Below are positions 1 through 64,000 of a DNA stretch of 64,000 nt, in pieces. The stretch's first letter is position 1; each line of letters opens with the position of its first letter. Source of the DNA: Salinigranum halophilum (GTDB lineage Archaea; Halobacteriota; Halobacteria; Halobacteriales; Haloferacaceae). The DNA lies in assembly GCF_007004735.1 (NCBI RefSeq), contig NZ_SSNL01000005.1, positions 372,001 through 436,000 on the forward strand, given 5' to 3'. Position numbers and translations under genes: made by a program. The notes beneath the pieces were generated by a model that saw nothing but the letters and a program-made list of their open reading frames with translations, had not been told where the DNA came from and did not search any database.

Positions 1-237
1 CTTGCCCGCGGCGACGTGCGCCTGTACCTCGGGCGCAATCCCTTCCTGCTGGAGGAGTCGGGAGATGGTCGTCGACTCGCCGCCGGGCATGAGCAACACG
101 TCGCAGTCGGGGACGACGCCGGCCTGGCGAATCTCGTGGACCGTCGCCTCCTCGTCGTGGGCCGCGGCGGCCCGCTCGATAGCTCGTGCGTGTTCCGAGA
201 CGTCGCCCTGGACGGCGATGACGCCCGCGTGGATCAT
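1..237 (-). CDS. pdxT: Pyridoxal 5'-phosphate synthase glutaminase subunit PdxT (partial, C-terminus off the window)
   Basis: This is the first 79 residues of the class-I amidotransferase that supplies ammonia to PdxS for vitamin B6 synthesis. The reading starts MIHAGVIAVQGDVSEHARAI and contains LLMPGGESTT, the oxyanion-side PGGEST signature of PdxT. The catalytic Cys and the His-Glu pair lie beyond the window edge. The gene runs leftward from an ATG at 237. Its divergent-free upstream neighbour on the same strand is sec61beta, so the two may be co-transcribed. The family assignment is firm from the PGGEST motif and the N-terminus. Confidence 0.9.
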   Translation of the reverse strand, partial: MIHAGVIAVQGDVSEHARAIERAAAAHDEEATVHEIRQAGVVPDCDVLLMPGGESTTISRLLQQEGIAPEVQAHVAAGK

Positions 238-331
238 ACGCGGAGGTGAGGAGGGGACCGATAAAAATGACGCGTCACGCAGCGGCGGGGCTGGTCGGGG
301 AGCGTCGAGGCGGAGTCGGAGGAGAGAACGC

Positions 332-496
332 CTACAGCGCGACGACGTTCAGCACCATCACGAGGACGCCGAAGAGGAGACCGAACGCCACGACGGTCTT
401 GGGGTCGATACGGATCGCGTTGCGGTCTTCCGCGTCGAAGTAGCGGACGAGCCCCGCGCTCGACATCAGGCCGCCGCTGTTCTGGCCACTGCTCAT
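332..496 (-). CDS. secG: Preprotein translocase subunit Sec61beta (SecG)
   Basis: This 54-residue protein is the small third subunit of the archaeal SecYE-beta translocon in the cytoplasmic membrane. It opens [20 protein letters not shown], has the family's conserved polar stretch [15 protein letters not shown], and ends in one membrane helix (about residues 35-54, [20 protein letters not shown]). It is too short for most gene callers' default limits. It lies upstream of pdxT on the same strand, a pairing I recall from other haloarchaea. The start at 496 is the only one that gives the complete Gly/Ser-rich N-terminus. Confidence 0.9.
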
Positions 497-598
497 ATGC
501 TCACATGAGAGGTCGAGCGCCTAAACGTTTCGTTCCCCGCGGCCCGCTCGGCGAGTGGGAAATCCTTATCTCCCCGAATTGGCAATCATCGTGACGCA

Positions 599-868
599 AT
601 GAGCGTCCGACTCAAAGACTTCTACGCCGACTGGTGTGGCCCGTGTAAGCAGCAAGACGCCATCCTCGAGGAGATCGTCGCCGAGTGGGGCGACGACCTC
701 GAACTCGAGAAGGTCGACGTCGACGAGAAGCAGGACGTCGCCAACGAGTACCAGGTCCGGTCGCTCCCGACGCTCGTCGTCGAGACCGACGAGGGCGTCG
801 TCGACCGGTTCGTCGGCGTCACCCAGCGCGAGGACATCGAGGCCGCACTGACCGAGGCCTCGGCGTAG
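599..868 (+). CDS. Thioredoxin family protein
   Basis: This 89-residue cytoplasmic thiol-disulfide oxidoreductase has the classical WCGPC active site at residues 12-16, following [11 protein letters not shown]. The cis-Pro loop is in VRSLPTLVV, and the fold ends with a short amphipathic helix. It is about 15 residues shorter than bacterial thioredoxin because the first beta-alpha unit is trimmed, which is common in haloarchaeal homologues. It stands alone between secG (opposite strand) and rpl40e. Its reductant and targets cannot be inferred from context. Confidence 0.9.
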
Positions 869-942
869 GTCCGTTTTCTCACCCCGAGCGGGCGGACGGC
901 CGTCTCGCAAGCATTATCACGCCGAGTCCAGTACCGAGAGGT

Positions 943-1092
943 ATGGCGAGTTTCGACGCTGCCGAGGAACGGACGCTGAGCAAGCAGATCTGCATGCGCT
1001 GTAACGCACGGAACCCCCAGCGGGCGACGAGTTGCCGCAAGTGCGGGTACAAGAACCTCCGCCCCAAGTCGAAAGAGCGACGGGCGGCCTGA
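943..1092 (+). CDS. rpl40e: 50S ribosomal protein L40e
   Basis: This 49-residue zinc-ribbon protein of the large ribosomal subunit is shared by archaea and eukaryotes; in eukaryotes it is made as a ubiquitin fusion, here it stands alone. Two CxxC pairs are visible: CMRC at residues 18-21 and CRKC at 31-34. They are followed by the basic tail [15 protein letters not shown]. The length matches the archaeal family. The start is the ATG at 943; nearby longer frames are out of register with the zinc ribbon. Confidence 0.93.
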
Positions 1093-1180
1093 CCGCAGCC
1101 GTTCGCGTTCGTCGACCGCAGTACCCCGTTCTCGACCACGACCACAGTCGCGAGCGACGCGTCACGCGAGCGCGCGACCC

Positions 1181-1813
1181 TCAGTTCTCGGGGTACTTCG
1201 GCTGGCGTCGTTCGGCGCGCGAGAGCGCCCGCTCGACGACCGCACGGACCGACTCGTCGTGGTCGGCCACGTGGAACGGGTCGCCGTGGCCGGCGTACAT
1301 CGAGGTGACCGAGTCCGGGAGGCGCTCGAGCAGCGACTTGAGGCTCGCGATGAGTCGCTCCCGGGACTGGCCGGCCATGTCGGTCCGGCCGAAGCTCCCG
1401 TCGTCGTACGCGCCGTCGTTGTAGACGACGACGTCGCCGCTGAACAGGCGCGTCTCGGAGACGAACGAGACGTGGTCGGCCGCGTGACCGGGGGTGTACA
1501 CCACCTCGAACGACTCGTCGCCCATCGCAACCTCGTCGCCGTCGTTCAGTTCCGTCGTCCGCCGAGGGTGCTCCGCGTAGGCGTACAGGTCGGCGTCGAA
1601 CGCGTCGAGCACCGCGTCCAGTTGCCCGATGTGGTCGGAGTGCTGGTGGGTCAAGACGACCCGGTCGAGCGTGTCGGTGTGTTCGGCGACGACGTCGACG
1701 ACGCCGGGCATCGTCCCCGCGTCGACGAGCGTCGGGGTCTCACCGAGCAGCAGATAGGCGTTACAGGTGAACTGTTCGGCGTCCGCGGTGACAGTCACGA
1801 CGGCTTCGCTCAT
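1181..1813 (-). CDS. MBL-fold metallo-hydrolase
   Basis: This 210-residue cytoplasmic hydrolase of the metallo-beta-lactamase superfamily has the zinc ligands in LTHQHSDHIG (HxHxDH motif, about residue 75), TPGHAADHVSF and the later Asp/His positions YAGHGDPFH. The architecture is that of glyoxalase-II-like or persulfide-dioxygenase-like hydrolases. The substrate cannot be called from sequence alone. It is transcribed away from the DUF5786-DUF99-udg group that starts at 1946. Confidence 0.85.
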   Translation of the reverse strand: MSEAVVTVTADAEQFTCNAYLLLGETPTLVDAGTMPGVVDVVAEHTDTLDRVVLTHQHSDHIGQLDAVLDAFDADLYAYAEHPRRTTELNDGDEVAMGDESFEVVYTPGHAADHVSFVSETRLFSGDVVVYNDGAYDDGSFGRTDMAGQSRERLIASLKSLLERLPDSVTSMYAGHGDPFHVADHDESVRAVVERALSRAERRQPKYPEN

Positions 1814-1945
1814 GGCCGCTCCTCTGTGGCCAGTAGGTTAAAACCAGGAGTTCGTCTCGGAGACCGACGTCAGAAAACCAACGTCACTTGGACGTGAAAA
1901 CAGTCGTGCAGTTTTTTTGGGACGCATCGACTAGTGTAACACGAG

Positions 1946-2128
1946 ATGGGGTTCGGTAGCTACGACGAGTCCGAGCAAGAAAAGCAGGAGATCGACGCAG
2001 ACTACGACGAAGAGGAGGCAGAACAGACCGCGAGAAACACTCACGACGGCTCCGTCGAGTTCGATATCGGCGCATCGAACGACGAACTGCTCGACCGACT
2101 GCAAGACATCAAACAGACCGAGGACTGA
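1946..2128 (+). CDS. DUF5786 family small acidic protein
   Basis: This 60-residue, highly acidic protein (MGFGSYDESEQEKQEIDADY...) matches the haloarchaea-restricted family I know as DUF5786. The C-terminal half, GSVEFDIGASNDELLDRLQDIK, is the conserved part and probably forms a helix. It has no membrane segment, cysteines or catalytic motif. Its stop is one base before the GTG start of the DUF99 gene, so the two are very likely translated from one transcript. Function is unknown; context suggests a link to the DNA-repair pair downstream. Confidence 0.8.
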   Translation: MGFGSYDESEQEKQEIDADYDEEEAEQTARNTHDGSVEFDIGASNDELLDRLQDIKQTED

Positions 2129-2129
2129 G

Positions 2130-2699
2130 GTGAAATCCGGCGTCCGTGCCGTCGGCGTCGCCGCGTCCGACGGGGCGACAGCGGGTGACCCGAGCGTCCT
2201 CTGCGGCGCGGTCGTTCGTGCCGACCGCGTCGTCGACGGCTTCGCGTTCGAGACCTGTACCGTCGGCGGCACCGACGCGACGAGCGCGGTCGCGTCGCTT
2301 CTCACGACCCTCGACCGTGAGGACGTCCGATACGTCCTCGTGTCGGGTGTCGCGCCGGCCTGGTTCAACCTCGTCGACCTCGACCGGCTGGCCACGACCG
2401 TCGACCGCCCGGTGCTCTCGGTGTCGTTCGAGGAGAGTTCCGGCCTCGAACCGGCCCTCCGGGAGGCGTTCGAGGGTGTGGCGCTCGAGCGGCGGCTCGC
2501 CACCTATCGACGGTTACCGCCCCGTCGACGCGTCGTGGTGAACGACGAGACGGTGTTTTTGCGCGGGGTCGGCTGCGACGACGCCGAGGCGACCGAGGTC
2601 GTCCGAGCGTTCACCCCCGAGGGCGGTCGGCCCGAACCGCTCCGGGTAGCACGACTGGCGGCACGGGGCGCACGGCGGTGGCGGCTCGGCGACGACTGA
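2130..2699 (+). CDS. DUF99 family protein (endonuclease dU family)
   Basis: This 189-residue archaeal protein of the DUF99/UPF0215 family is related in fold to endonuclease V; I recall InterPro naming the family endonuclease dU. Conserved blocks are VGVAASDG at the start, LVSGVAPAWFNLVDL near residue 75, and RPVLSVSFEES near residue 95. Translation starts at GTG, one base after the DUF5786 stop. A family-4 uracil-DNA glycosylase follows 57 bases downstream, which supports a role in handling deoxyuridine in DNA. The biochemical role is family knowledge plus context, not shown by the sequence alone. Confidence 0.82.
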   Translation: MKSGVRAVGVAASDGATAGDPSVLCGAVVRADRVVDGFAFETCTVGGTDATSAVASLLTTLDREDVRYVLVSGVAPAWFNLVDLDRLATTVDRPVLSVSFEESSGLEPALREAFEGVALERRLATYRRLPPRRRVVVNDETVFLRGVGCDDAEATEVVRAFTPEGGRPEPLRVARLAARGARRWRLGDD

Positions 2700-2755
2700 C
2701 CGGCGTCGCGGACGCTACCGACCGATGTTAAGTGGCCCCGGACCACCCACCGGAT

Positions 2756-3367
2756 ATGGACACCGAGCCTGGCGTCGAGTTCGACGGGCGTCGCGTGACG
2801 GCGTGTGAGCGCTGTCCGGAACTCGTCGAGTCGCGGAGTCGCATCGTCAACGGCGTCGGTCCCGACGACGCCGACATCGTCTTCGTCGGCGAGGGCCCGG
2901 GCGCGACAGAGGACGAGGAGGGCGAGCCGTTCGTGGGACGCTCGGGGACCGTCCTCGACGACGCCCTCCGCGATGCCGGCCTGGCCCGAGCGGACGTCCG
3001 CATCACGAACTGCGTCCGGTGTCGGCCGCCGGAGAACCGCGACCCCACCGCGGACGAACTCTCGAACTGCCGGGGCTTTCTCGAGGCCGAACTCCAGAAC
3101 GTGGCTCCGGACGTGGTCGTGACGCTCGGCAAGGTTCCCTCACAGCACCTGCTCGAACGCTCCGTCGCCGTGACGAAGGAGGCTGGAAGCGTCCACGACC
3201 TCCGGGTCGGGGAGACGTCGACGCGCCTCCTCGTCTCGGTCCACCCGGCCGCGACGCTGTACGACCGCAGCCAGCGAGACGGCTTCTTCGAGACCATCGC
3301 CGAAGCCGCACGGCTCGCGGGGGTGCGTGAGGGAAGCGACGGACAGTCGAGCCTCGGCGACTTCTGA
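2756..3367 (+). CDS. udg: Uracil-DNA glycosylase, family 4 (Fe-S type)
   Basis: This 203-residue enzyme removes uracil from DNA. Family-4 hallmarks are visible: an N-terminal CxxC (ACERCPELV), then CVRC plus a further Cys in LSNC, giving four [4Fe-4S] ligands. The active-site loop is GEGPGATE (motif A) and the leucine-side loop is SVHPAATL (motif B). I prefer the ATG at 2756 over the in-frame GTG at 2732 because it directly precedes the conserved N-terminus. It is the third gene of a probable operon with the DUF5786 and DUF99 proteins. Cytosine deamination should be frequent in so GC-rich a genome. Confidence 0.9.
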   Translation: MDTEPGVEFDGRRVTACERCPELVESRSRIVNGVGPDDADIVFVGEGPGATEDEEGEPFVGRSGTVLDDALRDAGLARADVRITNCVRCRPPENRDPTADELSNCRGFLEAELQNVAPDVVVTLGKVPSQHLLERSVAVTKEAGSVHDLRVGETSTRLLVSVHPAATLYDRSQRDGFFETIAEAARLAGVREGSDGQSSLGDF

Positions 3368-3387
3368 CCGCCCGAGATGGCCGGAGC

Positions 3388-4128
3388 TCAGCCGACCTCG
3401 ACGACCTCGGCCCGTCGGTCGCGCTCGCTCGCCTCGGCCTGTTCGCGGCGACGCTCGGCCGCCCGGCGGTGCTCTCTGAGGTGTGCGGCGAGGTCGGTCA
3501 CCGTCTTCAGCCCGACGAGGAGGAGCAACGCGGCGATGGGCGCGCCGACCAGGGTGACCACGAACGCCCCGAGGATGATGGTGAGGTGGAGGACGACGAC
3601 CCGGCTGTACGGCGCTTTCATCTGCATCCCGGGAGACGTCGCCCGGTACTCCTCGTTGCCGACGAAGTTGACGAGGAACGACCCGGCGTGGCTCACGACC
3701 ATCCCGAGGACGCCGAGGACGACGGTGGAGAGCCCGTAGGCACCCGAGAAGGGGGCGGGTGCGAACACCGAGAAGACGAAGACGCCGTGGACGACCCAGA
3801 AAATCCCGTAGTGTGCGAGGAAGAAGCCCGCGATGCCGGCGTTCTCGGTGTAGAGGTGGAGGCCGTCTCGCGGCTCGCTGGGTCCCGAGAGGTCGACCTG
3901 CCGGCCGTTGATGGTGGCGTTGAAGTTCGCGGGGACGTCGGACCCCGCAGCGAGCAGTATCTTGGGGAGGTTCAAAGCACCGATGAGTCCGCTCTCGACC
4001 CAGTAGATGACCATGACGACCGAGAGCTGCCACCCCAAGAAGAGGACACCGAGGACGGGCACGGCGTTGGCCGCGACGAGCCCCGCGACAGCCAGTGGCG
4101 ACGACTCGTTGGTCGGGACCGGGCGCAT
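3388..4128 (-). CDS. DUF6498-containing membrane protein
   Basis: This 246-residue integral membrane protein has about five or six hydrophobic helices, for example PVLGVLFLGWQLSVVMVIYWVE near the N-terminus and FFLAHYGIFWVVHGVFVFSVF in the middle. The YWxESGxIGxLN motif is typical of DUF6498 proteins. The C-terminus (LREHRRAAERRREQAEASE) is basic and probably cytoplasmic. The frame stays open upstream to 4887, but that extension only mirrors hisH; the ATG at 4128 begins at the conserved region. Function unknown. Confidence 0.8.
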   Translation of the reverse strand: MRPVPTNESSPLAVAGLVAANAVPVLGVLFLGWQLSVVMVIYWVESGLIGALNLPKILLAAGSDVPANFNATINGRQVDLSGPSEPRDGLHLYTENAGIAGFFLAHYGIFWVVHGVFVFSVFAPAPFSGAYGLSTVVLGVLGMVVSHAGSFLVNFVGNEEYRATSPGMQMKAPYSRVVVLHLTIILGAFVVTLVGAPIAALLLLVGLKTVTDLAAHLREHRRAAERRREQAEASERDRRAEVVEVG

Positions 4129-4296
4129 AGCGGACGAACGCCCGTCGACCAGATAAGTTCGCCCCACCGGCCGGGATGCCGGGGAGCCGTCTCCGGACAC
4201 CACGCGAGCGCTGAGGCCCAGTCGGGAGGTGAGACGGGCAGTCGCGAAGGTCGCGCGAACGGAAACGCACTTGAGCGCGACCGCTGTACACCGGGT

Positions 4297-4956
4297 ATGA
4301 GCACATCGGAACCCGTCGAGGAGACGCTCGCGTCCGTGGTCATGGTGGACTACGGGCTCGGCAACCTCCGCTCGGCGATGCGCGGCCTCGAACGCGCGGG
4401 CGCCGACGTCACCATCTCCGACGACCCCGCGACGTTCGACGACGCCGACGGAATCGTGCTGCCCGGGGTCGGGGCGTTCAGCGAGGGGATGGAGAACGCG
4501 GGGCCGTTCCGCGAGGCGCTCGCCGACGCCGCCGCGGACGGCACGCCCGTCTTCGGCATCTGTCTCGGCATGCAGATGCTCCTCACCTCCAGCGAGGAGG
4601 CCGACCACGCGGGCGAGGGCGAGGTGGAGGGTCTCGACTTCATTCCGGGGCGGAACCGCCGGTTCGACGAGGGGCAGAAGGTGCCGCACATGGGGTGGAA
4701 CGAACTCGAGGTCGAGCGGGACCACCCGCTCGTCGAGGGGGTCGACGGTGGCTACGCCTACTTCGTCCACTCGTACTACGCCGCGCCGGACGACGACGAG
4801 GCAGTCGTAGCGACCACCGACTACGGCATCGACTTCCCCTCGGTCATCGCCAACGAGGCGGGGAACGTCTTCGGGACGCAGTTCCACCCCGAGAAGTCGG
4901 GGGAGACGGGGCTGCGAATCCTGCGGAACTTCGTGGAACTCTGCGCCGACCAGTAG
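4297..4956 (+). CDS. hisH: Imidazole glycerol phosphate synthase subunit HisH
   Basis: This 219-residue glutaminase subunit feeds ammonia to HisF at the fifth step of histidine biosynthesis. It has the opening VVMVDYGLGNLRSAMRGLE, the glycine-rich PGVGAFSEGM loop, the nucleophile Cys at about residue 89 in FGICLGMQMLL, and the His-Glu of the triad in TQFHPEKSG near the end. The start is the ATG at 4297; earlier in-frame codons belong to the opposite-strand membrane protein region. No other his gene is adjacent, so the pathway is dispersed in this genome. Confidence 0.95.
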   Translation: MSTSEPVEETLASVVMVDYGLGNLRSAMRGLERAGADVTISDDPATFDDADGIVLPGVGAFSEGMENAGPFREALADAAADGTPVFGICLGMQMLLTSSEEADHAGEGEVEGLDFIPGRNRRFDEGQKVPHMGWNELEVERDHPLVEGVDGGYAYFVHSYYAAPDDDEAVVATTDYGIDFPSVIANEAGNVFGTQFHPEKSGETGLRILRNFVELCADQ

Positions 4957-5000
4957 CGTTCTGACCGGGGCTTATCGGCGTCGACGACGTGGACTCGCGC

Positions 5001-6293
5001 ATGGCCAGCGAAACGAGCGACGACCGACACGTCGTGACCGTCTTCCTCCGCGACGCGGGCGAGGTACTGCTGCTCCGACGGAGCGACAGCGTCGGGACCT
5101 ACGCCGGGAAGTGGGGTGCCGTGTCGGGCTACGCCGAGGGAGACCCCGAGGCGGCCGCTCGATGGGAGATTGACGAGGAGACAGCCCTCGGGGATGCGGT
5201 GACGTTCGTCCGCGGCGGTGTCCCCCTCGCGTTCACCGACGACGACCTCTCGGTCCGCTGGGTCGTCCACCCGTTCCTGTTCGACGTCAGTGACCGAGAC
5301 GTCGACCCGAACGATGAGGTCGCCGAGACGGCGTGGGTCGCGCCACCCGAGATACGCCGCCGTGAGACGGTACCGATGCTCTGGGAGGCGTACGACCGCG
5401 TGCGACCGACTGTTCACACGCTGGAGGACGACACCGAACACGGCTCGGCGTGGCTCTCGCTGCGGGCGCTGGAGGTGCTGCGCGACGAGGCCGCAGTGGC
5501 AGGCGACGAAGCGGCCGCGTGGGACGTACTCGTCTCCGTCGCCACCGACCTCCTCGACGCCCGGCCGAGCATGACCGCGCTCTCGAACCGGGTGAACCGG
5601 GCGATGAGCGAGGCCGACGGGCGTGTCGCAGCCGTCGAACGGGCCGCACACGGCGGAATCGGACGAGCACTCGACGCCGACCGTCAGGCGTCCGAGAGTG
5701 CGGCTGAGCGCGTTGCAGGCGAAACGGTGCTCACCCTCTCACGGTCGGGGACGGTCGAGCGGGCGCTCTCGGGCGAGACCGGCGCGGGCAGGCCAGCGCA
5801 CGTCTACATCGCCGAGTCGCGTCCGGACCGCGAAGGCGTCGGCGTGGCTGAACGGCTCGCTCAGGCGGGCGTCGACGTGACGCTCGTCACGGACGCGGCG
5901 GTCGCCCACGTCTTGAGCGGGGCGCTGGCGACGGACGTCGACCGGGTAGTCGTCGGGGCCGATACCGTGCTGCCGGACGGACGCGTGCTGAACAAGACCG
6001 GGACGCGTGGGGCGGCCATCGCCGCCGCGACCGAGTCCGTCCCCGTCGAGGTGGTCACGGCCACCGACAAGGTGGCGACGGCGGAGACCGTCACGGGTGA
6101 GGAAGGACTTCCAGAGGGGGTGTACGACGGTGACGCCGACGTCGCGGTGGCGAATCCGACGTTCGACGTGACACCAGCAGTGTTCGTCGATAGCGTGGTC
6201 ACCGAACGCGGCGTGCTGGACGTCGGGGCGGTCGCGACCGTGGCCGAGGAGTTTCGTGCGCTCGCGGCGTGGCGGGGAGAGGAGCGAGCGTAG
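5001..6293 (+). CDS. Nudix domain fused to eIF2B-like (ribose-1,5-bisphosphate isomerase-type) domain
   Basis: This 430-residue fusion protein has an N-terminal Nudix fold (about residues 10-130) and a C-terminal eIF2B/aIF2B-type domain (about 160-425). The Nudix box is divergent: GDPEAAARWEIDEE is one residue short of the consensus, with Asp for the first Glu and Trp for the conserved Arg. The second domain keeps the acidic GADTVLPDG motif and NKTGTRG loop of the superfamily. At the loop where ribose-1,5-bisphosphate isomerases have a catalytic Cys, it reads LSRSGTV. The ATG at 5001 is preferred to the GTG at 4989. Nucleotide or sugar-phosphate metabolism is likely, but the reaction is open. 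Confidence 0.8.
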   Translation: MASETSDDRHVVTVFLRDAGEVLLLRRSDSVGTYAGKWGAVSGYAEGDPEAAARWEIDEETALGDAVTFVRGGVPLAFTDDDLSVRWVVHPFLFDVSDRDVDPNDEVAETAWVAPPEIRRRETVPMLWEAYDRVRPTVHTLEDDTEHGSAWLSLRALEVLRDEAAVAGDEAAAWDVLVSVATDLLDARPSMTALSNRVNRAMSEADGRVAAVERAAHGGIGRALDADRQASESAAERVAGETVLTLSRSGTVERALSGETGAGRPAHVYIAESRPDREGVGVAERLAQAGVDVTLVTDAAVAHVLSGALATDVDRVVVGADTVLPDGRVLNKTGTRGAAIAAATESVPVEVVTATDKVATAETVTGEEGLPEGVYDGDADVAVANPTFDVTPAVFVDSVVTERGVLDVGAVATVAEEFRALAAWRGEERA

Positions 6294-6334
6294 CCCGACG
6301 CGTTTTTCTCGGGCGCTCGTGAAGGAACGACGAG

Positions 6335-7138
6335 ATGAAAGCCGTCACCCTCGGACCCGCCGGGACGTACTCCCATCGCGCGGCGAAGGCCGTCGCCGAC
6401 GACGTCGAGTTCCGCGAGTCGGTCACCTCCATCATCGAGGCCGTCGCGGACGGGACGTACGAACGTGGTGTCGTCCCCATCGAGAACAGCATCGAGGGCT
6501 CCGTCACCGAGAGCCTCGACGCCCTCGCGGAGTACGACGTCGCCGTCATCCAGGAGGTCGTCACACCCATCCGCCACGCACTGTTGGCACAGGGGTCCGA
6601 CTTCTCCGTCGTCGCGAGCCACTCGCAGGCGCTGGCACAGTGTCGGTCGTACCTCGAGACGGAGTGTCCCGACGTCTCGCTCGAGGCCGTCGCGTCGACG
6701 GCGCGTGGGGTCGAACGCGCGCGGAGCGACCCGACCGTAGCGGGCATCGGTCACCCGGACAACGCGGGCGAGACGCTCGAAATCCTGGCCGAGGACATCC
6801 AGGACCGCTCCTCGAACGCGACGCGGTTCCTCGTCATCGCGCCGAAGGCCGAACGGTCGGACGCGGGCGGCAAGAGTTCCATCGTCGTCTACCCGAACGC
6901 CAACTACCCCGGCCTCCTGCTCGAACTGCTGGAGGCGTTCGCCGAGCGCGACATCAACCTCTCGCGCATCGAGTCGCGGCCGTCGGGCAACCGCCTCGGT
7001 GACTACCTGTTCCACATCGACTTCGAGGCCGGCCTCTACGAGTCACGGGCGCAGGAGGCCGTCGCCGAGGTCGAGGAGATCGCCCGGAAGGGCTGGGTCA
7101 GAAAGCTCGGGTCGTACGACTCACGACACGTGGTCTGA
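6335..7138 (+). CDS. pheA: Prephenate dehydratase
   Basis: This 267-residue enzyme converts prephenate to phenylpyruvate in phenylalanine synthesis. The catalytic domain (about 1-175) starts MKAVTLGPAGTYSHRAA and includes GVVPIENSIEGSV. A regulatory ACT domain follows (about 185-265), with the Phe-binding ESRPSGNRLGDYLFHIDFE. The two-domain layout and length match the monofunctional archaeal and bacterial enzyme. The preceding gene ends about 40 bases upstream on the same strand, so weak co-transcription is possible. Confidence 0.95.
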   Translation: MKAVTLGPAGTYSHRAAKAVADDVEFRESVTSIIEAVADGTYERGVVPIENSIEGSVTESLDALAEYDVAVIQEVVTPIRHALLAQGSDFSVVASHSQALAQCRSYLETECPDVSLEAVASTARGVERARSDPTVAGIGHPDNAGETLEILAEDIQDRSSNATRFLVIAPKAERSDAGGKSSIVVYPNANYPGLLLELLEAFAERDINLSRIESRPSGNRLGDYLFHIDFEAGLYESRAQEAVAEVEEIARKGWVRKLGSYDSRHVV

Positions 7139-7291
7139 GTCGCTCGGGTCGCCCCCCGGAGAGGAGCGAGCGTCGGTGAGCGCGTCGTCCGTCCACCCGT
7201 CGGGACCGAGTGCGAGCCACACGGCGAGGACGCTCCCACGCGCGGGTCACGGGTAACGCTCAAATCCGTCGCCGACGTACCGACACATGAG

Positions 7292-7726
7292 ATGGCTGAC
7301 AGACCGAACCCCTTCACGGACATCGAACGGTTCTTCGAGCAGATGAATCGCGCCTTCGGCGACGTGAACATCCCCACCCGCCCACACCAGATAGCCGTCG
7401 ACGTCGCCGAGACCGACGAGGAGATCGTCGTCTCGGCCGACCTCCCCGGCTTCGAGCGCGACGAGGTCACGCTCTCGCTGTCGGGACGGGACCTCACGAT
7501 CGACGCCGACCACGAGGAGACGGCCGAAGAACGCACGGGCGACGACGACGCCCGGTACGTGCGTCGCGAGCGGACCCACCGCTCCGTCTCTCGAACCGTC
7601 CGCCTGCCCGACGCCATCGACGAGGAGGCCGCGAGCGCGTCGTACGCCAACGGCGTCCTCACCGTCACCCTCCCCCGGGAGACCGTCGACGACGAGGGCG
7701 AGTCCCACACCATCGACATCAGCTAG
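7292..7726 (+). CDS. Hsp20/alpha-crystallin family small heat shock protein
   Basis: This 144-residue ATP-independent holdase chaperone has a short N-terminal arm (residues 1-30, NPFTDIERFFEQMNRAFG). The alpha-crystallin domain follows from VDVAETDEEIVVSADLPGFERDEV to ANGVLTVTLP. The A-x-x-x-G-V-L motif is present. It lacks a clear C-terminal I-x-I anchor, ending HTIDIS, which may serve the same role. A second, longer Hsp20 gene follows 150 bases downstream on the same strand and is clearly paralogous. Confidence 0.92.
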   Translation: MADRPNPFTDIERFFEQMNRAFGDVNIPTRPHQIAVDVAETDEEIVVSADLPGFERDEVTLSLSGRDLTIDADHEETAEERTGDDDARYVRRERTHRSVSRTVRLPDAIDEEAASASYANGVLTVTLPRETVDDEGESHTIDIS

Positions 7727-7879
7727 GGCGGCCCCCACGGCGAAACGGCCGGTGCGCCCGCCGCCCCCGAACCAGCAACCCCTCGTTTTTGGCCAGCAGC
7801 AGTCCTGTGTGTGCTATTTCCCACCACGTATCCTGCAATAGTTAAGATTTCAGCGCGCGTCATACGGGGTTGATCAGCA

Positions 7880-8380
7880 ATGATGCGACGTTCAAACTTC
7901 GGTGACAGCCCGTTCGACTTCGAGCGAATGTTCGAGCGCATGAACCGCCAGTTCGAGGAGATGAACCGCCAGTTCGCCCGCTTCGCCGACTCCCGCCCCG
8001 CCCACGCGCTGGAGTCCGGCGACGCCCTGCCCTCGATGTGGAGCCAGGGTAGCGTCCAGGTCGACGTCGCCGAGCGCGAGGACAGCGTGATCGTCACGGC
8101 CGACCTCCCCGGCTTCGAGAAAGCGGAGATCGACCTCTCCGTCGCCAACGACGCGCTCACCATCCGCGCCGAGCACGACGTCGACGACGCGTACGAGTCC
8201 GAACACTACGTCCGCCGCGAGCGACGTCACCACTCGGTCAGCCGAACTATCCCCCTCCCCGTCGACGTCCGCGAGGAGGCCGCGAGCGCGTCGTACACCA
8301 ACGGCGTCCTCACCGTCACCCTCCCCGTCGTCGAGACGGACGACGAGGACGACGAGAGCCACCACATCGACGTCGAGTAG
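7880..8380 (+). CDS. Hsp20/alpha-crystallin family small heat shock protein (second copy)
   Basis: This 166-residue paralogue of the upstream Hsp20 gene has a longer, methionine- and glutamine-rich N-terminal arm built of a repeated heptad (MFERMNRQFEEMNRQFARF). The alpha-crystallin domain has the same LPGFEKAEIDLSV and NGVLTVTLP motifs. The C-terminus HHIDVE parallels HTIDIS of the first copy. The upstream gap contains an AT-rich AATAGTTAAG box about 40 bases before the start, so the gene probably has its own promoter. Tandem duplication with diverged N-terminal arms suggests different oligomer properties. Confidence 0.92.
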   Translation: MMRRSNFGDSPFDFERMFERMNRQFEEMNRQFARFADSRPAHALESGDALPSMWSQGSVQVDVAEREDSVIVTADLPGFEKAEIDLSVANDALTIRAEHDVDDAYESEHYVRRERRHHSVSRTIPLPVDVREEAASASYTNGVLTVTLPVVETDDEDDESHHIDVE

Positions 8381-8429
8381 ACCCCCACGAGCCCCCCGTA
8401 TCGGGCCCCCCGGACCCGTCCGCCCCGAT

Positions 8430-8963
8430 TCAGCTCCGCCCCCCGGTTTCTTCGCGTTGTTCCCTCCCGTCGTGCGCCTGCTCCCGAGACCTCAGTGCGT
8501 CGGAGACGGACCCGACGGCGGTCTCGACGGCGTCTCGCCAGTCGTCGGGAAGGTCGCCGTCGGCGCGGGGCGGCGAGAGCGGGAGCGAGACCCCGTGGTA
8601 CGAGACGTGTGGAACCGCCGTAGCGATGCGGTCGCCGACGAACTCGGCGTTCTGCCGCTTCGAGGAGACTCCGCCGCGGACGAGGTCGTAGTAGGCGGTG
8701 AACAGTTGAACGACGACGACCGTCCGGTCTGTCGACGCCCGGAGAACGCCGTCGGCGAGGTGTCGAAACAGCGTCGCCGTGTTGTCGACGGGGTCGGCGC
8801 GGCGCCACTCCAGTTCGACGAGGACGAGCGTCGAATCCGAGACACCGGCGACGTCGACGGGCGTGCCGTCGAGGTCGTACTCGACGTGCCAGACCAGGTG
8901 CTCGACGGCCGAGGCGAGTCGCTCTCGGAGCGCCGACTGGACCCGCGACGCGTGCTCACCCAT
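8430..8963 (-). CDS. Conserved haloarchaeal protein, possible PD-(D/E)xK-like fold
   Basis: This 177-residue acidic protein has no family name I can assign with confidence. The core VDVAGVSDSTLVLVELEWRRADPVDN has the beta-strand, E-x-E pattern and spacing seen in restriction-endonuclease-like proteins (compare BglII-type sequences), but the usual Lys is Arg here. It has no signal peptide or membrane helix. The chosen ATG at 8963 gives MGEHASRVQSALRERL; the frame is open further upstream without conserved features. It is convergent with the Hsp20 genes and divergent from leuS. Confidence 0.6.
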   Translation of the reverse strand: MGEHASRVQSALRERLASAVEHLVWHVEYDLDGTPVDVAGVSDSTLVLVELEWRRADPVDNTATLFRHLADGVLRASTDRTVVVVQLFTAYYDLVRGGVSSKRQNAEFVGDRIATAVPHVSYHGVSLPLSPPRADGDLPDDWRDAVETAVGSVSDALRSREQAHDGREQREETGGRS

Positions 8964-9100
8964 GTCTTCTCGGCAGCCAGCTCGCCCGCGGCGCACCTGA
9001 GTGTTTCCCCGAGACCCGACCGACGGCACTGACGGCGGAGCCGGCGACGGAGACGAACGGTATAGCAGTAGTTTTAGGCCGCGGAGACGGACGAAGCGAT

Positions 9101-11998
9101 ATGGATTACGACCCGCAGGAACTCGAGGAGCGCTGGCGGGAGCGCTGGGCCGAGACGGGGCGATACGAACCGGACCCCGGTGCGGAAGACGAGGACGTGA
9201 CGTTCCTCACGGTCCCGTACCCGTACCCGAGCGGCGGGATGCACATCGGACACGCCCGGACGTACACGGTGCCGGACGTCTACGCGCGGTACCGACGCCA
9301 ACAGGGTGACACCGTCCTGTTCCCCATCGCGTGGCACGTCACGGGGACGCCCATCATCGGTGCCGTCGAGCGCCTGAAGAAGGGCGAGGAGAAGCAGCTC
9401 TCGGTCCTCCGCGACACGTACAACGTGCCCGAGGACACCCTCCAGGAGCTGGAGACGCCGATGGGGTACGCCCGGTACTTCATCGAGAACCACTACAAAC
9501 ACGGAATGAAGCAGTTGGGGCTCTCCGTCGACTGGCGGCGGGAGTTCACCACCAACGACGACCACTACTCGCAGTTCATCACGTGGCAGTACGAGACCCT
9601 GAAAGAGAGGGGCCTGCTCGAGAAGGGGCTCCACCCGGTCAAGTACTGCACGAACGAGGAGCAGCCGGTCACGACGCACGACATCCTCGAGGGCGAGGAG
9701 GCGGAGTTCCAAGAGTACACGCTGGTCCGCTTCGGCTGGGAGTCGGCGGGCGAGGACGTCATCGTGCCGATGGCGACGCTTCGCCCCGAGACCGTCCGGG
9801 GGGTGACGAACGCGTACATCGACCCCGACGCCGACTACGTTCTCGCCACGGTCGACGGCGAGACGTGGCTCGTCTCCGCGAAGGCGACCGAGAAACTCCG
9901 CTTGCAGGACCACGACGTGGAGGTCCGCGAGGAGTTCACGGGCGAACGACTGGTCGGCGAGGAGGTCGAAAACCCCATCACGGGCGACTCCGTGCTCGTC
10001 CTGCCCGCGGGGTTCGTCGACGCCGACAACGCCACGGGCGTCGTGATGTCGGTCCCGGCGCACTCGCCGGACGACTACGTCGCCCTCCGCGAGGCGAAGG
10101 CCGACCACGAACGGATGGAACAGTACGGTATCGACCCCGCCGTCGTCGAGGCCATCGAGCCGGTCCCCATCATCGAGGTCGACGGCTACGGCGAGATTCC
10201 GGCGAGAGACGCCGTCGAGGAACACGGCATCGAATCGTCGGACGACCCCGAGTTGGAGGAGGCGACACAGGAGCTGTACAACCGCGAGTTCCACGCGGGG
10301 CACCTGCTCTCGATGTACGACGAGTTCGCCGGCGAGGTCGTCGAGGACGTGCGAGGGAGGTTCCGCGAACACTACCGCGACGCGGGCGCGTTCGGGTCGA
10401 TGCAGGAGTTTTCGGAGGACGTGGTCTGTCGCTGTGGCGGCGAGGTCGCCGTCGCCGAGCAGGACACGTGGTTCCTGCGGTACAACGACGAGGCGTGGAA
10501 ACAGAAGACGAAGGAACTGGTCGCGGGGATGGAGTGCATCCCCGAGAATACGCGCGGGGAGTACACTCACACCATCGACTGGCTGAACGAGTGGCCCTGT
10601 ATCCGGAACTACGGGCTCGGAACGAGACTGCCGTGGGACCGTGACTTCGTCATCGAGCCGCTGTCGGACTCGACCATCTACATGGCGTACTACACGCTGG
10701 CACACCGCATCCAGGAGCTGCCGGCGGAAGACCTCGACCGCGAGTTCTTCGACGCGCTCTTTTACGGCGAGGAGGCCGTCGACGAGGCCGACGAGCGCGC
10801 GCTCGACCTGCGCGAGGAGTTCGAGTACTGGTACCCCGTCGACTACCGGTTCTCGGCGAACGACCTCATCTCGAACCACCTGACGTTCTACCTGTTCCAC
10901 CACGCGGAGCTCTTTAGCCGGGAGAACTGGCCGCAGGGCATCGTCATCATGGGGATGGGCCTGCTCGAAGGCGAGAAGATGTCCTCCTCGAAGGGCCACG
11001 TCGTCCTCCCCGGCGCGGCCATCGAGGAGTACGGCGCAGACACCGTGCGGTTCTTCCTCTTGAACTCGGCGGAGCCGTGGCAGGACTACGACTGGCGAGC
11101 CGACCAGGTCGAGAGCGTGCGGAACCAGCTGAACCGGTTCTGGAACCGTGCGACACAGCTCATCGACGAGGGGCAGGGGTCGACGTTCGCCGCGGACGGC
11201 GAGGGGCCGTCGACGCGTCCCGACGACCTCGCGGGCGTCGACCACTGGCTGCTCTCGAAGCTCCAGGAGACGATCAGAACGGTCACCGACGCGATGGACA
11301 ACGCCGAGACGCGCTCGGCGTCACAGGCCGCCTTCTACAACTTCGAGGAGTCGCTCAGGTGGTACCGTCGGCGCGCCGACCTTGACCGAGAGCGCGCACA
11401 GTGGACGCTCCGACACGTCCTCGAGGCGCGTCTCAGGCTGCTGGCCCCGTTCGTGCCGTTCCTCGCGAACGAGCTCCACGAACAGTTGACGGGCACCCCC
11501 GCCGAGGACGCGCCGTGGCCCGTCGCGACGGCGGAACTCGAGCGCGATTCGGTCGAGGTCGAGGAGCGACAGATCGAACGACTCACCGACGACATCAACG
11601 ACATCGTCGACGTGACGGGAACCGACCCCTCGACGATTCGTGTGTACGTCGCCGCCGGCTGGAAACACGACGTGTTCGAGACCGTCGCCGACGTCGGCGA
11701 CGACGTCGGGGCCGTGATGGGCCAGGTCATGCAACAGCCCGACCTCAGAGAGCGTGGGAACGCCGTGAACGACCTCGTCGGCGAACTCACCGAGCAGCTC
11801 CGCGGGCTCGACGACGGGACGCTCGACGCGATGACGGCCCTCGACGAACGGGCGGTGTACGAGGACGCCGTCGACTTCCTCGAGCGCGAGTTCGACGCGA
11901 CGGTCGAACTGTACGTCGAGGACGACGCGGACATCGTCGACCCCGCCGACCGCGCGAGTGCCGCGGTACCGTTCCGCCCGGCCATCCACATCGAGTGA
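9101..11998 (+). CDS. leuS: Leucyl-tRNA synthetase
   Basis: This 965-residue class-I aminoacyl-tRNA synthetase of archaeal type charges tRNA-Leu. The HIGH signature is at residues 48-51 (GGMHIGHARTYTVPD) and the KMSSS signature near residue 626 (GEKMSSSKGHV). The inserted CP1 editing domain lies roughly between residues 150 and 480, with the threonine-rich ATLRPETVRGVTNAY. The anticodon-binding helical region follows KMSSS, and a C-terminal alpha-beta domain ends the protein. It is a single gene with its own upstream TATA-like run (GGTATAGCAGTAGTTTTAGG, about 9060). Confidence 0.96.
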   Translation: MDYDPQELEERWRERWAETGRYEPDPGAEDEDVTFLTVPYPYPSGGMHIGHARTYTVPDVYARYRRQQGDTVLFPIAWHVTGTPIIGAVERLKKGEEKQLSVLRDTYNVPEDTLQELETPMGYARYFIENHYKHGMKQLGLSVDWRREFTTNDDHYSQFITWQYETLKERGLLEKGLHPVKYCTNEEQPVTTHDILEGEEAEFQEYTLVRFGWESAGEDVIVPMATLRPETVRGVTNAYIDPDADYVLATVDGETWLVSAKATEKLRLQDHDVEVREEFTGERLVGEEVENPITGDSVLVLPAGFVDADNATGVVMSVPAHSPDDYVALREAKADHERMEQYGIDPAVVEAIEPVPIIEVDGYGEIPARDAVEEHGIESSDDPELEEATQELYNREFHAGHLLSMYDEFAGEVVEDVRGRFREHYRDAGAFGSMQEFSEDVVCRCGGEVAVAEQDTWFLRYNDEAWKQKTKELVAGMECIPENTRGEYTHTIDWLNEWPCIRNYGLGTRLPWDRDFVIEPLSDSTIYMAYYTLAHRIQELPAEDLDREFFDALFYGEEAVDEADERALDLREEFEYWYPVDYRFSANDLISNHLTFYLFHHAELFSRENWPQGIVIMGMGLLEGEKMSSSKGHVVLPGAAIEEYGADTVRFFLLNSAEPWQDYDWRADQVESVRNQLNRFWNRATQLIDEGQGSTFAADGEGPSTRPDDLAGVDHWLLSKLQETIRTVTDAMDNAETRSASQAAFYNFEESLRWYRRRADLDRERAQWTLRHVLEARLRLLAPFVPFLANELHEQLTGTPAEDAPWPVATAELERDSVEVEERQIERLTDDINDIVDVTGTDPSTIRVYVAAGWKHDVFETVADVGDDVGAVMGQVMQQPDLRERGNAVNDLVGELTEQLRGLDDGTLDAMTALDERAVYEDAVDFLEREFDATVELYVEDDADIVDPADRASAAVPFRPAIHIE

Positions 11999-12055
11999 AC
12001 GGTCTCGGCCCGGCCGAACCGTACCGTTATCCGTTCAGCACCCCTACTCGTTGAC

Positions 12056-12289
12056 ATGAGTACAGACGCCGACATCAAGCCTGCGGACGACGCGGGCGTG
12101 CTGAAGAAGACCTACCGCAGCGTCTCGCCCCGGTACACCTCTCGCCCGAACACCGAGATGGACTCCATCGGGTGGGCGATGCTCCTCGGCATGCTCGTGC
12201 TTCTCGTCCCACTGTTGCCGTTCCTCGTCATCGTCTGGGTGCTGGAGCGGGGAATCAGGGCGTTATCGGGCGTGCGCGGACGCGACTGA
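12056..12289 (+). CDS. DUF7535 family small membrane protein
   Basis: This 77-residue protein has a polar N-terminal half (TYRSVSPRYTSRPNTEMDSIGWAM) and one strong membrane helix (LLGMLVLLVPLLPFLVIVWVLERG, about residues 42-66). The RSVSPRYTSRPNTEMD block fits the haloarchaeal family I know as DUF7535. It follows leuS by 57 bases on the same strand. No function is known. Confidence 0.75.
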   Translation: MSTDADIKPADDAGVLKKTYRSVSPRYTSRPNTEMDSIGWAMLLGMLVLLVPLLPFLVIVWVLERGIRALSGVRGRD

Positions 12290-12297
12290 CCCACCCG

Positions 12298-12756
12298 TCA
12301 CCGTGTCGCCCGCTCGGTCAGCGCCGAGAGTCGCTCCGCCCTCCGAAGATCGGCGACGGTGCAGTACCACGCGCCCCTGACACCGTTCATGTCGTTCGCG
12401 ACGGGCGTCTCGAGCGGGACGAGGTCGTCGAGTTCGAAGACGACGACGACTGACTCGTCCGAGAACGGGTCGACGAGCGCCTCCCAGTCGTCGTCCGTCA
12501 TCGGACCGGGGGCACCGCGGCGCTGCTCGACGCGGTCGGCGACGCGCGCGTAGTGGGTCACAGCCGAGACCGGGGCCGTCCGGTAAAAGGCCATGTAGTC
12601 GAACCGTTCACGCGTCCGGTCGTACGACCGCGGCGCGGGATAGATGCCGTCACGGCAGCGCGCGAACGTGTCGGGCCGCGTCGCGACGACGCAGACTCGG
12701 CCGTCGTCGGGAGCGTCGTCGTCGGGGGCGTCCGCCGCGAATCGGTCGAGGTCCAT
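12298..12756 (-). CDS. Conserved haloarchaeal protein, possible PUA/EVE-like fold
   Basis: This 152-residue soluble protein contains YDRTRERFDYMAFYRTAPVSAVTHYARV. It resembles the strand-helix pattern of EVE/ASCH-type PUA-like nucleic-acid-binding domains, where an aromatic-rich FYR motif precedes an alternating-hydrophobic strand. The C-terminal half has two further strands (DESVVVVFELDDLVPL, NGVRGAWYCTVADL). It begins at the ATG at 12756, 55 bases after the alanine dehydrogenase-like gene on the same strand. The fold suggestion is by eye and tentative. Confidence 0.6.
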   Translation of the reverse strand: MDLDRFAADAPDDDAPDDGRVCVVATRPDTFARCRDGIYPAPRSYDRTRERFDYMAFYRTAPVSAVTHYARVADRVEQRRGAPGPMTDDDWEALVDPFSDESVVVVFELDDLVPLETPVANDMNGVRGAWYCTVADLRRAERLSALTERATR

Positions 12757-12811
12757 GCCGTCGGTAGCGACGCCGTCGACAAGGCAGCACCGGCCGTGAC
12801 GGCGTTCAGAG

Positions 12812-13792
12812 TTAGAGGTTGAAGAAGTCGAACTGCGTGCCGTTGTCGTTCTCGGTCGCGTGTTCGTAGACGACGTGCGCCGCGGCGACGTCCTGGATCG
12901 CGAGGCCGGTCGAGTCGAAGACGGTGACGCCGTCGGCGTCGGTGCGGCCCTCCTTTTCGCCGACGACGATCTCGCCGATCTCGCCGTAGATGTCGTCGTC
13001 GGTGAGGACGCCCGCCGAGTAGGGGACGTTGACCTCGCCCGAGTGGGTGCACTGTTCGTGGTCGTCGATGACGATTTTCGCGTCGAGGAGGAGGTCGTCC
13101 GCGAGTTCGTGTTTGCCGGCGGCGTCCGCACCCATCGCGTTGATGTGGGTGTGTGCGCCCGCCTCGCTCACGATAGGCGATTCGACGGGCGTCACCGTCG
13201 AGAGGACGTCACACTCTGCGGCCTCCGCGACCGAGCCGCCGCGGACGTCGAAGCGGTCCGCGAACGTGTCGACGAAGCGCTGGACGCGCTCGTCGTCGAG
13301 GTCAGAGATGACCACGGTGTCGATGTCGCGGACGGTCGAGATAGCCTCCAACTGGGTGTACGCCTGGACGCCGGCTCCGACGATACCGAGCGAGGAGGCG
13401 TCGGGGAGCGCGAGGTGGTCGGTGGCGACGGCCGCCGCCGCACCCGTCCGCTTCATCGTGAGTTCGCGGCCGTCCATCAGTGCGAGGGGATAGGCGTTGC
13501 GCGGGTCGGAGTAGATCATCGTCCCGAGCACTGTCGGGAGGTCGTACTCGGCGTTGTTGTCGGTGTGGACGTTCACCCACTTGATGCCCGCGGCGTCCCA
13601 GTCACCCGCATCCAGGTACGCGGGCATCGACCGGAAGTCGCCGTTGTACTGGGGGAGGTCGATGTACGACTTCGCGGGCATCTGTGCGTGACCGCGCTCG
13701 TAGGCGGCGAACGCCTCTTCGATGGCGACGATGAGTTCGGCGAACTGCGTGTTGTGGTCGACGTCGTCGCTGTCGAGGAGAAGGGTGTGCAT
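12812..13792 (-). CDS. Alanine dehydrogenase / ornithine cyclodeaminase family protein
   Basis: This 326-residue NAD-binding enzyme is of the OCD/mu-crystallin family. Substrate-binding residues cluster in KSYIDLPQYNGDFRSMPAYL and GIKWVNVHTDN; the Rossmann fold starts at SLGIVGAGVQAYTQLEAI; MDGRELTMKRTGA is the family's conserved Lys/Arg patch. Archaeal members such as the Archaeoglobus enzyme act as alanine dehydrogenases, while others cyclize ornithine to proline; sequence alone does not decide. A TATA-like GAGTTAAGTATCC lies about 25 bases upstream (around 13815). Confidence 0.88.
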   Translation of the reverse strand: MHTLLLDSDDVDHNTQFAELIVAIEEAFAAYERGHAQMPAKSYIDLPQYNGDFRSMPAYLDAGDWDAAGIKWVNVHTDNNAEYDLPTVLGTMIYSDPRNAYPLALMDGRELTMKRTGAAAAVATDHLALPDASSLGIVGAGVQAYTQLEAISTVRDIDTVVISDLDDERVQRFVDTFADRFDVRGGSVAEAAECDVLSTVTPVESPIVSEAGAHTHINAMGADAAGKHELADDLLLDAKIVIDDHEQCTHSGEVNVPYSAGVLTDDDIYGEIGEIVVGEKEGRTDADGVTVFDSTGLAIQDVAAAHVVYEHATENDNGTQFDFFNL

Positions 13793-13947
13793 ACTCGGCG
13801 TTCACACGAGGGATACTTAACTCATACTAAGTTCGAATCGTAGTCTAGTAATAAGCGCTAAAGTCGAATGTGATACAACCGAGGGCCGACTGACGAGAGA
13901 AAAAGAGCAGTGGCTTGGCTGTCGAGACGACTCCTCGAACCGCCGAG

Positions 13948-14628
13948 TCACGCCATCGACGCCCAGTCGTCGACGGCGGCGACGGCACCAGTACCGCGGA
14001 ACTGCCGCTCGCCGTCGACGGTGCGGAACCGGAAGGACCCGTCGACGAGCGACTGCAGGATGTCGACGTGTTCGGCCGCGTGTCGGGACGGGTCGACGAC
14101 GAACAGTCCCAGGTGGCCAGCGGACCGAATCCGACTCGTCAGGACGTGACAGAACGCGAACGTGCGTTCGGCTCCGAGACGCTCGAGGATAGGCGACAGC
14201 GAGACCATCCCGAGGCGGACACGGTCGGTGTCGAGCGAGCGGAGGTGGTTCGTGACGCCGACGCCGATACCGGTGATATCGACCGGCGACGAGGCCGCCT
14301 CGACGTGGGTCGGTGAGAGCGGGCCGATGTCCCGGGCGAGGCCGGAGTCCGAGGCGTCGACCACGAACAGGTGGTCGAGCGAGTCCGGCTCCGAAAGCGT
14401 CGACTGATAACGCTCGACGAGCGCGCCCGCGTCCGCGTCCGTCGTCACGAGGATGACGCGTTCACCGACAGCAGGCGCGCCGGCGAGGATGCGGTAGACG
14501 AGGTCCGTCGCCCCGCTTCGGTCGTCACCGACGAAGAGGAGGTTCGTCCCCGCGGGGAGCGAGTCGAGCGGCGTGTCGCGGCCGGCGCGGTCAAGCACGT
14601 ACGGGCCGTCGGCGTGCGGGACCGTCAC
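13948..14628 (-). CDS. DUF7504 family protein (RecA/KaiC-like)
   Basis: This 226-residue haloarchaeal protein looks like a degenerate RecA-type ATPase. A beta strand and glycine-rich turn (TNLLFVGDDRSGATDLVYRIL) sit where Walker A would be but lack the GKT. A Walker-B-like strand (LFVVDPSRH) is near the C-terminus. Such proteins are common in haloarchaea, often near regulators, and are described as DUF7504. A second member is found at 30160-30792. No signal peptide or membrane segment is present. The start is not certain. Confidence 0.72.
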   Translation of the reverse strand: MTVPHADGPYVLDRAGRDTPLDSLPAGTNLLFVGDDRSGATDLVYRILAGAPAVGERVILVTTDADAGALVERYQSTLSEPDSLDHLFVVDASDSGLARDIGPLSPTHVEAASSPVDITGIGVGVTNHLRSLDTDRVRLGMVSLSPILERLGAERTFAFCHVLTSRIRSAGHLGLFVVDPSRHAAEHVDILQSLVDGSFRFRTVDGERQFRGTGAVAAVDDWASMA

Positions 14629-14900
14629 CTCGGCTCACCTCTCGACGACGAGAGACGGCGGTTCGTGATGCCGTGGTCGTCGGCCACGACTGACGAGACA
14701 GGCCGCATAACAGACGCTCCACCGAGATACACATAAATTCACGGGCGAGAGTATCACTCGTCGATACGAGGACACGGTGCGACGGCACGCACTACGGGTA
14801 CAGGCCGAAAGAATTGTGCGGTCGGTCAGTCAGCGGTGCGGGCAGACGAACGGCGGGTCGGACGGGATGACGCCCCGTGGGATGCGGTCTGTGACCGACT

Positions 14901-16562
14901 TCACATCGCGCCGCCCATGCCACCCATGCCGCCCATGCCGCCCATGCCGCCAGCGCCCTCGTCGTCGTCACCTTTGTCGGTGGAGAGGTCGCCGGCAGCG
15001 ATGATGTCGTCGATTTTGAGGACGAGGTTCGCGGCCTCGGTGGCAGACGAGAGGGCCTGCTCCTTCGAGTGGGCCGGCTCGACGACGCCCGCGTCGAACG
15101 TGTCGACGACGTCGCCGCTGAAGACGTTCAGGCCGGCGCGGACCTGGCCGTCCTCGTGGGCGGCGCGGAGGTCGACGAGCGTGTCGATGGCGTCGAGTCC
15201 AGCGTTCTCCGCGAGGACGCGCGGGACGAGTTCGAGTGCATCCGCGAAGGCCTCGACGGCAAGCTGCTCGCGACCCTCGACGGAGTCAGCGTAGTCGCGG
15301 AGCCGGGAGGCGAGTTCGACCTCGATGGCACCGCCGCCCGCGACGACGCGGCCGTCGGTGACGGTCGAGGTGACGACGTCGAGCGCGTCGTTGATGCCGC
15401 GCTCGAGTTCGTCGACGACGTGGTCGGTCGAGCCACGCAGGAGGAGCGTGACGCCGTGGGCGTCGGGGCCCTCGACGTAGAACAGCTCGTCTTCCTCGTC
15501 GCGGCGGACCGAGCCGTGTCCGAGGTCCGCGGCGGTCGCGGAGTCGAGGTCGGAGACGATGGAGCCGCCGAGGACGTTCTTGAGGAACTTGATGTCCGAC
15601 TTCTTCACGCGGCGGACGGCGAGGATGCCCTTCTTCGCGAGGTAGTGCTGGGCCATGTCGTCGATGCCCTTCTGGCAGAAGACGACGTCAGCGCCGGTCT
15701 CGGCGATCTGGTCGACCTTCTCCTTCAGCTGTGCCTCCTCGCGGTCGAGGAACTTCTGGAGCTGGTCGGGCGAGTCGATGTTGACCTGCGTGTCGACGTC
15801 GGCTTCCTCGATCTCGATGGCCTCGTTGATGAGCATCACGCTGGCGTCGTCGAACTCGACGGGCATGTCCTCGTGGACCGGGTCCTTGTCGATGATAGCG
15901 CCCGTCAGGAGCTCGCTCTCGCCCGCGGAGCGGCCGGTCTGCGTCTCGATGTTGACGTTCTCGAGGTCGACGACGTACGAGCCGTCCTCGGCTTCGACGG
16001 TGACCTGCTGGACGGCACCGACGATGAGTTCGGCGAGGAGCTCCTTGTTGAGCTCGGCGCCCTTGCCGGTCATCGACGTCTCGGCGACCTTCTTCAGCAG
16101 CTCCTCGTCGTCGGGGTCGACGCGCTCGGCGATGTCGTCGATCTCCGCGCGGGCCTGCTCGCTCGCGAGGTGGAATCCCTTGATAATCGCCGTCGGGTGG
16201 ATCTCCTGTTCGAGGAGGTCCTCGGCGTTCTTCAGGAGCTCACCGGCGATGGCGACGGCCGTCGTGGTGCCGTCCCCGGCCTCGTCCTCCTGGGTCTCGG
16301 CAACCTCGACGATCATCTCGGCCGTCGGGTTGTCGATGTCCATCTCTTTGAGGATGGTGACGCCGTCGTTCGTGATGGTGACGTCGCCCATCGAGTCGAC
16401 GAGCATCTTGTCCATCCCTTTCGGGCCGAGTGTCGAGCGTACGGCGTCCGCGACGGCTCGTGCCGCACGGATGTTGTACGCCTGCGCGTCGCGGTCCTTG
16501 ACGCGCTGGGAGTCGTCACCGAGAATGATCATCGGCTGTCCCTGCTGCATGCGCTGACTCAT
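14901..16562 (-). CDS. Thermosome subunit (group II chaperonin)
   Basis: This 553-residue ATP-dependent folding chaperone forms the double-ring CCT-like complex of archaea. The N-terminal motif is [13 protein letters not shown], the ATPase loop is [15 protein letters not shown], and [10 protein letters not shown] is the nucleotide-binding block. A C-terminal tail of repeated GGM (positions 14904-14950 on the DNA) projects into the cavity. The start at 16562 is set by [15 protein letters not shown]; a longer frame upstream has no conservation. A box A (rc of TATATAAAC, 16590-16598) lies about 28 bases upstream, fitting a leaderless mRNA. Confidence 0.97.
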
Positions 16563-16589
16563 AGTACACCAGCGGATTGTTTGTGATTC

Positions 16590-16598
16590 TATATAAAC
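16590..16598 (-). promoter_or_regulatory. Box A (TATA) promoter of the thermosome gene
   Basis: On the minus strand this reads GTTTATATA, a consensus archaeal box A. Its distance to the ATG at 16562 is about 28 bases, the spacing expected for a transcript starting at or within a few bases of the start codon. Confidence 0.65.
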
Positions 16599-16749
16599 GT
16601 TTCGAGAGTGGCCGAAGCGTCGTCCCGGCTGAACGTCCGAGAGAGGCACCGAAAACACGACGACTGCGTTCGAGTATTCGACAGAGACATGCCAACGAGT
16701 CGCATACAAATGGGCCGTCAACGCTCGCGACAGAGCCCGTGTTTATATA

Positions 16750-17169
16750 CTATCCGTCGACGGGTTCCTTCCAGTGAACGGTGACAGTCCCGACGGCGAA
16801 GGCGTCTCGCGAGTCGGGGTCGCGACGGATACGAAGAGTGTTCGTCCCCTCGTGGAGCCCCGTCCCCGTCAGCGTGTCCACCCAGTACTGCCAACCGTCG
16901 TTCGGGGGGATGTCGAAGCCCGACAGCGGCTCGCCGTTCACCTCGATCTCGTGACCGTACTCACCGACGTCGAACGCCTGCAGGCCGACGTAGGCGTCCT
17001 GTGGGTCGTCGGTGGGGACCTCGAACTCGTGGGGGTCGGTGGTGTCGCCGACGTTGGTCGCCCAGTCGAGGTCGAGCGCTCGTCCCTCCGGGGCGAGCTG
17101 GACGCCCAGGTACAGCGTCGCGTAGTTCGCGCGGTGTGACACGGCTGTCGCTACTCGTGGGTGGTGCAT
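16750..17169 (-). CDS. DUF7383 domain-like protein (beta-rich)
   Basis: This 139-residue protein is predicted to be mostly beta-strand (ANYATLYLGVQLAPEG, EVPTDDPQDAYVGLQAFDV, HEIEVNGEPLSGFDIP, NTLRIRRDPDSRDAFAVGTVTVHWKEP). It looks like a jelly-roll or carbohydrate-binding-like sandwich. I know related haloarchaeal proteins as DUF7383. It lacks a signal peptide in the chosen frame (start ATG 17169, MHHPRVATAVS). The upstream extension to 17265 is arginine-rich and unconvincing. Function unknown. Confidence 0.65.
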   Translation of the reverse strand: MHHPRVATAVSHRANYATLYLGVQLAPEGRALDLDWATNVGDTTDPHEFEVPTDDPQDAYVGLQAFDVGEYGHEIEVNGEPLSGFDIPPNDGWQYWVDTLTGTGLHEGTNTLRIRRDPDSRDAFAVGTVTVHWKEPVDG

Positions 17170-17210
17170 AAACACGGCGACATGGGCCGAAAACGCGAGT
17201 ACGAGGTGGT

Positions 17211-17381
17211 TCAGTCGTCGTCGGGGGCCTCGTCGGCGATGAACTCGCCGTCGACGTCGGCCCACCGCGGCGGTTCGTCGTCGCGGTCGAGTGTCCGGAG
17301 TTCGCGTTCGTTCAGGCGCTCGTCCAGCTGGTTCAGCTTGTTCAGGCCTTTCTTCTCACGGCCACTCTTCGTGTCAGGCAT
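17211..17381 (-). CDS. Small conserved acidic/basic protein, function unknown
   Basis: This 56-residue protein reads MPDTKSGREKKGLNKLNQLD at the start. A charged helix (LNQLDERLNERELRTLDR) follows, then the tail WADVDGEFIADEAPDDD. Compositional bias and the helix suggest a real gene. The ATG at 17381 is preferred to one four codons upstream because the K/R-rich N-terminus begins there. No family name can be given. Confidence 0.6.
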   Translation of the reverse strand: MPDTKSGREKKGLNKLNQLDERLNERELRTLDRDDEPPRWADVDGEFIADEAPDDD

Positions 17382-17547
17382 TGTCAACCACACCAACGCA
17401 GGCAGTCGGTATTAACATTTCGTCAACGAGTGGAGACGACGTCCGGCGCCCGTCGTCGCGCGGCCCCGAACCCGACGGCTGTCCGAGGCGTGCGCGGTAT
17501 CATCGGGGAGCGAACGGCCGAGTAGTACGTCTGTGGCGTCCGAGCGC

Positions 17548-17751
17548 TCACCAACCGCGGGTAGCGTCCGCGACCTCTCCCTCGCCCACCCGGTCGAACT
17601 CGTCGGCGAGTTGCTGGCGGACGGCGTCGGTGTCTCGGTCGGGGTCGGTCACGATGTCGAGCGCGGCCAGGAGGGCCGCGCGTGTCTCCTCGAGTTCCTC
17701 GACCCGTTCGACCAGTTCCTCGTGACTCCAGTCGTCGTACTTCGTGGACAT
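17548..17751 (-). CDS. Small coiled-coil protein, function unknown
   Basis: This 67-residue acidic protein is almost wholly helical: MSTKYDDWSHEELVERVEEL, then EETRAALLAALDIV. Heptads continue through VRQQLADEFDRV. The pattern suggests a short coiled coil and dimer formation. It is transcribed divergently from the sugar dehydrogenase lipoprotein gene that starts at 17866. No recognised family. Confidence 0.6.
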   Translation of the reverse strand: MSTKYDDWSHEELVERVEELEETRAALLAALDIVTDPDRDTDAVRQQLADEFDRVGEGEVADATRGW

Positions 17752-17865
17752 GTGTCTACGGGCAGGTGGGGCGAGCACATAAGCAGTGGTGGCTGTCCGG
17801 GGCTCGGACACCGCGAACGGCGGGACGGGCAAACAGGTTTTGTGTTCGGCGCTACCTCCGACAGT

Positions 17866-19233
17866 ATGGACCACGCTCTCGGTCGTCGCCGACTCCTCCG
17901 AACGATCACCGTCGGCGCGGCCGTCGGCCTCGCGGGCTGTTCGACGTCGTCGCCGGACGCCGGTGGCCAGTCCGAGCGGGCGACCGGCGAACCCACGCGA
18001 ACAACCGACGCGCCGACGGCGACCACCACGGAGACGACGGCGGTGAACGCCTCGCCCGCTGACGTGCCGGACGCGGTCGGACTCGACACGCTCGCGACGG
18101 GACTCGGTGCCCCGCTCGACGTCGTCTTTACCCCCGACGGGACCCGCTACGTCGCCGATCAAGCGGGGCGTATCCTCGTCCACGACGCCGACGGCCTCCG
18201 CAACCGGCCCGCGCTCGACATCCGCGACGCCATCACGACCGGAGGCGAAAAGGGTCTCCTGGGGATCGAACCCCACCCCGCGTTCGCCGAGAACGGCCGG
18301 CTGTTCGTCCGGTACAGCGCGCCGTCCCGGGAGGGGACGCCGTCGGGTTTCAGCCACACGTTCGTCCTCAGCGAGTTCGACGTCGAGGACGACCGCGTCG
18401 ACCCCGACTCCGAGCGGACGCTCCTGGAGATTCCACAGCCACAGAGCAATCACAACGCGGGTGACCTCGCGTTCGGGCCCGACGGGTTCCTCTACGTCGC
18501 CGTGGGCGACGGCGGGGCCGGCGGTGACCAGGGTCGGGGTCACGCCGACGACTGGTACGACGCTGTCGGCGGCGGGAACGGCCAGGACGTCACGGAGAAC
18601 CTCCTCGGGTCCATCCTCCGCATCGACGTCGACGCCGGAGACGAGCCCTACGCGGTTCCGGACGACAACCCGCTCGTCGACCGCGAGGGACTGGACGAAC
18701 AGTACGCCTGGGGCTTTCGTAACCCGTGGCGGCTGTCGTTCGACGGGACGGACCTGTTCGTCGCCGACGTGGGACAGCGCGACTACGAGGAGGTGAGTCT
18801 CGTCGAGCGGGGTGGCAACTACGGCTGGAACGTCCGGGAAGGAGCCCACTGCTTCCAAGCCAGCGACTGCCCGACGACGACACCGGACGACGTCCGCGGT
18901 GGCGAGCGCCTCGTCGACCCCGTCATCGAGTACCCCCACGGCGGCGCGTCGGTGAGCGGAATCTCAGTCATCGGCGGAGCGGTCTACCGGGGGTCGGCGC
19001 TGGCGGGTGCCGAGGGCGTCTACGTCTTCGGCGACTTCCAGGTCCGGGGACGGCTGTTCGCCGCGACGCCAGCGGACGAAGGGTTGTGGCCGACGACGAC
19101 GGTCGAACTGGTCGGCGACGGCTCCGACCGACTCCGGACGCTCAGGTCGTTCGGCCGCGACGCCGACGGGGAACTGTACGTCGTCGGGACGGGCTCCGAA
19201 GGCGGGGCGCTCCACCGACTCGTCCCCGCGTGA
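17866..19233 (+). CDS. PQQ-dependent sugar dehydrogenase-like lipoprotein
   Basis: This 455-residue exported protein has a twin-arginine-type signal (GRRRLLRTITVGAAVGLAGC) with lipobox LAGC around residue 27, so it is probably a Tat-exported, lipid-anchored protein. A Thr/Ser/Ala-rich linker follows. Next comes a six-bladed propeller of the soluble aldose/glucose dehydrogenase family, with HNAGDLAFGPDGFLYVAVGDGG and WGFRNPWRLSFDG motifs. Family members oxidise sugars with PQQ as cofactor. PQQ synthesis genes are not in this window, so cofactor supply is open. Confidence 0.9.
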   Translation: MDHALGRRRLLRTITVGAAVGLAGCSTSSPDAGGQSERATGEPTRTTDAPTATTTETTAVNASPADVPDAVGLDTLATGLGAPLDVVFTPDGTRYVADQAGRILVHDADGLRNRPALDIRDAITTGGEKGLLGIEPHPAFAENGRLFVRYSAPSREGTPSGFSHTFVLSEFDVEDDRVDPDSERTLLEIPQPQSNHNAGDLAFGPDGFLYVAVGDGGAGGDQGRGHADDWYDAVGGGNGQDVTENLLGSILRIDVDAGDEPYAVPDDNPLVDREGLDEQYAWGFRNPWRLSFDGTDLFVADVGQRDYEEVSLVERGGNYGWNVREGAHCFQASDCPTTTPDDVRGGERLVDPVIEYPHGGASVSGISVIGGAVYRGSALAGAEGVYVFGDFQVRGRLFAATPADEGLWPTTTVELVGDGSDRLRTLRSFGRDADGELYVVGTGSEGGALHRLVPA

Positions 19234-19259
19234 GGACGGTCTGCGAAGTCGCCCGCGCC
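19234..19259. other. Short gap where rps10 would be expected
   Basis: Archaeal aEF-1alpha genes are usually followed by rps10. Only 26 bases separate the aEF-1alpha stop from the convergent dehydrogenase stop here, so S10 is absent from this position. Confidence 0.6.
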
Positions 19260-20525
19260 TCAGCGCTCCGTGACCTCGAGTACCTTACCGGCGGCGATAG
19301 TCTGGCCCATGTCCCGGACGGCGAAGCTCCCGAGTTCGGGAATCTCCGACGAGGGTTCGATGCTGAGCGGCTTCTGCGGCCGCAGCGTCACGACGGCGGC
19401 GTCACCCGCCTTGATGAAGTCGGGGTGCTCCTCGGCGACCTCGCCCGTCTTGGGGTCGAGTTTCTGGTCGATAGACTCGAAGGTGACCGCGACCTGCGCC
19501 GTGTGGGCGTGCAGGACCGGCGTGTAGCCGGCGGTGATGACCGAGGGGTGCTGCATGACGACAATCTGGGCTTTGAACGTCTCGGCGACCGACGGCGGGT
19601 TCGACGCCTCGCCGCAGACGTCGCCGCGGCGGATGTCGTCCTTGCCGACGCCACGGACGTTGAACCCGACGTTGTCACCGGGACCGGCCTCGTCGACCTC
19701 CTCGTGGTGCATCTCGACCGTCTTCACCTCGCCGCCCACGTCGCTCGGCATGAACACGACGTCCATCCCCGGCCGGAGGACGCCCGTCTCGATACGCCCG
19801 ACGGGAACGGTCCCGATACCGGAGATAGTGTAGACGTCCTGGATGGGGATGCGCAGCGGCGCGTCCGTCGGCGGCGACATCTCGGGGAGGTTGTTCAGCG
19901 CCTCCAACACGGTCGGCCCGTCGTACCACGGCATATGCTCGGACGGCTCGGCGATGTTGTCGCCCTCGAACGCCGAGATGGGGATGAAGCGCGCGTCGTC
20001 GCTGTCGAAGCGGACCTGTGTGAGAAGCTTCTGGACTCCCTCCTTGACCTCGTTGTAGGTGTCTTCGGCGTAATCGACGGTATCCATCTTGTTGATGGCG
20101 ACGATGAGCGTCTCGATTCCCAGGGTCTTCGAGAGGAAGACGTGTTCGCGGGTCTGTGGTGCGACGCCGTCGTCGGCGGCGACGACCAACACGGCGTGGT
20201 CGGCTTGACTCGCCCCGGTAATCATGTTCTTCACGAAGTCGCGGTGCCCGGGCGTATCCACGATGGTGAAGTAGTACTTGTCCGTGTCGAACCGCTGGTG
20301 AGCGATGTCGATGGTGACCCCTCGTTCGCGCTCCTCGGCGAGGTTGTCCATCACGTACGCGAACTCGAAGCCGCCTTTCCCCTTCTCTTCGGCCTCTTCG
20401 CGGTGCTGTTCGATGACGTGTTCGGGGACCGAGCCGGTCTCGAACAGCAGGCGGCCGACCAGCGTACTCTTCCCGTGGTCGACGTGCCCGATAATCGCTA
20501 GATTCTGGTGTGGTTTGTCTGCCAT
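19260..20525 (-). CDS. tef1a: Translation elongation factor aEF-1alpha
   Basis: This 421-residue GTPase delivers aminoacyl-tRNA to the ribosome. The G1 loop is GHVDHGKST (residues 14-22), G3 is DTPGHRDF, G4 is INKMD, and the switch regions and beta-barrel domains follow. In most archaea rps10 is directly downstream and co-transcribed; here the gene ends 27 bases before the convergent dehydrogenase gene and no S10 frame is present. A second copy elsewhere is therefore possible. tRNA-Ser lies upstream on the same strand, about 510 bases away. Confidence 0.95.
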
Positions 20526-20730
20526 GATGTACTCCCCCCGGCGGTGTGCCGCAGGAGCTTACGAGTAGGGTGCCGACGGGCAAAACGGTTGTGTGATTGC
20601 TAGATTGACATGTATGTTCGGAAGGGACGAGTCTCGCCACTCACTCCCCGACTCGAACCCCTTCGGCAGCGGCTCACACGCTCACGAGTGGCGAGCACAC
20701 GAGGTGCGCGCCGTGTTGTTCGCGGTAGTA
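20526..20730. other. Leader region upstream of aEF-1alpha
   Basis: Just above the aEF-1alpha ATG the minus strand reads GCCGGGGGGAGTACATC, which includes a strong Shine-Dalgarno-like GGGGGAG. A TTTTGCC-type AT pocket lies about 60 bases upstream. The rest is arginine-rich in every frame and shows no gene. Beyond 20730 the tRNA-Ser fragments begin. Confidence 0.4.
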
Positions 20731-20754
20731 GACGCCGGGACAGGAATGTGAACC
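20731..20754 (-). repeat. Partial copy of tRNA-Ser 3' end (copy A)
   Basis: This segment shares GACGCCGGGACAGGAATGTG and the following AACC with the 3' part of the tRNA-Ser(GGA) gene (T-arm plus acceptor strand, read on the minus strand), with a few differences. It is the most diverged of two truncated copies and lies 304 bases from the intact gene's equivalent position. Confidence 0.6.
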
Positions 20755-20875
20755 GCCTGAACGTCGCTCGCGTTGCTCGCTCGTTCCGTGCTTCAAATCC
20801 TCCCACCGTCGCGTACAGAACCTCATCCGCGTCCGCTCGGCGACGACACGCCTCGCTCAGGGTCAGAGGTTCAGA

Positions 20876-20901
20876 GAAGCGCCGGGACAGGGATGTGAAC
20901 C
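20876..20901 (-). repeat. Partial copy of tRNA-Ser 3' end (copy B)
   Basis: This 26-base segment (GAAGCGCCGGGACAGGGATG then TGAACC) differs from the intact tRNA-Ser 3' end by one base in the T-arm. It lacks the rest of the tRNA. It sits 147 bases from copy A and 157 bases from the true gene. The match includes bases 3' of the tRNA (GAAGC), as expected for tandem duplication or attachment-site remnants. Confidence 0.7.
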
Positions 20902-21036
20902 GGAACCGGACGGTCGTCCTCACTTCGCTCGGACGCTGCGACCGGTAGGGTTCAATCCCGTCCGTCTCGCTTTGCGTCCGTCACCGTGGTTGCGCCGAGA
21001 TGAAACTCGGCGCTCAGCAGGTGACGGTTACAGAAG

Positions 21037-21117
21037 CGCCGGGACAGGGATTTGAACCCTGGATCCCAGAGGGAACACGCTTTCCAGGCGTGCGCCTTAC
21101 CACTCGGCCATCCCGGC
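21037..21117 (-). tRNA. tRNA-Ser (anticodon GGA)
   Basis: Read on the minus strand, the gene starts GCCGGGATGGCCGAGTGG, with a 7-bp acceptor stem pairing GCCGGGA with TCCCGGC. The anticodon loop is CTGGAAA with anticodon GGA (codons UCC/UCU). A long variable arm (GTTCCCTCTGGGATC region) is present, as required for serine tRNAs. The T-arm is GGGTTCAAATCCC and the discriminator is G, the serine identity base. CCA is not encoded. No intron is seen. Confidence 0.93.
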
Positions 21118-21144
21118 TCGGATTCAGCTAGCCCAGTCCGAGAT

Positions 21145-21348
21145 TTAAGTCCTTCCCTTCGCCCTGAATCGGGGGGCGAGCCGGTACGAGAGCCCCGCAG
21201 CGGCGCTCCCGACGACCACCGCGACGGCGAGTCGGGCGACGAACCCCACGCTGAGCCCCGCGAGGAGGTCGTACCCCTGGACGAGCACGAGGAAGGCGAG
21301 CGCGCCGACGAGCCCCCAGAGGAGACTCGACTTCGTTCGCGGCGTCAC
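21145..21348 (-). CDS. Small two-helix membrane protein
   Basis: This 67-residue protein has two hydrophobic helices (SLLWGLVGALAFLVLVQGYD and ARLAVAVVVGSAAAGLSYRL) and a basic C-terminus (APRFRAKGRT), so both ends are likely cytoplasmic. It starts at GTG 21348, seven bases after the ridA stop on the same strand, so it is probably the last gene of an ilvA-ridA transcript. Haloarchaeal proteins of this type are uncharacterised. Confidence 0.65.
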   Translation of the reverse strand: MTPRTKSSLLWGLVGALAFLVLVQGYDLLAGLSVGFVARLAVAVVVGSAAAGLSYRLAPRFRAKGRT

Positions 21349-21355
21349 GGTTCAC

Positions 21356-21745
21356 TCACGCCGCGTCGGGGACGGCGGCGATAGCCTCGATTTCGACGGC
21401 GACCCCCTTGGGGAGGGCCCCGACCTGGACGGCGCTCCGCGCCGGTGGTTCGTCGTCGAAGAAGGTCGCGTAGGTCTCGTTCATCTCGTCGAAGTCGTCG
21501 ATGTCGGCGAGGAACACCGTGACCTTGAGGACGTCCGCGGGGCCGGCGTCCTCGGCGGCGAGCACGCCCATGACGTTCTCCAGCGCCTGTGCCGTCTGCT
21601 CGGCCACCGGTGCGTCGTCGAGCAGTTCGCCGTCGGGCGTGAGCGGAATCTGTCCGGCGGTGAAGACCAGTTCGCCGGTCGTCGTGCCCTGGCTGTACGC
21701 GCCGACCGCGGCCGGTGCCTCCTCGGTAGCGATGGTTCGTTTCAC
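21356..21745 (-). CDS. ridA: RidA family (YjgF/YER057c/UK114) enamine/imine deaminase
   Basis: This 129-residue trimeric enzyme hydrolyses reactive enamine/imine intermediates released by PLP enzymes. The family signature near the C-terminus is RSAVQVGALPKGVAVEIEAI, containing the catalytic Arg and Glu. The N-terminal GAYSQGTTTGELVFTAGQIPL is typical. It lies 55 bases downstream of ilvA on the same strand. This is the expected partnership, because threonine dehydratase makes 2-aminocrotonate and 2-aminoacrylate. Confidence 0.95.
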   Translation of the reverse strand: MKRTIATEEAPAAVGAYSQGTTTGELVFTAGQIPLTPDGELLDDAPVAEQTAQALENVMGVLAAEDAGPADVLKVTVFLADIDDFDEMNETYATFFDDEPPARSAVQVGALPKGVAVEIEAIAAVPDAA

Positions 21746-21800
21746 ACCGGTGGCTCGACGGGCAGGTACAAGAAGGTCGGTCTCTCGGGCCCGCCAGCGG

Positions 21801-23012
21801 TTACACCAGCACCTCGACCTCGTAGCCGTGGTCGCGGAGGTCGTCGAGCAGGTCCGCGACGTGGGCTTCCCCGCGCGTCTCGAGGTCGACCTCCACCTCG
21901 GCGGCGTTCATCGCCACGTCCTTCGAGGTGCGGTCGTGGTGGATGGCGTGGATGTTGGTGCGGTGGTCGACGAGGATCTCGGTGAGGTGCAACAGCGCAC
22001 CGGGGCGGTCCTTCAGCACAGTCCTGATACGGAGGTATCGTCCGGTCTCCACGAGGCCGCGCATCAACACCGTCGTGAGGACGTTGAGGTCGATGTTGCC
22101 GCCACAGAGCGCGGGGACGATGACCTCGCCCTCGTCGTAGTCGAAGCGCTCGGCGAGGACCGCGGCGAGCGGGACCGCGCCGGCTCCCTCGACGAGCGTC
22201 TTCGAGCGTTCCAGGAGATGCGTCACGGCCATGGCGATCTCCTCGTCGGAGACGGTCACCACCTCGTCGACCCGCTCGCGGATGACCTCGAACGTCTGCT
22301 CGCCGACGCGACGAGTGGCGATGCCGTCCGCGATGGTGTCGACGGCGTCGAGTTCGACGATCTCGCCTTTCTGTAGCGAGTCGGCGAGGCTCGACGCACC
22401 TTCGGCCTGAACGCCGACGACCCGCGTGTCGGGCGACTGCGCTTTGACGGCCGTGGCGATACCCGAGATGAGGCCGCCGCCGCCGATACCCACGACCACG
22501 GTCTCGACGTCGGGGCACTGCTCGACGATTTCGAGGCCGAGGGTCCCCTGCCCGGCCATCACCGCCGGGTCGTCGAAGGCGTGAACGTAGGTCCGGCCCT
22601 CCTCCCGTTCGATCTCGTGGGCCTTCGCCTGCGCCTCGCTGTAGTCGACGCCGTGGAGGACGACCCGGCCGCCGTAACGCTTGGTGGCGTTGACCTTCGA
22701 GATGGGGGCGAACTCCGGCATGACGATGGTCGAGTCGACCCCGGCGCGGGTCGCCGCCAGCGCCACGCCCTGCGCGTGGTTCCCCGCGCTCGCGGTGACC
22801 ACGCCGGCGTCTCGTTCGTCCGCCGACAGGGTCGCGATGCGGTTCGTCGCACCCCGAATCTTGAACGAGCCCGTCCGCTGGAAGTTCTCCAGTTTCAGGT
22901 GGACGTCGGCACCCGTCATCCGCGAGAAGGTGTGTGAGTACTCCAGGGGGGTTCGCCGTGCGACCGCCTCGACACGAGGCTGGGCTTCGAGCACGTCGTC
23001 CAGCGAGAGCAT
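21801..23012 (-). CDS. ilvA: Threonine ammonia-lyase (threonine dehydratase)
   Basis: This 403-residue PLP enzyme converts threonine to 2-oxobutanoate, the first step toward isoleucine, and also acts on serine. The PLP lysine is K51 in TGSFKIRGA, and the phosphate cradle is VIGIGGGGLISG. A C-terminal ACT-like domain (about 325-403, RYLRIRTVLKDRPGALLHL) could sense isoleucine or valine. The start at 23012 (MLSLDDVLEAQPRVE) matches family N-termini; the upstream frame is unconserved. It leads the ilvA-ridA-membrane protein group. Confidence 0.94.
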   Translation of the reverse strand: MLSLDDVLEAQPRVEAVARRTPLEYSHTFSRMTGADVHLKLENFQRTGSFKIRGATNRIATLSADERDAGVVTASAGNHAQGVALAATRAGVDSTIVMPEFAPISKVNATKRYGGRVVLHGVDYSEAQAKAHEIEREEGRTYVHAFDDPAVMAGQGTLGLEIVEQCPDVETVVVGIGGGGLISGIATAVKAQSPDTRVVGVQAEGASSLADSLQKGEIVELDAVDTIADGIATRRVGEQTFEVIRERVDEVVTVSDEEIAMAVTHLLERSKTLVEGAGAVPLAAVLAERFDYDEGEVIVPALCGGNIDLNVLTTVLMRGLVETGRYLRIRTVLKDRPGALLHLTEILVDHRTNIHAIHHDRTSKDVAMNAAEVEVDLETRGEAHVADLLDDLRDHGYEVEVLV

Positions 23013-23200
23013 GCGCCGAGTTGCTCGGGGGAGGCGATAACCGTTGGGTGTCGACGGGACGAGCGACCGCGCCGCGAGGACGGCGGAAAGCGGGGGACTC
23101 GAACACACCCATCGGCTGCCGAGACGATTGTCAGAGTGCGGGAAGGACAGTCCGAGTATATCCAACTGTGGGGGTATCTCCGAAGTAGAGGGAAATCACG

Positions 23201-23776
23201 ATGTCCACACACACTCGCACACTCAACGCCGAACTGTTCGGTCGGGAAACGAACTTCGAGTACTCAGAGCACTGGCTGGGCTACGCCATCATCGCGCTGC
23301 GGGTGACGATGGGATGGGTGCTGTTCCAGGGCGGCATCACGAAGCTGGTGACGTATCTCGACGCGGACCCCGCGAACAACTGGACGGCCGCCGGCTACCT
23401 GGCGAACGCCATCCCGGCGGGGAACCCGCTGGCGGGATTCTTCGCCTCGATGGCCGGCAACCCGCTCATCGACGTCCTGAACATGTGGGGGCTCACCCTC
23501 ACCGGGTTGGCGCTCATCCTCGGCGCGTTCGTCCGCTGGAGCGCGTTCTGGGGCGCGGTCATGATGCTGTTCTACTGGCTCGCGGCGCTGGAAGGCGGCC
23601 TCCTCGCGGGACTGCCCCTCGCGCACGGCTGGGTCGTCGACGACCACCTCGTCTACGCCTTCCTCCTGTTCGGTCTCGGGGCGATCGGCGCGGGACGCAT
23701 CCTCGGTCTCGACGCGTCCCTCGAGGAACTCTCGGTCGTCCAGAACAACCGCTGGCTCCGCTGGTTCCTCGGCTGA
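23201..23776 (+). CDS. DoxX family membrane protein
   Basis: This 191-residue protein has four predicted helices (WLGYAIIALRVTMGWVLFQGG, the NPLAGFFASMAG region, MWGLTLTGLALILGAFVRWS, VYAFLLFGLGAIGAG) and the GITKL motif after helix 1. It belongs to the DoxX/DoxD-like family. Some relatives are thiosulfate:quinone oxidoreductase subunits, but most are uncharacterised; no DoxA partner is adjacent. A TATA-like AGTATATCC lies at about 23157. Confidence 0.88.
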   Translation: MSTHTRTLNAELFGRETNFEYSEHWLGYAIIALRVTMGWVLFQGGITKLVTYLDADPANNWTAAGYLANAIPAGNPLAGFFASMAGNPLIDVLNMWGLTLTGLALILGAFVRWSAFWGAVMMLFYWLAALEGGLLAGLPLAHGWVVDDHLVYAFLLFGLGAIGAGRILGLDASLEELSVVQNNRWLRWFLG

Positions 23777-24133
23777 GCGGACCGGCACGGCCCGCCGTCG
23801 ACCGTCTCTCCGACGGGACCTCGACCGGGGCCGTCGAACGCGGCCGACTGTTTTTACCAAGAGCGCACAGCAGACTCACCGCACGGACCGAGCCGTCGCT
23901 CCGAGAGTGATGGAGAAAGAACCGGCATGCCGCGTCCGCAATCGCGTCGCGTTCGTGCGGATTGGGGGAATGCACACGCTTGACGCGCACTTACTGATAC
24001 GCCGGAGAAGGATATAAACGTCCGCCGAGCGGGGTGAAAGTGAAACTGTCCGACGCCGGCGTGTTCAAACGGTGCGTCAGACGTCTGTCGTCCGAACCGA
24101 GGGAGCCGAGAACGGGTGAGATGGAGCGACGAC
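23777..24133. other. Intergenic region without a supported gene
   Basis: This 357-base gap lies between convergent doxX and the GGCT-like gene. It has a strong TATA-like GGATATAAACG at 24010-24020 (plus strand) that precedes only an arginine-rich frame with no credible protein character. A short T-run (GACTGTTTTTACC, about 23850) may help terminate doxX. I see no RNA gene, repeat or conserved frame. Confidence 0.5.
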
Positions 24134-24523
24134 TCACCGGTCGACGACCGGTTCGACGGCGACCTCGAGCCGAGTCAGGAAGTCGCGGACCCGGGTCGCG
24201 AACGGGCCTTCGCCGGGCCAGGTGGCGTCGGCGTCGAGACGCTCGGGGTCCCCGACGTAGACGGCCGCCGTCCCCCCGTCTGTCCGGGGAACCGAGACGC
24301 GGACGTACAGGCCGTCGTCGACGCCCTCGTAGGCGTCGATGCGGTCGACCTCGTCCGTCCGGAGGAGTCGCCCCGCCGCCTCGCCGCCCGGCGCGAGCGT
24401 CGGATACCGTCCCTCGACGAGGTGGAGGCCGTGGAGACGCGCCGGGCCGACGAACGCGTACGAGTCGACGACGGTCGCGACGCGCTCGGGGTTCGTCAGC
24501 GTGCCGTAGACGAAGACGTCCAT
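24134..24523 (-). CDS. Gamma-glutamylcyclotransferase-like (AIG2/GGCT) protein
   Basis: This 129-residue protein opens MDVFVYGTLTNPERVATVV, containing the YGTL substrate-binding motif of the GGCT/AIG2 fold. The catalytic Glu is in IDAYEGVDDGLY (about residue 70). Members act on gamma-glutamyl amines or peptides. Haloferax-type archaea use gamma-glutamylcysteine as their main thiol, so a role in its turnover is possible but not shown. The start is fixed at 24523 by the YGTL spacing. Confidence 0.88.
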   Translation of the reverse strand: MDVFVYGTLTNPERVATVVDSYAFVGPARLHGLHLVEGRYPTLAPGGEAAGRLLRTDEVDRIDAYEGVDDGLYVRVSVPRTDGGTAAVYVGDPERLDADATWPGEGPFATRVRDFLTRLEVAVEPVVDR

Positions 24524-24763
24524 GGACGGTCGACGTGGCGCGATGATAAAAACGTCACAGCGCGAGTGACCCGATGACGACGCTCCGGATGGTGGAGAGC
24601 CACCGCGAGGCCGGGCGACCCGCGCCACGTGCGTCGCCGCAGTCACGGGATGGTCGTGGCGAACGGTCGGACAGAAGCGGGACGAACAGTGTAGCGACTG
24701 CCAGTATCCGGGAACGACCGTGGCGTGGGGACGAAGGCGGACGAGACGGCGGCCGGACGGGCG

Positions 24764-25909
24764 TTATCGCTCGTCGAGCGGGACGATCGACTGGTCACGC
24801 GGGCCGACGTAGCGGGCGCGCGGGCGGATGAGGCGATTCCCGTCGTACTGTTCGAGGACGTGCGCGATCCAGCCGCCGACGCGCGACATCGCGAAGATGG
24901 GGGTGTAGATGTCGATGGGGATGCCCATCTGGTAGTACGTCGAGGCGGAGTAGAAGTCGACGTTCGGGGCCAGTCCCTTCTCCGCCATCATGTACTCCTC
25001 GATGGCGACGGAGTAGTCGTACCACTTCATGTCCCCCGCGGCCTCCGCGAGCGCCTCGGACTGTTCGCCGAGGATCTTCGCCCGCGGGTCCTTGACGTTG
25101 TAGACGCGGTGACCGAAGCCGGCGACGCGCTTGCCCTCGTCGAGCGCATGCGCCACCCAGTCGGTCGGGTCCATCCCACTCTCGTCGACCTCGTGGAGCA
25201 TCCGCATCACGTTCTGGTTGGCACCGCCGTGGAGCGACCCGGCGAGTGTGCCCACCGCGGAGGTGATGGCGGAGTGGAGGTCCGAGAGGGTCGACGCCGT
25301 GACCATCGCCGAGAAGGTCGAGGCGTTGAGGCCGTGGTCGGCGTGGAGGACGAGCGCCTGGTCGAACACGTCGGCGAGGACGTCGTCGGGTTCCTCGTCG
25401 TTGAGCATGTAGAGGAAGTTCGCCGCGTGCGAGAGGTCCTCACGGGGTTCGACGGGGTCTTCGCCGTCGCGGTGGCGCTTGAACGCCGCCAGCGCCGTCG
25501 GAACCTTCGCGGTGATGCGTCGGCCCTTCCGGACGTTGGCCTCACGGTCGGTCACGCCCTCGGCGTCGAACGTGGCCTCGTCGTCGTTCGCCGAGAGCTG
25601 TGAGACGACCGTCCGGAGGGCGGCCATCGGGTTCTCGTCGGCGTCGGCGAGCGCCTCGATGGTCCGGTGGATATCCTCGTCGAGCGACCGCTCGGCGGCC
25701 ATCGCCGAGGAGAACTCCGCCAGTTCGTCGTGGTTCGGGAGCGTCCCGTACCAGAGGAGGTAGACGACCTCCTCGTAGGAGGCGCCGTCTGCGAGGTCGG
25801 CGATGTCGTACCCACGATAGACGAGCTGTCCGGCGTCGCCGTCGATAAAACTGAGCTCCGACTCCGCGACAAGGACGCCCTCCAGCCCCCGTTTCAGGTC
25901 GTCTGACAT
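24764..25909 (-). CDS. citZ: Citrate synthase
   Basis: This 381-residue enzyme condenses oxaloacetate and acetyl-CoA at the entry of the TCA cycle. The N-terminus MSDDLKRGLEGVLVAESELS and the strand YRGYDIADLADGASYEEVVYLLW are typical of type-I archaeal citrate synthases. The His-Gly motif LHGGANQNVMRML and GFGHRVYNVKDPR supply the catalytic histidines, with the Asp in PNVDFYSASTYY. 2-Methylcitrate synthases share these motifs, so that activity cannot be excluded. It is a single gene. Confidence 0.94.
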   Translation of the reverse strand: MSDDLKRGLEGVLVAESELSFIDGDAGQLVYRGYDIADLADGASYEEVVYLLWYGTLPNHDELAEFSSAMAAERSLDEDIHRTIEALADADENPMAALRTVVSQLSANDDEATFDAEGVTDREANVRKGRRITAKVPTALAAFKRHRDGEDPVEPREDLSHAANFLYMLNDEEPDDVLADVFDQALVLHADHGLNASTFSAMVTASTLSDLHSAITSAVGTLAGSLHGGANQNVMRMLHEVDESGMDPTDWVAHALDEGKRVAGFGHRVYNVKDPRAKILGEQSEALAEAAGDMKWYDYSVAIEEYMMAEKGLAPNVDFYSASTYYQMGIPIDIYTPIFAMSRVGGWIAHVLEQYDGNRLIRPRARYVGPRDQSIVPLDER

Positions 25910-26026
25910 ACGACCTGATTTCAGACCCTCTCAAAAAAGCGTTATCGTTCGGTGCGTCATCCGCCGGAACCGTGGTCGCGACGCAGGCGAGCAATTCTTT
26001 TGCGTCCCCGGCGGGTATCCGGGCGT

Positions 26027-27253
26027 ATGTATCCGGAGGACGTGGAGTACGAGCCGGTCAGCGTGAAGGCGGTACTCGCGGAGATGAAAGACACCGCCGA
26101 ACTGCTCATCGACCTCTCGTACTCCGCGGTCCTCCTCGGGAGTGACGAGATCGCGCGCGAGGTGTTGGCGCTCGAAGAGCGGATGGACATCCTCCAGTTG
26201 CAGGCGCGCATGAGCCTGCTGATGGCCGCCCGGAGCCCCGAGGACGCCGAGGAACTCGCGCCCGTGTTGGGCGTGGTCGGTGCCGCGGAGAAGATATCGA
26301 ACGCGGCGGGTGACATCGCGAAGGTGGTCCTCGAGGACATGGGGCTGCCGGACGCGATTCGCTCGGCGCTCCCGGAGGCGACGGAGATTCTCGTCCGGGT
26401 CCCCGTCGCCGTGGACTCGCCGTACCACGGCCACTCGCTCGGAACGCTCAATATGGAGACCGAGACGGGAGTGCGAGTCATCGCCATCCGCCGCGAGCAG
26501 GCGACGGGGAAACGGCGGTGGATCACGAACCCGGACCACGAGAGCGTGCTCCAGTCGGGCGACATCCTCCTCCTGCGCGGTCCCGAGACGGGGCTGAAAG
26601 AGGTGTACGAGCGAGCCAGCGGCACCGCCTACGAACCCATCGCCCCGGCGGAGCCGCCCATCGACGACCTCGAACGGGCCGTCGACTCCATCGTGCTGAT
26701 GAAGAACATGAGCGAACTCGCCGTCGACCTCGCCTACGGGGCCGTCCTCTTCGACAGCGAGGGCGTCGCCGAGGAGGTGGCCGAACTCGAAGCGGAGGTC
26801 GACGCGCTCAAATCGCGGTTCGAGGCGTGGACGCTCCGGGCGGCCGCTCGTGTCGAAGACCCCATCGCGCTCCGCGGACTGATGCATCTCGCCGTCTCGA
26901 CGGAGGTCATCTCGGACGCGGCGCTGGAGATCAGCGAGGGCGTTCTCCACGGCCTCGCGGCCCACCCGGTCGTCGCGGCCGCGGTCAAAGAGTCCGACGA
27001 GGTCATCGTCCGCCTGACCGTCTCGCCCGGCAGTGACCTCGCGGGGACGACCATCGGCGACCAGATGATTCAGACGGAGACCGGGATGCGCATCATCGCG
27101 GTCAGGCGGGGCGGCGAGGGGAGCGACTGGGTCGTCCAGCCCGGGCCGACGACGGCACTGCGCGCCGGGGACGTCATCGTCGCGAAGGGGACCCGCGCGG
27201 GGACCGCCCGCCTGGGGGAGCTAGCGGGCGACCAGCCGGACGTCGGCGAGTGA
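26027..27253 (+). CDS. Tandem PhoU-TrkA_C protein (potassium channel/transport-associated)
   Basis: This 408-residue soluble protein is an internal duplication. A PhoU-like helical domain (about 1-115, VSVKAVLAEMKDTAELLIDLSYSAVLLG) is followed by a TrkA_C/RCK_C domain (about 120-195, with the SLGTLNMETETGVRVIAIRR pattern). The same pair then repeats (PhoU about 215-325, TrkA_C about 330-400, TTIGDQMIQTETGMRIIAVRR). There is no transmembrane segment and no RCK N-domain. Related haloarchaeal proteins are annotated as potassium channel family, but here they can only act as a regulatory subunit. Ligand unknown. Confidence 0.82.
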   Translation: MYPEDVEYEPVSVKAVLAEMKDTAELLIDLSYSAVLLGSDEIAREVLALEERMDILQLQARMSLLMAARSPEDAEELAPVLGVVGAAEKISNAAGDIAKVVLEDMGLPDAIRSALPEATEILVRVPVAVDSPYHGHSLGTLNMETETGVRVIAIRREQATGKRRWITNPDHESVLQSGDILLLRGPETGLKEVYERASGTAYEPIAPAEPPIDDLERAVDSIVLMKNMSELAVDLAYGAVLFDSEGVAEEVAELEAEVDALKSRFEAWTLRAAARVEDPIALRGLMHLAVSTEVISDAALEISEGVLHGLAAHPVVAAAVKESDEVIVRLTVSPGSDLAGTTIGDQMIQTETGMRIIAVRRGGEGSDWVVQPGPTTALRAGDVIVAKGTRAGTARLGELAGDQPDVGE

Positions 27254-27335
27254 CGGGGAGGAGCTGTTGAACGGCTGCCACGTGTGGCGGTTTGTGAGGA
27301 CACACGCTTATGCGCGTCCTTCCCTTCCCCCTGGT

Positions 27336-27998
27336 ATGAGTATCGTCGCGGAGTTCACTATCGAAGCCGAGCAGTTCCTGTTAGGGCGAGTGCTCCGCGC
27401 AGGCGGAGGGATGAACATCGAAATCGAACGGGTCGTCCCCGCGTCGAAGCAGGTCATGCCGTACGTGTGGGTGAGCGGCGGGGACAGGACGGCGTTCGAG
27501 GAGGCCGTCAGGGCGACGGACGAGGTGCGCGAACTGCTCCACCTCGACACCATCGGCGAGCGCTCGCTCTACCGGATCGACTGGGACGAGACCGTCGAGA
27601 GCCTCATCTACGGGATGGTCGAGACGAACGCGACCATCCTCGAAGCCCACGGGCGGGACAACTGGCTGTTCCGCATCCGGTTCAACGACCACGAGTCGCT
27701 GTCGGCGTTCAGCGAATACTGTCAGATACACGATATCCGACTCAACGTGCGTCGCGTGCACAACCTCACGGCCGACGAGGTCGACGACGACCCCTTCGAC
27801 CTCACCGACGAACAGCGCGAGGCAATCGAACTCGCCCTGCAGAAGGGGTACTTCGAGGTCCCCCGCCAGGCGACACTGTCGGACCTCGCGGTCGACCTCG
27901 ACGTCTCCCAGCAGGCGATTTCGGAGCGACTGCGGCGGGGCACACAGAAGGTGATGGACGTCATCGTCGACGACACGTTCCGGGCGTCAGAACGGTAG
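27336..27998 (+). CDS. Bacterio-opsin activator-like HTH transcriptional regulator
   Basis: This 220-residue regulator has an N-terminal BAT/GAF-type sensor part (IEAEQFLLGRVLRAGGGMNI...RFNDHESLSAFSEYC). The C-terminal HTH_10 domain (about 155-215) reads LTDEQREAIELALQKGYFEV, then the recognition helix VSQQAISERLRRG. It is far smaller than the true Bat at 58279-60309 and lacks PAS/LOV. Such one-sensor regulators are numerous in haloarchaea. Targets cannot be inferred; it lies just after the PhoU/TrkA_C gene on the same strand. Confidence 0.85.
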   Translation: MSIVAEFTIEAEQFLLGRVLRAGGGMNIEIERVVPASKQVMPYVWVSGGDRTAFEEAVRATDEVRELLHLDTIGERSLYRIDWDETVESLIYGMVETNATILEAHGRDNWLFRIRFNDHESLSAFSEYCQIHDIRLNVRRVHNLTADEVDDDPFDLTDEQREAIELALQKGYFEVPRQATLSDLAVDLDVSQQAISERLRRGTQKVMDVIVDDTFRASER

Positions 27999-28072
27999 GG
28001 CTGGACGAGCGCGTATGAGTGGCTTGAATTAACAAGCCGAAGGGCCTTGCGGGCGGAGACGCCTCAGAAGGT

Positions 28073-28396
28073 ATGGCGCGAACCGGCGGACACAGCGGAG
28101 ACGACCGACTCCTCAGCGAGTTGGTCTCCTCTCCACAGCGGCGGGAAGTGGTGTGGTACCTCACAGGCAACGGTGGCTCGGCGAGGTTCGACGACATCGT
28201 CGACGTCATCGCCAGCGACGCGGACCGGACGATGACCGCCGTTCGACTGCACCACGTCCACCTCCCGAAGCTCCGGACCGCCGGGGCTATCGAGTGGGAC
28301 GACGAGCGAGGCGAGGTCCGGCTGACACCGCGAGCGCACGCGGCGGTCGACGACGTGTCACGGAGCGGTCTGCTCGGTCAGCGCGCGGGCGACTAG
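28073..28396 (+). CDS. DUF7344 winged-helix protein
   Basis: This 107-residue probable DNA-binding protein has the opening LLSELVSSPQRREVVWYLTG, the recognition-helix stretch DADRTMTAVRLHHVHLPKL and the wing AIEWDDERGEVRLTP. This is the compact winged-helix of haloarchaeal DUF7344 proteins. It has no sensor domain. It is convergent with the membrane protein at 28411. Possibly a local regulator of the transporter region. Confidence 0.78.
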   Translation: MARTGGHSGDDRLLSELVSSPQRREVVWYLTGNGGSARFDDIVDVIASDADRTMTAVRLHHVHLPKLRTAGAIEWDDERGEVRLTPRAHAAVDDVSRSGLLGQRAGD

Positions 28397-28410
28397 CCCG
28401 TCGAGCGTCC

Positions 28411-28707
28411 TCAGACTCGGAGTTCTCGCGCGAGGCGATACGCGGAGACGACGGTGAGCAACGCGGTCACGAACAGCGCCGTCGCCGACGCGAGGACGAA
28501 CGCGAGGAGGAGGAACCACCCTTCGGCACCGAGGATCGGATACTGTCGCGTCCCGGCGAACGGCCCGAGCAGTTCGAGGACGCGAAACAGGTAGACCACG
28601 ACGGCCAGCGCGACGCCGGTGGCCACACCCAGTTTCGCGTTCCGCGGGACGTTCAACGCCTGGACGAGACCGCCCGACGAGGGACGACCGGGAATCTCGT
28701 CTGTCAC
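28411..28707 (-). CDS. DUF7536 family small membrane protein
   Basis: This 98-residue protein has two helices (LGVATGVALAVVVYLFRVLELL and WFLLLAFVLASATALFVTALLTVVSAYRLA). The N-terminal TDEIPGRPSSGGLVQALNVPRNAK block is conserved in haloarchaea as I recall for DUF7536. It starts at GTG 28707. It lies downstream of the MFS gene on the same strand, with a gap of 66 bases, and may be co-transcribed. Function unknown. Confidence 0.7.
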   Translation of the reverse strand: MTDEIPGRPSSGGLVQALNVPRNAKLGVATGVALAVVVYLFRVLELLGPFAGTRQYPILGAEGWFLLLAFVLASATALFVTALLTVVSAYRLARELRV

Positions 28708-28773
28708 GTGTCGGAGGGAGGACGCGGGCGGTAAAGCCGCGTCGATTCTCCGTGTCCCGTGTCTCCGCCTCAC

Positions 28774-30066
28774 TCAGGCGTACGCCTCGAACTCCTCGCC
28801 CGCGAGGAGGAAGTAGCCCGTCCCGAGGAGTCCGACGGCAGTGGCGACGCCGAAGGCGACCGCCGGCGACCCCCCGTAGAGCCACCCACCGACGGCCGCG
28901 CTCGGAATCGTAATCGCGTTGCGGACGAGGTAGTACGAGCCGACGACTCTCCCGCCGGTGTTGGCTTCCGCAGGCCCGACGATGAGCGCTTTGTGCGCCG
29001 GCAGACCCGCGAATCTGAGCCCCGAGAGCGCGAAGAGGAGCGCGACGACGAGCGGGTCGGCGGGGGCGGCGATGAGAAGCACGGGGAACACCGCGTAGAC
29101 GGAGAAGCCGAGGGCGACGACCGGTTTCAGCCCCACGCGCTCGGCGAGTTTCGCCACCGGAACCATCGTCACGAGCGCGATGGCCATCTCCACGGCGAGC
29201 AGCACACCGAAGAACGCATCGGGCGAGAGGCGCCCGACGACGGGAAGCGTCACGGAGACGGCGAGGAACTCGGTGACGACGATGACGAAGAAGACGTACA
29301 CCATCCCGTTGGCGAAGCGGACGAGAGTGTCGCCGACGAGGAGCGGTCGGAGTGGGGCCGGGAGCGACCGGAGGTCGGCGACGACGCTTTCGAGCCCCGC
29401 CAGGGACTGCCCGAACGAGTCCGCGGAGGCGTCGTAGAGGACGTGCTGGGCGAGCGTCCCGACGGCACCGAAGACTGCGGCGACGAGCAGGACGTAGCGG
29501 AAGCCGACGTCGAAGGCGAACCGTGCGAGAATGGCGGCTGCGAGGAGCGGGCCGAGGAGGAACGCCAGTCGGCGGACGGTCTCCGTCGAGGCGAAGCCGG
29601 TCGCCAGCTTCCCGGGTTCGACGCTCTGTTTGACCACGGCGAACGTGGCACCGAGGCCGAACGACTTCCACGCCTGTGAGAGTACCAGCCCGACGAAGAC
29701 GACGACGACGCCGGCCGAGGTCGGTCCGAGTGGAACGTCGGCGAGTGGGCCCGCAGCGTACCAGACGACGAAGCCGAGCGTGGAGGCGAGCCCGAACGCC
29801 GTGAGCGCTGCGCGGGAGCCGATGCGGTCGGAGACGGCACCGCCGGGGTACGGGTAGACGGCGCTGATGAGGTTCCCGAAGCTCCCGTAGAGACCGATGG
29901 CGAGGCTCCCAGCGCCGAGGACGCTCAGATAGCGCGGCATGTACCGGCCGGTCATCTGGAAGCCGAGGCTGAACGCGAACATCGCCACGGAGAGGACGAG
30001 CACGTCGCCGTCGAGGGCGAGGAACTGTCGGAGCGTGCCACGGACGCCGGTCTCCGCGTCGGCCAT
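28774..30066 (-). CDS. MFS transporter
   Basis: This 430-residue carrier has 12 predicted helices in two halves. The loop motif after helix 2 is GGAVSDRIGSR (the MFS signature between TM2 and TM3); the second-half counterpart is AKLAERVGLKPVV. The first helix begins at DGDVLVLSVAMFAFSLGF. Substrate cannot be named; the general pattern resembles haloarchaeal proton- or sodium-coupled drug/metabolite exporters. The start at 30066 (MADAETGVRGTL) is well placed before helix 1. Confidence 0.88.
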   Translation of the reverse strand: MADAETGVRGTLRQFLALDGDVLVLSVAMFAFSLGFQMTGRYMPRYLSVLGAGSLAIGLYGSFGNLISAVYPYPGGAVSDRIGSRAALTAFGLASTLGFVVWYAAGPLADVPLGPTSAGVVVVFVGLVLSQAWKSFGLGATFAVVKQSVEPGKLATGFASTETVRRLAFLLGPLLAAAILARFAFDVGFRYVLLVAAVFGAVGTLAQHVLYDASADSFGQSLAGLESVVADLRSLPAPLRPLLVGDTLVRFANGMVYVFFVIVVTEFLAVSVTLPVVGRLSPDAFFGVLLAVEMAIALVTMVPVAKLAERVGLKPVVALGFSVYAVFPVLLIAAPADPLVVALLFALSGLRFAGLPAHKALIVGPAEANTGGRVVGSYYLVRNAITIPSAAVGGWLYGGSPAVAFGVATAVGLLGTGYFLLAGEEFEAYA

Positions 30067-30159
30067 AGCTGGCGGTTCCCGTCGCGACGAAAAATAGCTC
30101 CCGATAGGGGAGTGAGATGAGAACAGTTTACAGGGGAGCGCTCGGGAGCCGTGTGACGG

Positions 30160-30792
30160 TCAGAGGTCGACCCACTCCGTCGGCCGGGTCGCGGGAGCCG
30201 ACAGTCGCTGGGCCGCACGGGGGTGCTCGCGGAGGTCGACGAAGGCGTCGAACAGCCGGTCGACGGGCAACGCCGAGAGGTCCCCACGCGGCCCGAGGTA
30301 TCGGTAGTGACCCATACCCCGGACGCTGGCGACGGCGTCGGCCACACGGCGGAGGAACTGCTCGGCGGCGAGGGTGTCGTGGTCGGCAACGACGTCCTCG
30401 AGCGAGGTGACCGCGAGGCGGAGTTCGCCGCCAACGAGCGGTGACGAGGCGTCGAACGAGGTGACGACCGCCGCGACCCGGCGGGCGAGCGACGCGAGCG
30501 GGTCGGCGTCCTCCGGGGACGCGCGGTACTGGACGACGCGAACGTCCGGGTCCGTGGCCGAGACGCCCGAGGGGAGGAGTTCATCGGGTGTCGCGTCCCC
30601 ACCGGTCCGAACGAGGACCCGCTTGCGTTCGAGGTCCGGCGAACCGAACAGCCGCTGTGTCGCGCGGTTCGCGGTTTCCTCGGAGGCGGGTCCCGCGACC
30701 AACAGGTTACACCCGTTTCGTTTGAGTCGCGGGAGGAGTGCCGCCGCCGACGGACCGTGTTCTCCCCCCACGGCGCGGCGGTCTCCCGACAT
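30160..30792 (-). CDS. DUF7504 family protein (RecA/KaiC-like, second member)
   Basis: This 210-residue paralogue of the 13948-14628 protein has the central RecA-like strand LKRNGCNLLVAGPASEETANRATQRL, again without a Walker A lysine. The C-terminal half has LVGGELRLAVTSLEDVVADH. Its promoter region is AT-rich with TTTTATCTC at about 30816-30824 on the minus strand. Haloarchaea carry several such proteins of unknown function, often near regulators. Family call is moderate. Confidence 0.7.
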   Translation of the reverse strand: MSGDRRAVGGEHGPSAAALLPRLKRNGCNLLVAGPASEETANRATQRLFGSPDLERKRVLVRTGGDATPDELLPSGVSATDPDVRVVQYRASPEDADPLASLARRVAAVVTSFDASSPLVGGELRLAVTSLEDVVADHDTLAAEQFLRRVADAVASVRGMGHYRYLGPRGDLSALPVDRLFDAFVDLREHPRAAQRLSAPATRPTEWVDL

Positions 30793-30946
30793 ATATTACA
30801 TTAAGTAGCTTACAGAGATAAAACTTGTTACGAGTTTCATATAACCTCATTGTATTTGAAATGAACCGTCCGGAGCCCGAGACCGCCGGGCGGTACCGTC
30901 ACGGTGGACCGAACCGGTAAAGGGGAGGCCGAACCAGTGTCGAACA

Positions 30947-31903
30947 ATGACAACACTGGGAACGGCGACTGCGGCCCCCGGGGAGGTGGCGACGGGACGG
31001 CTCGACGTCGGTGAGACGCGAGACGGAAGCACGGTCGGTCTGCCGGTCGCCGTCGTCAACGGCTCCGCCGACGGGGACACGCTGTACGTGCAGGCGGTCA
31101 GCGACGGCGACGAGCTCAACGGCGTCGGCGTCATCAGTCGCGTCGTCCCGCAGTTAGCCCCCGAGGAACTCTCCGGGACGGTCCTCTTCGTCGGCATCGT
31201 CAACTACCACGCCTACCAGGTCGGCGAGCATCGCAACCCTATCGACGACCGGAAGCTGAACCGAACCTACCCGGGTGACCGGAACGGGACGTCGTCGGAG
31301 CGAATCAGTCACGCGACGTTCCAGGCGGCGCGGGAGGCGGACCTCATCCTCGACCTCCACCAGGGGTCGACGAGCCGGATGATCGACGAGACCCGAGTCC
31401 GCTGTGGCTCTCGTCACCGCCTCCACCGCGAGTGTCTCCGCCTCGCGAAGACGTTCGACTGCGGCTACATCCTCGACCAGAAGGGCCCCGACGGCCAACT
31501 CGCCCGCGCCGGTCCCGACGAGGGGATTCCGACCATCGACCCGGAACTCGGCGGGAGTGTCGGCTGGGACGAGACGAGTATCCGGCGCGGCGTCGACGGC
31601 GTCTTCAACGTGCTCAGAGGCTACGGCTTCCTCGAGGGGAGCGTCGACCCCGGACGGCAGGTCCGCGCGAAGGGGTTCGACCAGTACGGGTCGCCTAACG
31701 GTGGCCTCGTCCACTTCGAGAAAGACCTCGGGGACGAGGTCTCGGTCGGCGACACTCTGTTCGAGATCACCGACCCGTTCGGGACCGTGAAGGCACGCGT
31801 CACCGCCGACAGTTCGGGGGTCTTCTGGCGGACGCGACGCCTTCCCCAGGTCGCGACCGGCGAGTACGTCTGTTCGGTGGGAACGGACATCGACTCCTAC
31901 TGA
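30947..31903 (+). CDS. Succinylglutamate desuccinylase/aspartoacylase-like protein
   Basis: This 318-residue member of the AstE/AspA (M14-like) family has the fold order DTLYVQAVSDGDELNGVGV, then NRTYPGD, then LILDLHQGST and a C-terminal beta domain (VSVGDTLFEITDPFG) resembling biotinyl-lipoyl folds. The usual first zinc ligand His (HGDE) is Asp53 here, while Glu56 and His138 (DLHQG) remain. It may bind metal differently or hydrolyse another N-acyl or amide substrate. It is monocistronic, with AT-rich upstream sequence. Confidence 0.85.
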   Translation: MTTLGTATAAPGEVATGRLDVGETRDGSTVGLPVAVVNGSADGDTLYVQAVSDGDELNGVGVISRVVPQLAPEELSGTVLFVGIVNYHAYQVGEHRNPIDDRKLNRTYPGDRNGTSSERISHATFQAAREADLILDLHQGSTSRMIDETRVRCGSRHRLHRECLRLAKTFDCGYILDQKGPDGQLARAGPDEGIPTIDPELGGSVGWDETSIRRGVDGVFNVLRGYGFLEGSVDPGRQVRAKGFDQYGSPNGGLVHFEKDLGDEVSVGDTLFEITDPFGTVKARVTADSSGVFWRTRRLPQVATGEYVCSVGTDIDSY

Positions 31904-32053
31904 CCCACCGCTTTCGAGGGACGGCACGGCCCTGGGGACCGGCCGCGCAGAAAAGCGGGAGCAGAAACGTCCGACTCTGGCTCGGCCGGTCGTCGCCCCC
32001 GACGAAGGGGCAGAGTGGCTACCTTCTTGTGCCGCCTCGCTCGACTGAGAGCC

Positions 32054-33133
32054 ATGCCCGCCTCACTCTCCTGTCCCGCCTGTGGCTCGGAGTTCGAGGA
32101 CCGCTGGCGGTGTACCTGCGGTGCCCCGCTCCGGTTCGCCGACCGGCCGCTCCCCGACGGCCCAGCGCCCGACCCGCACGAACTCGAACGCGACCGCGGC
32201 CTCTGGGCCTTCGAGGACTTCCTCCCCGTGGGTCGTGAGGTGACGCTCGGCGAGGGGTGGACGCCGCTCGTTCGAGCCGACGAGTGGGACGCCTCCTTCA
32301 AACTGGAGTACGTCTTCCCGACGGGGAGCTTCAAGGACCGCGGGGCGGCGACCACGCTCTCCAGAGCGGTCGAACTGGGGGTCGACACCGTCGTCGAGGA
32401 CTCCTCGGGTAACGCGGGCGCGGCCATCGCCACCTACGCCGCCCGCGCCGGCATCGACGCCGAGATTTACGTGCCAGCCGCCGTCAAGCAGTCGAAGCTC
32501 AGGGCCATCGAACGAGCGGGGGCGACACCAGTCCGCGTCGAGGGGAGTAGACAGGACGTCACCGACGCGTGTCTGGCGGCAGTCGAAGCCGGCGACGGGT
32601 GGTACGCGAGCCACGCGTGGAACCCCGCCTTCTTCGCTGGCACGTCCACGGTCGCGTTCGAAGTCGCCGCCCAGCGCGGATGGGAGGCTCCCGACGCGTT
32701 CGTCACACCGCTCGGCCACGGAACGCTCTTTCTCGGGGCGTACCGGGGCTTCCGTGCCCTCTACGAGGCAGGGTGGATAGACGAGCTACCGCGACTGCTC
32801 GGGGCACAGGCCACCGGGTACGCCCCCATCGCCGACACGCTGCACGGTGAGGCCGACGCCGACCCCAACGAGGTGGCCGACGGCATCCAGATTCGCGAGC
32901 CGGTCCAGCGCGGCGACATCCTCCACGCGGTCGAAGCAACCGACGGCGACGTCGTCGCACTGTCCGAGGCGGCGGTCGAGGCCGAACTCGACGCGCTCCA
33001 CGCGCGGGGGTTCTACACCGAGCCGACCTGTGCCGTCGCGCCCGCCGCCCTGCACGAGTTCAGAGCGCGTGGCGTCGTCGACGAGGGTGAAGACGTCGTC
33101 GTCGCGCTCACCGGAAGCGGGCTCAAAAGCTGA
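32054..33133 (+). CDS. Threonine synthase homologue (PLP-dependent)
   Basis: This 359-residue PLP enzyme of the tryptophan-synthase-beta family has an N-terminal zinc ribbon CPACGS...CTCG (about residues 7-22), typical of archaeal threonine synthases. The PLP Lys is K94 in GSFKDRGA, the substrate loop is EDSSGNAGAAIA, and the phosphate-binding loop is TPLGHGTLFLG. It converts O-phosphohomoserine to threonine if orthologous; a paralogous lyase role is possible because haloarchaea carry several copies. The stop overlaps the Nudix gene start by one base (TGATG), so they are translationally coupled. Confidence 0.85.
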   Translation: MPASLSCPACGSEFEDRWRCTCGAPLRFADRPLPDGPAPDPHELERDRGLWAFEDFLPVGREVTLGEGWTPLVRADEWDASFKLEYVFPTGSFKDRGAATTLSRAVELGVDTVVEDSSGNAGAAIATYAARAGIDAEIYVPAAVKQSKLRAIERAGATPVRVEGSRQDVTDACLAAVEAGDGWYASHAWNPAFFAGTSTVAFEVAAQRGWEAPDAFVTPLGHGTLFLGAYRGFRALYEAGWIDELPRLLGAQATGYAPIADTLHGEADADPNEVADGIQIREPVQRGDILHAVEATDGDVVALSEAAVEAELDALHARGFYTEPTCAVAPAALHEFRARGVVDEGEDVVVALTGSGLKS

Positions 33134-33660
33134 TGGTCGCACGCACCCCCTCGTACTGCCCCGACTGCGGGAGCGAACTGGATAGCGTCGAGACCGAAGG
33201 GCGGACCCGCCGGCGCTGTCCCTCGTGTGCCCGAATCGTGTACCGGAACCCCGTGCCAGGGGCGAGTGCGGTGGTCGTCGACGGCGACCGCGTCCTGCTC
33301 GTCGAACGCGACATCGACCCCGGTGCGGGCACGTGGTGCGACCCGGGCGGGCATCTCGAGGTCGACGAGTCCCCTGCCGTCGCGGCGGCGCGCGAACTCG
33401 AAGAGGAGACCGGCGTCGCCGTCGACCCCGACGCGCTCACCCTCGTCGACGCCGTACAGATGGCGCCGTGGGGCGAGAAGTACATCGTCTCGGTGGGGTA
33501 CGCCGTCGAGCGGGAGCACACGACCGGTGCCCTCTCGCCGGGAAGCGACGCGCGAGCGGCACGCTTTGTCCACCGCGAGGACCTGCCGAGGCTGACGTTC
33601 GCCTTCGACGACGTTCCCGCACGCATCGACCGGGCGTTCGCGCTGTTCGACGGCGATTAG
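33133..33660 (+). CDS. Nudix hydrolase with N-terminal zinc ribbon
   Basis: This 175-residue protein has a zinc ribbon (CPDCGSEL...RRCPSCARIVYRNP, residues 9-42) followed by a canonical Nudix box, GHLEVDESPAVAAARELEEE then TGV (about 76-98). The layout resembles NudC/NADH pyrophosphatase-like and other ADP-ribose hydrolases, but the substrate is not defined. The gene is coupled by a one-base overlap to the threonine synthase homologue. At its 3' end it overlaps tiaS (opposite strand) by four bases. Confidence 0.9.
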   Translation: MVARTPSYCPDCGSELDSVETEGRTRRRCPSCARIVYRNPVPGASAVVVDGDRVLLVERDIDPGAGTWCDPGGHLEVDESPAVAAARELEEETGVAVDPDALTLVDAVQMAPWGEKYIVSVGYAVEREHTTGALSPGSDARAARFVHREDLPRLTFAFDDVPARIDRAFALFDGD

Positions 33661-34937
33661 CGCTCGGGATGCACCGGGGCGTCGAACCCCCCGCGGACGA
33701 GGGGTGTGGCGACGTGTCGCCGGGCACACGGCGGCACCTCGTACCAGCCGACGTCGAGGTCGCGGTCGAGAGCCGCCGGGACCTTCTCGCTCCGTGTCCC
33801 GCACGCTCGACAGCGATAGCCTTGTCCTCGCCCCGCACTCTCCATCGACCGCTCGCAGTCGGGGCAGGTCGGCGTGACGAGCGTCGTCCGGACGAGCGAC
33901 CGCACGGCGAACTTCTCCAGCTTCAGTGTCCCGCGTGAGACCTCGCCACAGACGGTGACGCGGTCGCCCGGGCGGAGGGCGCGTACCCGGTCGCGGAAGC
34001 GCTTCGTCGGCTCGAACGCGACGCAGTCGAGACCCGTCTCGGTGTCGTCGTCCGAGTCCGGTCCGAGCCCGACGAAGACGTGACCGCCCCGGCGGGTCTC
34101 GGGTGCGGACGTGACCACGCCCGAGACCCGGGAGGCGCGGCCGTCGCGGAGCTCGTCGAAGCCGTCGTCGTGGAGGTGGGCGTCGGTGCCCTGGTTCGTC
34201 ACGAACGTCGCCCGACGGTCGACCGGTTCGCTCTCGATGCGGGCGGCGGCGGCGCGACAGGTGTCGGGGTCGTCTCCCCTGATGCCGTAGAGGATGGGAC
34301 CGGGGGCGTTCGGGACGCAGACGGGCTCACCCTCCACTCGGTCGACGGTGTCCCACACCGTCGGATAGCCCCAGTCGGCGGCGGCGAAGACGGAGTCGAC
34401 GTCGACCGCCCGCGGCGTGCCGCAACGCTCGAATTCGCGGTAGGAGATGTGCTCGTAGGTCCACTCGTCGAAGCCGACCCACGCGCCGACGGCGGCGAGC
34501 GCGCCGATACGCCCGCGACCCCCGTCCCACCCCCGGTGCTGGTAGCCGTACTCGTCGACGAGCGTGAGCGCCGACTCGAGCGAGAGTCGCTCGCGGACGG
34601 CGTCGCGAGCGAACCGGGCGACGGGGGCCGGAACGGCGTCGGGGTCGCCCGCGGCGACGACGACGCCGGGACTGGTCCGGTCGTCTTCGAACTCGCTCCA
34701 GCGCTCGACGGCGCGGCAGGCGCGGTCGAACGCTGCCTCGGGCGGGCAGGAGGTGTGGAGCGCGACGGCCGCGTTGCCGCGGGTCTTGTGCTCGATGGCG
34801 GGGTCGAGGCGAACGAGCAGCCGTCGCTCGACGTCGTCTCCGGCGTCGCGAAGCGTCTCCGCGAGACGGGTCGCCAGATAGGTGCTGCACATCCCACGCT
34901 CGCGTGAGTCGGTGTCGTCGAGCGCGATGACGGTCAT
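33657..34937 (-). CDS. tiaS: tRNA(Ile2) 2-agmatinylcytidine synthetase TiaS
   Basis: This 426-residue archaeal enzyme attaches agmatine to C34 of the tRNA-Ile CAU anticodon so that it reads AUA. The N-terminus MTVIALDDTDSRERGMCSTY has the acidic DDTD motif; EHKTRGNAAVALHT is the second conserved block. An OB-fold (SRVSGVVTSAPETRRGGHVF) and a zinc ribbon at the C-terminus (CPDCERS...CRACG) bind the tRNA. Length and motif order match the family. The divergent gene at 35144 is a HTH regulator. Confidence 0.95.
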   Translation of the reverse strand: MTVIALDDTDSRERGMCSTYLATRLAETLRDAGDDVERRLLVRLDPAIEHKTRGNAAVALHTSCPPEAAFDRACRAVERWSEFEDDRTSPGVVVAAGDPDAVPAPVARFARDAVRERLSLESALTLVDEYGYQHRGWDGGRGRIGALAAVGAWVGFDEWTYEHISYREFERCGTPRAVDVDSVFAAADWGYPTVWDTVDRVEGEPVCVPNAPGPILYGIRGDDPDTCRAAAARIESEPVDRRATFVTNQGTDAHLHDDGFDELRDGRASRVSGVVTSAPETRRGGHVFVGLGPDSDDDTETGLDCVAFEPTKRFRDRVRALRPGDRVTVCGEVSRGTLKLEKFAVRSLVRTTLVTPTCPDCERSMESAGRGQGYRCRACGTRSEKVPAALDRDLDVGWYEVPPCARRHVATPLVRGGFDAPVHPER

Positions 34938-35113
34938 TGCGCGGCGTTACACGCCGAGGGGCTAACCGGTTTCGTCCCGAGCCTCGCTGTCGTGTGGACC
35001 GCGGCGAGGCGCTGGCGGACGGAGCGCCGGAGATGCGACGTCATCCTATATAACCGTGTCGGGGGCGGGCGGGCAAAACCACCGGACACCGCTCACGGCC
35101 GGGTGGGAAACAC

Positions 35114-35119
35114 ATATAT
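35114..35119 (+). promoter_or_regulatory. Box A for the HTH regulator at 35144
   Basis: ACATATATC places an ATATAT box about 27 bases before the ATG at 35144, consistent with a leaderless promoter. A second TATA-like run (CCTATATAACC, 35044-35054) lies further upstream and could serve the minus strand. Confidence 0.5.
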
Positions 35120-35143
35120 CTGAGGAGCAGCCTAGTAATCCCC

Positions 35144-36121
35144 ATGTCGCGGTCTGCGCTGATCAGTAACATCACCGCGATGTTGCGCGATGCCGGGTTC
35201 GTGGTGAGCGACCGCATCGCCATCAGGCCCAAGAGCTTCGACCTCGCAGCCCGCCGCGGAGACGACCTCATCCTGTTGAAGATTCTGGGGAACATCGACG
35301 CGTTCGACGGCGGGACGGGGGCGGAGATGCGGCGGCTCGGCTCGTATCTGGACGCGACGCCGATGGTCATCGGCATGCGCACGCGGAACGAGGACCTCAA
35401 GCCGGGCGTCGTCTACTTCCGTCACGGCGTCCCCGTCTTCAACCCGGACACCGCGATGGACCTGTTCGTCGAGGAGGTGCCACCGCTCATCTACGCTGCG
35501 CCCGGGGGACTGTACGTCAACATCGACGGCGACCTGCTCGCCGACGAGCGACAGGAACGCGGGATGAGCCTCGGCCAGTTGGCGAGCGAGCTCGGCGTCT
35601 CCCGGCGCACGGTCTCGAAGTACGAAGACGGCATGAACGCCTCCATCGAGGTGGCTGTCCAGCTGGAGGAGCTGTTCGACCAGCCCTTCTCCGCACCCGT
35701 CGAGGTGATGGACGGGGCCGACGAGGTTCGGACGTCCGAGCCGACGCCCGCAGACCCCGAGGCCGACCCCGACGACGAGCACGTCGTCACCGTGCTCACG
35801 CGGGCGGGGTACGACGTCCACCCGACGATGCGCGCGCCGTTCAAAGCCGTCTCCGAGGACAGCGCCGACAACCGACGCGGCCAGAACGTCCTCACTGGCC
35901 ACTCCCCGTTCAACCGGAACGCCGAGAAGCGCGCCCGCATCATGTCCTCGCTGGGTGAGATTACCCGGACCCGCTCGGTGTACTTCACCGAGAAGCGCAC
36001 GAAACGCGAGTCGATCGATCGGACCGCCATCGTCTCCTGTGAGGAACTCGCGTCCATCGACGACCCCGACGCGATTCGTGACCTCATCCGCGAGCGGACG
36101 AGCGAGCCGGCCGAGTCCTGA
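35144..36121 (+). CDS. Archaeal HTH (XRE-type) transcriptional regulator
   Basis: This 325-residue regulator is of the conserved archaeal HTH family (putative HTH-type regulatory protein). An N-terminal alpha/beta domain ([20 protein letters not shown]...[15 protein letters not shown], about 1-120) resembles nuclease-like or substrate-sensing folds. The central XRE helix-turn-helix (about 125-180) reads [18 protein letters not shown] and continues [11 protein letters not shown]. The C-terminal domain (about 205-325) includes [20 protein letters not shown]. It is divergent from tiaS. No target is known. Confidence 0.85.
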
Positions 36122-36163
36122 GAGCGTCTACGCTTATCTCGTTCGGCGTCGTCAGAGTGTGCC

Positions 36164-36490
36164 ATGTACACGGACGAGTCAGGAAAGACGCTCTGTGACG
36201 CCGTCGAGGACCTCGTCATGGCGTGGCCGGGCGTCTCACGAAAGACCACCTTCGGCTATCCCTCCTACGTCGCCGACGGCGTCCTCTTCGCCGTCGTCTC
36301 GGAGCAGGGGCTCTCGCTCACCCGACTCACCGACGCCGAACGAGCCAGACTGGAGCGGTCGCTCGCCGTCGAACCGTTCGATACTGGCGGCCGACTCGTC
36401 CGGCGGTGGGCAACGGTTCGCGTCGACCACCCCGAGGACGCGCCGGTCGAGCGAGCCCTGCGACAGAGCTACGAGGCGGCCGTCGTCTGA
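36164..36490 (+). CDS. MmcQ/YjbR-like (TfoX_N-like) small protein
   Basis: This 108-residue cytoplasmic protein has the core WPGVSRKTTFGYPSYVADGV, then LFAVVSEQGLSLTRLTD. This matches the MmcQ/YjbR and TfoX N-terminal fold (double-wing alpha-beta). Function is unclear; some family members bind DNA. It begins about 40 bases after the HTH regulator stop on the same strand and may be co-expressed with it. Confidence 0.78.
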   Translation: MYTDESGKTLCDAVEDLVMAWPGVSRKTTFGYPSYVADGVLFAVVSEQGLSLTRLTDAERARLERSLAVEPFDTGGRLVRRWATVRVDHPEDAPVERALRQSYEAAVV

Positions 36491-36500
36491 GTTCGGGTCG

Positions 36501-36755
36501 TTAGCTCGCGCCGCCGTAGGTCTCTTCGAGGTACGCGACGATGTCGTCGGACTCGGACATCCCCTCGACACCGTGTTCTTCGTCGACGAGGACCGGGACA
36601 CCGGTCTGGCCGCTGATCTCCTCGACAGCGGTTCGCTCGCTGTGCGACCGGGGGACCTCGCGGGACTCGTACTCGAGACCGAGTTCGGAGAGCGTGTTCT
36701 TCACCTTCGCACAGTAGGGGCAACCGGACAGTTCGTAGAGGATGAGACCTGACAT
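36501..36755 (-). CDS. Glutaredoxin / GST N-terminal-like protein
   Basis: This 84-residue thioredoxin-fold protein has the dithiol active site CPYC at residues 12-15 (YELSGCPYCAKVKN). The cis-Pro is in GQTGVPVLVD, and SDDIVAYLEETYG is the glutathione-site-like helix. Haloarchaea usually lack glutathione and use gamma-glutamylcysteine, so the natural partner thiol is uncertain. It is convergent with the MmcQ-like gene. Confidence 0.9.
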   Translation of the reverse strand: MSGLILYELSGCPYCAKVKNTLSELGLEYESREVPRSHSERTAVEEISGQTGVPVLVDEEHGVEGMSESDDIVAYLEETYGGAS

Positions 36756-36968
36756 CGTTCCAGCCTAGGGACTTCGGAGATAAGAGGGCGACGGTACTGT
36801 GTCGGGACGGGTCACAACCGTCGCGAACGAGACGCACGCAGGGGCCGGTCGCAGCCGTCAGAGTCGGTCCCGAGACCGTGTCCGAGGAGACGACTGGACG
36901 CGCGTCCGGACCGTCTCGACGGGGCGCGCCACGGGAGAGTCGAGGACTGTTCCGCCGTCGGCCCGACG

Positions 36969-38375
36969 TTACACCTGCGCGGCGAGGACGCCGCTGGTCC
37001 GGACGACGAAGTAGACGACGAACGCGAGGGCGAGCACCCAGTGACCGGCCCGGACGTCGTCGAGTTCGCCCGCGGCGAGCTTCACGATGGGGTAGGAGAT
37101 GATCCCCGCGGCGATACCGTACGCGATGGAGAACGTGAAGGGCATGATGAGGATGGTCATGCCGGCAGGGACGGTGTAGGTGATGTCGTCCCACGCGATG
37201 TCGACGACGTTGCGGAGCATCACGACGCCGATGACGACCAGGGCGATGTGGGAGGCGTAGAGTGGAATCGCGGCCGCGAGGGGGACGAGCGCGAGCGAGG
37301 CGACGAAGAGCACGCCGACCGTGGTGGCCGTGAGGCCGGTCCGGCCACCCTCCTCGACGCCGGTAGCGCTCTCGATGTACGTCGTCACCGTCGAGGTGCC
37401 GAGCATCCCGCCGACGGTCGTGCCGACGGCGTCGGCCATCAGCGGCTTGTCGATGTCAGGGAGGTTCCCGTCCTCGTCGAGGAAGCCCGCGACCTGTGAG
37501 ACACCCGTCAAGGTGCCAGCGGTGTCGAAGAAGTCGACGAAGAAGAAGGTGAAGACGATGAGCGCGAAGGAGAACGCCTCGACGTCCCCCAGTCCGGAGA
37601 CGAACGCGCCCGCGAGCGGCGTGATGTCGTACTGAGCGGTCGTCGGCGGGGCGACGAGGCCGGCGTCGGGCGCGACGAGGCCGGCCTGCGTGACGACCCA
37701 CCCGAGGGCGGTGGTGGCGACGATGCCGACGATGATCGAGCCTCTGATACCGCGGGCGTACAGCGCGAAGGTCAAGAAGAGACCGACGACCGAGAGGATG
37801 GCGATGGGGTCGGACGCGACCTGTCCGAGCGTGACGTACGTCGCCGGGTCGGCGGCGACGATGTTCATCTCCTCGAGGCCGATGAGCGCGAGGAAGAGGC
37901 CGATACCCGTCCCGACGGCGAACTTCACCGGTTCGGGGAACACCTTGATGATGTACTCACGCGCGCCGACGGCGGTGAGGACGATGAAGATGAGCCCCTC
38001 GACGACGACGGCGGCGAGCGCCGTCTGCCACGGGATGCCGAGCGCGCCGACGACGGTGAACGCGAAGAAGGCGTTCAGCCCCAGGCCGGGTGCCTGGCCG
38101 AACGGACGGTTCGCGTACAACCCCATGATGAGGGTGGCGACCGCCGCCGCGATGATGGTCACGACGGCGAGCATCGAGCGGACGGCCGCGGGGTCGAACC
38201 CCTGGATGATGATGCCCGGTTTCGCCTCCGGAATGCCGGCGAGGATGGCGGGGTTGACGACGACGATGTAACTCATCGTCAGGAACGTCGTCACCCCGGC
38301 CAGAATCTCGGTCCGGACGGTGGTGTCGTACTGGTCGATGTCGAAGTAGTCGGCGAGGGTCTGTTCCAGCCCCAT
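36969..38375 (-). CDS. NCS2 family purine permease
   Basis: This 468-residue membrane transporter is of the AzgA-type branch (adenine/guanine/hypoxanthine). It opens MGLEQTLADYFDIDQYDTTV, a motif of bacterial PbuG/AzgA-like permeases, followed by TEILAGVTTFLTMSYIVVVN. It has roughly 12-14 helices. The next gene upstream on the same strand (38519) combines a HTH with a phosphoribosyltransferase domain, and pyrE is close, which supports purine-base salvage. The start at 38375 is chosen from this conserved N-terminus. Confidence 0.9.
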   Translation of the reverse strand: MGLEQTLADYFDIDQYDTTVRTEILAGVTTFLTMSYIVVVNPAILAGIPEAKPGIIIQGFDPAAVRSMLAVVTIIAAAVATLIMGLYANRPFGQAPGLGLNAFFAFTVVGALGIPWQTALAAVVVEGLIFIVLTAVGAREYIIKVFPEPVKFAVGTGIGLFLALIGLEEMNIVAADPATYVTLGQVASDPIAILSVVGLFLTFALYARGIRGSIIVGIVATTALGWVVTQAGLVAPDAGLVAPPTTAQYDITPLAGAFVSGLGDVEAFSFALIVFTFFFVDFFDTAGTLTGVSQVAGFLDEDGNLPDIDKPLMADAVGTTVGGMLGTSTVTTYIESATGVEEGGRTGLTATTVGVLFVASLALVPLAAAIPLYASHIALVVIGVVMLRNVVDIAWDDITYTVPAGMTILIMPFTFSIAYGIAAGIISYPIVKLAAGELDDVRAGHWVLALAFVVYFVVRTSGVLAAQV

Positions 38376-38518
38376 ATTACACGTCTGAGCATAACCCTGA
38401 GAACTCACTTAACCGTTCTCATCTCGCCCCCCGATTCTGTACACGAACGCGTACAGAATTTGGGGAGAAAAGGTGAAAATCGCCTGAGAACCGCACGAGT
38501 ACGGATACCGACGGGGCC

Positions 38519-39232
38519 TCAGTCGAACGTCGCGAGGGCGGCGATGGGCGCGTCGGTCATGTCGCGGGCGGCGGCCATCCCCTCGTCGCCGGCCGCGATG
38601 AGCGTGAACACGCCGACGACGTCCGCGTCGGCCTGCGCCGCGATGTCGAGGAGGAGTTCCTGGGTCTCGCCCGAGCGGATGAGGTCGTCGACGACGAGCA
38701 CCGACTGCCCGGACGAGAGCGCCGACGCCGGGAGGTAGTAGGTGAGTTCGATGCCCGAGGCCAACCGTTGTCTGGACTCGATGAAGTCCTCGACGGCGGT
38801 CTCTTTCGACTTCTTCGCGTAGGCGAGTCGTGCGTCGAAGTACGACGCCATCGCCGCGCCGAGCGTGATTCCGTCCGTCGCCGCCGTCAACACGACGTCG
38901 GGCCGGTCGAACCCGAACGCGTTGGCGGCGACGGGTGCGACGAGGTCGAGGAAGGACTGGTCGAAGACGACGCCGGAGTTGTCGACGTACCCCTCGTCGT
39001 CGAACGTCACGCGGGCTTCGAGTTCGGTCGCGAGCGCCTCGCGGCCGACGCCTTCGACGACCTGCCGGGCACGCTCGACACCCGGGAGGACGTGTCCGTT
39101 GACGTATCTGTTGAGGTCGCCGGCCGGCAAGTCGGTGAGGTCGGCGAGTTCGTCGTACGTCCGGGTCTCTTTCAGCATCCGAAGCACGGCGACCGCCTGC
39201 AGCTGGAGGGCCGCTTTCTCCGCTCTGTTCAT
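38519..39232 (-). CDS. HTH-phosphoribosyltransferase protein (nucleobase-linked regulator candidate)
   Basis: This 237-residue protein has an N-terminal helix-turn-helix (about 5-60, AVLRMLKETRTYDELADLTD, then LPAGDLNRYVNG). A type-I phosphoribosyltransferase domain with PRPP loop SVLVVDDLIRSGETQELL (about 175-195) follows. It resembles PurR/GfcR-type regulators that bind PRPP but do not catalyse transfer; catalysis cannot be excluded. It lies between the purine permease and pyrE on the same strand, suggesting it controls nucleobase uptake or salvage. Confidence 0.8.
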   Translation of the reverse strand: MNRAEKAALQLQAVAVLRMLKETRTYDELADLTDLPAGDLNRYVNGHVLPGVERARQVVEGVGREALATELEARVTFDDEGYVDNSGVVFDQSFLDLVAPVAANAFGFDRPDVVLTAATDGITLGAAMASYFDARLAYAKKSKETAVEDFIESRQRLASGIELTYYLPASALSSGQSVLVVDDLIRSGETQELLLDIAAQADADVVGVFTLIAAGDEGMAAARDMTDAPIAALATFD

Positions 39233-39336
39233 GCGTCGTACGACAGCCCTACACAAGTATGAATACGTCGATGTACCGTCGAGAAGGAGTTGTCCACGTC
39301 CGTGTCGTCACCCGCCGCGACAGGGGTGTTCGAGCG

Positions 39337-39873
39337 TTACGCCGCGTCGGCGTCGCGGTCGGCGAGCAGGTCCGTCGCGGAGACGAGCGCCTCCAGTTCG
39401 ACGTCGTGGTCGGCGAGCAGTTCCCGGGCCCCCTCCTCGCGGTCGACGACCACGAGGACGCGGTCGACGACGGCACCCATCTCACGGAGCGCCTCGACGG
39501 CGTCGAGCGCGCTCTTTCCGGTGGTGGCGATGTCCTCGAGGACGACGACTTCCTCTCCCTCGTCGAACCGTCCCTCGACGCGCTTTGCGGTGCCGTACTC
39601 CTTCGTCTTCTTGCGGACGACGACGTACGGGTTACCGGTCTCGACGCTCGTGACGGCCACGAGCGGGACGGCACCGAGGGCGACACCCGCGAGTTTCGTG
39701 TCGCCGACCCGCTCGGCGAACGCCTCGGCGATGAGCTGCAGGCAGTCGGGGTCGGTCTCGAAGAGGTACTTGTCGACGTAGTAGTCTGAGGTGCCGCCGT
39801 GTGAGAGTTCGAACTCGCCGAAGCGGACGGCGTCGGCGTTCTTCAGCGCCGCGATGAGTTCTCGGTTGGGCAT
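39337..39873 (-). CDS. pyrE: Orotate phosphoribosyltransferase
   Basis: This 178-residue enzyme makes orotidine 5'-phosphate in pyrimidine biosynthesis. The N-terminal hood and [20 protein letters not shown] bind orotate, [15 protein letters not shown] is the flexible catalytic loop, and [18 protein letters not shown] is the PRPP loop. The length fits the functional archaeal PyrE (the homologue called pyrE2 in Haloferax). The upstream region has AGAGTATAAACG (about 39896) on the opposite strand sense. carS lies 212 bases upstream on the same strand. Confidence 0.95.
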
Positions 39874-40041
39874 GAGGGAGTGTCGGTCCGCGGGAGAGTA
39901 TAAACGGGGTGGTCTGCGTCGGCTGTATCACGGACGCTGGTGTCGTCGTCAACAGAGGCAACCACACACGGCGGCAGTACCCGGTCCAGAACGGGTCGTC
40001 GCAGCACCACCACTGCGGTCTGACGTTTTTCGGGTTGTGTC

Positions 40042-40073
40042 GTGGCGACCGCGGCGAAGCCACGTGTCGCCAC
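40042..40073. repeat. Inverted repeat in the carS-pyrE gap
   Basis: GTGGCGAC (40042-40049) and GTCGCCAC (40066-40073) form a perfect 8-bp stem with a 16-base loop. It starts 12 bases after the carS stop. It may fold in the carS mRNA 3' end, but no T-run follows it on the minus strand, so a terminator role is unproven. Confidence 0.45.
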
Positions 40074-40085
40074 AGAGAAGCGGGT

Positions 40086-40628
40086 TCACCAGGGCTCGTC
40101 TTTCAGCCGCAACAGGTAGGCGATACCGTTCGTCACGAGGTGTAAGACGGGCGTGGCGGCGAGGACGACGACGAGCGCCAGGGGAGGGAAGGTCGCGGCG
40201 AACCAGGCGGGGGCGACGAGCGCCGCGAGGCCGAGCGCGCCGACGACGAAGTCGAGCTGGTCCAGGCCGGGGAACGCCGCCCCGCGTTCGCGACCGGTGC
40301 GGCGTTTGACGAACGAGGCTCCGATGTCGCCGAGCATCGCACCGAACGCGAGCGCGACGCCGACGGCGAGCGGAAAGGTCGGGAGCGCGAACCCCACGAG
40401 CCCCTCGACGACGGGTGCGGCCCGGTTCAGTACCAGCGCGAGGAGCGTCCCGGCGAGTGTCCCGGCGAGCGTCCCGCGCCAGGTCTTGCCGTCGCCGAGG
40501 AGCCGCCGACCGCCCCAGGTGCGTCCCCCGTCGATGGGCCGACCCCCACCGAAGATGACGGCCGCGTTGTTTGGGACGTACGCGGGCAGCATCGCCCACA
40601 GCGCACCGACGACGAGTGAACCGACCAT
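40086..40628 (-). CDS. carS: CDP-archaeol synthase CarS
   Basis: This 180-residue integral membrane enzyme activates unsaturated archaetidic acid with CTP for archaeal phospholipid synthesis. The family motif after helix 1 is NAAVIFGGGRPIDGGRTWGG, and LLGDGKTWRGTLAGTLAGT is the nucleotide-binding loop. The C-terminal motif is GDIGASFVKRRTGRERGAAF. About five helices are predicted. It precedes pyrE, the order I recall from Haloferax. Confidence 0.95.
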   Translation of the reverse strand: MVGSLVVGALWAMLPAYVPNNAAVIFGGGRPIDGGRTWGGRRLLGDGKTWRGTLAGTLAGTLLALVLNRAAPVVEGLVGFALPTFPLAVGVALAFGAMLGDIGASFVKRRTGRERGAAFPGLDQLDFVVGALGLAALVAPAWFAATFPPLALVVVLAATPVLHLVTNGIAYLLRLKDEPW

Positions 40629-40767
40629 ACCGGATGTCCGAAAGCGACCCGATAAAACGCGGCGATTCTCCGCCGGTCGTGACTGTCGGTCTCACTGTCG
40701 ACGCGGAGACGGCCGCCACGGGGGTCGAGAAGAAGACCTGATAAGGCCGGCCGACAACTCTCCACTG

Positions 40768-41436
40768 ATGTCCTCATGGAGACGTGATTTCGCGTCGGGG
40801 CTCGTCGTCTTGGTCCCGATACTCGTCATCTTGTTCGTCGTCAACTGGCTCTACACACAGATCGCGTCTCTCCCGATCATTCGCGACATCAACCAGCCGC
40901 TCGGGTTCGGCGTTCTCATCGCCATCGTCGTCTTCGCGATGCTCGTGCTCTCGGTTGGCTATCTGATGCGCACGACCGCCGGTCGGCTCTTCGAGGCCGG
41001 CCTCGACAACGTGATGAACCGCGTCCCCCTCGTGCGCGTGCTCTACAACGCCTCCAAACTCGCCGTCGAGACGGCGCTCACGGGGACCGAAGACCTCCAG
41101 AAGCCCGTCCGGCTGGAAGTGTGGCCCGGCGTGCGGATGACCGCGTTCAAGACGGGCAAACGGACCAAAGACGGCCGCGAGGTGCTGTTCATGCCCACGG
41201 CGCCGAACATCACGACGGGGTTCGTGATGGAGGTCGAGTCCGAAGACATCACCGAGACCGACGAACGCGTCGAGGAGGCGCTGACGCGCATCCTCTCTGC
41301 GGGCTTCGCCGAGGAGACACACGGCGTCGAAATCGACGTCCACGAGGAGGACAGCTCCGACGGCGAGTCGTCGGGGTCGGTCGACATCACGACCGAATCG
41401 GGAACCGGATCGGGATCGCAGTCCTCGCAGTCGTAG
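40768..41436 (+). CDS. DUF502 family membrane protein
   Basis: This 222-residue protein has two N-terminal membrane helices (FASGLVVLVPILVILFVVNWLY and FGVLIAIVVFAMLVLSVGYLM). A conserved cytoplasmic or external beta-rich domain follows (VPLVRVLYNASKLAVETALT, VMFMPTAPNITTGFVMEV-like). The tail is Ser/Asp-rich. This is the DUF502 layout, in bacteria sometimes linked to envelope processes; function in archaea is unknown. The start ATG at 40768 precedes the SSWRRDFASGL motif. Confidence 0.88.
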   Translation: MSSWRRDFASGLVVLVPILVILFVVNWLYTQIASLPIIRDINQPLGFGVLIAIVVFAMLVLSVGYLMRTTAGRLFEAGLDNVMNRVPLVRVLYNASKLAVETALTGTEDLQKPVRLEVWPGVRMTAFKTGKRTKDGREVLFMPTAPNITTGFVMEVESEDITETDERVEEALTRILSAGFAEETHGVEIDVHEEDSSDGESSGSVDITTESGTGSGSQSSQS

Positions 41437-41709
41437 CCGGCGGCCAGGCGGACAGAAGACGGGTGTCCGCGGCGACGGCGAGGAGAGACGCCTGACTCAT
41501 TGGACGGACGGTGCTCCGAGCGGCCGCGCTCACGTTCTCGTCGACGGCTGTCTCCCGCTATCCCCGATTCGATGACATTCGCGTCCGACGGAGGCGGGCG
41601 GCACGTCCTCGTCACCGTCTCAGGGCGAGTCAGGACTCCGCGCCGAAGCGTTCTCGCCCGTCCTCGACGGCGAGGCCGTCGGGACGGCAGACGTCCGGGG
41701 GCTCAGCGA
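41437..41709. other. Intergenic region between DUF502 and ilvE genes
   Basis: The 273-base gap lies between convergent genes. The sequence is GC-rich without hairpin plus T-run structures, TATA boxes, or a frame of credible composition. I see nothing in it beyond a spacer. Confidence 0.4.
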
Positions 41710-42642
41710 CTACTCGACGTACGTGAACCACTCCTCGTGGTCGTCGGTACGACGCTCCACGAGGTCGAAGAACGCCTGCTGGAGTTCTTCGGTCACCGGC
41801 CCGCGCGAGCCGTCGCCGATGACGACGTTGTCGACCTTGCGGATGGGCGTCACTTCCGCCGCCGTGCCGGTGAAGAACAGTTCGTCGGCGGTGTTGAGTT
41901 CGCCACGGGAGATGGTGGCGTCGTCGTGGACGGTGTAGCCAAGTTCGCGCGCGAGGGTGATGGCGGTCTGGCGGGTGATGCCGTCGAGGATACTCTGAGA
42001 GAGCCCCGGGGTGTAAATCTCGCCGTCGCGGACGAGGAAGATGTTCTCGCCCGGCCCCTCCGCGACCTGGCCCTCCTTGTTGAGGACGATGGCCTCGACG
42101 TAGCCGTTTCGGCGCGCTTCCTCGCCGGCGAGAAGCGAGTTGACGTAGAGACCAGTCGTCTTCGCGTTGGTCGGAATCTGACTCGAGGAGTGCTTGCGCC
42201 ACGACGAGACCATGACGTCGACGCCCTGTTCCAGCGCGTTCTCACCGAGGTACGTCCCCCACGGCCACGCCGCGATGGCGACGTCGACGGGGCAGTCACG
42301 CGGACTCACGCCGAGCGAATCGTAGCCGTAGAAGGCGATGGGCCGGATGTAACACGACTGGAGGTCCTGCCGGCGGATGAGTTCCAGCGTCGCTTCGGTC
42401 AGTTCCTCCCGCGAGAAGGGAATCTCCATGTTGTACGGCTTGCCCGACTGGTAGAAGCGCTCGAGGTGCTCCTCCCAGCGGAAGATTGCCGGTCCCTTTT
42501 CGGTGTCGTAACAGCGGACGCCCTCGAAGACGCCCGTCCCGTAGTGGAGGCCGTGTGTCAGGACGTGGATCTGCGCGTCGTCCCAGTCGACGAACTCGCC
42601 GTCCTGCCAGATCGTATCGACGTCCATCTCGTCGAAGCTCAT
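41710..42642 (-). CDS. ilvE: Branched-chain amino acid aminotransferase
   Basis: This 310-residue PLP class-IV aminotransferase catalyses the last step of valine, leucine and isoleucine synthesis. It has HGLHYGTGVFEGVRCY, the PLP lysine in IPTNAKTTGLYVNSLLAG (about residue 162), and VAEGPGENIFLVRDG with the cofactor-binding GPGEN. A box A (ATTTTATAA on the minus strand, 42665-42673) lies 23 bases upstream of the ATG, so the mRNA is probably leaderless. The 273-base gap on the 3' side holds no clear gene. Confidence 0.95.
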   Translation of the reverse strand: MSFDEMDVDTIWQDGEFVDWDDAQIHVLTHGLHYGTGVFEGVRCYDTEKGPAIFRWEEHLERFYQSGKPYNMEIPFSREELTEATLELIRRQDLQSCYIRPIAFYGYDSLGVSPRDCPVDVAIAAWPWGTYLGENALEQGVDVMVSSWRKHSSSQIPTNAKTTGLYVNSLLAGEEARRNGYVEAIVLNKEGQVAEGPGENIFLVRDGEIYTPGLSQSILDGITRQTAITLARELGYTVHDDATISRGELNTADELFFTGTAAEVTPIRKVDNVVIGDGSRGPVTEELQQAFFDLVERRTDDHEEWFTYVE

Positions 42643-42664
42643 ACTCGCTCGTAGCGGGGCACCG

Positions 42665-42673
42665 TTATAAAAT
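42665..42673 (-). promoter_or_regulatory. Box A promoter of ilvE
   Basis: On the minus strand this reads ATTTTATAA, about 23-31 bases before the ATG at 42642, matching archaeal box A position and composition. Confidence 0.6.
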
Positions 42674-42806
42674 CATGAGCATCCCGTGCTCACACGCCTC
42701 ACGAGGTCGTTCGGGGTGTGCGCCCCGTTCCGCGAGAGAACAGTGTCACGACCGTGGACGGTCGAGACACACCGGCTATTTTTTCGACGCGGTGTGACTC
42801 TCGGAC

Positions 42807-43676
42807 GTGACCAACACTGTCCTCGTGACCGGTTCGACCGGTCGCATCGGCCCCATCGTCGTCGACCGCCTCGCAGACGAGTACCACGTCGTCGGCAACT
42901 CCCGCTCCGGCGGCGACGTCGGCGACGAACACGTCCGGGGGAATATGACGGACCCCGGCGACGCCTACGGCGTCCTGGCCACGAGCGACGCCGACGCCGT
43001 CGTCCACCTCGGGATGCTGTCGAACCCGACGGAGACACCAGGGCACACGACGTTCCTGAGCACCGTCGAGAGCACGTACAACGTCCTCGAGGCGAGCGAA
43101 GCGCTCGGGGTCGAGTCGGTCGTCCTCGCATCGAGCATGAGCGCGCTCGGCGCGGGATTCGACCCCGACCCCGTCCACCTGGAGTATCTCCCCCTCGACG
43201 AAGCCCACCCGCTCACGCCGCAGGACCCCTACGGCCTCGCCAAGCAGGTCATGGAGGTGACGGCCGACGGTGTCGGACGCCGGGCGGACGCACCCACCAT
43301 CACCTCACTGCGGGTGCCGTGGATGCCCAGAGAGCAGGAGGTACAGGCGGCGTTCGTCGAGCGCGACCGCTCGCTCGACGCGGTTCGAGGCCACGAGTCG
43401 TACCACGCCATCCACAACACGCTCTTTTCGTACCTGCACGCCGAGGATGCCGCCGACCTCGTCGCCTGCGCGGTCGACGCAGGACACACCGGTCACGAGG
43501 CCGTCTGGGCGGCCGCCGAAGACACGACGGTCGCCCTCCCGACGGCCGAGTTGGTCGAGCGGGAGTATCCGGGGGTCGAGACCAGGCGTGACTTCGAGGG
43601 CTACGAGAGCCTCGTCTCGACGGAGAAGGCGACGGCGTTGCTCGGGTGGGAACCACAGCGGGGTTGGCGCGACTAG
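42807..43676 (+). CDS. NAD-dependent epimerase/dehydratase (extended SDR)
   Basis: This 289-residue extended short-chain dehydrogenase has the NAD loop TGSTGRIGPIVVDRL (residues 8-22), the catalytic YGLAK tetrad (Tyr and Lys in DPYGLAKQVMEV, about 150), and the serine in LASSMSALGAG. It resembles uronate dehydrogenases or nucleotide-sugar epimerases, but the substrate is not determined. It starts with GTG. The gene stands alone and is convergent with ribB. Confidence 0.86.
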   Translation: MTNTVLVTGSTGRIGPIVVDRLADEYHVVGNSRSGGDVGDEHVRGNMTDPGDAYGVLATSDADAVVHLGMLSNPTETPGHTTFLSTVESTYNVLEASEALGVESVVLASSMSALGAGFDPDPVHLEYLPLDEAHPLTPQDPYGLAKQVMEVTADGVGRRADAPTITSLRVPWMPREQEVQAAFVERDRSLDAVRGHESYHAIHNTLFSYLHAEDAADLVACAVDAGHTGHEAVWAAAEDTTVALPTAELVEREYPGVETRRDFEGYESLVSTEKATALLGWEPQRGWRD

Positions 43677-43746
43677 AACGGGGCGTCGCTCGACGGGGAC
43701 GGATGCACGGGCCGGACGACGTCGACCCGGGCACTCACCGCGCCGC

Positions 43747-44463
43747 TCACGACAGTCCGTCGACGAGGTCACGACCCTCGACGTAGACGAAGTCGTTGCG
43801 CTGGGCGTACGCCCGCGCGTCCGCGACGGAGCGGGCCGCCCCCGTCTCGTCGTCGAGCATCTCACAGACGACCACCGCGGGCGGGAGGTCGGCGGCGCGG
43901 GCGAGTGCGAGGCCTAGTTCGGTGTGGCCGCGGCGCTCGTCGAGGAGTCCGCGGGCCCCGCGGAGCAAGTGGACGTGCCCGGGCGAGCGGAACTCGCGGG
44001 CGAAGTCGTCTGAGCCGTAGTCGTCGCCGGCGACCACCCGTTCGGCGACCGAGGCCAGCTCCGTGATGGTCAGCGAGCGGTCGGCATCCGTGATGCCCGT
44101 GAAGGTGTCGCGGTGGTTCACCGGCAGCGAGAACGACGAGCGCGAGTCGTAGCCCAGGTCGTGCCCCCCGGCCGTCGGGTGGTCGATGGTACTGTCGAGA
44201 AACGGCAGGTCGAGTGTCTCGGCCACGCGGTCGTCGAGTGCGGCGCAGACGAGGCCGCCCGCGTCGTTCCGGAGGTGCGCGACGGCGCTCGGCGTGACCG
44301 CGCTCGCGGGGTAGATGATGTCGGTCTCACCCTCGCGGTCGGCGGCGTCGTGGACGAGCACGGGGTCGCCGTGGCCGAACGCCGCGACGGCGCGGGCGAC
44401 CGGGTTCTCCGTAGCGGTGGGGTCGGCGTCGACGTTCACGTCGGTGTCCGGGGTCGTCGGCAT
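43747..44463 (-). CDS. ribB: 3,4-dihydroxy-2-butanone-4-phosphate synthase
   Basis: This 238-residue enzyme converts ribulose 5-phosphate to 3,4-dihydroxy-2-butanone 4-phosphate for riboflavin. Catalytic acidic motif DAADREGETDIIYPA (about residues 40-54), the conserved DRSLTITELA block and SPGHVHLLRGARGLLDERRGHTEL are visible. The ATG at 44463 overlaps the last base of the rbkR stop (TGATG), so translation is coupled. The second base pair of genes forms the riboflavin operon rbkR-ribB. Confidence 0.94.
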   Translation of the reverse strand: MPTTPDTDVNVDADPTATENPVARAVAAFGHGDPVLVHDAADREGETDIIYPASAVTPSAVAHLRNDAGGLVCAALDDRVAETLDLPFLDSTIDHPTAGGHDLGYDSRSSFSLPVNHRDTFTGITDADRSLTITELASVAERVVAGDDYGSDDFAREFRSPGHVHLLRGARGLLDERRGHTELGLALARAADLPPAVVVCEMLDDETGAARSVADARAYAQRNDFVYVEGRDLVDGLS

Positions 44464-45170
44464 CACTGGACCTCCTCGACCGTGACGACGACGTCGTCGC
44501 CGTCCCCGACACCGAGGGCGTCACGGAGTCTGTCGGGCGCGATGACCTCCAGTTGCGTCTCGTCGTGGTGGGTTCGGTCGGGGACGATGATGTGTGCCCC
44601 CTCGTACGTCTCCCCGTCGGCGGTGAGTCGGGCGGCGTAGCAGGTCGCCGAGCCGAACGTCCGTTCGTCGTCCTCCCACGCGTCGATGGGAACGGCGTCG
44701 AGCGAGCGGATGCCCGCGCGGGTCCGCACGCTGTCGGGTGTGAGGTCGACGTTGAGCGTCCCGGGGTATGGCTCGTACCCGAGTCGCTCGCGGAACTGCG
44801 ACATGTACCCCGGCAGGGAGATGTAGTGTTTGCCCTCGCCCATCCCCCCAGTGACACTCCCCTCGAGCGTGACCGACTCGGGCGACTCGAAGAGCGTGCG
44901 GTACGCGGCGTACTCCGCTCGGAGGGCCGCCTCGCCTGCGTCGGTGACCGACACCCACTGGCCGTCGCTCACGACGTCGCGGTCGAGATAGCCCGCCTCG
45001 TCGAGCCGCTGGAGGCGGCGCGATGCGGTCTGCCCCGACGTCTCCAACCCGGCAGCCAGCCCCGAACAGGAGATTTTGATGGGACCGGTCAGCCCACCGT
45101 CGAGCGCAACCCGCCGGAGGGCGGCGAGTTCGTCGTGACCGACGGCCGGCGTCTGTGCCGATTCTGACAT
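44463..45170 (-). CDS. rbkR: CTP-dependent riboflavin kinase with N-terminal winged helix (RbkR)
   Basis: This 235-residue protein has a wHTH DNA-binding domain (about 5-95, LETSGQTASRRLQRLDEAGYL), fused to the archaeal CTP-dependent riboflavin kinase domain DUF120 (about 100-230). Kinase motifs are VTGGMGEGKHYISLPGYMSQF, YPGTLNVDLTP and AHIIVPDRTHHD. It makes FMN and, as described for RbkR in other archaea, represses riboflavin genes. It heads an operon with ribB. A box A (GATATACTTATC on the minus strand, about 45196-45207) lies 30 bases upstream. Confidence 0.94.
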   Translation of the reverse strand: MSESAQTPAVGHDELAALRRVALDGGLTGPIKISCSGLAAGLETSGQTASRRLQRLDEAGYLDRDVVSDGQWVSVTDAGEAALRAEYAAYRTLFESPESVTLEGSVTGGMGEGKHYISLPGYMSQFRERLGYEPYPGTLNVDLTPDSVRTRAGIRSLDAVPIDAWEDDERTFGSATCYAARLTADGETYEGAHIIVPDRTHHDETQLEVIAPDRLRDALGVGDGDDVVVTVEEVQ

Positions 45171-45408
45171 GGAAGATACAACGAGGTCGTCGCGGATAAG
45201 TATATCGAAAATGGGATGCGTAACGAAATTGTGATGGTTTCCGGCGGCGGGAGAACGGGGGATTCGACGTATGAATCGACGCAGGCTAAACGTGTCGGTC
45301 GGCTAGCCGACGACGTGCTCGCGGTGGCTGTCGACGCCGCACGCGTCTCGGGACGGCGCGCGGACGTAACTCGATACTCTGATACCGGACGGGGCGGAAG
45401 GCACGCGC
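45171..45408. promoter_or_regulatory. Divergent promoter region of rbkR-ribB and argS
   Basis: This 238-base region holds the rbkR box A (about 45196-45207, GATATACTTATC on the minus strand). A further AT-rich stretch reads AAAATGGGATGCGTAACGAA (about 45209-45228), the natural place for an RbkR operator. On the argS side, GATACTCTGATACC (about 45374) precedes the start by about 30 bases. Confidence 0.5.
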
Positions 45409-47154
45409 ATGTTCAGAGCCTTCCGAGCGGAGGTCGAAGCCGCCATCGAAGCGGCGCTCGACTCGCTCGAACTGCCGACGGGCGACCTCGGCGTCGAGGA
45501 ACCACCCGAAGACGTCCCTGCCACGCTCGCCTCGAGCGTCGCGTTCCGCCTCGCCGGCGAGGTCGGTGCTCCGCCGCCGAAGGTCGCCGCCGACATCGCC
45601 GACGCCATCGACCCGAGCGAGTACGCGTACGTCGAGGCCGTCGACACGCAGGGGCCGTACGTCAACTTCCACGTCACGCCCGCGTACGACGAGGCGACGC
45701 TCGACGCCGCCCAGGACGACGGCTACGGCCGTCTCGACGACCAGGAGACGAGCGTCGTCGTCGAGCACACCTCGGCGAACCCGACCGGGCCCGTCCACGT
45801 CGGCCGCGCACGCAACCCCATCCTCGGTGACGCCATCGCCCGCTGTCTCGACTACGCCGGCTACGACGTCGAGCGCCACTACTACGTGAACGACGCCGGC
45901 CGACAGGTCGCGGTGTTCACCTGGGCGTACGAGACCTTCGACGAGGAGGACCTGCCCGAACCCGAACGCGACCGCCCGGACTACGACCTCGTCCGGTACT
46001 ACCGGAAAGGGAACCAGTGGCTCGACGAGGCCGACGCGGACCGGGCCGAGGCGGCCGAGGCCGAAATCGAATCCATCATGCAGGGGCTCGAAGCCGGCGA
46101 CGACGAGACGTTCGAGCGGGTCGGGCGGGTCGTCGACCAGGTGCTGTCGGGGATGCGCCAGTCGCTCGAACGCCTACCGGCGGTGTTCGACGCCTTCGTC
46201 AAAGAGACGGAGTTCATCCGCGACGGGAGCGCGGAGGACGTCGTCGCTCGTCTCAAAGCGGACGACCACTCAGTGTACGAGGAAGACGCCTGGCAACTGG
46301 ACCTTTCGGACTATGGAATCGAGAAACACCTCGTCTTCCTCCGCTCCGACGGGACGACGCTCTACACGACGCGCGACCTCGCCCACCACGAGTGGAAGTT
46401 CGAGAACTTCGACCGCGCCGTGACCGTGTTGGGAGAAGACCACAAGCTCCAGGCCGAACAGCTCCGAGCGGCACTGGACGTCCTCGGTAACGACACTTCG
46501 AAGCTCGAATCGACGTTCTACTCGTGGGTGAACCTCCCCGAAGGCGGAATGTCCACGCGGGAGGGAACCGGTGTCGACCTCGACGACCTGCTCGACGAGG
46601 CCATTGCCCGGGCGCGGAAGGAGGTCGAGTCTCGACTCGACACCCGTGGTCGCGACGACGACCTCTCAGAAGACGACATCGACCGCATCGCCCACCAGGT
46701 CGGCATCGGTGCCGTTCGCTACGACATCGTCTCGAAACAGCCGACCAAATCGATCACGTTCGAGTGGGAACGCGCCCTCGACTTCGAGGCGCAGTCCGCG
46801 CCGTACATCCAGTACGTCCACGCGCGCTGCTGTGGCATCCTCGACGAGGCCGACGTCGAGGAGACGGTCGACGCCTCGGTTCTCTCGACGCCCGAAGAAC
46901 GCGCACTCCTTCGAGTCATCGCCCGCTTCCCCGCCCAGGTCGAACAGGCCGCCGATGACCTCGAACCGCACGTCATCGCGACCTACGCCCGCGAGTTCGC
47001 CGAGACGTTCAACGCGTTCTACCGCGAGTGTCCCGTGCTCTCCGCGGCGGATGCGGAGGTCCGCGCGGCCCGCCTCGCGCTCGTCCGCGCGTCGCGACAC
47101 ACCGTCGCGAACGCCCTTGACGTCCTCGGCGTCGAGGCCCCGACGTCGATGTGA
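45409..47154 (+). CDS. argS: Arginyl-tRNA synthetase
   Basis: This 581-residue class-I synthetase has the N-terminal Add-1 domain (about 1-110). The HIGH-type motif is HVGR near residue 130 ([17 protein letters not shown]). The KMSKS-like region is replaced by [19 protein letters not shown], as in many archaeal and bacterial ArgRS. The anticodon-binding domain ends [12 protein letters not shown]. The gene is divergent from rbkR, sharing a 238-base intergenic region. Confidence 0.96.
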
Positions 47155-47223
47155 CGCCGGGCGGCCGTCGAGACGGTCCGCTCGACGGTGCGAGACGGTC
47201 GTCTCGAGAAAGGGGTCCGTCAG

Positions 47224-47364
47224 TCAGACCGCGACGGGGACCGGTGCAAGGACGCCGGCGACGAGCGACCCGCCAACGCCGAGGACTGTCGCCGCTCCCA
47301 GTCCGAGCGCGAGGAGCAAGAACAGCACGAGCCACCAGAACGGAACGGAGTCTGATTCAGCCAT
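47224..47364 (-). CDS. Small single-helix membrane protein
   Basis: This 46-residue frame (MAESDSVPFWWLVLFLLLAL, then GLGAATVLGVGGS...) would be a single-pass membrane protein. It starts with ATG at 47364, has a polar N-terminus and ends APVPVAV. The composition is convincing for a small haloarchaeal membrane protein, though there is no family to match. The tnpB element begins just upstream of its promoter side. Confidence 0.5.
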   Translation of the reverse strand: MAESDSVPFWWLVLFLLLALGLGAATVLGVGGSLVAGVLAPVPVAV

Positions 47365-47427
47365 ACGAAAGCTGTTCGGAGCGAGCTAAAAGAACTTCCC
47401 GTTCTTATGGAGAACTCAAGGCTAAAA

Positions 47428-47447
47428 CCCCGCCCTTCAGAGCGGGG
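47428..47447 (+). repeat. Left-end hairpin of the tnpB element
   Basis: A six-pair GC stem (CCCCGC with GCGGGG) and an eight-base loop (ccttcaga). It closely resembles the right-end hairpin, as expected for DNA structures recognised by the transposition machinery. Confidence 0.6.
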
Positions 47448-47560
47448 ATACAGCCGACAATCCCGCCACTAACCACACCCGATGGCATAGCATGATATTC
47501 CACGTCTCGGTCGTTATTTTTAATATACTAATTCTCATAAGTACTTATGAACACAGTCTG

Positions 47561-48829
47561 ATGCTGGAGACAACCCGTACCTATCGAGCGAAAATCGTCA
47601 ACCACTCTCAGGTGAGTGACGACCTCGATGACTGCGGGCACTCAGCCTCAAAACTGTGGAACGTCGCCCGCTATCACATCCAACAAGAATGGGATGCTAC
47701 CGGCGAGATTCCGTCCGAAGCCGACCTCAAGCGCGAATTAAAAGACCACGAACGATACAGTGACCTGCATTCTCAGTCAAGTCAGCGAGTTCTTGAAGAG
47801 CTTGCTGAGTCGTTCACCGGCTGGTTCAAAAAGCGCAAGAACGGCGACACAGACGCGAATCCCCCCGGATACAGAAAGCGAGGCGACAACCATCCACGCT
47901 CCACCGTGACGTGGAAGCAGAACGGCATCAAGCACGATTCCAAGCACAACCAACTCCGTCTGAGCAAAGGCTTCAACCTGAAGAACCACCGCTCGGACTT
48001 CATCCTCGCAGAGTACGAGACGCGCCCGGACGTGACCGTGGAGAACATCCAGCAGGTTCGAGCCGTGTGGAACGGCGACCGTTGGGAACTCCACCTCGTC
48101 TGCAAGGTCGAGATTCCTGTCGAGGACGCACCCGGTGACAACACCGCTGGAATCGACCTTGGTATCAGCAACTACCTCGCCATCGCCTACGACGACGGTG
48201 ACGCTGAGTTGTATCCGGGGAACGTCTTGAAGCAGGACAAGCACTACTTCACCCGCGACGAGTACGACACAGAGGGCAAGAACGGCCCCTCGCGTCGTGC
48301 GCTTCGTGCTCGACAGAAACTCTCGCGTCGGAAAGACCACTTCCTACACGCTCTCGCCAAACACATCGTTGAGCAGTGCATCGACCACGAGGTCGGTCGC
48401 ATCGCCATCGGTGACTTGAGCCAGATTCGTGAGGACGAGAACGGTGAGTCTCGGAACTGGGGCAAGCGTGGCAACAAGAAACTCCACGGATGGGAGTTCG
48501 ACCGCTTCACCACGTTACTCGAATACAAGGCCGAAGAACACGGTATCCTCGTTGACCGTGTTTCAGAGCGAGATACGTCGAAGACGTGTTCGTGCTGTGG
48601 GCGAAAGCGTGACGCGAACCGTGTGGAGCGTGGCTTGTACGTTTGTGAGTCGTGCGGAACGACGATGAATGCGGACGTGAATGGTGCGGTGAACATTCGC
48701 AGAAAGATAACTCAGAATCCTCCGACGGAGGATATGGGTAACGGTCGTTTGGCACGGCCAGCAGTCCACCTGTTCAACCAAACCTCGGGGCGTTTCGCAC
48801 CGAGCGAACAGGCGAGTTGCGAACCCTGA
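47561..48829 (+). CDS. tnpB: TnpB-like RNA-guided endonuclease (OrfB, zinc-ribbon type)
   Basis: This 422-residue protein has an N-terminal RNA-binding part (ETTRTYRAKIVNHSQVSDDL), then the RuvC-like nuclease. RuvC-I is D199 in TAGIDLGISNYLAIA. At the RuvC-II position the sequence is VGRIAIGDLSQIR with Gly284 where most TnpB proteins have Glu. RuvC-III is D372 in NADVNGAVNI, following a four-Cys zinc ribbon (CSCCGRKRD...YVCESCG). The start at 47561 drops a hydrophobic leader that is only element DNA. The protein would cut DNA guided by an RNA from the right end, if active. Confidence 0.88.
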   Translation: MLETTRTYRAKIVNHSQVSDDLDDCGHSASKLWNVARYHIQQEWDATGEIPSEADLKRELKDHERYSDLHSQSSQRVLEELAESFTGWFKKRKNGDTDANPPGYRKRGDNHPRSTVTWKQNGIKHDSKHNQLRLSKGFNLKNHRSDFILAEYETRPDVTVENIQQVRAVWNGDRWELHLVCKVEIPVEDAPGDNTAGIDLGISNYLAIAYDDGDAELYPGNVLKQDKHYFTRDEYDTEGKNGPSRRALRARQKLSRRKDHFLHALAKHIVEQCIDHEVGRIAIGDLSQIREDENGESRNWGKRGNKKLHGWEFDRFTTLLEYKAEEHGILVDRVSERDTSKTCSCCGRKRDANRVERGLYVCESCGTTMNADVNGAVNIRRKITQNPPTEDMGNGRLARPAVHLFNQTSGRFAPSEQASCEP

Positions 48830-48878
48830 TATCCCAACGCTCGGGAATCCTCGCCCTTTAGGGCGGGGAGGATGTCAA
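48780..48878 (+). ncRNA. Probable omega RNA (reRNA) region at the right end of tnpB
   Basis: TnpB guide RNAs of this class derive from the 3' end of the gene and the right end of the element. Here that part includes the tnpB stop (48829) and the stable hairpin at 48849-48868; guide sequence would be read from the flanking DNA after about 48878. This is inferred from family knowledge; ends are not determined. Confidence 0.45.
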
Positions 48879-48899
48879 TCTCGGTCGCCGCCTGCGGCG

Positions 48900-50450
48900 T
48901 CAGCCGAAGAAGCGCTTGAACAGCCCTCGCTTCTCGTCTGACTCCGCGACGTCGTCACTCTCGTCGGCGTCCGAATCCGTGTCCGTCGACGCGTCGCCGT
49001 CGGCGTCGACTTCGGGTCCGGCTTCGGATTCGGCGTCCGCATCGGCCCCCCCGTCGGCGTCGACAGCGTCGCCATCGGAATCGGTCGACACCGCCGAGGT
49101 GGGTGCATCGGTGGGGTCCGCCGGCCGGTCGGCCTCGGCGTCGGGGATACCGGCCGCCTCGTCGGCCGTGACGGACACGTCCTCGTCGGCCGCTTCGGCC
49201 TCGAAGGACGCGTCGGGTTCGGCCTCGTCGACCACGTCGGCCACCGGGGTGTCGTCGTCAGGTGCGTTCGAATCCGTGTCCGTATCCGCATCCGAATCCG
49301 TGTCTGCGTCCGGGACCGCATCGGGGGCAGCGACAGCCGAGTCGGTCGCGTCCGCCCCGGCACCCGCCTCCGCGTCTGCGAGCGCCGAGGCGATACCGCC
49401 ACCGCGACTCCCGCCGGCGACCTCCTCGTCGTCGTCGTCGCCATCGTCGCCACTGTCGTCGCGATCGTCCCCCTCGTCGAAGAGCGACGCGACGTCCAGG
49501 TCGTCCGTGTCGTCGGTGCTCTCGTCGAGGAGCGATGCGACGTCCAGGCCGCTCGGCTCGGAGACGTCGTGCGCCGCGTCGATGCCGCCCGCCGGAACCT
49601 CATCCTCGGCTTCGCGCGCGTCGTCCTCGCCTGTGTCACCCTCGCTCGCCTCCCCGTCCGCGTCCGTGCCGCCGACGTCTTCGGTGTCCGTGGGCTCGCT
49701 GTCGCCCCTCCCCACGGCGACGGCGGCCTCGTCGAACGCCTCGCCCATCGCGTCGGCGGTAATCGCGTCGGCCAGCGTCCGGTAGGCGGCCGCGGCCGGC
49801 GTGTCGGCGTCGGCGTGGGGGGTCGCGGCCGGGTCGTCGCCGGTCTCGTTGCCGAGCGCGCGGTCCTCGGGGACGACCCCGAGGAGGTCGACGCCGACGT
49901 CGGCCACCGTCGCCTCGACGTCGACGTGTGCCGGGTCCACGCGGGCGAGCACGAGCCCGGCGACCGGGACCCCGACACGCGCGGCGAGTTGGTCGGTCTT
50001 CTTCGTATCGCCGAGGGCGTCGGGCGACGGCGTCGACACCAGCACGACCGCGTCGGCGAGGCCGAGCGGAAAGAGGGTGTCGTGGCTCAGCCCTGCGCCG
50101 GTATCGACGAGGACCAGATCGTACGCGGAGAGCGCGTCGAGGACGCGGTCGAGTCCGCGCGGGTCGGCCTTCGCGTACGCGCCGAGCGACGACGAGCCGG
50201 GGACGACGGCCAACCCCTCCGGGCCCTCGTAGACGGCGTCGAGCGGGTCCGCCTCGCCCGCGAGCACGTCGTGCAGCGTCGGGCCGTCGGGCGAGACGCC
50301 GAGCATCCGCCCGAGGTTCGGCATCCCGATGTCGGCGTCGACGACGGCGACCCGGTGGCCGGCGGCGGCGAGACTCGCCCCCAGCTTCGCTGTCGTGGTC
50401 GTCTTGCCGACCCCGCCTTTCGCGCTCGCGATGGCGTACACCCGTCCCAT
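48900..50450 (-). CDS. MinD-like ATPase with long acidic tail and C-terminal amphipathic helix
   Basis: This 516-residue MinD/ParA-type ATPase has the deviant Walker A SAKGGVGKTTT (K11 signature Lys, K16), then VDADIGMPNLGRML and LVLVDTGAG (Walker B region). The ATPase core spans about 1-230. Residues about 235-505 are a disordered, Asp/Ala/Glu-rich linker. The last residues KRGLFKRFFG form a short basic amphipathic segment much like the E. coli MinD membrane-targeting end. Position and layout fit the Haloferax MinD4 type, which positions motility and chemosensory machinery. A box A lies at 50476-50484 (minus). Confidence 0.85.
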   Translation of the reverse strand: MGRVYAIASAKGGVGKTTTTAKLGASLAAAGHRVAVVDADIGMPNLGRMLGVSPDGPTLHDVLAGEADPLDAVYEGPEGLAVVPGSSSLGAYAKADPRGLDRVLDALSAYDLVLVDTGAGLSHDTLFPLGLADAVVLVSTPSPDALGDTKKTDQLAARVGVPVAGLVLARVDPAHVDVEATVADVGVDLLGVVPEDRALGNETGDDPAATPHADADTPAAAAYRTLADAITADAMGEAFDEAAVAVGRGDSEPTDTEDVGGTDADGEASEGDTGEDDAREAEDEVPAGGIDAAHDVSEPSGLDVASLLDESTDDTDDLDVASLFDEGDDRDDSGDDGDDDDEEVAGGSRGGGIASALADAEAGAGADATDSAVAAPDAVPDADTDSDADTDTDSNAPDDDTPVADVVDEAEPDASFEAEAADEDVSVTADEAAGIPDAEADRPADPTDAPTSAVSTDSDGDAVDADGGADADAESEAGPEVDADGDASTDTDSDADESDDVAESDEKRGLFKRFFG

Positions 50451-50475
50451 ACTGTCCGAAACGAACCGCGGCGGG

Positions 50476-50484
50476 GATATAAAC
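50476..50484 (-). promoter_or_regulatory. Box A promoter of the MinD-like gene
   Basis: On the minus strand this reads GTTTATATC, 26-34 bases upstream of the ATG at 50450, consistent with a leaderless transcript. Confidence 0.6.
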
Positions 50485-50966
50485 CTTCACCGGAGACTAC
50501 GATAGATGAGAGACGGCTGAGAGAGTACGAGAGTCACTACTGACGACGACGGATTCGCTCCTGTGTATCTTCATATCTACTCTCGAGTTGACAGGGCGCT
50601 GGACTGCTCCCGTCTCGCACGGGTCGTATATGCGTCCGTCCGAGAGTTCGACGTTCGACCGCACACCAGACGGGAGAGGCACTCGTGCCGAGGAGGACGC
50701 ACTGAGCCTCGTAACACACGCCGATGACTCGATGATGACTGACGATAGACAGACGAAGGGCGTACGATACGTCGCAGGTCAGCTCGCACACATCGCACCA
50801 GTAGGTGCCATGGCTGAGGCAGAGAGGAACTGGGGGAGCAGTGGCTCATACGAGTCCGAGACGGCTGTTCGGATGTTCGTGTGACACTCGGTCGAATGGT
50901 TTTCGGGAGTTAAGTCAGAGTGGTCAAAAGACCTCCGAGAAATCCACAAATATTGATATATTTGAT

Positions 50967-50980
50967 AGTATATATAAGCC
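50967..50980. promoter_or_regulatory. Strong TATA-like element in the AT-rich island
   Basis: AGTATATATAAGCC is a near-ideal archaeal box A on the plus strand (a second, CATATAAGC, is at 51060-51068). No frame starts within 30 bases on either strand, so a promoter here would drive a long leader or a non-coding RNA. Confidence 0.4.
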
Positions 50981-51345
50981 GTAGTTTTTCGAGTTATCTC
51001 CCAGTGAAAATCCACTTAATCTTATCGCAAAAATAGGACCATCGTCTGCGGGTAGACCTGACATATAAGCTCTAACCCCCCCGTTTCGTTCTACTGCATA
51101 GTACCGCGCCTTACACCGGTTTGTGCGCTCAAATATTCACTTTCACTCCGGTTTAGCATCCGTTAAGAGTGTCCCGATCATACTGGGGAATGAATCATCA
51201 CCCTAAATGAAGGTACGACTGCTAAACAATAGTCTAACTTCAGATAGGTTTGGGACATCATCCCCGAGTCCCAAGAGTTAACAGCAGCAGTCACCCCACA
51301 CACATCCATGTAAACGAGACACTCGCCACTGGTTGGCAGTATCGA

Positions 51346-51448
51346 CCTGCGTGCATCAACGGACCTCCTACAATCTGCCGATGCACGCAGGGGAAAGCAA
51401 GCCCCTCTGCCGACAGGGGTCATACCTGTCGAGGGACATGGTGGGCTT
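51346..51448 (+). ncRNA. Candidate structured RNA (two strong hairpins) upstream of the 51525 gene
   Basis: Hairpin 1 is a perfect 12-bp stem, CCTGCGTGCATC (51346-51357) with GATGCACGCAGG (51380-51391), with a 22-base loop containing GGACCTCCT. Hairpin 2 is compound: outer AAGCCC (51399-51404) with GGGCTT (51443-51448), inner CGACAGG (51411-51417) with CCTGTCG (51425-51431) and a 7-base loop. The next start codon is 77 bases downstream. Either a 5' leader or a stand-alone RNA is possible; strand is assumed from the downstream gene. Confidence 0.4.
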
Positions 51449-51524
51449 TAGATAGCGACCACTTGAGTCCACCGGAGACGACAACTGTTCCTCGGCTCGG
51501 GAGTCGGCACGACCAGTCGAAACT

Positions 51525-51905
51525 ATGGCAACAGCCGCCACTAAGACCGTCGCAGAACGCGCAATCGAATACCTCAAAGCCGAGGGGGGTTGGAAACGCC
51601 CTCGAACGGTAGCCGAGGCCATCGACTCAGGGACAGACTACACGAGGGACGTTCTCAACGACCTCTATGGTGAGGATAAAGTCCAGAAGCGAGAGAAGGG
51701 AATCATCCTTGGAACTCGCATCAGCGGGGATTGGAAGGTCATCGACTCCAGAGAGCAAGCGATATCGGTAATCCGTATACACGGTGATGCGGAACCGGAT
51801 GGGATGGCTTCGATGACCCTCAACGAAGTTCGCAGTTACATCCGTACCAACATCGCTGAGGCTACTGGGGTACTCAACAAGAAGGTCTGGTTCAAGCGGG
51901 ACTGA
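51525..51905 (+). CDS. Orphan winged-helix-like small protein in the AT-rich island
   Basis: This 126-residue protein has an N-terminal winged-helix-like section, ATKTVAERAIEYLKAEGGWK, then RPRTVAEAIDSGTDYTRDVL and YGEDKVQKREKGIILG. A second part follows (MTLNEVRSYIRTNIAEATGVLNKKVWFK). Its codon use is less GC-biased than its neighbours and it has fewer acidic residues, pointing to transfer, perhaps from a virus or plasmid. It is preceded by the two-hairpin RNA candidate and followed by a T-run at 51936-51941. No family name can be given; a DNA-binding role is inferred from the fold only. Confidence 0.65.
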   Translation: MATAATKTVAERAIEYLKAEGGWKRPRTVAEAIDSGTDYTRDVLNDLYGEDKVQKREKGIILGTRISGDWKVIDSREQAISVIRIHGDAEPDGMASMTLNEVRSYIRTNIAEATGVLNKKVWFKRD

Positions 51906-51935
51906 AACTCACACGAAAGGAATCGATCTAAATCA

Positions 51936-51941
51936 TTTTTT
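51936..51941 (+). terminator. Probable T-run terminator after the 51525 gene
   Basis: Six T residues (ATCATTTTTTCAG) begin 31 bases after the stop codon. Archaeal RNA polymerase terminates at such U-runs without needing a hairpin. Confidence 0.5.
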
Positions 51942-52192
51942 CAGATTCGCTATCATGTGTTAGCTCTCTGTTGACCAATTTCTCGAGTTATGCCAGAGTA
52001 GGCAGGAGTCGTCTTCAAGAGAATTTCGTCCGCATTGGAAAGGGGGGCTCCCATTTTCGGAGGGATATTAACGGAGATATTCGTGAAATTCAACAGAAAC
52101 AGATGGGTCAGAGATTTTTTCGAGAGGGTCGATTTCTGACCATGGATACAAGTACGAACTCGTCCCTGCCAGACCAAATCACACAGTCAAAG
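51942..52192. other. Low-GC spacer before aRF-1
   Basis: About 250 bases with runs such as GAGATATTCGTGAAATTC and mixed composition. Frames exist on both strands (51971-52201 plus, 51953-52177 minus) but neither shows a domain, an acidic bias or a sound start. I see no gene here. Confidence 0.45.
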
Positions 52193-52201
52193 CATACTTA
52201 G
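52193..52201 (+). promoter_or_regulatory. Box A promoter of aRF-1
   Basis: CATACTTAG ends 25 bases before the ATG at 52226, a normal leaderless archaeal promoter position. Confidence 0.5.
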
Positions 52202-52225
52202 CCACCGGACGGGCTACTAGGGACA

Positions 52226-53467
52226 ATGAGTACCGACGCCGAAGAGGTAAGCGACGACCGCCGGAAGTACGAGTTCCGGAAGGTCATCGAGGACCTCAAG
52301 GAGTACGAGGGGTCAGGCACACAGCTCGTCTCCATCTACGTTCCACCGGACAAACAGATCTCGGACATCGTCGCCCACGTGACCCAAGAGCACTCCGAAG
52401 CGAGCAACATCAAGTCCAAACAGACCCGCACGGCGGTCCAGGACGCGCTGACGAGCATCAAGGACCGCCTCCGCTACTACAAGAACCCGCCGGACAACGG
52501 GATGGTGCTCTTTTCGGGTGCTATCGACTCCGGCGGCGGCCAGACCGACATGGTCACCAAGGTGCTGGAGAACCCGCCCGAGCCCATCCAGTCGTTCCGC
52601 TACCACTGTGACTCGGCGTTCCTCACCGAGCCGTTAGAGGAGATGCTGATGGACAAGGGCCTGTTCGGGCTCATCGTCCTTGACCGACGCGAGGCGAACG
52701 TCGGCTGGCTCAAGGGCAAGCGCGTCGAACCCGTCAAATCCGCGTCCTCTCTCGTCCCCGGCAAGCAGCGGAAAGGTGGCCAGTCCGCACAGCGGTTCGC
52801 CCGCCTCCGCCTAGAGGCCATCGACAACTTCTACCAGGAGGTCGCCGGGATGGCGAACGACCTGATGGTTCCCAAGCGCCACGAACTCGACGGCATCCTC
52901 GTCGGCGGTCCCTCCCCCACCAAAGACGAGTTCCTCGACGGCGACTACCTCCACCACGAACTGCAGGACCTCGTGGTCGGGAAGTTCGACGTCGCCTACA
53001 CCGACGAGTCGGGGCTGCACGACCTCGTCGACGCCGGCCAGGACGTCCTCGCCGACCAGGAGGTCATGAAGGACAAAAAGCAGATGGAAGAGTTCTTCGA
53101 GAAACTCCACCGGGGAGACCAGTCGACGTACGGGTTCGAGCCCACGCGGAAGAACCTCGTGATGGGCTCTGTCGACCGGCTCTTGCTCTCCGAGGACCTC
53201 CGCGCCGACGTCGTCGTCTACGACTGCGGCGACACCGAGGAGTACGAGCTGGTCGACCGCCGACACTCGACGCCGACCCACACCTGCGAGGACGGCACCG
53301 AGGCGGAGGTGAAAGAGCGGACCGACGCCATCGAGTATCTGATGGAACTGGCCGAACAGCGCGGGACGGAGACGAAATTCATCTCGACCGACTTCGAGAA
53401 GGGCGAACAGTTGTACGACGCCTTCGGTGGCATCGCGGGCATCCTTCGGTACTCGACCGGCGTGTGA
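52226..53467 (+). CDS. prf1: Peptide chain release factor aRF-1
   Basis: This 413-residue factor recognises all three stop codons and triggers peptide release. The NIKS motif (residues 61-64) reads the stop codon and GGQ (184-186, in KQRKGGQSAQRF) contacts the peptidyl-transferase centre. The C-terminal domain (about 270-413), which interacts with the aEF-1alpha/aRF3-like factor and ABCE1, contains the acidic CGDTEEYELVDRRH. It is the first housekeeping gene to the right of the AT-rich island. Confidence 0.96.
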   Translation: MSTDAEEVSDDRRKYEFRKVIEDLKEYEGSGTQLVSIYVPPDKQISDIVAHVTQEHSEASNIKSKQTRTAVQDALTSIKDRLRYYKNPPDNGMVLFSGAIDSGGGQTDMVTKVLENPPEPIQSFRYHCDSAFLTEPLEEMLMDKGLFGLIVLDRREANVGWLKGKRVEPVKSASSLVPGKQRKGGQSAQRFARLRLEAIDNFYQEVAGMANDLMVPKRHELDGILVGGPSPTKDEFLDGDYLHHELQDLVVGKFDVAYTDESGLHDLVDAGQDVLADQEVMKDKKQMEEFFEKLHRGDQSTYGFEPTRKNLVMGSVDRLLLSEDLRADVVVYDCGDTEEYELVDRRHSTPTHTCEDGTEAEVKERTDAIEYLMELAEQRGTETKFISTDFEKGEQLYDAFGGIAGILRYSTGV

Positions 53468-53528
53468 AGTCGGCACATCCCGCGGGACGACCCCGTGAAC
53501 GTCTGGCGAGGACGACGGTCATCCCAAC

Positions 53529-53537
53529 GTATATAAC
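53529..53537 (+). promoter_or_regulatory. Box A of the tandem regulator pair
   Basis: GTATATAAC lies 24-32 bases before the ATG at 53561, so the first regulator is probably translated from a leaderless mRNA that also covers the second. Confidence 0.6.
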
Positions 53538-53560
53538 ACCATCTCTCCTGTGAACGGGTG

Positions 53561-54412
53561 ATGCGGGGGGACGGGAGCCCGTCGGACGTACGACAGTTGC
53601 TGAGTCAACGAGCCGATATCTTGTCGACGCTGTTGAGGAGCGAACGAACGAAGGGCGAGCTCACGGACACGCTCGACGTCTCGCGGTCGACGATCGACCG
53701 GGGCGTCCGACAGCTGGAGTCGACCGGACTCGTCCGGCGGAGCGGGGGGACGGTGACGGCGACACTCGCCGGCCGGCTGGCGTACGACTCGTACCGCCAG
53801 TACTGCGAGGAGACGGCGCACGTCGTCGAGTTCGGCGACCTTCTCGCGGAGCTCCCACCGTCGGCGGAGGTCAGCCACGAGATGCTCGACGGCGCGACAG
53901 CGTACCGGAGCGAACCGCCCGCGACGGGCCGGCCGGCCAACGAGATTACCGCACTCATCGCCCAGGGAACCCGAATGCGCGCCTGCGCGAGCGCCATCAA
54001 CGACTCCGCGGCCGCCGACCAGTTCTACCGAATGATCACCGAACGCGGCGGACAGGGGTCGGTCGTCTACACGTCGAGCCTCGCCGAACACCTCCGAGAG
54101 GAGTACTTTCAGCCACATCACGAGATGGCGGCGACCGGCCGGTTTCGGGCGTTCGAGACCGACAGCCTCCCGCACGAACTCTATATCATCGACAGCGACG
54201 CCGGAACGACCGCTGGCGTGCTGATCTACAACGATTCGAAGACGATTCGCGGGACGATTCTCAACGACACCGACGCGGCCGTCGAGTGGGCGAGAGAGAC
54301 GTTCGAAGACCAGGTCGCGGCGGCGACCGAGTTCACCGACGACTTCCGGATCGGAGGCACCACTGACGAGGATGCCGAGGAGGGGCCAGATGGCGGAGCG
54401 GAAACCGAGTGA
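53561..54412 (+). CDS. Winged-helix transcriptional regulator (FilR1/DUF1724-like), copy 1
   Basis: This 283-residue regulator has an N-terminal winged helix (about 8-75, LLSQRADILSTLLRSERTKG, then TLDVSRSTIDRGVRQLES) and a C-terminal ligand-like domain (about 130-265). The latter contains SVVYTSSLAEHLREEYF and RFRAFETDSLPHELYIIDS, the pattern of the FilR1 middle domain first seen in methanogen regulators. The ATG at 53561 is preferred to the GTG at 53558. The following gene is a clear paralogue that overlaps its end. Confidence 0.82.
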   Translation: MRGDGSPSDVRQLLSQRADILSTLLRSERTKGELTDTLDVSRSTIDRGVRQLESTGLVRRSGGTVTATLAGRLAYDSYRQYCEETAHVVEFGDLLAELPPSAEVSHEMLDGATAYRSEPPATGRPANEITALIAQGTRMRACASAINDSAAADQFYRMITERGGQGSVVYTSSLAEHLREEYFQPHHEMAATGRFRAFETDSLPHELYIIDSDAGTTAGVLIYNDSKTIRGTILNDTDAAVEWARETFEDQVAAATEFTDDFRIGGTTDEDAEEGPDGGAETE

Positions 54413-55223
54413 CGGAGCGGACCCAGAGCCGACCACCGACCACGGCAGTCGGCTCCGGCGCGTGCTCGACCAGCGTGCAGGCGTCCTCACACATCTCGGC
54501 GACGACCCGTCGACGAAGCCGGCGCTCGTCGAAGCGCTCGGCGTCTCGCGGTCGACGGTCGACCGGACGCTGAAGACGCTGACGGCGCACGGGCTCGTCC
54601 GGCGTGACGACGGGCGGGTCGTCGCGACAGGCGCGGGGCGACTCGCGGCTGACTCGGTTCGGCGCTATCACGGCGCAACCGCCGACGTCTCCCGCACGGC
54701 TGACGTCCTCCGAGTGCTCCCGGCGGACGCGGAAGTCGCACACGAGTTTCTCGCCGGGGCGACCGTCTACCGAGCCAGCGAAGCGGCGGGACGGCAGGCG
54801 CTCCGAGCGGCGATGTCCGTCGTCGAGGGAGCCGAGAGCGTCGCCGCGCTCTCGCGGACCGTCACCGACACCTCCGCACCGACGGCCGCGTACCGGCTGG
54901 TCGTCGAGACGGCCGCGACGCTGGAGGTCGTCTACGCGCCGAACGTCGCCGCGTTCATCAGAGAGGAACACGACGAAGACCGCCGTGAGATGGCCGGGAC
55001 GGGGCGTTACCGGGCCTTCGAGGCCTCGTCGGTCCCGTTCGGGCTCTTCATCGCGAACGCGAACGGGGAGACGAGCGTCGCCCTCGCGGTTTACGACGCC
55101 GAAGAGACGCTCGTCGGCGTCCTCACGAACGACAGCGACGATGCCGTCGAGTGGGCCGAGGCGGTGTATCGGCGGTATCGGGCGGCCGCGACGGAGTTCA
55201 CCGACGAGTTCGAAGCGACCTGA
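54390..55223 (+). CDS. Winged-helix transcriptional regulator (FilR1/DUF1724-like), copy 2
   Basis: This 277-residue paralogue of the preceding regulator has the same order and motifs (RRVLDQRAGVLTHLGDDPST, ALGVSRSTVDRTLKTLTAHG, TLEVVYAPNVAAFIREEHDE, RYRAFEASSVPFGLFIANAN). Its start overlaps the upstream gene by 23 bases at the ATG at 54390 (an earlier ATG at 54372 is also possible), so the two are translationally coupled. The copies differ most in the ligand region, suggesting a split of signal specificity. Target genes are unknown. Confidence 0.82.
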   Translation: MAERKPSDGADPEPTTDHGSRLRRVLDQRAGVLTHLGDDPSTKPALVEALGVSRSTVDRTLKTLTAHGLVRRDDGRVVATGAGRLAADSVRRYHGATADVSRTADVLRVLPADAEVAHEFLAGATVYRASEAAGRQALRAAMSVVEGAESVAALSRTVTDTSAPTAAYRLVVETAATLEVVYAPNVAAFIREEHDEDRREMAGTGRYRAFEASSVPFGLFIANANGETSVALAVYDAEETLVGVLTNDSDDAVEWAEAVYRRYRAAATEFTDEFEAT

Positions 55224-55228
55224 GACGG

Positions 55229-55636
55229 TCAGTCGACCAGCGAGGCGAGTTGGGCGGTGCGGTGGTCGAGGTCGACGTGTGGTTCGAGGGGGCCCGACGC
55301 GGCCATCTCGGAGAGGCGGTCGAGCGTGAGGAACGGGTCGCCGCCGGCCGCCTCGGCGTGTTCGAGGAGCGCGGTCACGTCGGCACGGCGGAGCGCGAGC
55401 GAGTCGAGGAGGCCGAGCAGGAGGGCCACGGCCACGCCCGCCTCGCCAGTCGGGAGTGGTTCCCACTCGACGGTCGCGTCCGCGTCCGCGTCCGCGACGT
55501 CGTTCGCATCGGCAGCGACCACCCGGAGGCAGGTCGTACAGAGACTCGCCCACGCGGCGGTGTCGGGGGCGTACGGGCGGAGCGACGGCGGAACGGCGAA
55601 CGAGCGCTGCTCGCCGTCACAGGCGGGGCAGGACAT
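55229..55636 (-). CDS. DUF6276 family zinc-ribbon-like protein
   Basis: This 135-residue protein has an N-terminal pair CPACDGEQ (residues 3-6) and a second pair CTTC (about 33-36), giving a probable four-Cys zinc site. A helical part follows (AGVAVALLLGLLDSLALRRA, VTALLEHAEAAG). The motif LCTTCLRVV and overall layout fit the haloarchaeal DUF6276 family. It is convergent with the second regulator. The start at 55636 (MSCPACDG) is preferred over the 55663 ATG. Confidence 0.75.
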   Translation of the reverse strand: MSCPACDGEQRSFAVPPSLRPYAPDTAAWASLCTTCLRVVAADANDVADADADATVEWEPLPTGEAGVAVALLLGLLDSLALRRADVTALLEHAEAAGGDPFLTLDRLSEMAASGPLEPHVDLDHRTAQLASLVD

Positions 55637-55712
55637 AGGAGAAAACGGGAGGTGAACGGACAAAAACCCGTCCGTCGTGACGGCAGGTGGCGTGGGCGTG
55701 AGCGCGGCCGGT

Positions 55713-56414
55713 TCAGTCGTCGGCCGAGACGCGCTCGACGTCCTCGGCCGCGACTTCGGTCGCTTCCTGCTCGCGTTCTTTCTTCTCTTCTTCTTCCTTC
55801 TTCGCCTTGATCTTCTTCAGGCGGAAGATCTCCTCGCGCTCTTGTTCTTCGAGCTTCTGCTCGATGTACTCCTTGTTCTCGTAGAGGTCGGGCAGGAGTT
55901 TGAACTCGAGTGCGTTGACGCGGCGCTTCGTCGTCTCGATCTCTTCGAGCATCTTCTTCATCGCCGTCTCCACCTCGGCGGCGAGGATGATGGTCTCTAA
56001 GAGTTCCTCGTAGGCGTCGGCCGCCTCGTCGATCCGCGCCGACGAGCCGAGCAGCCCGTAGCCACGCTGGTCGAGGCTCTTTTTCACGCGCGAGGACTCG
56101 ATCTGCGGGACGACGACGCCCATGATGTTCTTCGACTGGGTCGTGATCTCGGGGTGCTCTTTGAGCGCGGCCGCGGCTCCGCGGACCGCGACGTCGCCCT
56201 CCATGGCGCGGGCCATGTTGATCTTGTGCTGGGCGGTCTGGTAGTCGTCGGAGAGCTCCGACCGGACGTCCTGTGCCTGGTCGAGGATGTCCATGAACTC
56301 CATGATGAGGCCGTCACGCTTCTGTTCGAGCGTGTCGTGACCGCGCTCGGAGAGTTCGATGCGGTCCTCGATGGCCATCAGGTTCTTTCGCGTCGGTTTG
56401 ACGTCTTCGGCCAT
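55713..56414 (-). CDS. atpD: A-type ATP synthase subunit D
   Basis: This 233-residue central-stalk subunit rotates inside the A3B3 ring. It is almost wholly helical, with the N-terminal helix [20 protein letters not shown] and the C-terminal coiled coil ending in a charged [16 protein letters not shown] tail. In most haloarchaea it follows atpB directly; here the three genes crtY, bop and bat lie between them. It starts at 56414, 84 bases after crtY ends. Confidence 0.95.
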
Positions 56415-56498
56415 TCTTGTCGGGTGTTGTTCGCCCGGGGTGTTAACCTTTTACTGTCGCTTCCGGCCCCGTTTCACGTGACGGGCCGAACGAACGCG

Positions 56499-57344
56499 CT
56501 AGCGCCGCTCGGAGGCCGGTGCGCGGACGTCGTCCGCGCGGACGGTTCGGTCGTGAACCCACGTCGTCTCCGAGGGTGCCGACGGGGTGACAGGGGCGGC
56601 CACCTGGCTCGTCCACCCCCACCGCTCGAGCACCCAGAGGAACAAGAACAGCCCCTGGACGACGAACAGGTTCGTCACGAGGAAGAACACCGCCTCCTCG
56701 ACCGGGAGGCCGAACAGCGTCACACCGGTGGTGTACGTCTCCGAGATGACCCACACGCCGACGTCGATGGCGACCCAGTCGGCCGCCCAGAGGTACAGGG
56801 TGGGGACGCCCACGCCGAGAGCGAGAGTTCGTCGGGTCGCCCACAGCACGGGCCAGCCGAACCCCCACTGGAGGGCGAGGACGGGGCCGGCCCAGGCGAG
56901 AATCGCACCCAGGTAGTACGTCGGGGCGTCCCGAAGGAGCACCACGCCGACGAGGAGCACGAGACCCCCGGCGGCGACGCCGACGGCTCGCTGTCGGAGC
57001 GTGACCGAGACCGCACCCGGGTTCGGTGGGGCGAGGAGCGAGACCCACAGCACGGCCAGGACCGGCTGGAGCAGCATGAACAGGTACTCCTCGACCGGCG
57101 CGAGCCAGACAGTCGCGACGACGGTCCCGTCGCCGTACCACCAGACGCCGCGTTCGATGAGGTAGTTGTCCCACGGCGTCGTGTAGACGAGTGCGACGAG
57201 CGCCAGTACCACCAGTCCGAGGCCACGCGCCCGCCACGCGTCCCGGTCCAGTCGCGCCCGCCGACGCCACGCGACGGCGGCGAGAACCACCAGCGGGGGG
57301 ACGACGAACACGGCGTGAAACGCGAGGTAGCTGAGTCGAATCAC
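56499..57344 (-). CDS. crtY: Lycopene beta-cyclase (CrtYcd type)
   Basis: This 281-residue integral membrane enzyme closes the end rings of lycopene to make beta-carotene, the precursor of retinal. It has the duplicated archaeal/fungal layout of CrtYc plus CrtYd: TTPWDNYLIERGVWWYGDG in the first half with APVEEYLFMLLQP, and GLPVEEAVFFLVTNLF in the second half. These PxEE motifs carry the catalytic Glu residues. It starts at GTG 57344. Its position after bop suits retinal supply; the beta-carotene cleaving enzyme (brp/blh) is not in this window. Confidence 0.9.
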   Translation of the reverse strand: MIRLSYLAFHAVFVVPPLVVLAAVAWRRRARLDRDAWRARGLGLVVLALVALVYTTPWDNYLIERGVWWYGDGTVVATVWLAPVEEYLFMLLQPVLAVLWVSLLAPPNPGAVSVTLRQRAVGVAAGGLVLLVGVVLLRDAPTYYLGAILAWAGPVLALQWGFGWPVLWATRRTLALGVGVPTLYLWAADWVAIDVGVWVISETYTTGVTLFGLPVEEAVFFLVTNLFVVQGLFLFLWVLERWGWTSQVAAPVTPSAPSETTWVHDRTVRADDVRAPASERR

Positions 57345-57436
57345 GGTCGGCTCCGAGTCGGGGTCGAGCGGTGTACAGTCATGTGATGGGGCTGTGGAAC
57401 GTCCAAAGAACGGTTGTCAGGGCCGGGGTGCCGGTG

Positions 57437-58171
57437 TCAGTCGGCCGTCGCGCCAGCAGTGGTCGACTGCATCGCCGCTTCGAGGACCGAGTGGCTCCGC
57501 AGGAGGACGAACCCGAAGCCGACCTTCGCGGTCAGGTCCAGCACCATGAACGCCGCCGTCTCCCAGTAGAGGGGAATGATGCCGATGGTGCCCTCGGTGC
57601 CGAGGATCCACACCACGGGGTACGCCAGCCAGAGCACGATGAGCATGTTCCGGAGCGTCGTCGTCAGCTTCCGGACCTCCGGGGACTGCCTCGTCGCGGC
57701 CTCGCTGAGCGTGCGGATGAGGAAGTACAGGAGGAACAGCAGGAACACAGTGCTGATCGCCCACCAGACGATGCGGATGAACGCCGACGAGGCGGCGAGC
57801 GCGCCGATGACACCCGTCCCGATCATCAGGACGTCGAGTCCGACGAGCGTGTAGATGGTGTTCTTACTGGCCCGCGCCAACAGCGCGAGGTCGAGTAAGA
57901 GCAGCGGCGTCGTGAACAGCCAGTCGGCGTACCGTCCCCAGTAGATGTCGAGCACCTGGCCGTTGACCGTCACCTGCGTGAGGCCGAAGCCCGTGGCCAT
58001 CGCGAAGTACGCCGCGGAGGCGATGGCCGTGATGAAGATGGTGATGAGGTAGAACCGTTGCTGTTCCTCGTCTTCGACGCCCCAGCCACGGGCGATGAAG
58101 TAGAACGTCCCGAGAGTCATCCCAGCGGTACCGAGCCACAGCCAGATGGATTCTGCGCCTGGAGTTGCCAT
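57437..58171 (-). CDS. bop: Bacteriorhodopsin (light-driven proton pump)
   Basis: This 244-residue seven-helix retinal protein has RYADWLFTTPLLLLDLALL, giving Arg80, the proton acceptor Asp83 (Asp85 of Halobacterium), Thr87 and the proton donor Asp94 (Asp96). The Schiff-base lysine is Lys216 in LDLTAKVGFGF with Asp212. Proton-release residues are Glu193 and Glu204. The pump set is therefore intact, unlike sensory rhodopsins or halorhodopsin. An activator site and box A sit upstream (58197-58225). It lies between bat and crtY. Confidence 0.95.
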   Translation of the reverse strand: MATPGAESIWLWLGTAGMTLGTFYFIARGWGVEDEEQQRFYLITIFITAIASAAYFAMATGFGLTQVTVNGQVLDIYWGRYADWLFTTPLLLLDLALLARASKNTIYTLVGLDVLMIGTGVIGALAASSAFIRIVWWAISTVFLLFLLYFLIRTLSEAATRQSPEVRKLTTTLRNMLIVLWLAYPVVWILGTEGTIGIIPLYWETAAFMVLDLTAKVGFGFVLLRSHSVLEAAMQSTTAGATAD

Positions 58172-58196
58172 TGCAGACGGACGTTAGTGTGTGAGA

Positions 58197-58203
58197 ACAT
58201 AAC
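58197..58203 (-). promoter_or_regulatory. Box A of bop
   Basis: On the minus strand this reads GTTATGT, 26-32 bases before the bop ATG. It lies 8 bases downstream of the upstream activator sequence, the same layout as in the Halobacterium bop promoter. Confidence 0.6.
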
Positions 58204-58210
58204 GCGGATA

Positions 58211-58225
58211 CCGAACTAGTTGGGA
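58211..58225 (-). promoter_or_regulatory. Bat upstream activator sequence (UAS) of bop
   Basis: On the minus strand the site is TCCCAACTAGTTCGG. The Halobacterium bop UAS consensus I recall is ACCcnactagTTnGG; all defined positions agree except the first base (T for A). It also forms the dyad CCGAACTAGTTGGG. It is 40 bases upstream of the start codon, next to box A, so it is very probably the binding site for the regulator encoded by the adjacent bat gene. Confidence 0.75.
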
Positions 58226-58238
58226 TGTCCTAAGCCGA

Positions 58239-58268
58239 CTAGAACCACCTAGAATCACCTAGAACGTC
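58239..58268. repeat. Three CTAGAA direct repeats with 10-bp period
   Basis: CTAGAACCAC, CTAGAATCAC and CTAGAACGTC follow each other without a gap, so the hexamer CTAGAA recurs exactly every 10 bases, about one helical turn. The array lies between the bat stop and the bop UAS and shares CTAG with the UAS core. Confidence 0.7.
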
Positions 58269-58278
58269 CGAGGACAGC

Positions 58279-60309
58279 TCACGAGTCGTCTTGGTGGAAC
58301 CGGGAGACGAGCTTCTTCTCCGCCGCGCGGAGGTGCTGGTGGAACGTCGACCGCGAGACACCCATCGCGTCGGCGAGTTCGTCGCCCGAGATGCCGTGGG
58401 GCCACTCGAAGAAACCCCCGACGTGTGCGAGCTGGAGCGCGGTACGCTGTTTCTCCGTCAGGACCTCTTCGACGTCGGCGACGAAGCCGCGACGGGTGGC
58501 GGGCGGGGTGTCGCGCTCGCGGATGCGACCTACCCGGACGCTCGCCGAGACCGATTTGAGCCCGTCGAGCAGCGCCCGTCCGGTCGAGCGGTCGGCGACA
58601 GTCACAGTGAGCGTGAGCGAGCGGTCCTGCGGGTCGACGGTGAGGTCGGTCAGGCGACCGCCCGTCTCGGCGACGAGTGAGAGGTTCGAGCGGGCGGGGA
58701 GCACGACCTCGAACACCCCGGTCTCGGTAGTGTCGCCGATACGTCGGACCTCCTCGATGCCCGGTATCGAGACGGTGTCGAGGGCGGTCTCCGGCGGCGT
58801 CACGGAGACGAACAGGAGAATCGTCCCGTCGTCGCGGACGACGACGCCCTCCGAGGCGAGCGAACACTCCGCCTCGACGGCGAGCGCGACCAGTGGGGCG
58901 GCGGGGTCGTCGACGACGACCTGGAGTTCGACCACGCTCTCGGTCAGCAGCGTCCGCCGGCTCTCGAACGCGTCGATCGCCGCACCAACGGCCCGGCCGA
59001 CCGTTCCGAGGACGACCAGTTCGTGCTCCTCCACCGAGGCGCTGTGGGTGTACACCACGAGAACGCCGTAGAGCGTCTCCCGGTGGAGCAGCGGCACCGC
59101 GACGACCCCCTCGAACGGGAGGTCGGCGGGGTGGCCGCCTCGTTCGTCGGCGAGCGCTGCCGACTGCGGCTGCCGTGTCGAAACCGCTCGCGCGACGGGG
59201 TCAGCCGCCTCGTCGCGGTCGATGACGACGTCCTCGACGCTGACCTCACCGTCCGTCCACACCTTCGGGACGACGGTGTCGGGCGCGAGGTCGCAGTCGC
59301 CGACCCAGGCGTACGCGTACGAGGGGGCATCGGCCACCCGCTCGCAGACGCCGCGTTCGAGTTCCGCACGACTCTTCGCGCGGACGAGGACGCCGGTGAC
59401 CTCCTCCAAGAGGCCCTCGATGTGCTCGAGCAGGCCCTGGAGCCGCTCGCGTTCGCGGTTGGCGGCCGCGGCGTAGCGCTCGGCCGCCTCCTCGGCGCGC
59501 ACGCGCGCGGTGATGTCCGTCTGGAACCCCACGTAGTGGGTGACCTCGCCGTCGCCGTTCTTGATGGGGGCGATGTCGACCCGGTTCCAGAACTCCGACC
59601 CGTCGCGGCGGTAGTTGAGGAGTTCGACGGACGTCGGCTCGCCGGCGTCGACCGCACGCCGAAGCTCCGCCACCGACTCGGGGTCGGTGTCGGGGCCCTG
59701 CAGGTAGCGGCAGTTACGCCCGAGCGCTTCCGAACTGGTGTACCCGGTCGTCCGGCAGAACGCCCGATTGACGTACACCAGCGGTCTGTCGGGGAGTGAG
59801 AAGTCGGCGATGGTGATACCGACCGGGGCCTCGTCCATCGCCTGCTCTTTCAACTCCTCCGTGATGCGTGCCGTCGCCTCGGGGCGGAGTTCGCTCCAGG
59901 CGACGACGGCCGCGACGCGCTCACCCAGGCGGGCGAAGCGGTTCGAGTCGTCGACGGGGACGACGTCCGCCGCGCCGGCATCGAGTGCCGTCGCCACGTA
60001 CTCCACCGCCAGGTCCGTCGACAGGACGACGATGGCCGTCTCCGGGTAGTCGGCGACGAGCGCGGCGACGTCGTCGACGACGTTGTCCGCGACGACGAGA
60101 CAGCGAGCCGCCGGCGTGGGTGAGAGCGCGTCGAGGTCGTCGAGACTCCTGACGCCGTCGGTGCCGAAGACTTCGGAGAGCGGTGTCATTGCGCGCGACC
60201 GGGTCTCCTCGTCCGACGTCACGAGGACGACGGTCGCACTGGAGACGTCGTCCCCGGCGTCACCCAGACGGACGGCGTCGGGCGTCTCCACGTCGGTCGC
60301 GTCGGTCAT
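58279..60309 (-). CDS. bat: Bacterio-opsin activator Bat with receiver-like, LOV/PAS, GAF, BAT and HTH_10 domains
   Basis: This 676-residue regulator has a receiver-like domain (about 25-140). The LOV-type PAS domain (about 155-270) has YVNRAFCRTTGY, the flavin-Cys motif GRNCRYLQG (Cys200), NYRRDGSEFWN and YVGFQTDIT. A GAF domain follows (about 290-440), then the BAT-specific beta domain (about 455-600). At the end is HTH_10 (about 615-670, LTEKQRTALQLAHVGGFFEW, GVSRSTFHQHLRAAE). It activates bop in Halobacterium under light and low oxygen. The intact LOV set suggests direct blue-light sensing. Confidence 0.93.
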   Translation of the reverse strand: MTDATDVETPDAVRLGDAGDDVSSATVVLVTSDEETRSRAMTPLSEVFGTDGVRSLDDLDALSPTPAARCLVVADNVVDDVAALVADYPETAIVVLSTDLAVEYVATALDAGAADVVPVDDSNRFARLGERVAAVVAWSELRPEATARITEELKEQAMDEAPVGITIADFSLPDRPLVYVNRAFCRTTGYTSSEALGRNCRYLQGPDTDPESVAELRRAVDAGEPTSVELLNYRRDGSEFWNRVDIAPIKNGDGEVTHYVGFQTDITARVRAEEAAERYAAAANRERERLQGLLEHIEGLLEEVTGVLVRAKSRAELERGVCERVADAPSYAYAWVGDCDLAPDTVVPKVWTDGEVSVEDVVIDRDEAADPVARAVSTRQPQSAALADERGGHPADLPFEGVVAVPLLHRETLYGVLVVYTHSASVEEHELVVLGTVGRAVGAAIDAFESRRTLLTESVVELQVVVDDPAAPLVALAVEAECSLASEGVVVRDDGTILLFVSVTPPETALDTVSIPGIEEVRRIGDTTETGVFEVVLPARSNLSLVAETGGRLTDLTVDPQDRSLTLTVTVADRSTGRALLDGLKSVSASVRVGRIRERDTPPATRRGFVADVEEVLTEKQRTALQLAHVGGFFEWPHGISGDELADAMGVSRSTFHQHLRAAEKKLVSRFHQDDS

Positions 60310-60450
60310 ACCCACACCTCGTGACGAAGGGGCGAATAGTTTTCGCGGCAACGGCCCCGTCGCGCGGCGGCGAGACAGCCGACGTTCGTTCGGGCCGTGT
60401 CGCTATCGCTCGCGAACGAATCGGCGGGCGGAGAGAAAGTGCGAGACGCG

Positions 60451-61863
60451 TTACGCCTCGGCCTCGACGGTCTCGGCCGACTCGTCCTCGCGGTAGTACT
60501 TCTCGATGAGTTCCTCGTCGATGCGGTTGAGCTCCTCTTTCGGGAGCATCGACAGGAGGTCCCAGCCGATGTCGAGGGTCTCGTCGATAGAGCGTTCGGT
60601 GGTGAAGCCCTGGTCGACGAACTCGTCCTCGAAGCGCTCGGCGAAGTCGAGGTACTTGTTGTCTCGTTCGCTGAGTGCCTCGCGACCGACGATGTTCACC
60701 AGGTCGCGGAGGTCCTCACCCTCCGCGTACGCGGCGTACATCTGGTCGGAGACGTCGGCGTGGTCCTCGCGGGTGAGGCCTTCGCCGATTCCGTCGTCCA
60801 TCAGCCGGGAGAGCGACGGAAGCACGTTGACCGGGGGCTGGACGCCCTGGGAGTTGAGATTCCGGTCGACGTAGATCTGTCCCTCGGTGATGTACCCGGT
60901 CAGGTCCGGAATCGGGTGCGTGTCGTCGTCACCCGGCATCGTGAGGATGGGAATCTGCGTGACGGAGCCCTCACGACCCTGGATACGGCCGGCGCGCTCG
61001 TACAGCGTCGCCAGGTCGGTGTACATGTACCCGGGGTAGCCACGGCGACCCGGCACCTCCTCGCGGGCGGCACCGATCTCGCGCAGCGCCTCACAGTAGT
61101 TCGTCATGTCCGTGAGGATGACCAGGACGTGGTAGCCCTTGTCGAACGCGAGGTACTCGGCCGTGGTGAGGGCGAGTCGCGGCGTGACCGTCCGCTCGAC
61201 GGCAGGGTCGTCCGCGAGGTTCATGAAGACCACGGAGCGCTCGAGTGCGCCCGTTCGCTCGAAGTCCTCCATGAACTCGTTGGCCTCCTCAGCGGTGATA
61301 CCCATCGCGCCGAAGATGACAGCGAACTCGGAGCCTTCGCCGCCTTCGTCCTCTTCAGGGACGGTCGCCTGCCGGGCGACCTGCAGTGCGAGGTCGTTGT
61401 GCGGCAGCCCAGAGCCGGAGAAGATGGGCAGCTTCTGGCCCCGAACCAGCGTGTTCATGCCGTCGATGGCCGACACGCCCGTCTGGATGAACTCCTCGGG
61501 GTACTCCCGGGAGTAGGGGTTGATGGCGGCACCGACGATGTCGCGACGCTCGTCGGGGACGATCTCGGGGCCGCCGTCGATGGGCTGACCCGAGCCGTCG
61601 AGGACCCGGCCGAGGAGGTCCTCGGTGACGGGCATCTTCAGCGTCTCGCCGAGGAAGGTGACGGACGCGTTCTTGTCGATACCGGTAGTGCCCTCGAACA
61701 CCTGGATGGCGACGACGCCCTCCGAGGACTCGAGCACCTGGCCGCGCTTGGTGTCGCCGTCGGGCGTCTCGATCTCGACGATCTCGTCGTACCCGATCGG
61801 CTGGTCGACCTCGGCGAACACCAGCGGACCGCTGATCTCGGTGATAGTCTGGTACTTCTTCAT
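60451..61863 (-). CDS. atpB: A-type ATP synthase subunit B
   Basis: This 470-residue regulatory, non-catalytic nucleotide-binding subunit alternates with A in the head. It opens [20 protein letters not shown], and the P-loop is degenerate ([17 protein letters not shown] instead of GKT), as usual for B. The ARVGG-like arginine region is [20 protein letters not shown]. The start ATG at 61863 follows the atpA stop with one base between them, so the genes are translationally coupled. In standard haloarchaeal order atpD follows; here bat, bop and crtY come next. Confidence 0.96.
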
Positions 61864-61864
61864 G

Positions 61865-63622
61865 TTAGTACTTCTCCCGGAGCTGCGACGCGAGGTCGTC
61901 TTTGAGCTCCTCGATGTACTCCTCCCAGTCCTCCTGGACACCGATGCGGTTCAGCCGCGGAGCGGCCTCGATAGACGTGATCTCGGGCACCGGGACGCCC
62001 GCGCCGAGGGCGTCGAACGCCTCGTCGTTGAACGTCTTGATGGCGGTGAGGATACCGTACGTCTTCGCCGGTTCGCAGTAGGTGTCCGTCGGGTGGAACG
62101 CGTTCTGCTGGAGGTACGCCTCGCGGAGGTAGCGGGCCACCTCGAGGGTGAGCTGCTGGTCCTCCGGCAAGGCGTCCTTCCCGACCAGCTGGACGATCTC
62201 CTGGAGTTCGGCCTCCTCGTCGAGGGTGTCGACCGCCCACTGGCGGATCTCCGACCACTCGTCGGTGACGTTGTCCTGGAACCAGGGGTCGAGCTGTTCG
62301 CGGTACAGGGAGTACGACTCGTTCCAGTTGATGGAGGGGAAGTGCCGACGCTCGGCGAGGTCGGCGTCGAGCGCCCAGAAGCACTTCACGATACGCAGGG
62401 TGTTCTGCGTGACCGGCTCGGAGAAGTCGCCGCCGGGCGGCGAGACGGCCCCGATGACCGAGATAGAGCCCTCGGTGCCGTTGATGTTCTCGAAGTAGCC
62501 GGCACGCTCGTAGAACTGCGAGAGGCGCGCGGAGAGGTAGGCGGGGTAGCCCTCCTCGCCGGGCATCTCCTCCAGTCGGGAGGAGATCTCGCGCATGGCC
62601 TCGGCCCACCGGGAGGTGGAGTCGGCCATCAGCGCCACGTCGTACCCCATGTCGCGGTAGAACTCCGCGATGGTGATGCCCGTGTACACGCACGATTCGC
62701 GTGCGGCGACGGGCATGTTCGACGTGTTGGCGATGAGCGACGTGCGGGCCATGAGCGGGTTCCCCGTCTTCGGGTCGTCCAGTTCGGGGAAGTCCTCGAT
62801 GACCTCGGTCATCTCGTTACCGCGCTCGCCACAGCCGACGTAGACGACGATGTCGGCGTCGGCCCACTTCGCGAGCTGGTGCTGGGTGACGGTCTTTCCG
62901 GAGCCGAACGGACCGGGAATCGCGGCCGTCCCACCCTTCGCGATGGGGAACAGGCCGTCGAGGATGCGCTGCCCCGACACGAGCGGTTCGGTCGGGGTCT
63001 GCTTCTCCACGCTCGGCCGGGCCGAACGGACCGGCCACTCCTGGTGCATCGTGATCTCCTCGCCGCTCTCGAGGGTGACGACCGCCTCTTCGACGTTGAA
63101 GTCGCCCGCTTCCGCGGCTTCGACGACGCCGCCCTCGGAGCCGGGGGGCACCATGACCTTGTGGTCGATGCTCACCGTCTCCTCGACGACGCCGACGACG
63201 TCACCGGATTCGACCTCGTCACCGACCTCGACGGTGGGCTCGAAGGCCCACTCCTTCTCGAGGTCGATGCCGGGGGCGTCGACGCCGCGGTCGAGGAACG
63301 CACTGTTCATCTTGGATTCGAGGACGTCGAGGGGCCGCTGGACACCGTCGTAGATGGAGTCCAGCAGTCCCGGCCCCAGGTCGACCGTCAGCGGCTCGCC
63401 CGTGTTCTCGACGGGTTCGCCCGGGCCGACGCCGGAGGTCTCCTCGTACACCTGGATGGTCGTGATGTCGCCTTCGATCTCGATGACTTCGCCCATCAGC
63501 CCTTCGTCGCCCACGTAGACGACGTCGTTCATCCGGGCGTCGAGGTCGACGGCCTGTACGACCGGACCACTCACGCTCTCGATGATGCCGTCCTCTCGGA
63601 CGTCCTGTGTTGCCTGACTCAT
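61865..63622 (-). CDS. atpA: A-type ATP synthase subunit A (catalytic)
   Basis: This 585-residue catalytic subunit has the P-loop [19 protein letters not shown] (about residues 219-226 for GSGKT), the archaeal non-homologous bulge region before it and the [17 protein letters not shown] block. The nucleotide-binding [11 protein letters not shown] follows the P-loop. There is no intein. It starts three bases after the atpF stop. Together with B it forms the A3B3 hexamer that makes ATP from the proton gradient. Confidence 0.97.
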
Positions 63623-63625
63623 GTG

Positions 63626-63946
63626 TTATTCGTCCATTAGGTCGATACCGATGGCTCGTTTGATCTGTTCGCGGAGGCCGCCCGCGCCGGCGCCGCCGCC
63701 GAGAGTGACGAGCACCGGTTCGATGCTCCCCTCGACGGCCTGTCGAGCCTGCCGGGACAGGTGGTCCATGTCGTCGTCGTGCATCACGATGATGCCGACC
63801 TCGTCGTCGTCGAGCGTCTCCATAACGGCCTCGTCGAGCGATTCGTCCTTCTCCTCGTCGGGGACGTTCCGGAACTTCCGGACGCCCGCGAGGCGAAAGC
63901 CCGTGGTGAAGTCGGGGCTGCCGACCACGGCAATCTCCTGACTCAT
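63626..63946 (-). CDS. atpF: A-type ATP synthase subunit F
   Basis: This 106-residue central-stalk subunit has a Rossmann-like fold with the opening MSQEIAVVGSPDFTTGFRLAG. The conserved acidic strand is DDEVGIIVMHDDDM. The C-terminal half has the helical VLVTLGGGAGAGGLREQIKRA. It overlaps the upstream atpC stop by an ATGA junction and is followed by atpA after three bases. Confidence 0.95.
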   Translation of the reverse strand: MSQEIAVVGSPDFTTGFRLAGVRKFRNVPDEEKDESLDEAVMETLDDDEVGIIVMHDDDMDHLSRQARQAVEGSIEPVLVTLGGGAGAGGLREQIKRAIGIDLMDE

Positions 63947-64000
63947 AGTATCACCAGTTCCTCCTCGATCTGCTCGGGGGAGAGGCCGGCCTCGCGGGCT
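63943..64000 (-). CDS. atpC: A-type ATP synthase subunit C (3' end only)
   Basis: The last 18 codons are visible, reading REAGLSPEQIEEELVIL before a TGA that overlaps the atpF ATG (ATGA). The helical, acidic tail and operon position identify subunit C, the collar that joins the stalk to the membrane rotor. The rest lies beyond the window. Confidence 0.8.
   Translation of the reverse strand, partial: AREAGLSPEQIEEELVIL

What the first reader, a model, noticed from the sequence alone, without database searches (positions are those of the whole stretch)
51346..51524. Candidate structured RNA with a 12-bp perfect hairpin and a compound second hairpin
Two strong stems occur within about 100 bases in an AT-rich, gene-free zone, just before an orphan winged-helix gene. 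The first loop contains GGACCTCCT, similar to the anti-Shine-Dalgarno end of 16S rRNA, so it could sequester or mimic ribosome-binding sequence. It matches none of the RNAs I know (RNase P, SRP, tRNA, box C/D).
Basis: partly seen in the sequence, partly recalled or inferred. Interest (0 to 1): 0.65.

Follow-up and report, generated by a model that had tools for sequence, protein, structure and literature searches.

The report
Structured leader RNA of winged-helix gene
In salt-loving archaea a small accessory gene for a DNA/RNA-binding-type protein is preceded by about 180 bases that fold into the same elaborate RNA shape in very different species, so this looks like a real, previously uncatalogued RNA switch rather than two chance hairpins.

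Summary
The hairpins are real and not chance: a perfect 12-bp hairpin (51346-51391) and a second complex domain reaching almost to the ATG of a 126-aa winged-helix (wHTH) gene (51525-51905). The window copy folds far better than shuffles (z -3.3 to -3.9). The decisive evidence is comparative. The wHTH family is patchy (15 of 391 halobacterial species, plus plasmids including pNRC100), and 15 of 15 leaders examined are over-structured (mean z -2.7, against -0.4 just upstream), at near-constant distance from the ATG. Two sister pairs show 12 double-compensatory changes against 3 broken pairs. The hairpin-1 loop motif CUNCNACA recurs at -162 to -155 in three lineages. A loop-to-pre-ATG helix (51408-51414 with 51503-51509) is moderately supported. 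No Rfam family matches. In the window the unit lies in about 1.7 kb absent from a congener's minD-like/prf1 intergenic region, behind a copy of the prkA promoter region. In 6 loci the divergent neighbour is a CARF-type regulator (DUF6293). The anti-Shine-Dalgarno idea is not supported. Best reading: a structured 5' leader that gates expression of the wHTH gene, possibly bound by its product. Transcription is untested.

The parts
50484..52179 (.). Accessory insertion between the minD-like gene and prf1 that holds the whole unit
   Evidence: In congener G027 the sequence matching window 50483 and 52180 is separated by only 56 bp; the piece finds no other copy in 148 family genomes except prkA-promoter fragments
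51074..51296 (+). Copy of the prkA upstream/promoter region, in two blocks 51074-51176 and 51240-51296; holds motif ACTTTCACTCCGGT (51139-51152) and TATA-like GTTAAC (51277-51282)
   Evidence: 79-81% identity to G000 C2:749207-749426 and matches in congeners; exactly two perfect motif copies in the whole genome. TSS near 51305 is inferred from TATA spacing.
51346..51391 (+). Hairpin H1: 12-bp perfect stem, 22-nt loop
   Evidence: two compensatory changes and one C-A break against L010
51365..51372 (+). H1-loop motif CUCCUACA (CUNCNACA)
   Evidence: Same motif at -162 (L010), -155 (L011) and -160 (L023), where the window copy is at -160; L013 has it at -187; background 0.00022 per nt
51402..51419 (+). 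Short hairpin P2 (CCCCU/AGGGG) whose loop carries the pairing strand 51408-51414
   Evidence: Conserved in L010, L011, L014, L131
51412..51430 (+). Alternative hairpin GACAGG/CCUGUC, exclusive with P2
   Evidence: Both alternatives stable in W, L010, L011, L014 and L131
51428..51496 (+). Long imperfect hairpin H3
   Evidence: comparable 60-75 nt hairpins in most other leaders; two compensatory changes at its base against L010
51503..51509 (+). Pairing strand GUCGGCA, 16-22 nt before the ATG, complementary to UGCCGAC 51408-51414
   Evidence: covarying complement in other leaders; permutation P about 2e-4 on hand-chosen segments, but not seen with whole segments
51525..51905 (+). Winged-helix gene, 126 aa: N-terminal wHTH plus a conserved C-terminal domain
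   Evidence: family profile hits in 15 of 391 genomes; no Pfam or NCBIfam family

Best explanation
It is a structured, non-coding 5' leader RNA of about 180-220 nt (H1, then a domain of P2/alternative hairpin and H3 closed by a loop-to-pre-ATG helix) transcribed from a promoter about 225-260 nt before the start codon together with a small winged-helix protein gene on an accessory haloarchaeal locus. It most likely works in cis. Pairing of the P2-loop strand with the segment 16-22 nt upstream of the ATG, and the choice between the two exclusive hairpins, open or close translation of the wHTH gene. The recognised site is probably the H1 loop, bound by the wHTH protein itself or another factor. 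Shown by computation: the structure, its recurrence, the covariation and the link to the gene. Inferred: transcription start, translation gating and autoregulation.
For: Leader folds better than shuffles in 15 of 15 members, mean z -2.69, against -0.43 for DNA just upstream and -1.16 for coding DNA (paired Wilcoxon P 6e-5 and 8e-4). Sister pairs W/L010 and L014/L131: 12 double-compensatory, 2 one-sided, 3 broken pairs. H1-loop motif at a fixed distance from the ATG in three lineages. Loop-to-3' complementarity exceeds swapped partners (P about 2e-4). AT-only TATA-like stretches at -264 to -235 in 8 of the 14 usable members scanned. Every member is directly upstream of the same gene family, on the coding strand. 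No conserved reading frame in the leader.
Against: No transcript data. With whole flanking segments instead of hand-chosen loops the loop-to-3' test is negative (permutation P 0.32). L010 alone has a weak z (-1.05). The nested partition function gives that helix only about 0.09 in W (pseudoknots are not modelled). L009, L020 and L066 show no convincing loop-to-3' helix, L035 and L039 no clear H1, and L040 has no evident RNA. The antisense strand is almost as structured (z -3.3), so strand rests on gene orientation and promoters.
Confidence: 0.5

Rival explanations
1. The RNA is a stable trans-acting or RNP-forming RNA whose partner is the wHTH protein, for example an RNA-protein addiction (toxin-antitoxin-like) or anti-element module; co-location with the gene is for co-inheritance.
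For: Structure conserved while stem sequence drifts; conserved H1-loop motif fits a protein site; patchy distribution, plasmid and accessory locations; sensor-type divergent neighbour.
Against: RNA runs to within about 16 nt of the ATG with pairing strands there, which suits cis control; no toxin-like domain in the protein; no repeats as in type III toxin-antitoxin RNAs.
Confidence: 0.25
2. The palindromes act as DNA: operators for the wHTH protein or the divergent regulator (autorepression).
For: Winged-helix proteins commonly bind inverted repeats; H1 has two 12-bp arms; divergent gene pairs often share operators.
Against: H1 sequence differs almost completely between distant members although the protein fold is kept; H3 and the loop-to-3' helix have no DNA-operator logic; the structured region lies downstream of the likely promoter.
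Confidence: 0.12
3. Chance: GC-rich spacer DNA in a halophile with accidental hairpins.
For: Spacer DNA in GC-rich genomes folds easily; 6 of 110 control upstream regions have z of -2 or lower (the sample was drawn from all called ORFs, so it may include family leaders).
Against: 15 of 15 leaders, compensating changes, fixed-position loop motif.
Confidence: 0.04
4. Plasmid-type replication or copy-number control leader (pseudoknot plus antisense RNA) with the wHTH as a replication initiator.
For: Layout resembles the repZ/repA leaders of IncI-alpha and IncL/M plasmids, where a pseudoknot near the start site switches translation (titles of Asano and Mizobuchi 1998 and Athanasopoulos 1999, cited in PMC10724649); several copies on plasmids.
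Against: Several copies, including the window's, lie on large contigs beside housekeeping genes; protein has no Rep match.
Confidence: 0.07

Closest known systems
Pseudoknot-controlled rep leaders of IncI-alpha/IncB/IncL-M plasmids (ColIb-P9 repZ)
   Same: Structured leader, loop sequence pairing with a segment just before the start codon, large first hairpin with exposed loop
   Different: Archaeal; gene encodes a 126-aa wHTH, not a replication initiator; no antisense RNA or leader peptide found
Attenuator/riboswitch-type cis leaders
   Same: Two mutually exclusive hairpins sharing one strand; position in the 5' UTR
   Different: Almost no conserved ligand-pocket sequence; no Rfam match
Type III toxin-antitoxin RNAs (ToxI)
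   Same: Structured RNA next to a small protein gene on mobile DNA, possible pseudoknot
   Different: Not a tandem repeat, much larger, protein is not an endoribonuclease fold
CreT/CreA of haloarchaea
   Same: Haloarchaeal accessory RNA module, near a family that can repress cas genes (HFX_2341, PMC11434293)
   Different: CreT modules have no protein and work through CRISPR-like CreA guides (PMC8501985); none seen here
HFX_2341 / DUF6293 regulators
   Same: Divergent neighbour in 6 loci
   Different: A separate protein family; absent beside the window copy

Membership tests
Any Rfam 15 family | Covariance-model score above gathering threshold | tested here: not met
   Searches (window; 14 homologous loci): no match in the leader
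Anti-Shine-Dalgarno mimic / ribosome sponge | CCUCC-type loop conserved in homologues | tested here: not met
   CCTCC in the H1 loop only in the window copy
Conserved structured RNA | Compensatory base changes in homologues | tested here: met
   12 double-compensatory, 3 broken in two sister pairs; hand-built helices
Structured 5' leader (cis-regulatory RNA) | Constant position and strand upstream of one gene family | tested here: met
Structured 5' leader (cis-regulatory RNA) | Co-transcribed and affects expression of the gene | not testable with these tools
   No expression data or experiment available
Pseudoknot-controlled leader (repZ type) | Loop pairs with segment at the ribosome site | tested here: inconclusive
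   positive on chosen segments, negative on whole segments
Pseudoknot-controlled leader (repZ type) | Gene is a replication initiator | tested here: not met
   No Rep match in Pfam, NCBIfam, PHROGs
Type III toxin-antitoxin | Tandemly repeated RNA and RNase-fold protein | tested here: not met
   No tandem repeats; protein is winged helix
CreTA | Degenerate CRISPR repeats flanking a guide | not tested
   Not searched specifically; no such repeat noticed
Winged-helix proteins | wHTH profile or fold similarity | tested here: met
   Generic HTH_24/MarR-type matches of relatives and winged-helix folds in a low-confidence model

The most novel reading that the evidence does not exclude
The RNA and the wHTH protein form a ribonucleoprotein module, spread by horizontal transfer in haloarchaea and switched by a divergent CARF-type sensor, that acts in conflict between mobile elements and host (an archaeal RNA-protein addiction or defence system of a new type).
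Probability: 0.13. Interest if true: 0.85.

Novelty: new variant of a known kind. Interest (0 to 1): 0.58.

Why it matters
Few structured regulatory RNAs are described for archaea (own knowledge). A leader with switch-like alternative pairings, tied to one gene family across the Halobacteria and present on pNRC100 of the model organism Halobacterium salinarum NRC-1, gives a system that can be tested directly with existing transcriptomes and genetics, and a link to CARF-type regulators whose role in haloarchaea is unclear.

Tried and rejected
Rfam searches of window and 14 homologous loci: nothing; a snoZ103 hit at 51152-51207 minus (E 0.92) is below threshold. Sequence search with the RNA itself found only prkA-promoter pieces. 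Scans of viral contigs and phages: no relative; genome contigs gave only one. Whole-segment loop-to-3' duplex test: not significant. MAFFT alignments of the leaders do not follow structure, so no covariance model was built. H1-loop motif has no consistent complement in its own mRNA. Structure of the protein: AlphaFold with 2 sequences, pLDDT 64.5, only generic winged-helix hits; weak Z-alpha similarity taken as general wHTH resemblance. HDV-like ribozyme considered and dropped (no P3 equivalent; recalled topology, not tested).

Full report
Observation. The 211-nt region folds at -86.4 kcal/mol, z -3.3 against dinucleotide shuffles, none of 200 as good. No shuffle of the leaders gave a 12-bp perfect stem. 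No Rfam family is matched.

Homologues. The RNA sequence alone finds nothing beyond pieces of the prkA promoter. The protein downstream led to the answer: one 48% identical homologue in another genus (G047) has upstream of it an obviously related leader. Its stem reads CCUGCGCGAACC/GGUUCACGCAGG where the window has CCUGCGUGCAUC/GAUGCACGCAGG, with the same loop CUCCUACA, the same GCCGACAGGGG and the same GUCGGCAC before the start codon. Wider profile searches define a family of wHTH proteins of about 120-135 aa with a conserved C-terminal part. It occurs in 15 of 391 halobacterial species sampled, in 13 genera. Named carriers are Halogeometricum pallidum, Halalkalicoccus jeotgali and Haloplanus rubicundus plasmids, a Natrinema zhouii plasmid and pNRC100/pNRC200 of Halobacterium salinarum NRC-1.

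Structure across the family. Local folding of each leader shows the same broad order in most members: hairpin H1 (starting about -160 to -185), a short hairpin P2, a long imperfect hairpin H3 of 60-75 nt, then the ATG. Leader z-scores are negative in 15 of 15 members, mean -2.69; the DNA just upstream averages -0.43 and the coding DNA -1.16. An earlier run of this test used a wrong start for L131; one search corrects it. In the two closest pairs of relatives, explicit helices show 12 double-compensatory pairs, 2 one-sided changes, 3 breaks and 35 unchanged pairs. The motif CUNCNACA lies in the H1 loop at -162, -160, -160 and -155 in four members of three lineages, at -187 in L013, and L019 has CUCCAAC at -159; the background is 0.00022 per nt.

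Long-range helix and switch. The P2 loop of the window (UGCCGAC, 51408-51414) is complementary to GUCGGCA (51503-51509), 16-22 nt before the ATG. Corresponding complements of different sequence exist in L011, L014, L018, L023 and L131. A permutation test on hand-chosen segments gives P about 2e-4; the same idea on whole segments is not significant, so I rate this helix as moderately supported. In W, L010, L011, L014 and L131 the G-rich strand can pair either with the C-rich strand before it (P2) or with one after it, and both hairpins are stable. That is the layout of a two-state switch; it is shown only as a possibility of the sequence.

Promoter and locus. AT-only TATA-like stretches sit at -264 to -235 in eight of the fourteen usable members scanned (L012 and the duplicate L112 set aside, and L131 was scanned from a wrong start there). 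In the window the DNA upstream is a diverged copy of the prkA upstream region, and the motif ACTTTCACTCCGGT occurs perfectly just twice in this genome, before prkA and before this RNA. In congener G027 the two flanking genes are separated by 56 bp between the matched ends where the window has about 1.7 kb, so the whole unit is an accessory insertion. The leader shows no conserved reading frame.

Neighbours. Across the examined loci the divergent gene on the other side of the RNA is a DUF6293/HFX_2341 protein (CARF-like N-terminal domain plus winged helix) in six, and a 204-239 aa protein without Pfam match in three. DUF6293 genes number only one to five per genome in the eight genomes counted, so the pairing is very unlikely to be chance. 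HFX_2341 of Haloferax mediterranei is a global regulator that represses cas genes when over-expressed (PMC11434293). The window copy has no such neighbour.

Mechanism. The fixed order promoter-RNA-gene, the pairing strand just before the ATG and the alternative hairpins favour a cis-acting leader controlling the wHTH gene (probability about 0.5). An RNP or addiction-type module is the main rival (0.25).

Limits. No expression data; helices and segments were chosen by hand with the answer in view; the protein model is of low confidence; the sample of species is partial.

Noticed in passing
window 51074-51296: Duplicate of the prkA (serine kinase) upstream region including the motif ACTTTCACTCCGGT; related motifs also before L131, L014 and L040. 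May define a small regulon.
   Followed up: partly
window 51308-51313: ATG-TAA start-stop pair at the place where a leaderless transcript would begin.
   Followed up: no
L103 10240-10539, L107 10165-10572, L111 10306-10698 (minus): Convergent small gene with motif YSGPxGPENRPA downstream of the wHTH gene in three loci; no Pfam family for two of them.
   Followed up: partly
L099 10125-10739, L104 10661-11380, L106 8949-9581: Divergent 204-239 aa family (RGxLTPxDKxFL) without Pfam, NCBIfam or PADLOC match, also on pNRC100.
   Followed up: partly
L101 6672-7277 and L102 8954-9559: Tyrosine recombinase gene next to the wHTH gene.
   Followed up: no
window 47492-48869: IS200/IS605-type TnpB gene with the Rfam sot0042 RNA over its 3' end.
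   Followed up: no
window 50985-50997 and 51979-51991: Imperfect 13-bp direct repeat TTTTTCGAGTTAT/TTTCTCGAGTTAT flanking the unit within the insertion; could be a recombination site or chance.
   Followed up: no
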